This document shows positions 1 through 64,000 of a stretch of 64,000 nt of DNA, piece by piece (position 1 is the stretch's first letter; the number at the start of each line of letters is the position of its first letter). A program made the position numbers and the translations under genes. The notes below the pieces were generated by a model. That model made no database searches, had not been told where the DNA came from, and saw nothing but the letters and a program-made list of their open reading frames with translations. Source of the stretch: Ureaplasma sp. Hg1 (GTDB lineage Bacteria > Bacillota_I > Bacilli_A > Mycoplasmatales > Mycoplasmoidaceae); assembly GCA_021378535.1 (NCBI GenBank), contig JAACJV010000003.1, positions 29,765-93,764 of the forward strand, read 5' to 3'.

Positions 1-1215
1 CATATATTAGAACAAGACGGATCATCAGATGGAAGATATAATTATGAACTACATAGTAATAGTAGAAGGATTAATTCGACTAATTCAAAACTTAACATTG
101 ATTTAAATAATGATTTAGACGGTAATTATAAATTCGAAGACGTAACATCTACAATTAAAGGGTTTAGTTATGCTGATGTTGATAAATCTAAAATGTTATT
201 ATTTGATAGTAATAATATGGTTAGTCAATATGATTTAAATACTAATAAATATTCATTAGTTAAAGGAATTGCACCAGTTGATAAAACATCTACTTATTAT
301 AAAAATTTAATAAAACAATCTCCAAGTCAAATAACTAAAACTAACATTAGTCAATTGCTAGATATCAAGGGCTTAACGATTGATTCAAGTAACACTAAAA
401 TCACAGCTAACGACAAGTTAGGGACACTTGACGTTAGCTTAGTAGCCCATGATAAAAACAATAACGAGTTTACTTATAATGAAACAGTTAAAGGTTTTTC
501 CACTTATGAAACAAATCCGAGCTGGCAAGTGAATTGAGCGGACGATAGTAAAGTTAACAAAAATCAATATGCCATTAAGGGCGGTGTAAGTGATACTGAT
601 ATTTTAAAGTGATGTAAAATTGGTGATTTAATTAAACCCTTTGAAATTGGCGAGCCATTAATTAAAAGGAACCAATTTGATGGATCTATTAAAATTACAA
701 CTGAATTTAAGAATTTACCAGCTGATTTTGATAGTTCAGAAATAGTGACTACTCATACATATACTGGTTTTAAAACTGGTGTTTTACCGCCATCTGGTTT
801 ATCGCATCAAGACATTATAATTGCTATCGCAGTTAGCTGTTCTATTGCTGCAATATTTCTTATTGGTTTAACTGCTCTTTTTATTTATAAACAAAAAGAA
901 AATTCTAAATACAAAAATAGAAAAGCAAATAGCACTAATCAAAATACTAATAGACATTCAAGAAAACGTACTAGACATCAAATTCAAACGGGAAGTGCAA
1001 GAAAAAACAAATTGGTTGGCACAAATAACAATTCCGAAGTTATTCAATCACCACGACCGTCTAATAAGCGACCAACAAACAATGGAACGTCTAATAAGCG
1101 ACCAACAAACAATAGAGCATCTAGTAATCGACCAACAAGAAATAAAGCATCTAATAATCGACCAACAAGAAATAAAGCATCTAATAAATCTAAATCGGCA
1201 CGAAAACATAGATAG
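1..1215 (+). CDS. Surface protein (5' truncated): repeated ectodomain ending in 'T(h)xYTGF/IKGF' motifs, one C-terminal TM helix, basic repeat tail
   Basis: Frame +1 is open from base 1 to TAG at 1213 when TGA=Trp (joins ORFs 193-537 and 745-1215). TM segment 'DIIIAIAVSCSIAAIFLIGLTALFIY' is followed by a K/R/N-rich repeat tail. Confidence 0.8.
1059..1188 (+). repeat. ~4 tandem copies of a 30-nt unit encoding (S/A)SN(K/R)RPT(N/R)N(x)
   Basis: Direct reading: tctaataagcgaccaacaaacaatggaacg repeated with substitutions. Confidence 0.85.
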
Positions 1216-1230
1216 TCAAATAATTCCATA

Positions 1231-1283
1231 AAATCACAAAGTTAAAAATAACGTTCAAAAACTTATTTTTAACTTTGTGATTT
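1231..1283 (+). terminator. 20-bp perfect inverted repeat, transcription terminator-like
   Basis: AAATCACAAAGTTAAAAATA / TATTTTTAACTTTGTGATTT with a 13-nt loop. Confidence 0.7.
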
Positions 1284-1413
1284 ACAAGAATAATATCAGG
1301 AAGATAGAAGTTTCTAATCAAATTCCTAAAGAGCACCTTACAATAATAATTTAATTTCAATTATTTTAATTTTTAAATTTAAATAATGTATAATATTAAC
1401 GACTAGAAATAAT

Positions 1414-1491
1414 GGCGGTTATGGTGAAGTCGGTTAACACACCTGACTGTGACTCAGGCACGCGCGGGTTCAAATCCCGTTAATCGCCCCA
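1414..1491 (+). tRNA. tRNA-His(GTG)
   Basis: Cloverleaf, anticodon loop CTGTGAC, encoded G-1 opposite C73, encoded CCA. Confidence 0.95.
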
Positions 1492-1502
1492 TATTATAAA
1501 CA

Positions 1503-1528
1503 AAAGCACTTAGGTGCTTTTTTTATTT
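1503..1528 (+). terminator. Rho-independent terminator after tRNA-His
   Basis: aaagcac ttag gtgcttt followed by a T run. Confidence 0.75.
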
Positions 1529-1562
1529 ATATTTTTATTTATATGCTAAAATATTATTGTCA

Positions 1563-1647
1563 TTATAGCAGAGGTACTATTCATTAATAATAGGTGAGAA
1601 ACACTCTTATGACTTGATCTAGTTAATACTAGCGGAAGCAGCTATAA
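1563..1647 (+). promoter_or_regulatory. TPP (THI-element) riboswitch aptamer
   Basis: P1 TTATAGC/GCTATAA (7 bp), P3 CTATT/AATAG, 'GGTGAGAA' (CUGAGA-like) and 'CTTGATCTAGTTAATACTAGCGG' matching the THI-box core (CCUGAUCUGGAUAAUGCCAGCGG). Confidence 0.9.
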
Positions 1648-1676
1648 ATATTTATTTGTATAATATTTAACGTTGT

Positions 1677-1695
1677 CTTCCTTTTTATAAGGAGG
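1677..1695 (+). promoter_or_regulatory. SD-sequestering hairpin (expression platform of the TPP riboswitch)
   Basis: cttcctt-tttat-aaggagg: 7-bp stem contains the whole Shine-Dalgarno AAGGAGG. Confidence 0.75.
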
Positions 1696-1703
1696 ATTTT
1701 TAA

Positions 1704-2732
1704 TTGCAACAAATTAAAAAAATTAAGCGAAGTTCAAATTATTTAGTCTGAAGTTGAATCATTATTATCTGTGGTTTAATCATCGGTCTAGCCGGAACGT
1801 TCGCTTTATATGCACCGATTGATAATATCGAAATAAGTGTTGTTGCACTTATTGGGTGAATTTTATTAAGCATAGGAGCATCGTTAGAATTAATATCTAG
1901 TGTATATTTACTTTTAGATAAAAATATTTCAACACCAGTTGAGGCAAACTTGATAAAAAATACGGCACTATGAGGGTTAACATTATTACCAATCGCTTTT
2001 ATTAAAGCAGTGAAATTATCTAGTCAAAGTAAAGTGGCACTTACTGAAGCACAAGAGTTAAATCATGTTGATACTAATAAGTGAGAACAGTTTTTAATTA
2101 GCATTGGGTTTAAAGACTTAACAACAAGGGAACAAATTCTTGATTTAACATTAGCTGGAATGTTATTAGCTTTTTGTATTTTAGCAAAATATATCGCTTC
2201 ATTCACACCAATGATTGGTGTCGAACATATTGAATTGCATTATTTAGTTTTCATTTTATCATTATTGCTAATTCGTTCAATGCGTTATAAATTAATGTTC
2301 TTTGTAATCACGCCTTTTATTTTAACAATGTTTGGGCAAATTGCACTAAACCCGATAGATTATTTTTTAGAATATATTTTAGTAATGTGAGTTTTTTTAC
2401 CTTTACTATGATTTGATTTAATTGTTGAAAAAATTGCAAAGCAATTTAATGTGACTGAAAAACAAAAAAAATATTGAATGATTCGTTTCAGTTGATTTAC
2501 AATTAACTTTGTAATTTTGATGACAATTCGATTAATGATTCACGTTGGTGCTGGAATGTTATATTGAGCTCCCGACCAACACAGTCAATATGATAAGTTT
2601 ATATATTCAATTATTTTAAATGCAACCGGAATTGGAGTTACGACTGCTATTATTTTACCTTTAGGATTAACTTTATTTTATCCGATGTTAAAAATGCGTG
2701 ATGCTTCATGAGAACAATTTTACTACCAATAA
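1704..2732 (+). CDS. ThiT-like thiamine transporter / ECF S-component-like membrane protein, TTG start
   Basis: Open under code 4; several TM helices; 'RYKLMFFVITPFILTMFGQIALNPIDYFLEYILVMW' resembles ECF S components; preceded by AAGGAGG and a TPP aptamer. Confidence 0.7.
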
Positions 2733-2735
2733 ATT

Positions 2736-3569
2736 ATGGAAATAAAACAAATTAAAAATAATTTTGTTGAATATAGTGAATATTCAATAGAAGATATTAA
2801 AACAGTTAAAGCGATTAATAATAATCTTAGTAATGAAGTTTTTTATATTGAGCTTAATAATTGCAAGAAATTCTTAATCCGCTATGGTCATCATAATGAA
2901 ACAGTCGATCGTTTCAACGAAATGCGGGTTTTAGCATTATTACAAAAACCGATAATTTATCAAAACCCACAAAATGGAATGATGATTCGTGAATGGTTTG
3001 AAGGAACTCCACTAACGTTAGATTTAGTAGATGATACAATTATCAAAACATTAATTCAACAACTTAAAAAAATACATGAAGTTGATTGTTCGAACATTAA
3101 AACATTCAATGCCAATCAAATTATAAATGATAATAATTTTGCTATTTTAATTAAACACAATAAATCATTTATTAACATAGAACATTTTCAACTGTATAAA
3201 GAATTGATAATGTTACATCAAAATGATCCACAAGTATTAACACACAACGATTTAAATTTAAATAATATTATTATTAATAATCACCAAATCAACATTATAG
3301 ACTTTGAGTGGGCACTCTGTAATAATCCTTATTGAGACCTAGCTTCATTGTATTTAAATTTAGAACTTGATAACCATCCAAAATGAAGGGATGCCTTAAA
3401 TAATAGTTATGGTTGTATAAATTTTAAAACTTTATATCATTATTGTTTTATTGTAAGCTTAATGGATCTATATTGATGTCTCTTATATTTGAATCAAACT
3501 AAACATCACGACTCCCTAATTTTAAAATATCAACGTGTTGTTTTTTGGTTTAATCAAAACAAAAAATAA
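2736..3569 (+). CDS. Choline/thiamine-kinase-like phosphotransferase (APH fold)
   Basis: 'VLTHNDLNLNNIIINNHQINIIDFEWALCNNPYWDLASL' = Brenner motif HxDxxxxN plus IDFEWA of the choline/ethanolamine/thiamine kinase superfamily. Confidence 0.85.
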
Positions 3570-3708
3570 TTATATTAACGATATTTAATTAATCGTTGAT
3601 TTTTTTTAGATTAAATATTGTATAGATATCATTTAATTAATAATAAAAATATGCTTATTATTAAGTCATTAATAATAATTAAGCACTTTTTCTTATATAA
3701 TTATAAGT

Positions 3709-4320
3709 ATGAAAAACAATAATAAATTTATAAAAGAAAACGCCCCAATTATTATTGGTAAAAAGGCAATGATACATGCTTATAAAATGAATGGATGATT
3801 ATATCGGATATGAGAATATCCGCTAATTGTTGAAACAAATCCCGAATTTACTGTCATGGCAAGCCAAGGTTCTAGAGTTCTAACATCTGAAGAAAATTCA
3901 ATTCGAAGTTTCCAAAGTAGCGTTGTTAAACCGACGTTTTGATTTCTTTTTCCTGACGAATGATTTAATGTAATTTCAACTGAGGAAAAGGATGGAATGC
4001 GTTTGTATATTAATTTATCATCACCGTTCATTTATGAGGAACAAGCTTTTAAATATTTTGATTTTGATTTAGATTTTAAGATATTAACCTCAGGTAAATG
4101 ACGTGAAGTTGATATGAAAGAATTTGAAACTAATCAAATAAAATACAACTATGGTAGTAAATTAATTGATATTATTAAAGAAGTAGAGGCAAAAGTTATT
4201 AAGCTTATTAATGATGGCTATTTTGAAAGATTAACAAGCAAATTAAAAATTGAAGAATATAAGCAAAAAGTTTTGCAAATTAATTCGTCTCGGAAGGAGT
4301 CATATAGTGGCAGAAACTAA
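3709..4320 (+). CDS. DUF402-family protein
   Basis: Full frame with TGA=W: GKKAMIHAYKMNGWLYRIWEYP...WFNVISTEEKDGMRLYINLSSPFI...YFDFDLDFKI. Confidence 0.75.
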
Positions 4321-5569
4321 ATCCTTAAATATGGCACAGTCAAAATTAAAAACTAATTTTAATAAAAATCAAACTAACGACTTAAATAATCAAAATACTA
4401 GTAAGCTAACAAAGAAGCCAACTAATAAATATAATAGTACTAAAAAGTTAAATCAATCTGGACAAAATAACTTAAGTAAAAATAAAACTAGTAATTTAAC
4501 TAAGGATATAACCAACGAGGTTAGTAACTTAAATAATACAAATCCTAATGATAAGCCAAAGATTAAATCAAAAAATAAAACGCACAACCAAAGAAGTGTT
4601 GAGATTAATCCAAATAAAATTTTAAAAGATGCTCGAGAACGTGCCAAGCAAAAACCTAAAAATAAAGTAGTTGCTAACCCTAATAAAAACAAGGCTCCTA
4701 AATATGATCGAAACGGTCGAAAATATGTTGACACATCATTTGTTAAACGTGATATTTTAGGGGATGTTGATCCAAATAAAATACCTAAATCACATGTAAT
4801 CGATACTTCAAAAAAAATTCCTGAAGTATCTGAAATGTCAAAGTTTTATGAATTATTAATTGAAAAAATTACTGCTTTATATAAAGCAAATAAAAAGGCA
4901 TCAGCTTTAGAGATAATTCGTGAAGAATTAAATCAACCATACATGCCGCTTGAATATTTAGAATTATTCGAACAATTAGCTTTAAAAATTGAAGGCGAAA
5001 CCAAGCAAGAAAAATATATTAAACGCTATAATAATATGTCTAAATTAGAACTTTTAGATAAATTTTATTCACCCGGAAAGCATACATGCGATGTTTTCTT
5101 ATTTCAATATTTTTTAAATAAGTATCGTGGTGATTTAAAATTAGCAGATATGCTTTACATTCAAGACGTCTTTTTAGATAAGGAAATGCGTAACGAAGAT
5201 AAACTATTTCTTATTGAGCATTTGAACCAATTTAAAATTTCATATGAATTCAAATTCTATAATTCATATACTGGCGAGTCATCTTCAATTAACCCTAGAA
5301 ACCATTTATTACCTGATAAGATACCGCTTTTTACAGAGGCCCTAATTTTAATAAATAGAAAGTGTTTTAACGATCCTTCTTTACAAAGTTTAATTGTTGA
5401 TTTAATGTACATTATGTATAGTTATTTTTATCCAGAACCACCTGATTTTACAGTTGATAATTTTACTTTTACGTTAATAGATTATGCTAAAGCCTTACTA
5501 ACTGGAAGTGGTTACCGCGATAATGAAATAACATTAATATTGCAAAAAGCACTTAAGGGGATTCAATAA
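4307..5569 (+). CDS. N/K-rich N-terminus plus conserved helical domain (DUF3196/MG237-like)
   Basis: GTG start preceded by GGAAGGAG; overlaps the DUF402 gene end. C-terminal helical domain recalled as MG237-like; assignment tentative. Confidence 0.7.
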   Translation: MAETKSLNMAQSKLKTNFNKNQTNDLNNQNTSKLTKKPTNKYNSTKKLNQSGQNNLSKNKTSNLTKDITNEVSNLNNTNPNDKPKIKSKNKTHNQRSVEINPNKILKDARERAKQKPKNKVVANPNKNKAPKYDRNGRKYVDTSFVKRDILGDVDPNKIPKSHVIDTSKKIPEVSEMSKFYELLIEKITALYKANKKASALEIIREELNQPYMPLEYLELFEQLALKIEGETKQEKYIKRYNNMSKLELLDKFYSPGKHTCDVFLFQYFLNKYRGDLKLADMLYIQDVFLDKEMRNEDKLFLIEHLNQFKISYEFKFYNSYTGESSSINPRNHLLPDKIPLFTEALILINRKCFNDPSLQSLIVDLMYIMYSYFYPEPPDFTVDNFTFTLIDYAKALLTGSGYRDNEITLILQKALKGIQ

Positions 5570-5718
5570 TGATTAAATCAGAAAAGCAAAAAATCCATGA
5601 CAAAGATGCTAAACATCAATTAAATACAAATAAAGTAATTAAATGAATAATGATTATTGCTCTAGCAATCATCATCATTTGTTCTGTTTTAGGAATTAGT
5701 CTTACGGTTATTTTATAA
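5569..5718 (+). CDS. Small single-TM protein (49 aa)
   Basis: TAATG overlap with upstream CDS; MIKSEKQKIHDKDAKHQLNTNKVIKWIMIIALAIIIICSVLGISLTVIL. Confidence 0.6.
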
Positions 5719-5953
5719 TTTAATAAAAATTTATTGCTAGTAATATAATAGTTCCAACAACATATAAAATCATATAAAATATAAAAATCAACAACTTAAT
5801 AGTTAGTTTTAACTAGAAGTTGAAAGGTGGTTTTTATATTTTCTTTTAGATTCCTATAGAAGACTAATTAAAATTTTTAATAATTTCTATAAATTAATGT
5901 TAAAATGTATAAAGTTTAACTAAATTTAGATATTTAAAAAAAGGAAAAATAAT

Positions 5954-7255
5954 ATGGAAATTAAAAATATTGAACAACTTGAAACTAGCGTTAATGTAGC
6001 TGTTTTAGTTGATGGTCAAGATTGAACCAAATGTAAGGATAAAGCATTGAATCAATTAGCTAAAAACATTACTGTGCAAGGCTTCCGTAAAGGTAAAGTA
6101 CCAGTTGAAGTTGCAAAGAAAAATGTTAATGCAATGGATGTTATCGTTAAAGCATCACAAGCTGCGATTCCAGGTGCATTTGATTTTTTAGAAGCAAGTT
6201 CTAAAATTAAGAATTTAAATGTTGATGTTATTGAACAACCATCAGTTGATTTTAAAGATGTACAAGAAGATAGTATTACTGTTCTTTTTATTTATGACTT
6301 ATATCCTAAAACAACCATTACTGATTATAAAAACGTGAAGTTAAAATATGAAGCAATTAAAGTTTTGAAAGAAGAAATTGATGCAGAGCTTGAAAAATTT
6401 CTTAAACGAGATACAATGATGGTTCCTAAAAAAACAGGCGCTATTGCTAAAGGTGATGTAGCAATCTTTGATTTTGTTGGTTACCGTGATGGTAAAATGT
6501 TCGAAGGCGGAAAAGCTGAAGCATATGAATTAGAAATTGGTTCTAACCAATTTATTCCAGGTTTTGAAGAAAAGATGATTGGTCTTAAAAAAGACGAAGA
6601 AGCAGATCTTAATTTAACTTTTCCAAAGGAATATCAAGCAAAAGAGCTAGCTGGTAAAGAAGTGGTTTTCCATGTTACTATCAAAGATATTAAAGAAGTT
6701 AAAAAACCTAAGATTGATGCAGCATTTATCAAAACTTTAAAATTAGATAATGTAAAAAACGAAGAAGAATTACGTGAACATTTTAAAAAACAACTTCATG
6801 ACATGAAACTTCAAAAACAAAAAGAAGAACAATGAGGTCAAATTGTTAATGAATTAGTGAAGCGTGTTAAGTTATCACATTTACCAGCATCTATGTTAGC
6901 TTCAGAAAGCGACCGAATCCGTAATGACAACAAACGTCAAATAGAACAAATGGGAATCAAATACGATGACTATATTAAAATGTTAGGCGGCGATACTGCT
7001 AAAATTGATAAAGAAATTAAGACTCAAGCAGAAAAGAATATCAAGACTATATTGTTAATGGAAAAAATTGCTGAACAAGAAAAAATCACAGTTGATAAAA
7101 AAGAATACGAAGAACATTATAAAAAACTTTCAAAAGTTTATAATGTTTCAGTAGACGAAATAAAGGAAAAACTTTCAGACGAACAAATTAAAGAAATCTT
7201 AATAAATGAAAAAACTTTAGAAAAATTAGTTGAATGAAATAAAAAAAATAAATAA
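5954..7255 (+). CDS. tig: Trigger factor (peptidyl-prolyl isomerase)
   Basis: VQGFRKGKVPVEV, FKBP domain 'GDVAIFDFVGYRDGKMFEGGKAEAYELEIGSNQFIPGFEEKMIGLKKDEE'. Confidence 0.97.
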
Positions 7256-7261
7256 TCATTT

Positions 7262-7296
7262 TAATCTAATACTTTTGCGAGTATTAGATTTTTTAT
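7262..7296 (+). terminator. Rho-independent terminator after tig
   Basis: ctaatact tttgcg agtattag + TTTTTT. Confidence 0.75.
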
Positions 7297-7323
7297 ATAT
7301 TTATTAAATTGAATTAAAATTAA

Positions 7324-7350
7324 TTAGCACTTTATAAAAAAGAGTGCTAA
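7324..7350 (+). promoter_or_regulatory. CIRCE-like operator (HrcA site) upstream of lon
   Basis: TTAGCACTT-N9-GAGTGCTAA; one mismatch to TTAGCACTC-N9-GAGTGCTAA. Confidence 0.9.
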
Positions 7351-7414
7351 TATAAGACAATTATATGATATTATTAATAATACAATGTAAGAATAAACAC
7401 AGGAGGCATAAGAG

Positions 7415-9757
7415 ATGACTAAACCACTACTTATTACACGAGGAATTTTAATTTTTCCTTCCACTACAAAATCAATTGAGATTGGTAGAGAACATTCAAT
7501 AAAGTCAGTTGAAATTGCAGATCTAGCAGACAAAGAAATCATCATTGTCAGTCAAAAGGATCCGATTGTTGATAAACCGACATCTAATGAAGTTTATAAA
7601 ATTGGAACATTATGTAAAATTAGAAAAATCAAGAAATATGACGATGACACTTTATTGGTTGAAGTAAAAGCAACCAAACGAATTAAAGTTGAAAGCTATA
7701 AATCTCAAGAGGATGGTAGTTTAGTTTGTGAATACCACATTCTTAAAGACAAAAATATTAAAAATGAATATAACACACGTGTTGCAGAAGACATTATTGA
7801 ATTACTATTAAATGCAATTGAAAGTGGTTCTGGCGATGTTCAAAACATGAAGGACATTAAGAAATATGTTATGGCACCGAATTCAAGCCCTGCAAAATTA
7901 GGTGATATTTTAGCTAATAATTTGCTAATTAATTTAGCAACGCAACAAAAAGTACTTGCTGAATTAGACGTTAGTAAACGACTTGATTTAGTTGTAATGT
8001 TGACTCTTAAAGAATTAGATAATGGGACTGTTGCTGCTAATGTAGATTCAACTATTAATAAAAAAATTAATGATAATTTAAGCAAACAACAAAAGGAATT
8101 CTATTTACGCGAAAGACTTAGAGCGATTAAAGAAGAACTAGGTGAAATTTCTACTAAGGATGTAGAAGTTGATAAAATTAAAGAAAAAATAGCAAAATTT
8201 CCTTATCCAAAATTAATTAAAGAAAAAATAATTAGTGAGTTAAATAAGTATGAAGCTGCTATGAGTAGTAATGAAGCTAGCATTATTAAATCATACATTG
8301 ATTGATTAGTTGATCTTCCTTGATGACAAGAAGAAAAAGATGACAACAGTATAAAACAAGTTGAAAAAATTCTTAACAAAAATCATTATGGACTTGAAAA
8401 AGTAAAAGAAAGAATTCTAGAATATTTAGCGATAAGAACTAAGAACAAGAACATGCGAGGGCCTATTCTTTGTTTAGTTGGGCCACCTGGTGTAGGTAAA
8501 ACTTCATTAGCAGTTTCAATCGCAGAAGCATTAAATAAAAAATATGTAAAAGTTAGTCTTGGTGGAGTTCGTGATGAAGCTGAAATTAGAGGCCATCGTA
8601 AAACTTATATTGGAGCAATGCCAGGAAGAATTATCAAAGGTATGAAAAAAGCTGGAGTTATTAATCCTATCTTCCTTTTAGATGAAATCGATAAAATGGC
8701 TAGTGATAACCGTGGTGACCCAGCGTCAGCGATGCTTGAGGTTTTAGATCCAGAACAAAACAATCGTTTTAGTGATAACTATATTGAAGAAGAATATGAC
8801 TTGAGTAAAGTAATGTTTATTGCGACAGCAAATTATTACAATCAAATCCCATATGCTCTAATCGACCGCCTTGAAGTTATTGAATTATCAAGTTATACTT
8901 CAAATGAAAAACGTGAAATTGCTAAAACCCATTTAATTACAAAAGTATTTAAAGAAGCTGCAATGAACGAAAAAGATTTACCTTTTAGTGATGAAGCACT
9001 TGATTATATTATTAACCATTATACTCGTGAAGCAGGGGTTCGTGAACTTGAAAGACAAATTCGTCAAATCATTCGAAAGTTTGTTGTGGCTGAATTAAAA
9101 GGTCAAAAAACACCAAGTTCAATCGAGATTCCCGAAGTTAAATTATATTTAGGTAAGGAAAAATTCGATCCTACTTTAAAAGAAAAAACTGCAATTCCTG
9201 GAATTGTAAATGGAATGGCGTATACTTCAGCAGGTGGAGATTTGCTTCCAATTGAAGCATCATTCTTTAAAGGTAAGGGTAAAATTATTGTTACTGGTAA
9301 TCTAGAACAAACAATGAAGGAATCAGTTAGTGTTGCGATAGGTTATGTTAAATCTAATGCTAAACATTTTAATATTGATGAAGAAATTTTTCAAAAAATT
9401 GATATTCATGTCCATGTTCCAGCAGGTGGTGTGCCTAAAGACGGACCTAGTGCAGGTGTTGCATTAACAACAGCTTTAATATCTGTATTAACTAATAAAG
9501 CAATCAATACTAATATTTCAATGACCGGTGAAATTACTTTACGTGGTCGGGTTGGTATTATTGGTGGAGTTAAGGAAAAAATAATATCTGCTCACCGAGC
9601 AGGTGTAAGAGAAATCTTTTTGCCACTTGAAGACGAACGTTTCTTAATTGATATCCCTAAAGAAATTCTTAAAGAAATTAAGATTCATTTAGTTGAACAT
9701 TATGATGAAATCTTTGAAGCTTTATTTGTTGATAAGAAGTCAAAAAAAAGTACTTAA
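7415..9757 (+). CDS. lon: ATP-dependent protease La
   Basis: Walker A GPPGVGKTSLA, 'PKDGPSAGVALTTAL' catalytic Ser; ORFs 7415-8305 and 8453-9757 are in one frame. Confidence 0.98.
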
Positions 9758-9761
9758 GAAA

Positions 9762-9798
9762 AATTACAAAAACCAAATAGGTTTTTGTAATTTTTTTA
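9762..9798 (+). terminator. Terminator after lon
   Basis: attacaaaaacc aaata ggtttttgtaat + T run. Confidence 0.8.
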
Positions 9799-9824
9799 AC
9801 TTTTAATGATGATAATCATATGAA

Positions 9825-10013
9825 CTAGAATGCTACTAAATCATTGATAAAAATATTAATTAACTGATTAAACAAATGATTATCTAATACCCCCATAGCC
9901 CCATAGTAGTCTATGCTTTGATTATAATGAAATGAATATCAAGTGTATCCATCATTAAATCCGTTTACAGTGGTCAAGTTTAGGTATTGTTGTGAATAGG
10001 TAATTTCCCACAT
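9825..10013 (-). CDS. Possible small protein or gene remnant (62 aa)
   Basis: MWEITYSQQYLNLTTVNGFNDGYTWYSFHYNQSIDYYGAMGVLDNHLFNQLINIFINDLVAF with TGA=W; no family recognised. Confidence 0.35.
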
Positions 10014-10151
10014 TTTTAAAATTAAGATAGAAAAATTGTAATAAAAAAAACCTTAGCTTTTACTAGGGTTTATAGTTATTCGTTATTATTGTTCGTTCAT
10101 TCGGTTTTCAACCTTGTGTTTATTAAATTAAAAAATTATTATATTATTTTC

Positions 10152-11408
10152 TTAATATTCTTTAATTTCAGTTGAGATTTGTTTTTTAAATTGTTCAACT
10201 AAACGGTACTTTTTAAGCGCTTTAGCTTTTTTAAGTTTGTAAGGTGTTAGTAATTCGAATAAAAGTTGATCTGGCATAAACGTTCCACAAAGAATGTCAT
10301 TAACTAGTTCAGTTGCTTTTGGAGCATTGATTGAAGCTAATTCATGGGCAAAGTCAACAACTACACCGAAACTATTACTTTGCTCGCTTAGAACACCTTT
10401 AAAAGCTTCCTGGTATTGTTTTAGATAGTTTGCCTGATTAGTGGAACTATAGTAACCCCAAGAACCATACGGAACGACAATTGTTAAATACAACCTAGTA
10501 TAGGTTTTAACAAGCGTTCAAGCTTTGATGCTTTGATGCTTTTGTTTAATATTTTCGAATGCTTTAATTTGATCGTTTGATAAATATTTATTGAATGCTT
10601 CTAAATCATTACTAAACCCATATAGGTCACTATCGTTAAAATGATCCATAGGAACCGGTGCACCCTTTAAAAAATTGTGATCAATAGTCGATAAACTAAA
10701 ATTCAATTTTGATGACTCATAAATCGGCATTTCCAAAGTGATAATTTGGCGATGATAATATTCTTTATAGCAAGATGAACGCTTAAGATGTAATTTAAAG
10801 TTTAATAATTTTGTTGAGGTTATTAAAAGTGGTTGATGATTAACAGTCGTCACAAAAGGAATTCCTTCTTCCTTAATGCTTTCAAGGTATTCCTCTTTAA
10901 AAATTGCTTGAAAATCAACAAGTTTAGTAATCATTGAATTATCAATGCATTCAAAAAAAGCTTTATCATTAATTTTTAAAGATCTTGCTTTTGCTTCATC
11001 TGCCATTAAAGTTTCCATAAAACCTTTTTGGTTGAGCGATTTAATCTTAGATAGGTAGAAATATTTATTACTGCGGTATTTTTTAATTAACCAATCAATG
11101 CTCAAAAAACCAAATAATAAAAAAATAATAAAGAAAATAGCATATAAAAAAACTGGGGAATTAACATCAACACTGTAATCATTATTAGCCTTAGCACCCA
11201 TGACGCCGACTAATACAATCATGACAATAGCGCCAATCCAACAACCAATATCAATTCCTATCAATAAAAGTAAGAATGGTAAACCATAGAAAAATTTTTC
11301 CCTCTTAGTTAACTGGACTAATAATTTTTCATTTATTTCTTGGTTTGCACGTATATCGATAAGACTCGCATTTTGTGGATCTAAAGTGGTTTTTACTTTA
11401 TTTTCCAT
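10152..11408 (-). CDS. DUF3137-like membrane protein
   Basis: ORFs 10152-10493 and 10518-11408 joined through TGA=W; two TM helices; start overlaps the yebC stop (TAATG). Confidence 0.7.
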
Positions 11409-12121
11409 TATTCAATAATTTCACCAAGATTAGTTACAACTCATTGAATATCATCGTCATCTTCACAAAGGTCGATAAATTTTTCTAAACGATCATAATC
11501 AGCCTTTAATAAATCAACTGTTGAATTTGGAATTAATTTAATTTCACTGCTAAAGATTTTAATTTTTGCAGCTTCTAATGCGTCTTTAGCCTTAAAGAAA
11601 TCAGTCGGTGAAACTAAAATTTCAAAAGCATCAATTTCACTCTTAATTTCGATTACTTCAGAATCCATTGTCGCTTCCATAATTGCTTCTTCGTTAGTTT
11701 CACTTTTAGCAACTATTATTTGACCATATTCATTAAATTGAATTCTTACACTATTGGGTTTACTCATTTGACCATGTAGTTTAGAAAAGTAACCCCGTAC
11801 GTAACTCATTGCCCGTTGTTCGTTATCAGTTAAAAGTTTGATGATGATTGCTAAACCGCTAGGCCCATAACCTTCGTACACCAACTCTTTTAAATTGTTG
11901 GGGTCCTTTTGTGCACCATTAATGTTACGGTTAATTGAATCGCGACTTAGATTTTGTTGTAGTGCACGATCAATGGCTGCTTTTAATCGTGGGTTAGACT
12001 CAGGATTAGGTCCCCCAACTTTTGTTGCAGCCTTTATTTCTTTGGCACATTTCATTCATGTTTTTGCTTGTATTTGTTGCTTCTTATTTATTCCTGAAGC
12101 AATTAAGTGTTTTCTTGGCAT
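11408..12121 (-). CDS. yebC: YebC/PmpR family transcriptional regulator
   Basis: MPRKHLIASGINKKQQIQAKTWMKCAKEIKAATKVGGPNPESNPRLKAAIDRALQQNLSRDSINRNI..YEGYGPSGLAI. Confidence 0.95.
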
Positions 12122-12207
12122 TTTTTTATCTCCTATAACTCATAGTAATATTAAAGATTTATTAGTAATTTTTCAAGCACTTAATTGATTTATTTGAAAA
12201 ATGGTAA

Positions 12208-12368
12208 TAAAAAAACTCTCAAAAGAGAGCGTTAATTTTAAATTAGTCTTGCAGTTAAAAGCGTTGGTAGACTACCCGGTAGATTAAACTACGACTGGTT
12301 AGGCCATAACTAGTAGTGGAAAATACTGTTACGACTCATACTTTCGAGTTTCATACCTCAAGACCTAT
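12208..12368 (-). ncRNA. Candidate structured ncRNA or leader RNA with intrinsic terminator, upstream of yebC
   Basis: Minus strand: -10-like TATTAT, then ~155 nt with a closing helix GUCUUG/CAAGAC, internal hairpins (ACUC/GAGU; CUAGUUA/UAACCAG), ending CUCUC-UUUU-GAGAG-UUUUUUU. No ORF. Confidence 0.55.
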
Positions 12369-12459
12369 AATATAATAACATATTATTTAAAATATTGTAA
12401 ATATTTTAAAATTTAATTTTATCTAATTAAAAGTTTTAGTAGTTCTCAAGCATTTCCTA

Positions 12460-13248
12460 CTAAATTTTATCATTTTGCATTTTATACATAATAATGCTTG
12501 CAGCAACGGCTGCGTTTAATGATTCGATATTACCATTCATTTTAATTTTAATTAAAATATCACATTGTTTAGCAGTATCCCGATTAATACCATTGGATTC
12601 GTTGCCAATAATAATTGCACCACTAGTTAAACTAGTATCATTTAGAAATACGCTTGATGGTGCTAAACTGGTACCAAAAATTTTTATATTATTTGTTTTC
12701 ATACGGGGAAGTAATTCAGTTAACTTTTGATTAGGATGAATGTTTAAATTAAATATTCCGCCCATTGTTGAACGAATTATTTTAGGATTATAGATATCAG
12801 GGCAATCCCCGCTCATAATAATGTTTTCAATTTTGAAAGCATTAGCTGTCCGAATAATTGTACCGATATTACCAGGATCTTGTAAATGATCTAGAATCAA
12901 ATATTGATGGTCTTTATCAAGTATTAGTTTTTTCGTAGGAATCATAAAGGCAATTGCGAAAATACCTTGATTACTTTGAGTGTCACTGATTTTGTGAGCA
13001 ATCGAATCATTGATAATAATAGTTTCGTCTGATGAAGCAATTAATTCAATTAAATTAGCTTGTTGTTTGTCATAATAATTTTGGGTTATTAATAATGTAT
13101 CAATACTAATTTTTTGTTTAAAACTCATTTCAATTGATTTTGGTCCTTCAATGAAAAAACGTTTAGTTTGATAGCGATATGTTTTATTAATTTTTAATTT
13201 ATTTATTTCTTTAATAATTGGATGTTGTAATGAAGTAATATTATGCAT
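12460..13248 (-). CDS. SpoU/TrmH-family RNA 2'-O-methyltransferase
   Basis: 'LILDHLQDPGNIGTIIRTANAF', 'IIIGNESNGI', 'IKMNGNIESLNAAVAASIIMY'. Confidence 0.92.
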   Translation of the reverse strand: MHNITSLQHPIIKEINKLKINKTYRYQTKRFFIEGPKSIEMSFKQKISIDTLLITQNYYDKQQANLIELIASSDETIIINDSIAHKISDTQSNQGIFAIAFMIPTKKLILDKDHQYLILDHLQDPGNIGTIIRTANAFKIENIIMSGDCPDIYNPKIIRSTMGGIFNLNIHPNQKLTELLPRMKTNNIKIFGTSLAPSSVFLNDTSLTSGAIIIGNESNGINRDTAKQCDILIKIKMNGNIESLNAAVAASIIMYKMQNDKI

Positions 13249-13253
13249 AATAT

Positions 13254-13610
13254 TTACTTACTAAATTTTACAAAATCTTTGTGGACAGCTTCAAGTGATG
13301 GATAAGGTTTATCTTCTATCATTTTTTTAATCATTGCTAAATCTTTATTTTTATCATGTAAAATTTTAATAAAACTATTAGAGGTATCTAAAATCCCTTC
13401 AAATGTTTGATCTACATTAAAAGTAGTACTAAATACTTTAGCATCCATAATTGTGATTTCGTTTAAACGTAATGTTTTGATGTGGTACTTAAACTCTTTA
13501 TCAATTTCTACCACATACATACTATATTTATTAATATAATTATCTTTATCAATTTTTTTACCTTTGATAGCTTGGTGTAGTTTGATTAACTTTAAATCTT
13601 TGAATTCCAT
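13254..13610 (-). CDS. Hypothetical protein (118 aa)
   Basis: Intact ORF just upstream of and co-directional with the SpoU gene; no family recognised. Confidence 0.6.
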   Translation of the reverse strand: MEFKDLKLIKLHQAIKGKKIDKDNYINKYSMYVVEIDKEFKYHIKTLRLNEITIMDAKVFSTTFNVDQTFEGILDTSNSFIKILHDKNKDLAMIKKMIEDKPYPSLEAVHKDFVKFSK

Positions 13611-13703
13611 AAATTTACTCCCTAAATTAAATGTAATATAAGTATATTATATATTCATTGTTTTATTACACTTAATGATTGTATAGTTTAAATAAACTTC
13701 AAA

Positions 13704-14862
<1,159 letters not shown>

Positions 14863-14886
<24 letters not shown>

Positions 14887-15957
14887 GATTTTTCATTCTT
14901 TTAAATCATATTTATTATGTTTATCTTGATTATCAATAATAACGCCTGCATTTTTTAAAGTGTATGTTTGATAATAACGAGAACGAGTATAAATACCTTT
15001 GTAATTTTTAACATAACGTCTTTCTAATAAACTGTTATTCATCAATGCCTTATCTGTTGCATAAATTTGACGGTGGTCATCATTGTTTGTGTAATACTGA
15101 TATTGAGAAAAGTTTTTCATGTAATAAGTATCCCCACCGAATGGTCGTGTTGAAGGATCAACAAAGTAATCTGGATATTTTAAATCTTCTTCATCAGTTA
15201 ATTTAATAGTAGGTTGAAATTTCATACTATGATGTTTTCTTCATTCATGTATTTCTTCGTTTGTTAATATACCCAATGAATGACGGTGTTTAATTTGTGC
15301 AATACTAAATTCTTCTTGTTCTTCCTGTGTCATTTTATTAGGAACAATCATTTTAATAACTTCACGTTCTAATGGTTTGTTAATTGCTGGGTCGTTAACA
15401 TTTGCTTGAGTCATAACCTTTTTTTGGTGTTGCATGTTAGCGGTATTTCTATTTTGTAAACGAGGTGTTGTTGAATTAATTTGACTTTTACCTTGCTTTA
15501 GAACAAGAGGTTTGTGTGTATCACTTGGGAAGTTATTTTTTTGAATAGCTAAAACATCCTTTTTAGCTTCAGCTGAAATAATAGCTGATTTATCCTTAGC
15601 ACCTTTAATTGAGGTTGATAAGTCTTTGGTACTAATATTTGAATTAGGAGGAATTTCATGACTAATTGGTAGCGTTGATGCCATTTGTCTTTTTGAATTA
15701 TTAACATTACTTATGTTGGTTTTATTTCGATTAACGTTACCCAATTGGTTTGCATTATGTGAATTAGATTTGTTTCCCTTAACGTTACCCAATTGGTTTG
15801 CATCACCTGAAGTGGGTTTGCTTCGGTTACGATTAACGCTGCCTAATTGGTTTGGATTATTTTTACTAACGCTATTCGCACCATTGTTTAATTGGTTTGG
15901 ATTACTTTTACTAACGTTTTCTGAACCTTTATTTAATTGTTTTAATTGGATTGCCAT
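14863..15957 (-). CDS. Low-complexity N/S/K-rich protein with repeated NQLGNVNRN motif and conserved-looking Y-rich C-terminus
   Basis: ORFs 14893-15225 and 15241-15957 joined through TGA=W; stop TAA at 14863-14865. Confidence 0.75.
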
Positions 15958-16071
15958 ATTTGTTTAATACCCCATAATTACTATTTATATAATATGTTAA
16001 TTATAAACTATATTAACGAATAAATGTTTCATTGTGATAAAACTTCATTAATAAAGTAATTTTTTTTGTAA

Positions 16072-17517
16072 TTATATTTGCTCACCATTCAGTGAAAAGC
16101 GCGATGCATTCGTAATTTTCACCTTAACAATATCACCAATTTGAGCATCGCCCTTAAAATTAACGACCTTTCATTGAGGTGAATAACCCGTTAGCATAGA
16201 TTCGTTATTTTTAGATGGGCCTTCAACTAAAACTTCTAAAATTTGGTTTTCATATTTATTATTATTAATTGACGCATATTTTTTAACTAACTCATTTAAT
16301 TGCTGTAGTCGATCTTTTTTAATAGCTAGATCAATATTATCGACGATTCGTGCTGCTGGCGTTCCCTCACGGCGACTGTATATAAAAGTATAAGCATTAT
16401 CATATTGAACCTTATTATATAACGCTAAAGTATCTTTAAACTGGGCATCTGTTTCATTTGGAAAACCAACAATGATGTCAGTCGAGATAGCGACTTGTGG
16501 AATATTTTTTCTAATGTAATCAATTTGATCATAATAATCCTGAATCTTCATAGGCCGATTCATTTTAGCTAAAATGGTTTCATTACCAGACTGAACCGGC
16601 AAGTGAATGTATGGCATGATATTTGGATGTTGTTTAATGATATCAACCATTTTATGGTTTCAATTTCACGGGTTACTAGTAGCAAAGCGGATTCGCTTAA
16701 TTTTTGTACTAGCAACATCAATTAATAAATCAGAAAAATTATAATCATTTTCAAAATCTATTCCATAACTATTAACATTTTGTCCCAATAAAGTAATTTC
16801 TTTATAGCCTTGCTTAATTAAATCATTAATTTCTTGAATGATATCAACTTTACTTCTACTCCGAATTTTACCACGTGTATAGGGTACGATGCAGTAAGTA
16901 CAAAATTTATCACAACCATACATAATATTAACTCAAGCTTTTATTTTAGAGTTACGGTTAACTGGTAAATTTTCAACAACATTACCTTCTTGACTTCAGA
17001 CTTCAACAACCATTTGGTTATCAAAAGTTACTTGTTCTAAAATCTGAGGTAAACGATGGATATTATGTGTTCCCATAATAAAATCGATCTGTTTGTTTTT
17101 GTCTAAAATAGATTTAACAACATGTTCTTCTTGACTCATACAACCTGCAACACCAAAAATAAAGTTAGGATTATATTTTCTAATTTGTTGTAAAAAACCT
17201 ATTTCTCCAAATACTTTTTTTTCTGCGTTTTCACGAATTGCACAAGTATTTAAAATAACTAGATCAGCCTCTTTGGGCTCATCCACTCACGTGTAACCCA
17301 TTAATTCGCACATCCCCATCATAGTTTCAGTATCACGAACATTTGATTGGCACCCATAAGTTCTAACGTGATATTTTTTATCTTTACCGTAACTTACCAT
17401 ATTAGTTGGAATCACGAACGAATCTTTAATTGTTTCTGCTTGTTGCAATCGTTTCCGTGCTTGATTTAGGTTAGGCATGAAATATTTTTCAATATCGATT
17501 TCTTTTTTCTTAGCCAT
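16072..17517 (-). CDS. miaB: tRNA-2-methylthio-N6-dimethylallyladenosine synthase
   Basis: [17 protein letters not shown], radical [21 protein letters not shown], 'IHLPVQSGN', TRAM-like C-terminus; four ORF pieces in one frame. Confidence 0.95.
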
Positions 17518-17744
17518 AAGTTTTCCTCAATTCTATTTAAATTATGCTTTATTTTTTAGTTATATTATACTCAATATACTAAATTATCAAAACAATTTTT
17601 GCTACTAGAAATTAAACTATTTTTAAATTGAATTTATATGTAGATGTTATTTAAAAATAAATCAACAAAATTTGTTTCCATTATATGGTTTAAATATGGT
17701 AAAATAATTTTATATTTTTTATAGTATTAGACAAGGAAGATTAA

Positions 17745-18668
17745 ATGAAAAAAATTATTATCAAAATAACATCGGCATTAACTGTCATTACCGCCATAAC
17801 AAGTGTTGCTGTTTTCACAACAGCTTCAGTTTCATCTTTGCCACCAGTTAGGATTTTTGATGCAGCCGCATGAGAAGCTAATAAAATAGGATCCAACAGG
17901 AATTCTTTGTCATATGCTCAAATGTCAACGACTGATGTTAGCATTAAAGATTTATTAATGGGTTCTAAATCATTTAATAATGGTAATTATGTTTTATTTA
18001 TTGGCAGCGAATCTGAGCAAGCAACTCTTGATGACTTATATGATAGCCCAGGCACACCGGGAAACCTTGCAAATAACGTCCAACCTAATTTTGGATTCAA
18101 TGCTTCTGGATCGGCAGATTCATATAGTGAAACAATTGATAATTTTTACACATCACCTGCCTTTAAAGAAGATAATAATTCAGAGAAACCACAATTTTTA
18201 ATGTATTTAGATAAATTGAATGGGGTTGTCTCAAAGGAACAAAAAGATTATACTGCAACAGAAGAAAAATATAAACAAGACCACCGCGATGGTGATGCTA
18301 AAACAATTCCCGTTTGAGATGACTCTTCATACCTACCAGGTGCTACATATACAAAAGATGATAAAACATATAAATTTCGTAACGACCAAGCAGCTCAAGA
18401 TTATTTAGATATTAAAGCTTTTATTCAAACAGCATACGGTAGTTTAGGAACTTTAAGTTATCCCTTTATTATTTCTTTTACTACTGACTCAGTAGATAGT
18501 GGAGGATCAGTTTGGTCTAATTCAATTGCTCATGACGATACCTCAAATGACGACGCAACTACGCCAACTTCATCTTCAACTAACAACGCATTGCAATCAG
18601 CACAAGTTACAGGCGATACAAATATGAGTGAATGAATTCAAGGGCTTTATGGATATGGAAAATTCTAA
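17745..18668 (+). CDS. Secreted or membrane-anchored protein with signal peptide, unknown function
   Basis: MKKIIIKITSALTVITAITSVAVFTTASVSS signal-like N-terminus without lipobox Cys; open with TGA=W to TAA 18666. Confidence 0.7.
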
Positions 18669-18850
18669 TTTAGCAGATATTTAAAAAATCTCTAATCAAA
18701 AACTATCTATGATATCATTCAGGTGATGTCATATTTTTTAATATAATTCATATGCTTTGATTGTGGTAATATTCTATTTAATAACAACACTAGCTGTCAG
18801 ATATTAATAACAAGATATTATTTTTTAATTTATATTTATGATATATGAAA

Positions 18851-18891
18851 AAACCATACCTCAATTAGAAACTAAAATTGAGGTATGGTTT
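18851..18891. terminator. Bidirectional terminator, 16-bp perfect stem
   Basis: AAACCATACCTCAATT agaaactaa AATTGAGGTATGGTTT. Confidence 0.8.
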
Positions 18892-18972
18892 AATAATGTG
18901 ACGATTTTCTAATTGATTTAAAGACGGAATTTCAAATTTGTTATAGTGATTATTTAAATTTTTAACTATAAA

Positions 18973-21285
18973 TTATTTATGCTTAGGTTTTTTAATTTTT
19001 GAACGATTACTATTTCTAACGCGTTCTTTAACTATTTTTTCTCTTTTTCTTCTTTTTAAAATAAAGAATAAGAAGAATATTGTAAGAACAAGAATACATG
19101 ATATTATTATAATTATTCATCAATAATCAGTAAATCAACTTGATGTGTTCACTTTAAAGCCATCAATTGTAACGGTTTTACTTTCGAACGTATCAGATCC
19201 TTTAGTATAAATTATGGTAATACCAATTGAACCGCTACCAATTTCATTAACTTTATATGATGCTTTATATCCAGCATCAATTAAACGTTGGTCTACGGTA
19301 ACATAATTAGCGGCGTTATTAGCATTCACATCATCCGCGCTTATTGAATAGTCAGCATTATCTTTTTTCTTTGGTGGGTTTTTCTTAATAACATTATCAA
19401 CCTTTTCAACGTCATAGATATGGCCTCAGGTCTCAGGTCAACCAGCGGGGAATGGATTACCTTTGCTATCCTTTGCATTTGTAAAATCATAATTCATGGT
19501 AAATGTTCCGTCTTTATCATTGATAGCGCTTAAGGTTACTTTAGCACCGTTCGGATTAGCTTTAGAGTAAACATAACTTGAATAGACCGGGTTTGTTGTT
19601 TTTGGATCAATAAAATTTTGCGGATTATTTATATTGAAATTTTTGTCAATTTCAGAAGGGATTGCTAATAATGCCTTAGGATCCAAAGTTTTTAAATCGA
19701 TGAAATTAAAAACTGATGTTTCAAAACCCTTGTAAGTGTGGGTAAAAGTTGTCGGTAAGCCTGCAAATGTTAATTCAATTTTTAATTCACCACTCGTATT
19801 ATCAGGAGTATATTTTACTGTAGGAATTACTCCTAAAGCTTTTAATGCAGGACTATAGACAGGATAAGTTAACATTAAATTATTATTATTATTACTCAAA
19901 ATTGTTTCAGCTGCAGAAGGTAGTGTCTTCCCATAATCCTTTATAAGTGTACTATCATTTCAATTTGTAATTGTATATAGTGAGACGTCACTATAACCAA
20001 CCACTTTAAGCGACGGTCCTTTTCAAATTGGTAGAACTTTAGATACTGCAGGATAATCATAAGTGATTACTAAAGAGCCTTTTACATCATCAACTGCATG
20101 AATTTTTATATTACTAACAGATCCAGAATAATGTTTATCCACAGCAACGATAGCTGGTGACGGTATAAATGCATTTAAAAAATCACTTGGTTTTGCTTTG
20201 CTAGCAAAATGTTTTTTATCTAAATTGATAACCTTGCTCGGATCTAGAGTAGTTGTGTAATCGCCTATATTATATAAATTAGTATATGTATTATTGAAAA
20301 CCATTGAGCCATTTGGCAACGAAGGATCTGTAAAAGTTAATTGAACAGTTAAATAACCTTGTCTTGAATCGTGAGATACAATCCTTATAGTTGGAATAAT
20401 ATTATTAAAACCGGATCCAAATGTAATTGCTTTATCAGTAATTAAAGTATTTATATCATTTGGTGTCACGAAATCTGGCACACTAGTTTTTAAAAATTTT
20501 GAGCTTAATCCACCTACATCCCACGCAACATTAAACGTTGAAGTTGTATAGAAATTACTTATTGTAAATTTTTGGGTTTTAACTAAATTTGGAACATTAG
20601 GAGGAGTATTAGGATAAGTAACAGTCATAAATAATTCTCCCGTAGAATCATTTGCTGTAGTTGAATATTCTGGCGGGCCATAATTTAAAGTGTTCATTTT
20701 TGCATCACCTTTAATTTGAATCCCAGCAGGAGGATTTGTAATACTGGTTTGTGTCGCTGCTTCAATTGAAGGTAATTGGTTAAAATTTACATTTGTACTA
20801 TCAATCGTTCATTTAAAATTACTCAACTGATTAAAACCAGAATAGGTGTGACGAAAAACCATGTTAGTGTAAAGCGGTAGTGGTAAATGTTTTGTTCCCG
20901 TATCTTTTTGATAATCATAGCTAATTCTAATAGTCCCGTTGCTATCATCACCATGGATGGTAATTTCAGGGTTTAAATAACCACTAGCTATCCAAGCTTG
21001 AGGGACTTTTATCGACTTTTCTAGTTTTGCAGCTTCAGTTGGATAATTAGCTATTGTAGTGGCAAAACGATTTGAAAAATTACTAGAAATCCCTGTGTCA
21101 TTCCAAGTAGCAGGTACAAATTCAAAATCAGCAGGTGATAGTGATAATGAAGAATTTGATGGTTGTGCTAACACATTTAATTTATTAGATACTACGTGAG
21201 CTTCATTTGAAATAACCGTTAAAGCCATAATTGGTGTAGTAATTGCCAATAAAGAAATCAATGTTAATGATAATTTTTTCTTCAT
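18973..21285 (-). CDS. Multi-repeat surface protein: signal peptide, ~5 repeats ending in TYxGF, C-terminal TM anchor and basic tail
   Basis: Four ORF pieces in one frame under code 4 (770 aa). Repeats resemble the Mycoplasma/Ureaplasma lipoprotein-associated domain (Lipoprotein_17/PF04200-like). Confidence 0.8.
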
Positions 21286-21466
21286 TTTAAATCACACCAC
21301 CTTTACATTCGTAGCATTTATATTATATAATATACTACTTAGATTATAGCACAATCAACAAAGTGGGCAATAGAGCAACATTATCTAAAAGTAAATAATA
21401 AAAAAAACTATGAATTAAGAAATTACTTTCATAGCCTTATTATATTAATTAATTATTGTCCTTTTA

Positions 21467-22267
21467 CTATCGTTTATTATTTTCAACAATATTAACACGT
21501 TCAATTTTAATTGGTATATTAGTTACATCGTCATATTCAATAATAACGCCATTTAATTGATATGGACCTTTTGCTTCTTCAAGAATAAATCGTTCATTGG
21601 GATTTCAAAAGCGTTTCAGAACAGCTTCGGGTTTAGCTCCGATAATTCCATTATGAGGCCCTGTCATACCAGCGTCGCTCAAATATGCTGTGTTGTTATA
21701 AATGCGCTCATCAGCTGATTGAATATGCGTGTGAGTACCAACTAGGGTTGCTACTTGACCATTGAATTGCATTAGAAAAGCATTTTTTTCACTCGTTGTT
21801 TCGGTGTGCATATCAACAAAATGAATGTCACTATCATCGTTTTTAATGATTTCTTGTAAAGCAACAAACGGATTTGTTTGAATATCTCAACATGCAACAG
21901 TTTGCCCTAATAAGTTGGTAATTCGAACTTGTTTACCTTTGATTGTAACGACACGCGAACCAACGCCACACATTGCATATTCATGCATTTGTTTAATATT
22001 ATAAGGTCGAATAATATCGTTTTGGCTTTTTAAAATTTCGAATATTTCGGGTTTAGCTCAAGTGTGATTACCCATAGTAAAAAAATCAATTCCTGCATCT
22101 TTTAGTTCATGGTAATGTTTTCAAATCATCCCTTTTCCATGGGTGCAATTTTCACCGTTAGCAATGACAAAATCAATTTTTTTATCTTTTCTTAAATTTG
22201 GTAATTCGGTTGCAACTGCTCTTCGCCCTGTTTTAGCAAAAATATCTCCGATAAATAAAATTCTCAT
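21467..22267 (-). CDS. ymdB: YmdB-family metallophosphoesterase
   Basis: MRILFIGDIFAKTGRRAV..DFVIANGENCTHGKGM..TMGNHTW..VGTHTHIQSADERI..SDAGMTGP. Confidence 0.93.
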
Positions 22268-22268
22268 T

Positions 22269-22847
22269 TTAATCCTTCTTTTCTTCAATGGTTGATTCGT
22301 TAATAACAACATTTAATGAAACATCATGTGTTTCACTAGGGATATGATGCATCTTTTGAAAATTATAAGCAAGTCCTAATTTTAATGAAGTTATTGGTTG
22401 GTTTTTTAAAAAACGGTCATAATGACCTAATCCAAAACCGATTCGTACCATTCTAGCGTCATACGCTATTAATGGTACTATTATAATATCAAAATTAACT
22501 TTTGCTTCATTTTTTAATATTATTTTAGGTTGTCTAATTGATTTTCAATATTCGTATTCAAAATTAGTGCTTTTAATTTGAATTATTGTCATTTGATTCC
22601 TAGGATTAATTGATGGTAAATAAACTGCTATATTTAAGCTAATTAATGTATCTATTAAAGCAATTGTATCGACTTCATTTTCAGTTGGTCAATACATTAA
22701 TATATTTTTAGGATTTTGTTTTATTAAAAATGCTAAAGTACGTTGGTAAATTAGATGATCGCGATGTGCTTTATCATCGTATTTTAAATTACGTCGTAAT
22801 TGGAGCATTGCCTTACGAATTGCTTTTTTGGTTAATTGTTGTTCCAT
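22269..22847 (-). CDS. 5-formyltetrahydrofolate cyclo-ligase family protein
   Basis: 'FDIIIVPLIAYDARMVRIGFGLGHYDRFL' motif; N-terminal KKAIRKAMLQLRRNL. Confidence 0.88.
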
Positions 22848-22848
22848 A

Positions 22849-25029
22849 TTAATTTAACATCCGTGAGATTGCTTTGTGTGTGCCGAGTAATGTTTTAATA
22901 TTAAATGGTGGTTTAAATGATACTTCAATGAAATCACCATCAACACTCATAATCACACCTTTACCAAAGGTGGTATGAATAATAACATCACCAACTTTAA
23001 AATTGGTATGCTCTCTGTGATAATTACTAGCAGCTGGCTTAGGTTGTGGTTTTTGAGAATCGTACCAATCTATATTATTTCTGACAATTGTTCTAACTTT
23101 ATCATGAACTCGCTCTAAATTATTTAAATTAATTTCACTGACAAACCTTGAAGGGATGCGGGCAGTCTTACTCATCACATTAAATCCATTAGCACATGTA
23201 ATAATTAATTTTTGTTTTGCCCGAGTCATGGCAACATAAGCAATTCTCCGCTCTTCTTCTAACCCACCTGCTGTTAATAAACTTTTTTGACTTGGGAAAA
23301 TCATATCATTAAAACCTAATATAAAGACATAAGGGAATTCCAATCCCTTAGCAACATGAACAGTCATTAAACTTACGCTTTCCTTTGATGCTTTATTATT
23401 TTCATCAAAGGAAGTATATAACATAATTTCTTGTAGGTAGCTATCTAATGTGCAATCTTCATTTTTAAGTTGATATTGGGCGATTGCATTTTTTAATTCA
23501 TCGATATTTTCAATTCGATCTTCATCTTCAGCGTTCTTTAAAAATTCAATATACATTGTTTGCTTTAAAACGTATTCAACTAATTCTAAAAGTGATTTGT
23601 ATTTAAAGGTTTTAAAGTCAGCTAACATTTGATTAAATTGTAATAAGGCATTTTTAGTCATATTAGGAAGATCTGGGATAAACATTACTTCTTGTAATGC
23701 TTCATAAAGACTTAATCCATGCGTTAAGCCGTAATTAGTTAAAATCTCAATCGTTCGATCAGAGATTCGCCGTCGGGGTGTATTAATAATTCTTCTTAAT
23801 CCGATTATATCATTATTGTTAACTACTTTTAAATAAGCCAAAATATCCTTAATTTCTTTTCTTTGATAAAACTTAAAACCGCCATAGATAAAATAGGGAA
23901 TGCCTTCAAGAATCAATGCTTGTTCAATATTTCGACTTAGGAAATTACTTCGATAAAGAATACTAATATCACGTGCTTCAACACCCTTATCTAAATATTT
24001 ATTAATTTGATGAACAATTCAATTGGATTCAGCATCTTGACTATCAGCGATATAATATAATGGTTTATCACCATCACCATTATCAGTTTGTAAACTTTTC
24101 TTAATTCGTTTTTGATTATTTGCAATTAAACGGTTTGAAGCGTCAAGAATTCTTTGGGTACTACGATAGTTTTTATTTAAGATAATCATCTTGCCTTCTT
24201 TAAAAACACTAATAAAATTATTGATAATATCTGCATTAGCACCCCGTCATGTATAAATCATTTGGTCAGGATCACCAACTGCAAAAATATTTTGATGTTC
24301 AGCAGCTAAAATTTTCACGATATCATATTGAACATCATTGGTATCTTGAAATTCGTCAATTAGAATGTAATCGAAATGTTTTTGTCATTTAGTTCTAACT
24401 ATTTCATTTTCCTCTAATAGTTTGTGCGCTAATAATAATAAATCATCAAAGTCTAAGCTACCTGCTTGCTTCATATAGGTTAGATATTTTTTATAAATAT
24501 GCTGATTAGCCACAGCAAATTTTAAAGTGCGGCAACTATAAAATGATCAATTAGCTTCACTTACTACATTAGCTGGTGTTAAGCCGTTAGTTTTAAATGT
24601 ACTAATATGGTTTAACATATTTTTATAACTAATTGTATTGCTATCAAATTTAAGTTCCTTATAAATGGCCTTTAATAAAATTATTTGATCTTCTTGATCA
24701 ACGATATTAAAGTTTTTTTCATAATCTAATTGATCAATATCCTCTCGTAAAATCCGTAGACATGTAGAATGAAATGTACCAATTCAGCGTGGCATATTTC
24801 CTTGTGTTAATATTCCAATTCTTTCGCGCATTTCATTAGCTGCTTTATTTGTAAAAGTTAAAGCCAAAATGCGATTAGGGTTATAACCTAATTCATTTAC
24901 TAAATATACTAAACGATTTGTTAAGACACTCGTTTTACCTGTTCCTGCTCCAGCGATAACTAAAACTGGACCATCACCGACGGTAATTGCTTCTTTTTGT
25001 TCTTTATTAAACTGATTCATGTTCATCAT
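22849..25029 (-). CDS. pcrA: UvrD/PcrA-type DNA helicase
   Basis: [34 protein letters not shown]; '[20 protein letters not shown]', '[18 protein letters not shown]'. Confidence 0.93.
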
Positions 25030-25852
25030 CTTTTCCTATTTTAATTTCCAAATCATCGATTTCATCAATTGCACTAGGGTTGATTTCACCAGGCATGCTA
25101 TAGTTACGGGTTTTCTTTTTAATTTGATTTGTTATTCCTTGCGGGTCATCTGATGACATCGCAACAGAGCTTATAACGCACGTGTCACTAGCTAAATCAT
25201 GAAAGGCACGTTTCTTATTATTAAAAAATAAATGTACTACTAAAGCCAATAAAACCAATCCAGTAATTGCATACAATGTTTTGAAAACACTACTTGCAAT
25301 AAATTCAATTTGAGGATCATGCGGTGGTGACATATCCATTAAATCTTTTAAAAGTAATCAAGCGTTGTCATCACTTGATAAACAAAAAATTGCTAAGATC
25401 ATATTAACAAGGGACGATAAACCCCAAATAAACATTTCCCGTTTTACTAAGTGTTTAAAAAAGTATTTTTGATCTAATAATTCATAAGTATGAATTTTGA
25501 ATAAATATTTACAAACTGTAAACCCCTTCCAAAAATACGGAACCACTACAAAATAAACAATGTTAGTGATTGTTGATAGTAAAAAAATTAAAAAAATTCT
25601 TCACCCATCTATTCTAAATGAATCCATATTAGTTTGATCAGAACTATTTGATGAACCGAATAAACTAGCTAACCAATCAATAAAATTAGTAAAACCAGCA
25701 TCTGTTGCTGCTGTTGTATCTACTCCTATAAAACATAAAAAACCAATCCCAATTGATATTATAATAATAATGATCATATCAAACAAACGTGCAAAAAAAC
25801 GCTGTGAAGCTGAAGCTAGAGGATAGCGTAATTTTGATGTAACTTTACCCAT
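25007..25852 (-). CDS. RDD-family membrane protein
   Basis: 'ASASQRFFARLFDMIIIIIISIGIGF' N-terminus, TM segments; three ORF pieces in one frame. Confidence 0.75.
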
Positions 25853-26811
25853 TATTCATCCGTACCTGTGATTTTATAAGATTTAATAAAATAATCTAAA
25901 ATATCTTCATGATATGGTTTTAAATACTTATTATTTTTGAATTTAGGAAAATAAGTATTTAAAATTTTAATAGCATTTTTTAAAGCTAAAGCAATAATTT
26001 TCTTATGTTTAGCAATGGTTATTTCATCGTTTAAGTCAATGTTATATTCCTTATAAATTTTAATTACAAAACTTCTTAAACAAAGATTTATAGCTCAAAA
26101 TTCAAAAGCATCGTGGTGCTTATCAATTCATCCGTATTTTTTTGCTTTTTCCATAAACGAAATTAATTGATATATAGTGTCATAAATATTGTAAGAAATA
26201 TTAGGTGCACTAATTTCTTTAATTAAAATACGGTTAGTATGTTCTCATGTTTTAAAATTATGAATAATTTTACAAATCATTAATAACGGATATCAATGAT
26301 AATTAATAAATCGCATTTTGTGTTCATTTATTAGTTTAAGACTAACTACCTTATTTTTAAAATCATATCAAGCGCCTAGAATAAATACATCATCAATTTC
26401 ATTATATTCTTTTGATTCTAATTCATAGATTGATTTGTCAGTATTACGGGCAACATCAAATGAAACAACATCCGGATGCTTTTCATCTATGATTTTAGCT
26501 AAATGTTTGATAAAACCAGGTTGAAAATTAATATTTGCACCAGCAATATAAATATATTCACCTTTAGCATGTTTTAAACCCATGTTATAAGAGTAAGCGT
26601 GGCCCATAACTTGGCCGTTACGAATGTATTGAATATTACTAAAACCTGATAATTTTTCAACTCTTAAAATAGTTTCCACATCACGTGAGCAATAATCATC
26701 AATAATAATTAATTCACACTGATTTTTCATTTCTAAATGTTCTAATGATTTAAGTGATTGTTTTAAATTATATGTATTTCTGGAAATATGATAAATTATG
26801 GTAAATGTCAT
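25852..26811 (-). CDS. Family-2-like glycosyltransferase
   Basis: 'LIIIDDYCSRDVETIL...YIRNGQVMGHAYSYNMGLKHAKGEYIYIAGANINFQPG' GT-A fold. Confidence 0.85.
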
Positions 26812-26905
26812 CTGGTAAACCGTCGCTTTCTTAATTACTTAATTATATAATAATATATTATATCCTAACAATAAATAAAAAAATACCCTAGAAAGAGTAT
26901 TTTCG

Positions 26906-27269
26906 CTTGATAAAATATAAGCCATGTTCTGTTTTCTTTAAAAAGAATGTTAATTATTTATCTATATTATTGCTAATATCCACAACATCGATTCATTTCT
27001 CTAGTCGTAGTTCCCTTACCAAAATTTAGGTTTCTCACTTGTGGGGTTTACCAACGTTTCACCCTAATAATTTCTTATTAGATTCGTCACTGTGGCACTT
27101 TTACAATTAATTAACCTGCAACTTAATGGTCAGGTTATTAATGGCCGTTATTATCTTGCGATAATACTAAGTCTTATTTTTTCAACTTACACAAACACTA
27201 CAAGCATCGCAGCTCGTGTGAGCATGGACTTTCCTCTACTATAAAAAGCAGCAATTAACATTTTATCAT
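26906..27269 (-). ncRNA. rnpB: RNase P RNA (type B)
   Basis: GTAGAGGAAAGTCCATGCTCACACG..., AAAGTGCCACAGTGACGAA, GGTGAAACGTTGGTAAACCCC, ACAGAACATGGCTTAT; P1 TGATAAAAT/ATTTTATCA; TATAAT just upstream. Ends approximate. Confidence 0.95.
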
Positions 27270-27292
27270 TTTGATTATAACAAAAAATCTAA

Positions 27293-30200
27293 TTATTTAT
27301 CACTTTTACTAAATTTATTATTAACTTCAAAAACATCATCATTATTTTCTAAATTGGTGGTTCGTTTTTTAAAAAAACCTTTCGCATTGCGATTTTTGAT
27401 ATTTTCTTCTTCACTCGAACCACTAGGTTCATATAAATCAACTACATTAGTTTTTTTAAAATTAAGATTGTTGAAAAGCTTCTTTCTAGGGATTCCGTTA
27501 GCGTCAGTTTCTATTGCATCTAAGTCTAAAACTTTTGTTTTGTCTGAAACAGTTGGATCGTAATTACTTCCGCCAAGTTTTAACTCTGATGTGCCCTTGT
27601 TTGTTGTCTTAGCAAAGAAAGCATTAGTTTGGGACACTTCTTCACTAGCGTGTAATTCGCGCCGGTAATCATTAAAGTCTTTTTTAGGTCCTTCATCTTT
27701 CTTTGTTTCGTTTTTAAACCTTACATATCGTTCCATATCTTCAGCTTTACTTCATCTTGCTTTGGCAGTTGCTTTCGCTTTTTCCATATCGCTTCCTTGC
27801 GTTTTTGGAGCATTGCTAAACGAACCTGAAGCTTGGGTCCCATTGTTTTCTCTGGCTTCCCGTGCAATTTCAGATAAAGTTTTTTTACGTTCAGGTCGCG
27901 GTTGAGAATGATCTTGGGTTGAAACATTAGGTTTTACTTGTTTAGTTTCGGGTGAAATCGGGCGATTATCATTAGGGTCATCTACTAATCTGTTTGTACT
28001 AAATTTATATCATTTAACATTTGGTTTGTTGGGATCATCGATTTCATCGCTAACATTATGCTGCGGTCTATTTCGATGATTTTCATAATAGCTTATTTCT
28101 TCTTTTGTATTTCTATTTTTTGGTTCATAGTGTCTATCGTGAGGTGCGTCGCGATTATCGCCGAACGAAAAATCAGAAAGAATAATATTTTTATTATGAG
28201 CTACACTATTTCGATTGATATAAATAACCTCTTCATCGTTATCAAAGGTTTCGGTGCTATCAACATAATCAATTTCCTCTGCTTTAATTTTAGGATTTTG
28301 ACTTATGTAATTTTTATCTTCTTGTTTTTTCTTAACAATCTTGGGCGTTGGTGCTCCGATTGGACTCACTGCGTATATTGTTGTTATTGGAGCTACAGTG
28401 GGACTAATTATCGGAGGCGCTGCCTTGGGAGTGTTTTGATATATCGGCGCACTAACTGAAGATACTATAGCGGGAATAATGGGCGTTGGAGCTGGAGCGG
28501 GAATAATGGGCGTTGGAGCTGGGACTATAGCAGGTTTAATCATGGGAGTCGGTGGTTCCACGTATTCTTTAACCTCTTGCTTCCTAACTCTTTCAACTTC
28601 GTCTTTAGCGTACATTGAAGCCTTGTTTTTTATTTCATTAATCTCGAAATCTGTAAGAAGCGTATCTCTTATACTTTGGATATGTTTAACTTGTTCTGCA
28701 TTTGAACGATGTTTATCTCAAAGTTTATTGCCTTCTCTAATTGCCTTAAGTTGATCAGGTGGTAAAAGATTAACTTTGTTTTTGCTTCTGTTACTGAAAC
28801 CTAGTGTGTGGGGCGCTTTAACAACACTATCGTTGAATTCTAATCGAGGTGCGCCGATTCGATACTTGCTAGTAATACCAAGAATACTATCGATTTCATT
28901 TGCTATCCCACGGAATGTTTCAGATGTCATTGAACCATCATTTGCAGGATGAACAAGATGACGTAACCGAAGTTGATCATAAGCGTTGCGCGAATGATCC
29001 TCTTGATGAACAGGAATATTCTTTAATAATTTTTGTCTTTCCCTTTCGCCTGCAATTAATTTTTCATTGAAGTCCACTAGTGTGAAATTAGCTTCAAGGG
29101 GGCTAGGCTTATTGATTATTGTATCAAGAAGTGATAATTCTGATGGACTTGAATAAGAATTCGGTAATTCATAATAAGTGTTTTCATAAGGAACAAAATC
29201 ATTATTAATAGGCAATATTTCATTTCAATCAATAATTTTGTTTTTTGTCAATATATTTTGTTCAACAATATTAAGCATATCGTCATTAGAATCAAAGATT
29301 GATTCTAGGTAATTTCGCACAGAATCAATTTCAACATCAATTTTTTCTAATTCAAAATTAATTTCTTCATTAACCAACATTGATTCGGTATTGCCAATGT
29401 TCAAGATTTCCATATATGGCATGAAAATCTCTGGAGACGGCTCAATAAATTCATCTGGAGACGGCTCAATAAATTCATCTAAACTAGGATCAAAATATGT
29501 TGATTCAGGGTAAATATTTCCATATGAACGTGCGCATGATTCTGCAAAATCACTTATATTTGAATCTAATGAATCTAAATATTCTTGGCTTAATTCAGTA
29601 AATTCGTCTAAATATAAATTTCATTCAGAATTCCTGCTTCACATTGGATTAAAAAATTCTGGTGATGATTCAATAAAATTATTTGAATATAAATAAGGGT
29701 CAAAAAATTCATTTAAATAAGGAAGCGACTCATTAAATTCATCTAAACTAGGATCAAAATATGTTGATTCAGGGTAAATATTTCCATATAAACATGCGTA
29801 AGATTTTCTAAAATCACTTAAATTTGAATCTGAATTTTCTGGATTTAATTTAATAAATTCGTCTAAATATGAATCTCATTCAGGATTCCCGCTTCACATT
29901 GGATTAAGAAATTTTGGTGATGATTCAATAAAATTATTTGGATATAAATAAGGGTCAAAAAATTCGTTTAAATAAGGAAGCGACTTATTAAATTCACTAA
30001 TGTCCCTATCAAAATAATCTAAATCGATTTTATCAGATTCATTTACATCAGGATAAAAATATTCAGGAGCTGCAATAACCGGTGCTTCTAAATGTGGATT
30101 AAATTCATTAAGCTCGTTTATATTAGAGCTAAAAAATTCTGGTACTATCTCATCAAAATCGCTTAAATATGGATCCGCCTCGCCATACTCATTTAAATAA

Positions 30201-32671
30201 GGATCATAATAACTTGGAGCAGTTTTATCAAATTCATCTATATTGGAACTATAATATTCTGAATTGAATTCATCTAAACGAACATTTGTTTCATCAATCT
30301 CATTGAAGTTTGAATCAAAGTGTTCAGGAGTTTGCTCTCTAACTTCACGTGAATTTAGATTAGATTTGGCAAATTCATTTATGTTGGCATCAAAATATTC
30401 AGAATTTGTTCTAGAAAATTCACTAGCGTATGGATCTAATTCGTCAAATTCACTTATATTAGGGGCAAAATATTCGGGGTTTTGGCCACCAAATTCATTT
30501 AGGTTTGAATTAGGTCGCCCATATTCATTTTGGTAGGGGTCAAAATATTCGGGGGTTTGCTCGCCGAGTTCACTTGAATCCAAATTAGATTGCGCGAATC
30601 TATTTATATTGGCATCAAAATATTCGGGGTTTTGTTCATCAAAACTATTTTGACCCATATTTGATTGCGCAAATTTATTCATTTTAGCATCAAAATATTC
30701 TTGATTTGGTTCTTTAAATTTATTTTTTCCAATACCTGATTGAAGGTATTCATTTTTATAAGAGTCAAAATACTCTGGACCTTGTTTAACAAATTCTTTT
30801 CGATCTAGATGTGTTTGGATGAATTCATTTTTTCAAGAATTATAAGCATTCGGTGAGGTTCTATTATATTCTATCGGATCTAAATTTTTAGATCTTAAAT
30901 AATCATCAAATTGTAAATTAACGTTTCTGCTAGAGTCAAAATGCTCTGGGGCCTGCCCAGTAAATTCATTTTGTTTTAGTTGTGATTTGACAAATTCATT
31001 TTTTCAAATATTATAAGCTTCTGGTGAAGTTTTATTATATTCGACAGGATTTAAATTTTTAGTTTTTAAGTAATCATGAAATTGGGAATCAAATTTTCTA
31101 CTGGTGTTAAAAGATTCTGGACCGTGTTCAGCAAATTCTTTTTTATCTAGATATGATTTGATAAATTCATTTTTTCAAGAATGATAAGCTTTTGGTGAAG
31201 CTCTATTGTATTTAATGGGGTCCACTTTTTTAGTTCTTAAATATTCATCAAAGTGTGAATTAACATTTATATTCGGATCAAAATATTCGGTATCTCGTTT
31301 AGTAAATTCACTTTGTTCTAGATGTGCTTTGATGTATTCAGTTTTTTTAGAATTATAAGCCTCTGGTGAAATTTTATTAAATTCAATTGGATCTAAATTT
31401 TTAGCTCTTAAATAATCATCGAATTGAGAATCAAGACTTCTGGTTTTAATATTGGTAAAATTATTTGTTTTTTCATAATCCTCAGGGTATTTTATTTTTA
31501 ATGTTCTCGGAATGTCCGCTGATCGCCCTTGTGTATTTCTGTGATGAACATTACCAAAGTATTTGGTTTTAATACTTGAAGAAGAAATATTATCATGATC
31601 ATTTTTTCTGTTTTGATCATCAAATAAAGATTCTTGTTCGTAAGATTGGTGCGTTTTATATTTAGTGTTGTATGGGGTTGCTCCCCCTGCGGTTGCATTG
31701 ATATCATGCAGTTGCTCGTTAAGACGGCTTTTAATATTTCCCCTTGGGTTATTAGTACCTAAAATTGCATCTGCTTTGTTATAAACATTTTGTTTGATTT
31801 TAGAACCATTTTTATAAACATCAATGTTTTCAAAGTTTTTAAGATATTGACTTTTTGCAATAGCATCATAACTTTTATCAAGAATTGCATTGTTACGCGT
31901 ATTTTCAAGGTTTTTAATTTTTTGCAACGCGATTGGAATTGCGTTATATGATTTAATTCTTTTGTTGTTAGTTGAAAGAAACGACTTTGTCCCAGGCGCT
32001 TTTTTAGAATATAGGGCAGATTCTTCACGAATTCATTTATTAAATTTGCTGTAATTAGTGATTGGTAGTTTTAAGGTTGCAGTTTTTTCTAATCTCTCTA
32101 ACGGAATATAGTTGTCTTGAACTTTGTTTAAACGACGTTCAGCCAAACGAATTCTTTCATCACTTGATAATTCCATCTTTTGAGTCGGGTTAAAAACTAA
32201 CGTTCGGTTTTGTTTGTTTTTAAAATTATCCATATACTCTTTATCTAATTTACGAACTTTATCAATGTGGGTGTGGATTTGTTTTTGAACTTCATGTTCT
32301 TTAACCTTAGCTTTTTGAACTTCAAGATCGTAGGCATCAGGTTGATTGTAGATGCGTGAATTTTTATGTAATTGATAGAAGCTATTAACATTTTGGTCAA
32401 GTTTAGCATTCAACTCATTGTTCATAATATCTAATGTTAAAATATCTGTTTTATAAACTCTAAAAGGTTCGGCAGCAGAAGCTTTATTTAAATGCTCATC
32501 AAGGGTTTCAGGATGAAATTTATAAGTGATAATTGGATCTGCACGCCCTTTTTTAGGGTCAAAAAAAGGTGTAAAAGCTTCAGTTTCCTGTTGGTTCTTA
32601 ACAACGGTTTCATTGATGTACGAAACATCAGGTTCAATTTTCACTGTTTTATTTCTTTTAAACAACCCCAT
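27293..32671 (-). CDS. Giant (~1,792 aa) repeat protein: K/R-rich N-terminus, 57-aa repeats, EYFD-type acidic repeats, Pro-rich segment, charged C-terminus; candidate cytoskeletal/terminal-organelle-like protein
   Basis: ORF pieces at 27293, 28010, 28718, 29225, 29894, 31175 and 32033 share one frame; junctions checked open except for TGA. Start ATG 32671 preceded by GGAGGG. Confidence 0.8.
29431..29478 (-). repeat. Perfect 24-nt tandem duplication (DEFIEPSP x2)
   Basis: ctggagacggctcaataaattcat twice. Confidence 0.95.
29471..29790 (-). repeat. Near-identical duplicated blocks ~255-264 nt apart inside the giant gene
   Basis: aaattcatctaaactaggatcaaaatatgttgattcagggtaaatatttccatat at 29471 and 29735. 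Confidence 0.85.
30712..31396 (-). repeat. Four 171-nt (57-aa) tandem repeats: LDPIEYNrtSPeAYnsWKNEFIkshLdqkEFaeqgPEyFDssrnvnsqFDDYLrtKN
   Basis: Phase markers (GGATCTAAATTTTTAG-like) at ~31389, 31218, 31047, 30876 are spaced 171 nt. Confidence 0.85.
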
Positions 32672-32886
32672 GGCAACCCTCCGTAATAAGTTCTTATACA
32701 ATATAATTATACATTTTAATTATCAAGGTTAAATTACTTATACATATTATTTTAACAAATGGTTATCTAAAACAAGCAAAATTATCATTAATTACGGTGT
32801 AACACGAGTGTTTAATGAAAATTACGATTCTTAAAAATTATAACTATTCATTAAATTTTTGGTGTTAAATAATGCTTAAATCAAAT

Positions 32887-32930
32887 AAAAATAGCAAAAC
32901 TCAATGGTTTGAGATTCTGCTATTTTATAT
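32887..32930. terminator. Terminator-like inverted repeat downstream of apt
   Basis: aaaatagcaaaactcaa tggt ttgagattctgctatttt. Confidence 0.6.
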
Positions 32931-32943
32931 TATCTTTAAGCAA

Positions 32944-33465
32944 TTAATATTGAATTAAGGAAATAACTTCTCCAGTTAAACCCTCGCGGCCATTTAAGTC
33001 GGCTAGTTCAACCAAATATAAACTACCAACTGTTTGGGCATTAAAACGTTTAATTAGTTGCTCAATCGCCTTGGTAGTGCCGCCGGTTGCTAATAGATCA
33101 TCAATAATCAAAACCCTTTGGTTTACTTTGATACTATCTGTATGCATTTGAAACTTTGATTCTCCATATTCTAGTTTGTATGATATCTCAAATGTTTCAC
33201 GTGGTAACTTATTAGGTTTGCGCACCATCACAAAAGGGATGTCACACTTTAAAGCTAAGGGTACTCCAAACAAAAAGCCGCGTGATTCTGGCGCTACAAT
33301 AACATCGATTTTTCAATCTTTGATAATAGCAGCAAAAGCATCAATGATTTTATTAATTTCTTTTGGTTGTTCAAACAATGGTGTGATGTCACGAAACATA
33401 ATCCCAGCGACTGGGAAGTCCTTAACATTTGCAATAATGTTTTTTAAATAATCAAAATTTTTCAT
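32944..33465 (-). CDS. apt: Adenine phosphoribosyltransferase
   Basis: 'VAPESRGFLFGVPLAL', 'VLIIDDLLATGGTTKAIEQLI'. Confidence 0.96.
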
Positions 33466-33474
33466 CTTGTCTCC

Positions 33475-36400
33475 TTAGTGTTTGTTAATCCCTTGAATTT
33501 CTTGTTCATCAACTTTGTCATAGTTTTTACGTTTAACTTTATTGATTTTGTCAGAAGCGTGTTTTTGAGTTTGGTATAATTCTCTTAAACGAACAAAGTA
33601 ATATCAGAACGAAGGTAATAGGTTGATCGCTGCTAGATAACTAACTACCACACCAATTAGGATGGTTAAATCAAACCAGATTAAATCCTTTGAACCGAAG
33701 ATCATCAAGACAACCATTGCCATTATAATCATAAATAGATTCGTTGAATTTTCTTTAAGGTTTAAGTTTAGGTTTTGATTAATAATTTGTTGCAATTCAA
33801 CGCCTGTATAAATTTGTTTTTTATTTCATGTGCTTTTAATATTACTAACAACATTAACATTAATAATTGTTCCGATTGTAAAAGCGGTAATGCAACTAAT
33901 AACAGTGTTGATATCAACTGGCATTCGAACGATGCCAACAATTCCAACTAAAACCATTACGTTGAAGCAACCCATGATAAAGATTGGGATAATTGATAAA
34001 ACGTTTAAACTGATAAGCACATAGATTGATAAGAAGCCCAAACTAATGAACGAACCCTTAATCGCATCAATTGCTAAATTTTGCGGCAATAGACTTGAAG
34101 CTTCACTAATATTAAAATCATTACTTTTGATAACAGTTCCACTAACATTAGAATTGAAAGTTTGGAAGTTGCTAAAGCCTTCAACCGCATTCATTGTATT
34201 CTTAGTATTAATAACTAAGGTTGATCCATCTAAATGGTAACCCGTCACACTAATGTTTAAACTTGACGCTAAACTATTAACATAACTATTGATATCACTG
34301 TGAACATCATAACCATGACTAGTAACATTGTGAATCGTAATTGTCGCATTCGAGATAAAGTCCGGTGATGAACCAGGTCCTACTAAGGTGATAACTAAGA
34401 TTCCAACGATGGCAATAATTGTTAAAACAACTGCCACAATAATACTTTCAACTTTAAAGATATCGATATTAAAACGTCGTTTTGATTTTGTTTCTTCAAC
34501 AACATTGATGTTATTTAAATCGTTAGCATCCATACTTGCAAATAACTTTCGTTCATCCTTAATATATTTCATGTAACGTTTCGGAACATAAATTTTAAAA
34601 GTACTTTGATATTTTAAATGAACTGTAATAAAGGTTATCAACCATTGAAACAAGAACGAACATAGAAAGGACATTGCTGTCGTAACAACTAGCATTGATC
34701 CGAACCCTTGATTTTGTTCCTTTGTGAAATACAAGAAACACAATGCAATAATCATACTTGTGATATGAAGGTCTAAACCGGTTTTAAAATAAGCGTTAAA
34801 AGCACGTTTTTTTGCATTCTTAATATTAGCACCACTAATAATTTCGCGCTTAAATTTCTTAAACAATGATAGTGAAGGGGTAACCGCCAGGAAGACCCCA
34901 ATTAATAGAGCGGCGAGCGTGTCCGTCGTGAAGTTGAAATTCAGCGAAGCAAAAGCAACCAAAGTCATAACGACAGCAAAGACAACTCCAAGGAACATAT
35001 AAAAGCCCGGGATCCGATATAAGAAGGAAACAATAATCCCGATGATAAGAACAATAATTGAAACTCCAATCATCGTTCCCATAAAAGCGTTCATAGTGGT
35101 AACACTGTTACTTAAAGTTGGATCGAAAATAGTGATGTTACTAAATAATCAATCGTATGAAATATTATCACTATAATCATCTGCAACTACTTTATAGTTG
35201 AAGATCGGTAGTTCGATGTGTGCCTTTTGTAAATAATCACGGGTTGAAACAGCTGCACTATAACCAGCACTAACATCATATTTCATTTCGTTTGTATCGT
35301 AAGGTTTAGTATCATCAGAGCCACTATCACTACTTAAATTTTCAAAAACTTGTTCAAAGTTTTTATAATCTATTTTCTTTAATAAATAACCATCGGTTAA
35401 TCCAGAAATTAAAGTACTGTCGGAATTTAAGAAATCATAATCAACATAAGCAGTATCATCGCCAAGCCCAGCAGATGGTGCCGGTGGAACGTATTGACTT
35501 TTAGCAAATTCATTTAATAAATACATTAAATTATCTTGCGTAATAATATTAATTGCTTTTTTACCTTTATCAGATCATTTTTGTTGGTCGGGATTAAGGT
35601 TATTATAAATGGCTTGAACTTCACGATATTGATCAATTTCGCTAGGCTTATTATACATTGTTGTTAATTTCCCTAATAATAAAAGGTTATTTAACTCATC
35701 GATGAATTGATCTTTATCTTCTCATAATACTCAGGTGTAATCGGTTTTACCTTTTGTGCCTTTATTTGCATCATCTTTTAAAACGTTAGTTTGAGCTTGA
35801 GTTGGTGAAGATGCTGGTGTTGGATCTTCAGCTTCTTCGTCTTTCTTTTCACTAAAAAAACTGTCTAAATTAAAGTTTTGTTTATTAGTGAATTTCAAAT
35901 AAGCACTTGAAGCAGTTGGATTAGAAATGTCAATCCCATTCATATAAAAGGTATCGTCATCAAAAACTAAAGAATTATTATCTTTGCTTGATTTTGATCC
36001 ATTAATGAAATTTTTATTACCGGTTGTTGTTTTTCTTAACTCAGTATAATCATCTAATTGAAGTGTAGCAGAACGGTTAATTTGACTATAAATTTTAAAT
36101 TGGTTACTTTTTAAGGTGTTAGTGGTATCGTCGCTCGAAGAAGAATCATCAATGTTTCAAATGTTATTAGCATCTTCAAAATGAGTTGATAAAATCCCAT
36201 AAGGAATCACATCACTACCATCTAAATAACTACTAATACTATATGAGACATCAATTTGTTTTAAACCCATTATTTCTAATCGATTAGCTAAAGCATCAGC
36301 TGATTCTGATAATTTTTTATCCTGTGATGCCGAAGTATCTTTGGGATCTAACTCAACATCAATTTTTGTTTCATAGCCCTGCCCGAAATCATTACCTAAT

Positions 36401-36537
36401 TTATTATCGGTGGCAAAATAATTGATTCCAAAACCAATTCCTGTGATGGAACCGATTAATAAAGCAAATAAAAGAAGATACTTGGAAAATTGAACCCACG
36501 GTGTATCTTTAATTTTTTGTCATAATTTTTTAAACAT
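33475..36537 (-). CDS. secDF: SecDF protein-export membrane protein (fused SecD-SecF)
   Basis: ~1,020 aa; N-terminal TM + GIGFGINYF...; two blocks of RND-like TM helices; pieces in one frame. Confidence 0.85.
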
Positions 36538-36630
36538 TTCTAACCATTCTTTTCTTTTTACATTTTATTATTATACAATATTTATGTATTTGATAGAAAA
36601 AAAATTATATTATTTAACAAGGAGGCATGT

Positions 36631-38787
36631 GTGATGGATGTATTAGTAAAAAATAAATATCGTGAAATGCGCGATTTTGCAGCTAGCAAAGGTTATTCTA
36701 AGAACGAAATTAAACAAATTGAAAAAGCTTTTAATTTTGCTGAAACCAAACATGGCACGCAAACCCGGAAGTCGGGCGAACCTTATATTATTCATCCCAT
36801 CGCCACAGCAATGTACTTACTTGAATGGAACATGGACACCGAATCAATTATGGCCGGTTTATTGCACGATGTCTTAGAAGATACGCCGTGTGAAGTGGCT
36901 GAAATGGAAGCGGAATTTGGAGCTGAAATTACTCAAATTGTTAAATATGTAACAAAGGTTTCACAATTTTCAAAGAAAAATCGGAAGGATGAAATCTATT
37001 CGCAACTAGAACAAGATTATACGATTCAAGTGTTTTTAAGCATGACTGTCGATATTCGTGCAATGATTGTTAAATTAGCTGATCGTTTCCATAACATGAC
37101 AACCATTAGTTATCTAAAACCTGAAAAACAAAAAGCAATTAGTCAAGAAACAATTGATATCTATGCTAATATTGCTGGTCGTTTAGGAATGTATACCATT
37201 AAAACTAAACTTTTAGATATGTGTTTTGAAGCAATTGATAAACCTGCCTATGATAGCACCAAAGCTAAAATTGATGCGATTAAAAAAAGTAATTCACAAA
37301 TTTGAGAACAAGTTATCAGTCGGATCAAAAGTATTCTTGAAGTTGACGGTTTTGAATTTAAAATTGAGACTAGAACCAAAGGTATTTATTCCACTTATAA
37401 AAAAATTCAACATAATTATGACATTAAAAACATCCATGATATTTTTGCAATTCGAATTATTTTAAATCAAGATATGTTATGTTATCAAGCGTTAGGTTTG
37501 ATTCATATGAACTTTAAATATTTGATTAACACGTTTAAGGATTTCATTTCAGCCCCAAAATGAAACCTTTATCAATCAATTCATACCACAATCGTTAGCG
37601 AGGGTGCGTTAGTCGAAGTTCAAATTCGAACTAAACGAATGGACAATATCGCTAACCTAGGTTTAGCAGCCCATTGAAAATATAAAGAGGATCCTGATAA
37701 GGAAAGGGTTTTAAACACTGTTAATAATATTTTGGTTAAGGATTTTCTACAATCAAAAAATAAAAACATTGGCACCATCAAGAACATTACTAAATCCCAA
37801 ATTTTTGATGTTCTTGTCTTGAACACGAACGAATGATACACTGCGAGTAGTCATAATACAACATTAGATATTGCTTTTAAAGTTGACCACGATAAGTTTA
37901 ACAACATCATTGCTTTATATAAGAATGGTGAACGGGTACCGTTTGATTGTAACGTTAGTCCGGGCGATGTAATTAAAATCACCTATAATAAAAACAATGA
38001 AACAATTAAATGATCTTGGCTGCAAGCAACTAATAATCCGATGGTTGAAAACCATATCCAAACTAAACTCGAAGCAAAAGAAAAACAAAAAAGTATTTCA
38101 GCTGAAGAGTTTATTCACGACTGTCGTGAATTTCTAGGTAAAAAAATTGTTTCTGATGAGGTTATTTATTCTCGTTTAAAAGAAGATTTTAATCTAACCA
38201 CGATTAAGGAATATTTAGAAATATTCCCCAAAGCAGATTATGATAAGAATGATAAATACAAGATTTTTTCAAAGAAAAATTGAGTTCATAAGGATGCTTA
38301 TAATCGGATTAAATTTCTATCAGCAAAATGAGCTTTAAGTGAATCATATTTTGTTGATGTAAAAAACATCTTCTTTAATGATTTAAAAATCACAGAATGT
38401 TGTAGCAAAATACCGGGATACCAAATTGTTGGAATGATTAATCGGAATAGTCTTGAAGTTCATTTAGAAAGTTGCCCCAAAGTAAAAAACACCAAGAATA
38501 AAATGCTTGTGATGAATTGATCAGAAAGTCAACTTAATTTGAAACCAAGAAACTTTCGCGCGCGGGTTGAAGTTGGTGGTGCGTGATCAGAATCAGTCGG
38601 CAATAACATCGCTCAAGGAATCATTTCAGACAAAGGTGTTATCAATATAATTCAAGTGAATAAAAATAAAATCAACAAATCACACAAAACTAATTTAGAA
38701 TTATATGTGAAAAACAAAAATCATCTTACTAATATAATGATGAATTTAGAAACAAAAAATATTATTTCGTCATGAACGTTAACTTAA
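36631..38787 (+). CDS. RelA/SpoT-type (p)ppGpp synthetase/hydrolase
   Basis: HD domain 'GEPYIIHPIATAMYLLEWNMDTESIMAGLLHDVLEDT', 'KLADRFHNM', synthetase 'KGIYSTYKKIQHNYDIKNIHDIFAIRII', TGS region. Confidence 0.95.
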
Positions 38788-38796
38788 GGAGTAAAA

Positions 38797-40416
38797 ATGG
38801 AAAGTAAATTTATATTTGTCACAGGTGGGGTATATTCGTCACTTGGTAAAGGCATTGCTGCATCAAGCATTGGAAGAATTTTAACTGAATTAGGTTTTAA
38901 AGTTGCAATGCAAAAATTAGATCCTTATTTGAATGTTGATCCCGGCACAATGTCGCCTTATCAACATGGCGAAGTGTATGTAACCGCTGATGGTGCTGAA
39001 GCTGATTTAGATTTAGGTAACTACGAACGTTTTACTAATAGTGAATTAAATAAATACGCTACCATGACTGCGGGACGAATTTATTATGAAGTCATCCAAA
39101 AGGAACGCGATGGTGAATATTTAGGCCGCACCGTTCAGGTTATGCCGCACATTACTAATCATATTAAATCTAAGTTATATGCTTTAAAAGAAAGTTTAAA
39201 ACCAGATTTTGTCATCGTCGAAATTGGTGGTACCGTTGGAGATATTGAATCAATTCCTTTCATTGAAGCAATTCATCAATTTAAACGTGAATATGGGGTG
39301 GGCAATGTTATGTTTGCTCATTGTACGCCGTTAATCCCGTTAGCAACAGTGATTGGTGAACTTAAAACTAAACCAACCCAACATTCAGTTAAAGAACTTA
39401 AGGGTTTGGGCATTACTCCTGATATTTTATTATTACGTTCACCTGTTATCGTTGATCAACAAACTAAAGAAAAATTATCGTGAAGTTGTGATATTGATGT
39501 TAAGAACATCTTTTGTTCACCTGATTTAAAATCAATTTACTCATTACCGAAACATTTTTATGATGAAGGCATGGCTGAAAATATTTTTAAATTCTTTAAT
39601 CTTAAATTACCTAAAGATAAAAATCTTGATAGCTGAATTAAATTTACAAAAAAAGTTGAAGCAAAAAAGAAACATACAATAATAGTTGGTTTGGTTGGCA
39701 AGTATGTTGAACTGCATGATGCTTATAAATCTGTTAGTGAATCATTGTATTTAGCTGGTTATGAAACTAACTGTGACGTTCAAATTAAATGAATTAAATC
39801 ACAAGATTTAAATGTTGAAAATTATCGCATTATTTTAGACACTGTTGATGCAATTTTAGTTCCAGGTGGCTTTGGACCGCGCGGGATAACTGGCAAAACA
39901 TTGGCGGTTCAATATGCTCGTGAAACTAAAAAACCTTATTTAGGAATTTGTTTAGGAATGCAAATAGCAGTCATCGAATTCGCTCGAAACGTCTTAAAAT
40001 TAGCGGACGCAAATTCATATGAATTTGACGAAGAAACAAAAAACCCAGTCTTTTTAATTCTTGATGGTAAATTCAAAGATCGTGAAATGGGCGGTAGTTT
40101 ACGACTTGGGAATTATGATTGCCAATTAAAAGCAAATAGTTTGGCTCATAAACTTTATCAAAAGAAATTGATTAAAGAAAGACACCGCCATCGTTATGAA
40201 TTTAACAACAATTATTTAAAACAATTTGAAGCTGCTGGTGTTGTCTTTAGTGGTATTAATCCAGAATCAAAATTAGTTGAAATTATGGAAATTACTGATC
40301 ACCCTTATTTTATCGCTAGCCAATTCCATCCCGAATTCACAAGTCGACCAAGTAATCCTAACCCTTTATTTAAAGGTTTAGTTGAAGCAACAATCAAAAG
40401 CAAACAAGGAGCATAA
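38797..40416 (+). CDS. pyrG: CTP synthase
   Basis: [67 protein letters not shown]; GATase [12 protein letters not shown]. Confidence 0.98.
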
Positions 40417-40418
40417 TT

Positions 40419-41714
40419 ATGAAATATCAAAAACCACGAGGAACAGTCGATTTAATCGGTTATGATGCTGAAGCTTTTAGCGCCTTAGAAACATACTTAA
40501 AAAAAGTTGCCAATCTATATGATTATCGTGAAATCAAAACTCCTATCTTTGAAAGCAAAGATTTATTTTATAAAGCCGTTGGAGCAACCTCAGATATTGT
40601 TAATAAAGAAATTTATGAATTTAAAGATAAGGGTGATCGTGAGTTAGCGCTGCGTCCCGAAGGAACCGCTGGAACGATTCGCGCAATTGTTGAAAACAAA
40701 CTTCTAAGTAAGGAAACTTTACCGGTTAAATATTTTTATACTGGTCCTATGTTTCGTTATGAACGTCCTCAAAACGGACGGCAAAGACAATTTCATCAAT
40801 TTGGTGTTGAATGTGTTGGAAGCGAAAATTTCTTTGAAGACATTGAAGTTATTATGCTGGCTTATGAAATGTTAAACGCTTTAAAGATAACTAAGTTTGA
40901 ACTTAAAATTAATAACATTGGATCATTTGAAAGTCGTAAAAATTGAAGTGTTGCTCTTAAGAAATACTTTGCACCTTTCAAGGACCAATTAAGTGAGGAC
41001 TCACAAAAACGATTAGTTACTAATCCCTTACGAATCTTAGATGATAAGGTTGATGGGATTAAACAATTTGTAAAGGATGCCCCAAAATTAAGTGAGTTCT
41101 TAAATCGTCAAGAAAAAGCTGTTTTCTTAACTTTAATGACTAATTTACAAATGTATGGGATTCCATATAAGCACGAAGAAACACTAGTGCGCGGCTTAGA
41201 CTATTATACTGGTGTTGTTTTTGAGTTTGTCTCAACTTGTGATGATTTAACAGGACAATCAACTTTAATCGCTGGCGGTCGTTACGCTGATTTAGTTAAG
41301 ATGACTGGTGGTCCAGATGTTCAAGGTGTTGGTTTTGGTTTAGGCATGGAACGATTATTAATCGCCTTAAAATCTGAAAAAATCGATATTTTACCACCAG
41401 ATGCTATTGATGTTGTGTTAGCACCATTATCATTAAAAGCAGAATCGACTGCAATGGGTATTTTATGAATTTTACGATTGGGTGGCTTTAGTGGTTGTAT
41501 CAATCATAACGTTCACGATTTAAACAAACACTTCCGCTTTGCTAAAAAGAAGAACGCTAATTTTGTTATTATTATCGGTGATAAAGATTTGGCTAAAAAA
41601 GTTATTCAAATTAAAAATGAAAAAACTAATTCACAAATTGAAGTAGCGGCTAATGCTGATGAAATTCTTAAATTTTTTAGAAGTCAAAATAAGGTAAATA
41701 AGGTAGGTAGTTAA
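40419..41714 (+). CDS. hisS: Histidyl-tRNA synthetase
   Basis: KPRGTVDLIG; 'LRPEGTAGTIRAI', 'YFYTGPMFRYERPQNGRQRQFHQFGVE'; 'LVRGLDYYTGVVFEF'. Confidence 0.97.
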
Positions 41715-41715
41715 T

Positions 41716-43458
41716 ATGAAAACTAATTATTGTGGTTTGATTAACGAATCAAACATTAATCAAACTGTAACCGTTAATGGATGAGTTAAAAAAATTCGGA
41801 AGTTAGGTAATTTATTATTTATTGATATTGCCGATCGTTATGGGTTATTACAAATCATCGCCCATCAAGACAACACTTCATTTGCAGCGGCAAGTAAATT
41901 AAGTCGTGAAAGCGTCGTTCAAATTACTGGTAAAATTGTCGCTCGAAAAAGTCCCAACCTTAATATTCCAACTGGAAAAGTTGAAATGAATCTTGAAACT
42001 TTATTAGTTCATAGTGTAGCTGAAGTTACCCCTTTGATCGTTGAAACAAAAACCGATGCGAATGAAGACACAAGGATGCGTTATCGTTATTTAGATTTAC
42101 GCCGTCCGAATGTTCAACAACAATTAATCTTTCGTTCTAAATTCATTAATGCGTGTCGCGAATATTTAAACAAACTAGATTTTGTTGAAATCGAAACACC
42201 AATTTTAGGACGAGCTACTCCTGAAGGGGCGCGTGATTATTTAGTCCCAACAAGAAATGGCCATAATAAGTTTTTCGCTTTACCACAATCTGCCCAAACC
42301 TTTAAGCAACTTTTAATGGTTGCTGGAATGTTAAAATATTATCAAATTGCGAAATGTTTTCGGGATGAAGATTTACGAGCTGATCGGCAACCTGAATTTA
42401 CCCAACTAGACATTGAACTTTCTTTTGTTGATGAAAAAGACATTCAAGGTTTAATCGAAGATATGTTATTCAATATCTTTAAATCGTTATTAAAAGTTGA
42501 ACTACCTAAAAAATTCGCTGTTTTAACATTTGATGAAGCAATGAATTCATACGGTAGTGATAAACCAGATTTACGATTTGATTTAAAACTACAATTAGCT
42601 AATCCATATTTTAAGAAAACTAACTTTAAAATTTTCGCTAATACCATTAAGCAAAACCAAGTGATTAAATATATTTTAATTAATGACCGTCATTTGAGTA
42701 AAAAGGAAGTTGTTCAATTAGAAAAATTTGCAAAGGACAATGGTGCTTTTGGTCTAGCTTGGCTAACTTATGAAAACAATGCAATGGTTAATGGATCAAT
42801 TCATAAAATCATTGAAAACGATGCCATTCAAATGATTGCAAAAGATAACCACTCAAATAAAGGAACAATTTTATTTGTGGCCGGTGATGCTACAATGGTT
42901 AATCAAGCATTAGGAGCGGTTCGTTTCCAATTAGGAAGCTTACTTGATTTAAAAGACCCTAAGGACTTTAAATTCGCTTGAATTGTCGAATGACCATTAT
43001 TTGAATATAACGTTGATGAGGACCGCCATACCGCGGCTCATCACCCCTTTACTCAACCACAGGAAGCTTTTCATCAAACCTTTGATAAAGATTTAAAGCA
43101 TGCTAAAGCTAGAGCTTACGACTTAGTTTTGAATGGTTTTGAAGTTGCTGGTGGTTCAATCAGAATTAGTGACTTAGCAATGCAGCACCGTATGTTTAAA
43201 GCGATTGGTTTAAATGAAAAAGAATACGAAACAAAATTCGGCGCTTTATTAGGTGCCTTTAAATATGGTGTCCCACCGCATGGTGGAATCGCTTTTGGAT
43301 TAGATCGTTTGTTAATGGTTATTTTAAACACCAATAGCATTCGCGACATCATTGCTTTCCCTAAAAACTCAACCGGGGTAGATTTAATGATGGATGCGCC
43401 GGGATCAATTGATCCCAAAGATTTAATAGATCTAAATATAAAATTAGGAGATAAATAA
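41716..43458 (+). CDS. aspS: Aspartyl-tRNA synthetase
   Basis: RYRYLDLRRPNVQQQL; FVEIETPILGRATPEGARDYLVPTR; FRDEDLRADRQPEFTQLDIE; GIAFGLDRL. Confidence 0.97.
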
Positions 43459-44069
43459 TGAAATTAATCCGTGAAGGTTGTGCTTTTACCTATAATGAAG
43501 CAGAAAAAATGGTCAACAAAATTGATCAAATAGAATTATGTGCTGATCAAGCTAACGGTGGTTTAACCCCGAGTTATGGAACGATCGCAGCAACTAAAAA
43601 ACTAAATAAAAAACTTTTAGTAATGATTCGCAATAATGGCTCAAGTGATTACACAGCAACAGCAAACGAACTAAACACAATGTTGGATGACATTAAAGTT
43701 TGTAAAAATTTAGAAGTTGAAGGCGTTGTTTTTGGCTTATTAACAGCTGATCACCAAATCGATGAAGCTCAACTAAAACAATTGGTTGCAGCTTGTGGTT
43801 CAATGGAAAAAGTTTTCCATCGTGCTTTTGACTTAGTAAAGGATTATCAAGCAACAATTGATTTATTAGTTAAATATAAATTTACCAGAATTCTAACTAG
43901 TGGCGGTCAAGGTAAGGCAATTGATAATTTAGCTCATTTAAAAGAAATCCAAGCATATGCTGAAGGTAAAATTGAGATCATCGCCGGTGGTGGAATTACT
44001 TTAGAAACCTATGAAAAAATTGCGAAAGAGACAGGCATTAGCTTGTTTCATGGGACAAAAGTTTTCTAA
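43458..44069 (+). CDS. cutC: CutC-family protein
   Basis: 'IELCADQANGGLTPSYGTI', 'VFHRAFDLV', 'RILTSGGQGKA', 'IIAGGGIT'. Confidence 0.92.
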   Translation: MKLIREGCAFTYNEAEKMVNKIDQIELCADQANGGLTPSYGTIAATKKLNKKLLVMIRNNGSSDYTATANELNTMLDDIKVCKNLEVEGVVFGLLTADHQIDEAQLKQLVAACGSMEKVFHRAFDLVKDYQATIDLLVKYKFTRILTSGGQGKAIDNLAHLKEIQAYAEGKIEIIAGGGITLETYEKIAKETGISLFHGTKVF

Positions 44070-44083
44070 AACAAAACGACTAA

Positions 44084-44126
44084 ATATCACGTAAATAAAA
44101 TATTGTTTGCGTGATATTTTATTGAT
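44084..44126 (+). terminator. Terminator after cutC
   Basis: aatatcacg...cgtgatatttt. Confidence 0.65.
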
Positions 44127-44257
44127 TAATTATGAAACGTGAAAGAAAAAATTTTTTTTCCTTTACAATTCGAGTAATTTTAATATATAATGGTTATGCT
44201 AATCAAACACGTGTTTTAGTGTTGGACTAGTTTAAATATGATATAAATATATAGCGT

Positions 44258-44332
44258 GGTGCCATAGCCAAGTGGTAAGGCCAGAAGCTGCAACCTTCTT
44301 ACGCGCCGGTTCAAATCCGGCTGGCACCTCCA
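44258..44332 (+). tRNA. tRNA-Cys(GCA)
   Basis: Cloverleaf; anticodon loop CTGCAAC. Confidence 0.95.
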
Positions 44333-44337
44333 TATAC

Positions 44338-44414
44338 GCGCCCTTAGCTCAATTGGATAGAGCGCCTGACTTCGGATCAGGAGGTTGGGAGTTCGAGTCT
44401 TCTAGGGCGCGCCA
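44338..44414 (+). tRNA. tRNA-Arg(TCG)
   Basis: Cloverleaf; CCTGA CTTCGGA TCAGG. Confidence 0.95.
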
Positions 44415-44418
44415 TTAT

Positions 44419-44495
44419 CGGGAAGTAGCTTAGCTTGGTAGAGCACTTGGTTTGGGACCAAGGGGTCGCAGGTTCAAATCCTGTCTTCCCGACCA
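44419..44495 (+). tRNA. tRNA-Pro(TGG)
   Basis: CTTGG TTTGGGA CCAAG. Confidence 0.95.
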
Positions 44496-44500
44496 TTTAT

Positions 44501-44578
44501 GGCTGGATAGCTCAGTTGGTTTAGAGCGCTCGGTTCATACCCGGGAGGTCCTGAGTTCGAGTCTCAGTCTAGCCACCA
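44501..44578 (+). tRNA. tRNA-Met(CAT), elongator type
   Basis: CTCGG TTCATAC CCGGG; normal 1-72 pair. Confidence 0.9.
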
Positions 44579-44583
44579 TATAA

Positions 44584-44660
44584 GCACCCATAGCTCAATT
44601 GGTTAGAGCCCCCGACTCATAATCGGTAGGTTGCAGGTTCGAGTCCTGCTGGGTGCACCA
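44584..44660 (+). tRNA. CAT-anticodon tRNA, probably tRNA-Ile2 (lysidine-modified)
   Basis: Loop CTCATAA; normal 1-72 pair; Ile2-like rather than Met-like loop. Confidence 0.85.
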
Positions 44661-44740
44661 TTATAAATAAAAGAAAACAAAATGTTTTTTTAACTTGATT
44701 GTAATTATGTTACAATCATTAGGTTTTAAAAAACATCTAC

Positions 44741-44833
44741 GGAAGATTACCCAAGTCTGGTTGAAGGGATCGGTCTTGAAAACCGAAAGGCGGGGCAACT
44801 CGCGCGGGGGTTCGAATCCCTCATCTTCCGCCA
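44741..44833 (+). tRNA. tRNA-Ser(TGA)
   Basis: Long variable arm; CTTGAAA loop. Confidence 0.95.
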
Positions 44834-44880
44834 TTTTATTAAACATCATTAACTACTTATAACCACTTAGTTAATGTTAT

Positions 44881-44958
44881 CGCGGGATAGAGCAGTTTGG
44901 TCAGCTCGTCAGGCTCATAATCTGAAGGTCGGGGGTTCGAATCCCTCTCCCGCAACCA
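44881..44958 (+). tRNA. Initiator tRNA-fMet(CAT)
   Basis: C1-A72 mismatch (CGCGGGA...TCCCGCA ACCA). Confidence 0.9.
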
Positions 44959-44959
44959 C

Positions 44960-45035
44960 GGTCCTGTGGTGTAGTGGTTAACATGCCTCTCTGTCACAGA
45001 GGAGATCGCGGGTTCAACTCCCGTCAGGACCGCCA
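44960..45035 (+). tRNA. tRNA-Asp(GTC)
   Basis: CCTCT CTGTCAC AGAGG. Confidence 0.95.
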
Positions 45036-45036
45036 C

Positions 45037-45112
<76 letters not shown>

Positions 45113-45215
45113 TGTAATAAATGTAAAAGGATACTTTTGTATCTTTTTTTATTTATTATTAATCTTTTAATAATAAATAAAAAAATTGTTATATACTTAA
45201 AATAGCAATAAACAT

Positions 45216-45292
45216 GCGCCCTTAGCTCAATTGGATAGAGCGCCTGGCTACGGACCAGGAGGTTGGGAGTTCGAGTCTTCTAGGGCGCGCCA
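45216..45292 (+). tRNA. tRNA-Arg(ACG)
   Basis: CCTGG CTACGGA CCAGG; rest matches the tRNA-Arg(TCG) at 44338. Confidence 0.95.
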
Positions 45293-45301
45293 TCTTATAA
45301 T

Positions 45302-45332
45302 TAGATAACACTTTTGGTGTTATTTTTTTTAT
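45302..45332 (+). terminator. Terminator after tRNA-Arg(ACG)
   Basis: ataacac tttt ggtgttat TTTTTTT. Confidence 0.75.
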
Positions 45333-45437
45333 TTACTTTTAAATAAAAATTATTTTTATGATTATTTCTAATTTCTTTATTGCTATCATAACCTATCTAA
45401 AATATAATATATATGGAATTATAAAGCGAGGTTAAAC

Positions 45438-46586
45438 ATGATAGCACAAACAATAGAGAACATTAATATTGTAACCTCAGAAGAAATTTTCTTTGGTAAT
45501 GTTTCTTTTGCTGATGGGAAAATAACAAAAATTGATAAAATTTCACAGCAAGCAAAAGAAAATTATAAATTTTTAATACCTGGTTTTTTTGATAGTCACA
45601 CACATGGCGGCTATGGTTATGGATTTGAGCAATTGGCGAACCGTAAAGACGATCCTTTGTTAGCTAAATATATCACGCAAATTCATCACGAGGGTATCAC
45701 AAGTATTTTAGCTACTACCATTACCCAAACATTTGAACACATAGGTTTAATTGTTGATGGTCTAAACCATCAACGATATCCTGAAATTTTGGGATGACAC
45801 ATGGAAGGACCCTATATTAGCGTTGCTAAGAAAGGAGCCCATGAAGCTGCCTTAATTACGACAATAAATCTAAAAACATTACAACCTTTATTAGACAAAT
45901 ATCCAGATAAAATTAAATTACTAACAATTGCACCTGAATTTAAAGAAAATGTTGAGGGCATTAAAGTTCTTAGTAAAAAACCAAAAACCTTTGTTAGCAT
46001 CGGTCATTCTAATGGTAGTTATTGCGACGCTATGGAAGCGTTAAATGCTGGTGCAATTCGTTACACTCATTTATACAATGGAATGTCAGGTTACAAGCAC
46101 CGTGGCCCAGGGTTGGTTAATGCAGCATTGGGCGAATCAATTGGCTATGTTGAATTAATTGCTGATAATGTTCATGTTGATAATGATGTCACAATGAATA
46201 CCTTTAAAATTTGCGGACCGGATCGAATTATTTTGGTAAGTGATAATCTATTAACTAAAGGTTTACCCGAAGGCGAATACATGCTAGGGAATCTACCGAT
46301 CGAAAAGCGAAAGCAACATTGCTATTTAAAAGGGCAAGATACTTTAGCTGGATCTGCAATGGAATTTCAATTAATTGCACAAAATTTAAAACTTGCTACT
46401 AACTGTACATGACCAGAATTTGTTAAAATGACAAGTTATAATGCAGCTAAATCATTTGGGATTGAAAATAAAATTGGCAATATAAAACGTAATATGGTTG
46501 CTAATTTCATCATTATAGATGAAAATATTAATATATATAAGACATATATTAATGGTCAAGAAGTATACAACAAAGGGGTACAATAA
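45438..46586 (+). CDS. nagA: N-acetylglucosamine-6-phosphate deacetylase
   Basis: 'FLIPGFFDSHTHGGYGYGFEQ', 'GWHMEGPYISVAKKGAHE', 'IGHSNG', 'THLYNGMSGYKHRGPGLVNAAL', 'LAGSAM'. Confidence 0.96.
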
Positions 46587-47660
46587 ATGAATTTAAATTT
46601 TTTATACAAACTTTCATTAGAAAATATTAGTGATTCAATCAAAATTGCGAAGGAAAATAGTATTATTGCAAAAAACGGTTTATCAAGAACATTCCGTGGG
46701 GAAAAAGAACCGCCGGTTGTATTAACTGATATCGTTAATAATAATTATGATTTTTATGCTGATACAGAAACAGAAGGCGAAGAGCAACACAATCATGCTG
46801 CTAGCATGATTCAAAAGAAAAAATTTCTAAAAATTCATGAACCGAAGTTATTCGTGTGTCGTAGTAAATTAGATGCTTCTGCATTAGTGGCTAATCAAAT
46901 TGAAAATTTAATTAAAATTATTCCAGATGCAACATTAGGTTTTGCAACTGGCTCAACTCCATTAGATTTGTACAAAATTTTAGCACAACATTATCAAGAT
47001 AAACAAGAAATTGATTATAGTCAAGTTAGTAGTTTTAACCTAGATGAATACATTGGATTAGATAGCGAACACTATTTAGAATCTTATAATAGCTTTATGC
47101 ATGATAACTTGTTTAAAAAAATCAATATTAAAAATGAAAATACATTTTTTCCAATCGATTGAGATGAAAATATTAATCCGTCAACTTATGTATCTCACTA
47201 TGATAATATTATTTCATCACATGGTGGAATTAACTTACAAATATTAGGCATTGGTAGTAACGGACATATTGCTTTCAATGAACCCGGATCTTCAATTCAT
47301 TCATTAACGCGAGTTGTTAAATTAACTAAAAATACAATCCATGATAACGCACGTTTTTTCACATCACCAAATGATGTTCCAACACATGCAGTTAGTATGG
47401 GGTTACAATCAATTTTAAATGCTGATGAAATTGTTTTGATGGCCTTTGGCGAATATAAAGCAAATGCAATAAATAAATTGTTTACTTGCTCTGAATATGA
47501 TCCAGAATGACCTTGTAGCGCATTATTGTTCCATCCTCGTGTCACCATCTATGTTGATCGTGAAGCTGCTAGTATTCTAAGAAAAAAGGAAAGAGTTGAA
47601 AATATTAAAATTAATAAAGACGATGAAAACTTTCTTGATTGAGAACCAATTATTAAATAA
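46587..47660 (+). CDS. nagB: Glucosamine-6-phosphate deaminase with ~85-aa N-terminal extension
   Basis: 'TLGFATGSTPLDLYK', 'SFNLDEYIGL', 'GIGSNGHIAFNEPGSSI'; start directly abuts the nagA stop. Confidence 0.95.
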
Positions 47661-47676
47661 ATAATTTAGTAATATT

Positions 47677-47720
47677 TAAAATAAGAACATAATGGTAAAT
47701 CACCATATGTTCTTATTTTA
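47677..47720. terminator. Bidirectional terminator between nagB and the hydrolase gene
   Basis: aaaataagaacataatggt aaatc accatatgttcttatttta. Confidence 0.8.
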
Positions 47721-48501
47721 AATTTCTGATAAAATCATCTAGACCAGCAAAAAATTCATCTTCATTATCAAGTTCAGGGTTATGACCACTATTTTGAACT
47801 GTTAAAAACCGGAAATGATGATTAATTTTAAACAGGTAATCTTGACTATATTTATTATTAGTAATGTTGTTCTTATCTCCTCAAACAAATAAAGCACGGT
47901 GGTGGATGTTACGATAAATACGATCTAACTCAACAAGATTGTTTCAATCACAAGCGCTTCGTAAAATAAATTGTAAATCTGATTTTTCAGTAACTGAATT
48001 TAAATATGATTTTTGTTCTTTGAACAATTTTTGAGTTTGATTGACTGATACCAAATCAAGTAATTTTAGAATATCTTTACCTTCTCTTTTGTAGATAGTT
48101 TTATCGACTTCATTAATCATTATAAGACTTTTAATTTTATTTGGAATCATATGGTTAACGTACGCTAAAAGAACACAAACAATACCATTACCCATTAATA
48201 TAACATCATAAAGTTTGCTTTTTGAAATAAAATTAGCAATTAAATTACTTAATGTGAAAACGTCTAAATAGCTCACGCTATCAATAGAAGCTGAATCAAA
48301 ATTTGGTAAGTGAAGTACAAAAACACGGTGGTTACATTCGTTTAAACGCTTTATTAAAGATAAATAATCACTAAGAGATTTATTAAATTCCGGAATTAAA
48401 ATTCAATCAAAGCTTTGTTTTTGATTATTTTCCAATGGGAATACATCATACTTAATTGACTCAACATCAACACTAGTATATTCTACTTTTTGATTTGTCA
48501 T
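47713..48501 (-). CDS. Alpha/beta-hydrolase-like protein
   Basis: 'VILMGNGIVCVLLAYV' nucleophile-elbow-like but G-N-G rather than GxSxG, 'ALFVWGDKN', 'VQNSGHNPELDN'. Confidence 0.7.
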
Positions 48502-48703
48502 AAAAACCTCGTTATTTAATTATATAATATAATTAAAGATAAAGTTATGATTTAGCAAGGTTTAATTATTCCTTTATTCATATAAATGAATATTTAATTA
48601 TATATAAGAAACTTAAGTAATATATTTATTTTTAATAAATTATTTTTAAACTACAATTAAAATTTGGTATAATTTAATATTACATTTTAGTTAAGGGAAC
48701 AAC

Positions 48704-50446
48704 ATGAACGAACAAAAATTATCAAAAACGATGGATGCTAAATTTTTTCAAGAACTTAATAAATCTACAATTTTGAATTCAATTTTTAATGTTTCTGCAA
48801 TGATTACAATTCTTGTTTTTAGTTTTGTTAGAACGTTCTATATTGATAGTACATTTGGTGCTGGAGCTTTAGGATTATTATCAATTGCTTTAGGAATCCT
48901 ACCTTATGTTAGTAACACTCATGGCGGAATAAAAAGCATTAGTACTTGACGCTTATATAAGCCATATAACGATGGAGATTATATGCGTGTTAATCATGTT
49001 ATGAGTGATATTAAACATCAATATCGTAAAATGGGTGGAATTTACTTATTAGTTATTTTAGCAATAGCATTTGCTTTCCCCTTTATTATAAGTAATTCAA
49101 CCAGTGATCCATGATATCTTGGAACACTATTGATTTTAAGTAATTGTGTTGAAGTTATGGTTACTTATTTCTATGTACCAATCATCATTCTTTTATTGTA
49201 TGTTAAGAAACAAGCATATTATGCTAATGCCTTAAGCATTTTTTTAACAATTATCTTTAACGTTGCCATTATTCTTATGTTTGAATTTTTAGCTGATCAG
49301 TTAAATCCAATTATTTTTTTAACAATCATCACTGCAATTCTAGGCTTCAAAGTTTTCATTTTAATTTTTATTTTCAATCGTTTAAAATTCAAAATAGCAC
49401 CATGATATAGTAATACGAAACATGTTGATAATGCATACTGTAAGGAAAAATGAATGGCAATGTTAACAATGTTTTTAGATCAATTTGGAACTGATGTTTC
49501 AACTATTACTTTTATGATTTATGTTTCAGTTCGTCCTCAAACAAAAGACGATGGCAACGGCGCCCTCGATTATGGTAATTTGGACATTGCAGGATTATAT
49601 GCCGCCTATTATCTAATTGGCACTTCCTTAACACAGATCTGCCATACCATTCTTGATGCACCAGTGCCATCAATTGGTGAGCTCGCCCGAAACCACAAAA
49701 AAATGCCTTATGATTTTTTTGATAAATACCGGAGTTTTGCTTACATTGTTGCAATATTTAGTTTTGTTAGTTATCTAACGGTCGCCCCGTTAGCAGCAAA
49801 TATTTTATTAGCCCAGCCTGAATTTTCATTAGTATTGGCATTAGGTTTGGGCATACCAATCTTTTTTGAAAACCTAACTGTTGTTTACACACACACCCTA
49901 CCAGCTTTTGGTAGATTTAGCGATAATTGTAAATATTCTGGTTATAAAGCAATTACCAATCTTTGCTTTACTGCGTTCTTTTGTTTGATTTTTAGTACAG
50001 CAACAAACTTAGGAGACAGCGGTATATTACTTGGAATCGTTTTGGGTTGAACAGTAAGTTCAATTACGAAATATGTTCTTCTATTTAATTATGGTCGTAG
50101 AACTTTAGTTGAAGGAAAAGCAACTAAATCAATGCTTAACCGTTGAATTTCGATTATTACAATACCTGTCATTATTTTTATTACAATGGCTATTGTATAT
50201 AATGTGAGTCCTCCGTTAATGTCATATAAAATGCCAAACGGTAAAGATGGTATGAGACTTTCATTAACTAATAATACAATGTTTTGTTTAACATTTTTAT
50301 TACCACCAACTATCTTAATAGTTGATGTCGCCTGACTTAGTTTAAGTCAAAAAGAAAACTTTAAATATTTCTATGATAATGGAAAGGCAACAATTCATAT
50401 TTGACGCCAAGAAAGAATAGAACACCGTTTTAATAAGAAAAAATAG
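48704..50446 (+). CDS. Multi-TM flippase-like transporter (MOP/MATE-type fold suspected)
   Basis: ~12-14 hydrophobic segments; 580 aa under code 4. Confidence 0.6.
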
Positions 50447-50461
50447 AATTTTTTATACAAT

Positions 50462-50515
50462 AAAAACCACCCTTATTAACCTTAAAGTTAGGTAATAAAA
50501 GGGCGGTTTTTTGAT
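50462..50515. terminator. Bidirectional terminator
   Basis: aaaaccaccctt...aagggcggtttttt. Confidence 0.7.
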
Positions 50516-50519
50516 AGCT

Positions 50520-51182
50520 CTATTTAAAGCCAAATATAATCTTATTGATATTTTTATCTAGTTCATGAAATTTGGTCTCATATTCAGTTGGTATATTTTT
50601 ATGGTTTTCACAATCATCTATGTTCTTATATAAATCATCGGTTTGATAAATAATTTTATATTTGTTTAGGTTAGCAAGTAAAACATCATCAAGCGTATAT
50701 TGGAACAATCCATCATTATCTGTTTTAAATTGAATGACACCATCTGGTTTTAAAATTTTTTGATAAATTGTTAAAAAATTAGGATGTGTTAAACGACGTT
50801 TGGCATGTCTCACTTTTGGTCAAGGATCGCTGAAATTAAGATATATTTTAGTGATTGTGTTAGCTTCAAATATCGTTAATAAATCTGATGCATCAAAACT
50901 TATTACCTTAAGATTTTCAAGTTGTTCTTTGGTATGAAATCTTTTTACTGCTTTAGCTAAAACTGTATCAAATTTCTCAATTCCCAAATAATTATTTTGG
51001 GGATTTTGCAAAGCTTTTTGATAAATAAAATTACCTTTACCCATCCCTATTTCAATAATTAATGGTTGTTCAATTTTAAATATTTTTAATCAATTATAGT
51101 TTTTTTCACTTACTTTATTGATGAAGTAAAATTGTTCTTCATGTAGGTAAGGGGTAGCTGTTGCATTGTATCGTAAACGCAT
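50520..51182 (-). CDS. trmB: tRNA (guanine-N7-)-methyltransferase
   Basis: 'IEIGMGKGNFIYQKA', '[22 protein letters not shown]', 'QFKTDND'. Confidence 0.95.
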
Positions 51183-51192
51183 AAAATCTCCT

Positions 51193-51690
51193 TTATAGCT
51201 TTGGTTTAAATGGCTCTAATAGTTCTAAGTCTTGATAGTCATTTTGACGAATCACTTCGTAAGCTGCGATTGCGACAGTGTTACTTAGATTCATACTTCG
51301 AAGTTTTTTACTTGTTGGTACTCTAATTACTGTAGCCTTATTTTTTTCTAGAATATCAATTGGAATTCCCGTTGATTCCTTACCAAAAATTAAATAAATT
51401 TCGTTTTTAAAATCATATTTAAATTGACTTGGCGCTTTAAGCCCATAACGACTATAAAAATATAAATTTGCTTTAGGATCGACTTGTTTAATAAAATCGT
51501 CATAGCAATCATGCTCAATTAATTTCAAGTTTTGTCAGTGGTTAGCAGAGGTTCGTTTAATAATTTTATCATTAAGAAAAAAACCATACGGACGAATTAA
51601 GTGTAAGGTGGCTTGAAAACCAACACAAGTTCTAGCGATATTTCCAGTATTACCAACAATTTCAGGTTCAAATAAAACAATATGTAACAT
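51193..51690 (-). CDS. trmL: tRNA (cytidine/uridine-2'-O-)-methyltransferase
   Basis: '[22 protein letters not shown]', 'FGKESTGIP', '[24 protein letters not shown]'-type motif. Confidence 0.94.
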
Positions 51691-51695
51691 TATTA

Positions 51696-52565
51696 TTAAT
51701 ACCTTTCTAAGAATTCAATTACAGCACGGGTAATTTTAGTTGGGGTTGATGCCCCAGAGGTTACTGCGACCTTTTTAACGGACAAAAGTCACTTAGTGTC
51801 AAGATGATTAACATCATTTACCAAATAAGCCTTAAAACCACACTGTTGTGCGACTGCAACGAGTTTTTTAGAGTTGTTTGATTTTTGATCACCAACAACG
51901 ATGCATAAATCAATTGTATGATCCATCGCCATCACAGCCTCTTGGCGTATTTTTGTGGCGTTGCAAATATCGTTACGAAATTCAATATTTTTAAACCTCA
52001 AACGTAAGGACTGAACAATTGCTTGAAAATCATAATAACTAATAGTTGTTTGGTTAGTTACAAATAGTTTTTCATCTAATAATGTTAAACGAGCAACATC
52101 ATCAATGGTTTCAACCAATTTAATATTTTCATCAATTGCTAATGCAGCTATTGTTTCGGGATGATTATTTTTACCTAAATAAATTATTTGGCATCCTTCA
52201 TCAAGTTTTGTTTGAATAATTTGATGTGTTGCACTAACGTAGCGACATGTTGTATCAAACATTAAAAAGCCGCGTTTCTTAATTAATTGATAAACATTAT
52301 TTGCAGTTCCGTGGGCACTTAAAATAATAATCGGTTTTAAATTACTATCAAGATTAGCAATTAATTGGTAACGGCTTTCGTGGTCGTCATCAAGTAATTG
52401 AATATGATGCGCTTTCATTTCATCAATTAAATGCTGATTGTGAACTAATCAACCTAACATAAAAATATTTCTAGTCGGGTATTTTTTAGCAATTTTAAGT
52501 GCTAGTGCTCAAGCTTGTACAACGCCTTCGCAGAAACCCCTTGGAACTAGTTTGACAACTTCCAT
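51696..52565 (-). CDS. ispH: 4-hydroxy-3-methylbut-2-enyl diphosphate reductase
   Basis: Three cluster-ligand Cys in context: 'PRGFCEGVV', '[14 protein letters not shown]', '[14 protein letters not shown]'; '[10 protein letters not shown]'; '[11 protein letters not shown]'. Confidence 0.95.
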
Positions 52566-55183
52566 TATTTAGTTAATTTCAAACTTTCCAATGACTCGTG
52601 AGCATTCTTTAATTGTTCTTCGTACTTCAATAATTTGTTTTGCTCAATGTCGACTTTACTCTTAGGAGCTTTACTAATAAAATTCTTATTACTTAAAATT
52701 TGTTTGGAACGTGCCACTTCATTAAGTAAATGATCAATTTGTTTGTTTATTTTATTTACTTCATCTCCAATATTAAAAATGCCTTCCATTGCAACTTCAA
52801 GAACATAAGGCCCAACAATTTGCGTTAGTTTATTACCAAATATTCCGACGTTGCTAACGTTACATATTTTTGCATTCACAATGATTAGAAATAGGTTAAT
52901 TTCATTTAGCATCAATGATATTTGTTTAATATTTTTCTTAGTTACCATATGGAAACTAATTGATGTTTTGTTAGGAATATTATTATCAGCACGTAATTTT
53001 CTAATACCATCAATCAGTTGAATTATATTGTCAGTATTAGTTTCGTTTTGAACATCAATTATCTTTGGTCATGTTTCCTTCATAATCGAACATTTATGAT
53101 TAGGTAATGAATCGTAAATTTCTTCAGTTACAAATGGGCATTGCGGATGCAATAAAATTAGGATTTGTTTTAAAACGTATAACATAACAGCAATTGTATT
53201 ATTTTTATGTTGCGGGTTTAAAATAATTTGCTTTGCAAATTCAATGTAAAAATTACAAAAATCATTTCAAATAAAATGCTCCAAAATTTTTGTGGAAATA
53301 ACAAAATTATATTCCTTCATATGATGACTAACTTCGCGAATGGTTTCGTTAAGCTTATGTAGGATTCATTTATCTTGATTAGTAAACAAAGAATTTAACA
53401 TTCGATATTTCTTATTATTTTCAACGTGGTTAAAAATGAATCTTGCTGAGTTTCATAATTTATTAATAAAGTTTCAATTACTAGCTAATCTAGTTGGTGA
53501 ATAATTTAAATCCTCACCGATGGTTGAAGATGATGTTAAAAATAATCTCAAAGCATCAGCTCCATATTCATCAATTACATCCATTGGGTCAATACCATTA
53601 CCTAATGACTTTGACATTTTACGACCTTGTTCATCTCGGATTAAACCGTGAATTAATACATGTTTAAATGGTTTTTGACCTAAAAAATAATTTGATTGCA
53701 TCATCATTCGACTAACTCAAAAAAAGATAATATCGTATCCTGTAACTAAAACATCGGTTGGGAAGAAATCATTAAATTTTTTAGATTCCTTTGGTCAACC
53801 TAAAGTAGCAAAAGGCCAAAGTGCCGATGAAAACCAAGTGTCTAAAACATCTTTATCACGGACTCATTCATTAATTGGTACAGGTTGTTTAAGACCGACA
53901 TAAGTTTCATTACTTTTCTTATTATATCAAACTGGAATTTGATGACCTCACCATAATTGTCGGCTAATACATCAATCGTTAATACCACCTAGTCATGTTA
54001 ATATAGTGTTATTAAAACGTTCTGGATAAAAATCTATATTTTTTGTTTTTGATTTTTGATTTTTAGCTACTTTTTTAGCTAAAATATCCATTTTAACAAA
54101 TCACTGAGTTGACAAGTATGGTTCCACAATAGTATTTGTTCTTTCAGAATAACCAACTTGATTTTCATGCGCTTCAATTTTAATTAAACTATTTTGTTTT
54201 TGTAAATTACTTACTAATTTTTTACGACATTCAAAACGATCTAAATTTTCATAAACCCCAGCATTTTTATTCATTGTGCCATCATCATTCAGAATATTAA
54301 TTAATGGCAACTTATGACGAGTTCCAATTTCGTTATCATGAAAATCATGGGCTGGCGTACACTTCATTGCCCCTGTTCCAAACTCCATATCTATATATTT
54401 GTCAGCTATTATAGGAATAATTTTATCATTAGCAGGGTTAATAACTTTTTCATCGATTAATTTGCTATAGCGTTTGTCATTAGGATTTACAACGATAGCT
54501 GTGTCACCGAACATTGTTTCAGGACGAGTTGTTGCAATTTCAATGAATTTTCGAGGTTTATTAACAACCCGATATTTTATATAATACATTTTTGATTTAG
54601 TTGGTTTACTAATAACTTCAATATTACTAATAGCAGATTGTAAAACAGGATCTCAATTAACTAATTTAAGACCTCGATAAATTAATTTATTATTATATAA
54701 ATCAACAAAAACTTTATTAACAGCTTTTTTAATATTATCGTCCATTGTAAAAACTTCTGAATTATAATCTAAGGCTAACCCTAGTTTAGCCCATTGACTT
54801 CTAATGAAGGTCGCTTGCCCATCTTTTCAAACCATTAATTCTTTTAAAAAAGCATCACGTCCCAAATCATCTTTGGTTAGTCCTCTAGTTTCTTTTAAAA
54901 TTTTTTCAAATTTAGTTTGAGTTGCAATTCCTGCATGATCAGTTCCAGGCACCCATAAAGTGCGGTATCCTTTAAGTTTTTTAAAGCGGATGATCGTATC
55001 TTGTAAAGCAACGTCTCATGCGTGTCCTAAATGCAAGTGTCCCGTTACATTAGGAGGAGGTAAAATAATGCTAAAGGGAGTTCCTTTACCACTTGGTTTA
55101 AATAATTTTAAATCTAATCATTTATCATATTTTCCCGTTTCTACATCTTGGGGAATATATTTTTTACCTAACTTCTGATCCAT
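52565..55183 (-). CDS. valS: Valyl-tRNA synthetase
   Basis: '[49 protein letters not shown]', '[25 protein letters not shown]'. Confidence 0.97.
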
Positions 55184-55814
55184 TCTTCTCGTCCTCAGTT
55201 TTATCTAATGTCTGTTTTGATACTTTATTTAATTCTCTTTGTTTATCACGGTCGTCCAGTACTATTTTCTTTAAAATTTTATTTAAAGTATCTAAGTTGG
55301 TACCTTTAGCAGCGCTTAAAGGAATTAACCGATCCACACTTATATTTAAATATTTAGCAATTTGAAAGCGTTTATTATAAAAATGACTTTTAGATAATTT
55401 ATCTATTTTATTTAATACAATAAAATGATTCGCATAGTTATTTTCAAAAAAACGACTCATTTCAACGTCAACACTAGTAATTACATTCATATCACAAATT
55501 TGAATAACACCTTTTAAATTAGTTCTTTCACTTAGATATTCTTCAATAATCATTGCTAATTCATTTTGTTTACCTTTACTAACTTTAGCAAAACCGTAGC
55601 CTGGTAAATCAACAAGTCGAAAAAATTTAAAATCAAAAAAATTCACAAGTTGTGTTCGACCCGGTGTATTTGAAGTTTTAGCTATTTTACTTTTTGCAAG
55701 AGCATTAATTACTGAACTTTTACCTACATTAGAGCGACCAACAAAACATATTTCACTTACATTATCATTAATGTAGTGACTTGTGTTTGATGCTGATTTA
55801 ATAAATTTTGCCAT
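55164..55814 (-). CDS. engB: Ribosome biogenesis GTPase EngB/YsxC
   Basis: GRSNVGKSSVINAL, TPGRTQ, DLPGYGFAK, NKIDKL. Confidence 0.96.
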   Translation of the reverse strand: MAKFIKSASNTSHYINDNVSEICFVGRSNVGKSSVINALAKSKIAKTSNTPGRTQLVNFFDFKFFRLVDLPGYGFAKVSKGKQNELAMIIEEYLSERTNLKGVIQICDMNVITSVDVEMSRFFENNYANHFIVLNKIDKLSKSHFYNKRFQIAKYLNISVDRLIPLSAAKGTNLDTLNKILKKIVLDDRDKQRELNKVSKQTLDKTEDEKNGSEVR

Positions 55815-55819
55815 TGGCG

Positions 55820-56041
55820 TTATTGTTTAACCATTCGGTTGTAAATTTCGTTAACTTGTTTTTCACTTGGTTTACGACCTACTTGTTTATAAATTTGACG
55901 AATGGTGTCTTTACTAATTGGAGGGTTATCCTTCATTTGTTTTTTAAAAAATTTCATTGAAAGAATATATCCTACGATTCCTCCAATAATAAGTGCCGCG
56001 GGAATTCCTACTGCTAATCCGACAATTGCGCCTGTGTCCAT
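55820..56041 (-). CDS. UPF0154 (YneF-like) small membrane protein
   Basis: MDTGAIVGLAVGIPAALIIGGIVGYILSMKFFKKQMKDNPPISKDTIRQIYKQVGRKPSEKQVNEIYNRM. Confidence 0.88.
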   Translation of the reverse strand: MDTGAIVGLAVGIPAALIIGGIVGYILSMKFFKKQMKDNPPISKDTIRQIYKQVGRKPSEKQVNEIYNRMVKQ

Positions 56042-56202
56042 ACTAAAATCTCCTTGTAAATATGTGGATTATATCTAATAACAATATTTATTGATATAAA
56101 AATATATTTTTATTATACTAAAATATTATACATTTATTCTCTAAAATTTAATTGGATTTATAGATAACATTATTATTGAGATTGCTAAAAAATTAAATTC
56201 GA

Positions 56203-56931
56203 CTAGTTTTTCGCTTTTAATTTTAGGCTTTTGAGGCATATAATTTTAATTCCGATTGTGTTTTCCATGAATTGTTTTAAAATAATAATTAATAATTTTG
56301 CTTCGGGAATACGGTATCAATCGTGATATTGATATTTTTTTTCATAAGTTAAAATATGTCACATTTTCATCATGACTGACGGATAAACTTTATCATAAAG
56401 TGGATCATAACAATTTTTACAAACTAAACCCATTTCTTGAATTGAAATAGTTTTAATATCACGAATCGAGCCACATCGGACACAATGACTTAAATTAACA
56501 CCTGAGCCACTCAATGTTATTAATTTAATCATTGCATAAGCAGTTATCAAATATTGATTTTCATCATTTAAAACATTAAATAACACATCTTGGTATAATT
56601 TATAATAGGAAACGTCGTAATCATTTATTTTAGCAATATACTCACTTGTCACTAATAAGGGATATTCATTTTCGTACTTTCAATCAATTTGTTTAACTGC
56701 AATTACTTTTTTTAAACGACTTAATTTATCTGGTTTACTACTACTAAAAATTTGAAACTCTAGGTAGCTTCCCATAATTAAAGCACGAGCATTCTTGCTA
56801 ACAATACGTCTTGTTCCAGCTGCAAAGCAAACAAATTTAACTCCATGTTCATTAATAAAAGTTAGAATTTCATCAAATATATTGTAATCATAACGTGAAA
56901 CTAAATAGCCGTTAGTAATAACTAACGCCAT
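56203..56931 (-). CDS. recO: DNA repair protein RecO
   Basis: N-terminal OB-like region, CVRCG...CKNC zinc site, adjacency to era. Confidence 0.85.
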
Positions 56932-56934
56932 TGC

Positions 56935-57831
56935 TTATTTTTTATAACCTAATGATTTAATTAAATAATCACTATCTCTTCATTTATCTTCAACCTTAAC
57001 AAATATTTTCAAATTAATTCGACAATCATAAATATCTAGTAACGCAGCTCTTGAAGCGACTCCGATTTTTTTAACCATTGAACCAGCTTTACCGATTACA
57101 ATTGGTTTTTGACTTTCCTTTTCAACGACAATTGTAGCGTCAATATTATAAATATTTTTAGTAGCATCAAAAGCTTCACTTTCAATTTGCACCGCTAATG
57201 CATATGGTACTTCTTGACGTAAAAAATTAATACAATTTTCTCTAATGATTTCACTGATTACAAAACTATCAGTTAACTCATGCATTGTATTTTCATCGTA
57301 TAACAACGGTCCAGTGGTTAAATAAATTTTAATTGTATTAATTAATTTTTCAATATTGATACTATGCTTACCTGAGATTTGAATGGTATTAACAAAATTA
57401 TATTGTTTTTTTAATGAAGCAATACGTTCATCAATAATTTCTTGTTCTGATGTTTCGGCCTTCGTAATAACTAAAATTACTTGATCACTATTAAAAGCTT
57501 TTAATTTTTTTAAAACTTCTTCATCTTCTTTGTCCACCGGTCGAGTGATATCGCTAAGAAATAAAATAACATCAGCAACTTTAAAACTACGTTTAACTTC
57601 AGAATTTAAAAATAAATCTAATTTATTTTTAGGTTCATGATAACCTGGTGTATCGTTAAAAACCAATTGACATGTATCGTCGTTATAGATAGCTCTAATT
57701 TGGTTTCTTGTGGTTTGTGGTTTACCAGAAATAATTGCAATTTTATCTTTCATAATTGAATTAATTAAAGTTGATTTACCGACATTTGGTTTGCCACATA
57801 TAGTGACAGTACCGATTATTTTTTTAATCAT
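56935..57831 (-). CDS. era: GTPase Era
   Basis: GKPNVGKSTLINSIM, KPQTTRNQIRAIY, DTPGYHEPKNKL, KH-domain 'IVIGKAGSMVKKIGVASR'. Confidence 0.97.
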
Positions 57832-57840
57832 ACTTGACTC

Positions 57841-58218
57841 CTAAACTAATGCAATTATGTGAGGTATAAAAATTAATAATCCCACAATAATTGCTGATAA
57901 TGTTAATACTAATGTTGCCGCTGCACTTATGTCCTTAATTTTTTTAGCATTGAAATTATATTTAAAGGATACCATATCAACAACATTTTCAATTGCTGTA
58001 TTTAATAATTCGGTTCCAATGATAATTCCTATTACTAGAATAATGATTGCTCATTCAGTTGTATTTATTTTTAATACTATTCCTAAAATAATAACTATCA
58101 CAGCTGCTATAAAATGAATCACCAATGAAGCTTCTTCTTTTAATGATGTAGCAAGGCCACGGAAGGCGTAACCAAACTTACGTATTAAAGACCCTTTGTT
58201 ATTTCGTTTTTCACTCAT
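57841..58218 (-). CDS. dgkA: DgkA-family kinase (undecaprenol/diacylglycerol kinase)
   Basis: 'FGYAFRGLATSLKEEASLVIHFIAA', 'TELLNTAIENVVDMVSFKYNFNAKKIKDISAAATL'. Confidence 0.92.
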
Positions 58219-58222
58219 TCTA

Positions 58223-58669
58223 TTACCTCTCAATATTTGCTAATGATAATACTTTATCTTGAATTCCGAACATTATTTTTTCATCTGCTTTTGAAATGTG
58301 ATTATATTGTAGTAGATGTAGAATGCCATGTGCGAAAAGAAAGCAAATTTCTCTTTCGAATGAATGTCCATATTCTTTGGATTGACTCATTGCCTTTTCA
58401 TAACAAATGTATATTTCACCAATTAAATTAGTTTTAATACCGCTATCTCATAATGCGAAGGAAACAACATCCGTTACTTTATCGTTTTGTCTAAATTCTT
58501 TATTCAAACGCTGTATTTCAGTTTCGTTTACAATAAAACATTCAAAAAACAAATCTTTTTTAATTTCTAATAATTTGCTAATATGAAAAATAATATCATC
58601 AAATTTATCTTTGATATTTTGATCTGCTTGATATGTTAGATGATCAATCTCTAAAGTATAATTTAACAT
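58223..58669 (-). CDS. ybeY: Endoribonuclease YbeY
   Basis: 'LNKEFRQNDKVTDVVSFAL', 'FLFAHGILHLLQYNHISKADEKIM'. Confidence 0.93.
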
Positions 58670-58685
58670 GTTAACCTCACTAAAA

Positions 58686-59117
58686 TTATTGTATGGAATT
58701 TAAAACCATTATTAATGCACTATCATTATTATAGTAAGATTTCCTAATGTTGTATGTTTTAAAATTAAATTTTTGATAAAACACTATGGCTTGATAATTA
58801 TTTTCATTAACTTCTAAAAAGATTTTTTTGCCTTTAGATAATGTTATGATTGCTTCGATTAATTTTGTTGCGTATTGTTTACGACGATATTGAGGGAGCA
58901 CTCCAATTTTAATTAATTCATTGAAATCTAAACTTTTTAAAATTAAAATGAATGCCACCATTTTTTGTTCTTTAAATAATCCTAATTTATCGTAGTTATC
59001 ATCATCTAACATTGTTTTAAATTGTTGCAACGTATATTTATCATTAACAAAGATTGCTTCTTCGAGGGACATTAATTGTGTTGCGTGAGCACTTGTTAAT
59101 GTTTGTATAGAGACCAT
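58686..59117 (-). CDS. rimI: Ribosomal-protein-alanine N-acetyltransferase-like GNAT
   Basis: 'IKIGVLPQYRRKQYATKLIEAII...IFLEVNENNYQAIVFYQKFNF'; adjacent to tsaB. Confidence 0.85.
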   Translation of the reverse strand: MVSIQTLTSAHATQLMSLEEAIFVNDKYTLQQFKTMLDDDNYDKLGLFKEQKMVAFILILKSLDFNELIKIGVLPQYRRKQYATKLIEAIITLSKGKKIFLEVNENNYQAIVFYQKFNFKTYNIRKSYYNNDSALIMVLNSIQ

Positions 59118-59696
59118 TTACAAAGCTCCTTTAATATAGAGCGGTTTTAATTCATTAATATTAATGATCTTAGTGAAAAACGGTAGTCGATTAATTAGAT
59201 TAGAGAATATATCATTAGGTAATAAATTATTCTGTTCCCGATTTTTTAGTTCAGGAAAACGGTGATAGAAATTAACGATATCAGCCTTTAAAATCATTTG
59301 CGGTTCTACCACAACATTATCGTTAACATAAACTGCTATATATGATTTATTACCTCTTGCATCGATTAAACTAATGCAATTTGAAATTGCTTGTAATCTC
59401 AAACTATCAATTATATACAATCCAATATTTGGTTTGACATTAACTCAAGTTTTGGCCACAACAGCTCCAACACGAGTTCCAGTAAAGCTGCCCGGACCAT
59501 TATTCAAGTAAATATCTGTAATCTCATCTCGTGGAATTTTTTGCTTTTGTAGAAGTAAAAAAATATGTTCAATTAACAAGTCTGTTAAGTTATTGTTTGT
59601 GGCAACGCTATGGGTGCCAATGATTGTCTTATCTCTAATTATTGCTAAATTACAATATTTAGAACATACATCGATAAATAAAATATTTTCCTTCAT
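59118..59696 (-). CDS. tsaB: tRNA threonylcarbamoyladenosine biosynthesis protein TsaB
   Basis: 'ILFIDVCSKYCNLAIIRD', 'IYLNNGPGSFTGTRVGAVVAKTW'. Confidence 0.9.
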
Positions 59697-59701
59697 TTTT
59701 T

Positions 59702-60628
59702 CTACTCCTTATGGGAATTAATATATTCACTAAATTCATTTGGTAAAGGTAATTCAACAACAATTTCCTTATGTAAAATAGGGTGAATAAATTTTAATTT
59801 ATATGCATGTAAATATTGACCATACGTAGTTGTTTTATCACGTGTTCCATATAATGGATCATTGATAATCGGATGATTAATATAACGAAGGTGAACTCGA
59901 ATTTGGTGGGTTCTACCAGTGTGTAGTAAACATTTGATTAAAGCATATTGATGATAGTTATGACAAATAAAAAATTCAGTCTTAGCAAATTTAGAGTTTT
60001 TACCCTTGCCCACTTGCATTCGTAGTTTATCTTGAAAACTTCTAGCAATTGGAGCTTCAACAATCATATGGTCATTACTGAAATTATCATTTACTAATGC
60101 GTAATAAGTTTTTTCAACTAAATGATTTGCTACCATCGCTTGCAATAAATGTAAAGCTTCTAAGTTTTTAGCAATAATTATTAAACCTGATGTATCCTTA
60201 TCCAAGCGATGTACTATACCAGGTTGGCAATCTGGGTAGTGTTCGTTAAAATAGTATACTAGGGCATTTGCAAGTGTATCTGTTTCATTAAAACCTGTCG
60301 GATGTATAAGCATGCCACTTGGTTTATTTACAATCATCATATCTTTATCTTCGTACGCTATATCTAGTTCTGTTTTATATGGTTGCAATGTTATATTTAT
60401 TTTATTTGGATTTGTAAAGATTTTAATTAAAATTGAATCCCCATCCTTAACAATTGAGTTTTTCTTTGAAATTTTATCATTTAAATAAACATTTTGTTGC
60501 TCAAATAATAACTGAGTCTTCGTACGCGAAATATCTAAATGTTGTTGGACGAACTTATCAATTCTTATTGGAGTACTTGTTGAAACTTCTATTTCAATAG
60601 GTTTAAAAGTTGGATTATTTTGCTTCAT
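59702..60628 (-). CDS. rluD: RluD-type 23S rRNA pseudouridine synthase
   Basis: S4 domain 'IRIDKFVQQHLDISRTKTQLL'; 'PGIVHRLDKDTSGLIIIAKN'; 'LLHTGRTHQIRVHLRYINHPIINDPLYG'. Confidence 0.94.
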   Translation of the reverse strand: MKQNNPTFKPIEIEVSTSTPIRIDKFVQQHLDISRTKTQLLFEQQNVYLNDKISKKNSIVKDGDSILIKIFTNPNKINITLQPYKTELDIAYEDKDMMIVNKPSGMLIHPTGFNETDTLANALVYYFNEHYPDCQPGIVHRLDKDTSGLIIIAKNLEALHLLQAMVANHLVEKTYYALVNDNFSNDHMIVEAPIARSFQDKLRMQVGKGKNSKFAKTEFFICHNYHQYALIKCLLHTGRTHQIRVHLRYINHPIINDPLYGTRDKTTTYGQYLHAYKLKFIHPILHKEIVVELPLPNEFSEYINSHKE

Positions 60629-60629
60629 A

Positions 60630-62423
60630 TTAATTTATATGATTTTCTTTTTCAAGTTCTTTAATATTTATCATTTTAGTAATTTCAATAGCTATTTCAT
60701 CTAGTCTTTTATTAAGTACATTAATCTCTGCTTCCATTTCTAGAATTTCAGTATTAAATGTATTCGGATTTTCATGATCCATTGTATTATTCAATTTAAT
60801 TAATTCCTTTTGGATATTAATTTGTTTAAGTTGAATATCAAAAGTTTCATCATTAATTTCTGTAAACCATTCAATAAATTCAATGTATTTAGTTGGATCA
60901 TCTAACGAAATATTATTAAGAATATTTTCTGCATGTTTTAATACAACATCAATGTCATTGCTATCATCATCCATATTACTTATACCAAACTCATCAGAAG
61001 GTTGAAGTAACATTGATGCTTTCGTTTCACGGATTATTCCTTTGTTAGAAAAGCCTTCTTCTCTAGTCGCTATTTGTTTTTTATTATCAACGTTTACTTT
61101 TGTTGTAGTTTCTACTTTAGGTGTTGTTGTAACCTTTGTTTTTGTTGCAACTTTCGGTTTAGGTGTTGCCTTCTTTTTAGATGTAGTTTTTTTAGCTTTA
61201 GGTGTTGCCTTCTTTTTAGCTTTAACAACTGCCACTTTTTCAAGTGAATTTTCTTCTAATTTTTTAAGGCGAGCTTTTTCGATATCAAGTTTTGCTTTAC
61301 GCATTTCTAAAGCTTTCATTTCATCGCCTAGTTCAACTGAATCCTCAACTGAATCCTCAACTGAATCCTCAACTGAATCCTCAATATTTTCTTGATTAAT
61401 TATTGAATCTGGTTCTGCTTGATATTCATCTTTATTTGCATTTTGTTCTTCTAATTCTTTAAGTTTTGCTAAGTGCTTCTCACGGGCTGTCATTCCATTA
61501 TCATCACCATGTAAAGATTTAGAATAAGCGCCTAATTTTGATTCGTTACGTTCCTTAATTTCTTTAATTTTTTCGTCTCGAATTTCTTTTGCTGTTTTAA
61601 CACTTTCATCATTAGATAAAATTGGGGCGACATTTTTAAGCGGTGTATAACTACTTTTGATATTCAAATTGGGTTTTTTTGAAGTAGGTATATAATTGTC
61701 ATTATCTTCTTCATCTTCTTCGTATTCTTCATCTTCATTTATCTCAGATTTATTACTTAAACAACTATAAATTAATTCACTAATAAGTGCGATAATTATA
61801 AATAAAATACCTCCTACAACAAAACTATCAGCTCAATTAAAATCAAACCAAGGTCATTTAAAATAATCAACAACATTATTACTTCAATAAATTTTGTCAC
61901 CACTAGCATTAACAACTACATCAACAACGCAGCGATCAACAACATTTCCTAAACCACCAAAGAACACAGCATAAACAGTTATTATGTATCATCATTCTGT
62001 AATGAAGATGCTAACTATTAAAGCTATAACAACAGGTATTAGTTGAATTATCAGCACTACCGCTGGACTACCCGAATCTAACATGCCAAATGCAATTCCA
62101 GAATTAGGTACAACTCACAATCCTCAAGTAGGAGCACCAATATAATAATTAATTGTGGGATCTACATCTGCCCCTGGTTTTAAATTTTTTAAACCATAAT
62201 CTGCAAAATTACTTGTAAAATAATCTCTTAAAAAATACCAACCTAATCAAAAAATAACACCTAATATAATAAAGCTAAGCACTTTAATAAATATAGTTTT
62301 ATAAGAAAAAAGCTCATTAATATATTCGCGGCGTGAATCATTTTTAATTTTGTTTCATAAATTTGTGAATAAAACTCTATCAAAAAAATTATCTTCTACA
62401 TTATCATTAAATTTTTCAGTCAT
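60630..62423 (-). CDS. lspA: Signal peptidase II with ~370-aa low-complexity cytoplasmic C-terminal extension
   Basis: 'NSGIAFGML', 'GGLGNVVDRCVVDVVV', 'FNWADSFVVGGI'; frame continuous into the ORF 60630-61667 extension (junction translated and open). Confidence 0.88.
61333..61380 (-). repeat. 12-nt perfect tandem repeat x4 (EDSV) in lspA extension
   Basis: (tcaactgaatcc)4. Confidence 0.95.
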
Positions 62424-62573
62424 ACTAACCCCATTATAGATTTATAAATATATGTATATACTATTAATTATATTATAATTAAAATATGCCAATAATTCAA
62501 TTATTTACATAAAACAATTGAATCATTTATATATTATTCACTATTGGCAATAGCAATAGTGAATATAGTTTAA

Positions 62574-63125
62574 TTAATCAGTATATTTTTCTGGATGTGT
62601 TAATTTCATTTTTGCAATGAATGTTGACTTATCCATTTTGCCGTATTTTTCCATTAACTGGACACATTCAGCATATTCTTTTTGTGCTCATTTTTCATCT
62701 TGAAAACCTTTTATAACAACTTTTTTCTTTTGTAAGTTTTTATATGTTTGGAAAAAATCTTTTATTTCAAGCAAAAGGTGCTCAGGAATATCATGCAATT
62801 TTTGCATGTGATTATAACGTGGATCACAATCAATCACTCCAATTAATTTAGTATCGGTTTCACCACCATCAATCATTTCCATCGCCCCTAGAATTCTTGT
62901 TGGAACATTAACCCCGGGCTGAAATGCTTGGTCTGCAATTACTAAAACATCTAACTCATCGCCATCTCAATCTAAAGCATCTTTAATAAAGCCATAATTT
63001 TGAGGGTATCCACTTGCTCCATATAAGATACGGTCGACGCTAATTGTATTTGTTTTACGATCGAATTCATATTTAATTTTACTAAACTTGGGAATTTCAA
63101 TTGTTACATTTAATTTATTATTCAT
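62574..63125 (-). CDS. ppa: Inorganic pyrophosphatase
   Basis: '[17 protein letters not shown]', '[32 protein letters not shown]', '[10 protein letters not shown]'. Confidence 0.96.
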
Positions 63126-63237
63126 ATTTATTACCTTTTAAGAAATTATAATGGATGGTTGTGTAATGTCAATAGAAAAATAATTAATTTCGCACAATGA
63201 GTCACAAAATTAATTATTTTTTATTTAATCTATCAAA

Positions 63238-63561
63238 TTATTTTTTTCATTTACCGTCAGTAAAATCTTTAAGCATCATAGCTAAAGCATCTAATTTTTG
63301 ATCTTCATGGACATCCTTTAGTAAACTAGTCATATGATTCAAAATATTAACTTTTTTAATTTTGAAACGTTCAAAATCAGTTGTTGATCCTGCATAGATA
63401 TTACTATTACACAAACTATCAACGTTAGTTATATGTTTTATTTCACACGGTTTTTCTAGTTCTTTAAAATAACAAGATTTACATAAACAAGAATCTCAAG
63501 TACAATGGGTCTTAAGATCAATAGTTAGTTCTCGATTACAAATACGACAATTAGTTTTCAT
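63238..63561 (-). CDS. Small Cys-rich (zinc-ribbon-like) protein
   Basis: MKTNCRICNRELTIDLKTHCTWDSCLCKSCYFKELEKPC...; open with TGA=W. Confidence 0.6.
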
Positions 63562-63937
63562 GGTAGTACCACCTTTATATCTATTATATAAGAAAAAAAT
63601 AAAGCTTGTTAAATGATAAGCATATATTTTAGAAATTTTCAATTGATTAATAATAGTTGGTGCTTTTAAACTATGGACAAATCTAATATCCATATAATAG
63701 GAGATATATCATGATTTCCCATTATCTTTTGAAGTTAAATAGGAAAATATGATTAGTTTATCGATGATTTGTTTCCGTCAGAACAATTTAATAAAAATAT
63801 AGACTATTCTAAATATCAGTTTTTTTATTCATGAGATTTCCTAATTGTTGTTGAATTATTTTAAATTTATTAATTTTTTTTAAATATATAGAATATAATT
63901 TATTAAGATAGTAAATAAGAATATAAAGGAGTTTTAA

Positions 63938-64000
63938 ATGTCATACAAATTAGGCAATAAAGAAATGAATGAATTCTTTAATAATATTAAATCTGAATAT
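63938..64000 (+). CDS. Start of a CDS running off the window
   Basis: AAAGGAG then ATG: MSYKLGNKEMNEFFNNIKSEY... Confidence 0.6.
   Translation, partial: MSYKLGNKEMNEFFNNIKSEY

Follow-up and report, generated by a model that had tools for sequence, protein, structure and literature searches.

A 1,792-residue Ureaplasma protein with conserved ends and a repeat array missing from its ortholog

Results

A 1,792-codon gene read with table 4

The window analysed here is a 64,000-nucleotide stretch of contig JAACJV010000003.1 of Ureaplasma sp. Hg1. The source genome was assembled to 1.16 Mb in 42 contigs and is 85% complete, and genome-wide questions on it were addressed through family searches. 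The sole other genome of the genus in the set searched, 'MAG: Ureaplasma sp. Hg2' (79% complete), was used for comparison.

Translation from 32671 to 27293 with table 4 gave one uninterrupted CDS of 1,792 codons, in which 12 TGA codons are read as Trp and the single stop codon is terminal. The original prediction had joined TGA-interrupted ORFs into one 5.4-kb CDS hidden from standard-code calling, and both points were confirmed, the standard-code gene calls breaking the protein into fragments. The predicted block layout (four 57-aa units, a 25-aa ladder, an ~85-aa duplication, a Pro-rich block and charged ends) was likewise found in full. The gene and its upstream region comprise the following features.

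32695..32760 (-): conserved promoter block with extended -10 TGTATAAT, TATAAT at 32711-32706; 85% identity to the upstream DNA of the ortholog
32677..32682 (-): Shine-Dalgarno-like GGAGGG, 5 nt upstream of the ATG; a similar purine-rich GGAGGG precedes the ortholog start
27293..32671 (-): whole CDS, 1,792 aa, 208.6 kDa, pI 5.2, ATG start, MGLFKRNK..., table 4
31469..32671 (-): conserved N-terminal region, residues 1-401 with core 1-300, basic; 75% identity, dN/dS 0.12
30752..31435 (-): four 57-aa units, residues 413-640, each with a ~40-residue helical segment and a ~17-residue linker and containing one 25-aa unit
30002..30751 (-): acidic 25-aa ladder, residues 641-890, consensus xxNEFxxSxLxxxEFxxxxPEYFD; predicted disordered
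29447..30001 (-): 85-aa tandem duplication (~897-1066) and degenerate 25-aa units, residues 891-1075
28562..29446 (-): middle region, residues 1076-1370, conserved at 1076-1125 and 1286-1306 (TLGFSNRSKNKVNLL)
28322..28561 (-): Pro-rich block, residues 1371-1450, 26% Pro; nearly missing from the ortholog
27296..28288 (-): charged C-terminal region, residues 1462-1792, with short conserved islands

Shuffling the bases of the gene 200 times gave open frames of at most 159 codons, and the remaining five frames of the span contain 48-176 stops each. TGG is absent from both the gene and its Hg2 ortholog; all three Trp codons of the ortholog are TGA and align with the TGA-encoded W213, W1318 and W1554 of the 1,792-aa protein.

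The ortholog retains both ends and lacks the middle

The ortholog is a 1,085-aa protein encoded on JAACJW010000034.1 (L005:4013-7270) of MAG: Ureaplasma sp. Hg2. The gene order common to both genomes is relA←|→secDF–apt–X, where X is the 1,792-aa gene or its ortholog, and Hg2 ORFs that match relA and ctpS in size and orientation lie divergent from secDF, as in the window. The two proteins share their start, their position after secDF-apt, the conserved N-terminal region and the C-terminal islands. The dN/dS of residues 1-300 is 0.12, and that of the C-terminal conserved parts is 0.26-0.33 versus ~1 in the linker 1126-1285; these values and the conservation are those of one ortholog pair, with an interspecies dS of ~1.2-1.5 that is near saturation. 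The fast-evolving linker separates the conserved stretches 1076-1125 and 1286-1306, and the conserved C-terminal blocks (1482-1507, 1546-1572, 1734-1748 and 1767-1781) are short islands amid fast-evolving sequence, a docking-motif-like pattern. The N-terminal region carries a net charge of +18 and is predicted to be mostly helical by AlphaFold from two sequences, at very low confidence (pLDDT 38), so that its fold is not derivable from the model.

The ortholog differs in that the repeat block (residues ~402-1075) is missing entirely and the Pro-rich block (~1371-1450) almost entirely, its N-terminal region being joined to the equivalent of residue ~1076 via a short stretch. A collapsed assembly is unlikely to explain the short ortholog, in which no clear repeat unit is left. 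The 1,792-aa protein is thus a mosaic in which a conserved N-terminal region and C-terminal motif islands are split by species-specific expansions. Since the repeats are missing from the ortholog, they cannot carry the conserved function of the gene.

The 66-bp promoter block is 85% identical between the two species, versus 52% identity with many gaps in the remaining intergenic DNA, and the start at MGLF is backed both by the ortholog, which shares this position, and by the GGAGGG in front of it. These features indicate that a promoter of its own probably drives the gene and that translation probably begins at MGLF rather than at an upstream in-frame TTG. The gene is real, and the presence of an ortholog in matching gene order, the purifying selection and the conserved promoter block together show that it is functional.

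Among other genera of the family, 20 regions were compared for what lies 3' of apt; their contents vary and include no relative of the 1,792-aa protein. With housekeeping neighbours and a variable slot after apt, the gene context is uninformative on function, and the protein is an orphan in a variable slot.

One repeat family, recently expanded or homogenised

Each 57-aa unit consists of 32 + 25 residues, and its 25-aa part is the unit of the adjoining ladder. The 57-aa and 25-aa units, which had been described as distinct blocks, therefore form a single family, and all repeats of the array derive from one 25-aa unit. About ten 25-aa units had been counted; a 25-aa profile revealed ~17 clear ones, those within the 57-aa units included, with 13.9-37 bits versus at most 7.2 in 1,000 array shuffles, the scores of the 15 units from which the profile was built being favoured. 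The 85-aa duplication is less similar than the 'near-identical' of the original prediction, with 88% matching nucleotides over 255-nt periods and 91% over the best 172 nt. A perfect 27-nt tandem pair was also found at 28469-28522, within the Pro-rich block.

The aromatic content of the array is 17.5%, versus 7.9% elsewhere in the protein, and the aromatic positions recur every 25 and 57 residues. Acidic residues make up 19% of the array, and the net charge of residues 641-1075 is -70. In a single-sequence AlphaFold model of residues 402-720, pLDDT was ~75-87 inside the 57-aa units, which form ~40-residue helical segments, below 50 in the linkers and ~35 in the modelled part of the 25-aa ladder (residues 641-720). 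The composition and the low pLDDT suggest that the ladder is disordered.

Silent divergence is 0.40-0.79 among the 57-aa copies and 0.10 over 57 codons of the 85-aa duplication, lower than the interspecies ~1.2-1.5. The array was therefore formed or homogenised later than the divergence of the two species; in this two-species comparison, either later expansion or recombination that homogenised the copies would explain the pattern. The top match of the 25-aa profile in the ortholog scored only 7.7 bits; it coincides with the junction of the array (residues 413-426, ...DSLIEPTPEIF), and a half-unit in the ancestor may tentatively be taken as the seed of the repeats.

The repeats could be a tolerated, near-neutral tandem expansion in a flexible linker, with the ends serving an unrelated housekeeping function, e.g. 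with the basic N-terminal region binding nucleic acids or membranes. The absence of the array from the ortholog, its location in poorly conserved sequence, the positive charge of the N-terminal region and the 85-aa duplication (dN/dS 1.7 over 57 codons) are consistent with this explanation. The 57-aa copies, however, keep a dN/dS of 0.3-0.7 and a register-perfect motif, and a neutral 2-kb array should decay or gain stops, yet the frame is intact; we consider this explanation rather unlikely.

As predicted originally, neither a transmembrane segment nor a signal peptide was seen in the 1,792-aa protein, the highest 19-residue Kyte-Doolittle mean being 1.33, inside the Pro-rich block, and no lipobox was found. 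The cytoplasmic location proposed earlier is compatible with all evidence and probable. Host-exposed mollicute proteins often vary through tandem repeats, and the PEYFD tyrosines are regularly spaced in the array. An exported or surface tandem-repeat protein contacting the host is nonetheless highly improbable, as export and anchoring signals are missing and the conservation lies in the ends, not in the repeats.

Searches for relatives

The full protein had no match in Pfam, NCBIfam or PDB sequences, and the whole protein gave no credible match beyond Hg2 when searched against 60 genomes of the order. No credible match was obtained with profiles of both conserved ends in ~320 other genomes of the order, or with the N-terminal profile in ~295 genomes of the class. 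The N-terminal region had no match in viral contigs, phages or plasmids, and a Foldseek search with the repeat model against PDB and BFVD returned nothing significant. The failure of the original prediction to recognise a homolog was therefore reproduced in Pfam, NCBIfam, PDB and ~320 genomes of the order. Together, the searches indicate a lineage-specific family with two known members that belongs to no tested family.

Several weak matches were inspected and rejected. Matches of the N-terminal profile to ferritin and apolipoprotein A-I in PDB (E ≥ 0.077) were read as helical composition noise, and the inspected weak matches of a 57-aa-unit profile in 324 genomes were chance fragments, e.g. 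in an endonuclease-IV-like ORF. L065 (G287:C12:37921-38028), the C-terminal tail of a membrane protein resembling glycosyltransferases, reads IKFNKYDPSQFIHYKNAYVQSSKIKDAFYQAHPEYF and is similar to the second portion of the 57-aa unit; this match (E 1.4e-4 in its genome) is probably due to chance. Residues 482-537, within the 57-aa repeats, gave a marginal profile match to the phage family phrog_11861 (104 positions; E 1.3e-4, 23 bits), but no single stretch passes alone and the family was not reached in the genome search. The best phage tblastn hit had E 0.1 at 27%, and the unconfirmed phrog_11861 match was treated as chance or composition.

Comparison with terminal-organelle proteins

The EAGR box is a hallmark of M. 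pneumoniae-type terminal-organelle proteins, which the architecture of the 1,792-aa protein had been said to resemble. The EAGR box (PF16713) was not found in this protein, which has no Pfam match at all. The source genome, at 85% completeness, contains only a sub-threshold 11-residue match (E 0.021), and the Hg2 genome contains none at E 0.01. In another genus of the same family, which we take to be Mycoplasmoides partly from this EAGR content, four of five genomes, searched in the same way, had 7-21 matches each, most of them over the cut-off. The absence of the EAGR box from both members of the genus is informative despite the incomplete genome. The P30 adhesin family (PF07271) was not found in the 85% complete source genome, a search run without a related positive-control genome. 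No homology to the terminal-organelle APR proteins (P65, HMW3) was detectable by order-wide, NCBIfam and Pfam searches run with the 1,792-aa protein or its conserved ends. Membership in a terminal-organelle family is not supported by these searches.

In M. pneumoniae, the EAGR box occurs in HMW1, P200 and TopJ, and extended disordered regions are unusually abundant in the organelle core proteins (PMC12323609). P65, whose APR consists of DPN(Q)AY repeats, also contains coiled coils and assembles into multimers that have disordered filaments; P65, HMW1, HMW3 and P200 are internal, APR-bearing and largely disordered, P65 also having some helix (PMC11940719). The 1,792-aa protein may resemble these four proteins in its acidic and Pro-rich content, in the disorder predicted from its composition and low pLDDT, and in its probable internal location. 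It differs in having no sequence match to them, in coming from a genome without the EAGR box and in its repeat motif, a PEYFD/NEF ladder rather than the DPN(Q)AY of P65. The resemblance is purely compositional, and it rests on the acidic repeats and the Pro-rich block, which are separate blocks in the 1,792-aa protein and both missing from the ortholog. A compositional and functional analogy to the disordered APR proteins of M. pneumoniae is possible, whereas the earlier comparison is unsupported as a relationship.

The protein might belong to a polar organelle for attachment or gliding, as a functional equivalent but not a homolog of P65, HMW1, HMW3 and P200. The disorder of the M. pneumoniae core proteins and the repeats, coiled coils and multimers of P65 would agree with such a role, as would the acidic/aromatic repeats with FDPN/FDPY motifs, the Pro-rich block and the helical predictions of the 1,792-aa protein. 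We regard it as unlikely, given that neither genome of the genus has an EAGR box while four Mycoplasmoides-type genomes do, that the P30 family was not found and that the parts most reminiscent of organelle proteins, namely the repeats and the Pro-rich block, are those missing from the ortholog.

Proposed function

We favour, at about even confidence, a soluble scaffold or tether that is specific to the genus, lies in the cytoplasm and carries an expandable acidic/aromatic spacer. Partners would be bound at the two ends, by the conserved N-terminal region and, through motif-type binding, by the short C-terminal islands, and the species-specific, acidic and aromatic-rich middle would set the reach between them. 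This spacer would have grown through tandem duplication of the 25-residue unit and may itself serve as a multivalent sticker chain. A bolder version, which we hold to be quite doubtful, makes the protein the backbone of a cytoskeletal or polarity structure inside the cell. Such a structure would have evolved in this genus separately from the known mycoplasma organelles, its length being tuned by the rapidly expanding 25-residue repeat. If structural, the protein would be one more example of cytoskeletal proteins arising independently in mollicutes.

In a wall-less bacterium with a small genome, ~670 residues appear to have been added to a conserved protein within one genus via one amplified 25-residue motif, with both ends of the protein staying under purifying selection during the growth of the repeats. 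The ortholog serves as a naturally occurring deletion, a control by which conserved function and decoration can be told apart.

Additional features of the window

The secDF-apt order is kept across much of the family. The SecDF of the window (1,020 aa; 33475-36537, -) scored 176 bits versus the NCBIfam SecDF cut-off of 500; with a score this far under the NCBIfam cut-offs, it could escape or be misnamed by automatic annotation. The sole Pfam match of a 597-aa ORF (60630-62423, -) is signal peptidase II at residues 98-214. Bacterial LspA is usually ~160-200 aa long, so this ORF has long extra N- and C-terminal parts. Two further ORFs, of 580 aa (48704-50446, +) and 340 aa (193-1215, +), had no Pfam match. 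Ten tRNA genes are clustered within ~1 kb at 44258-45292 (+).
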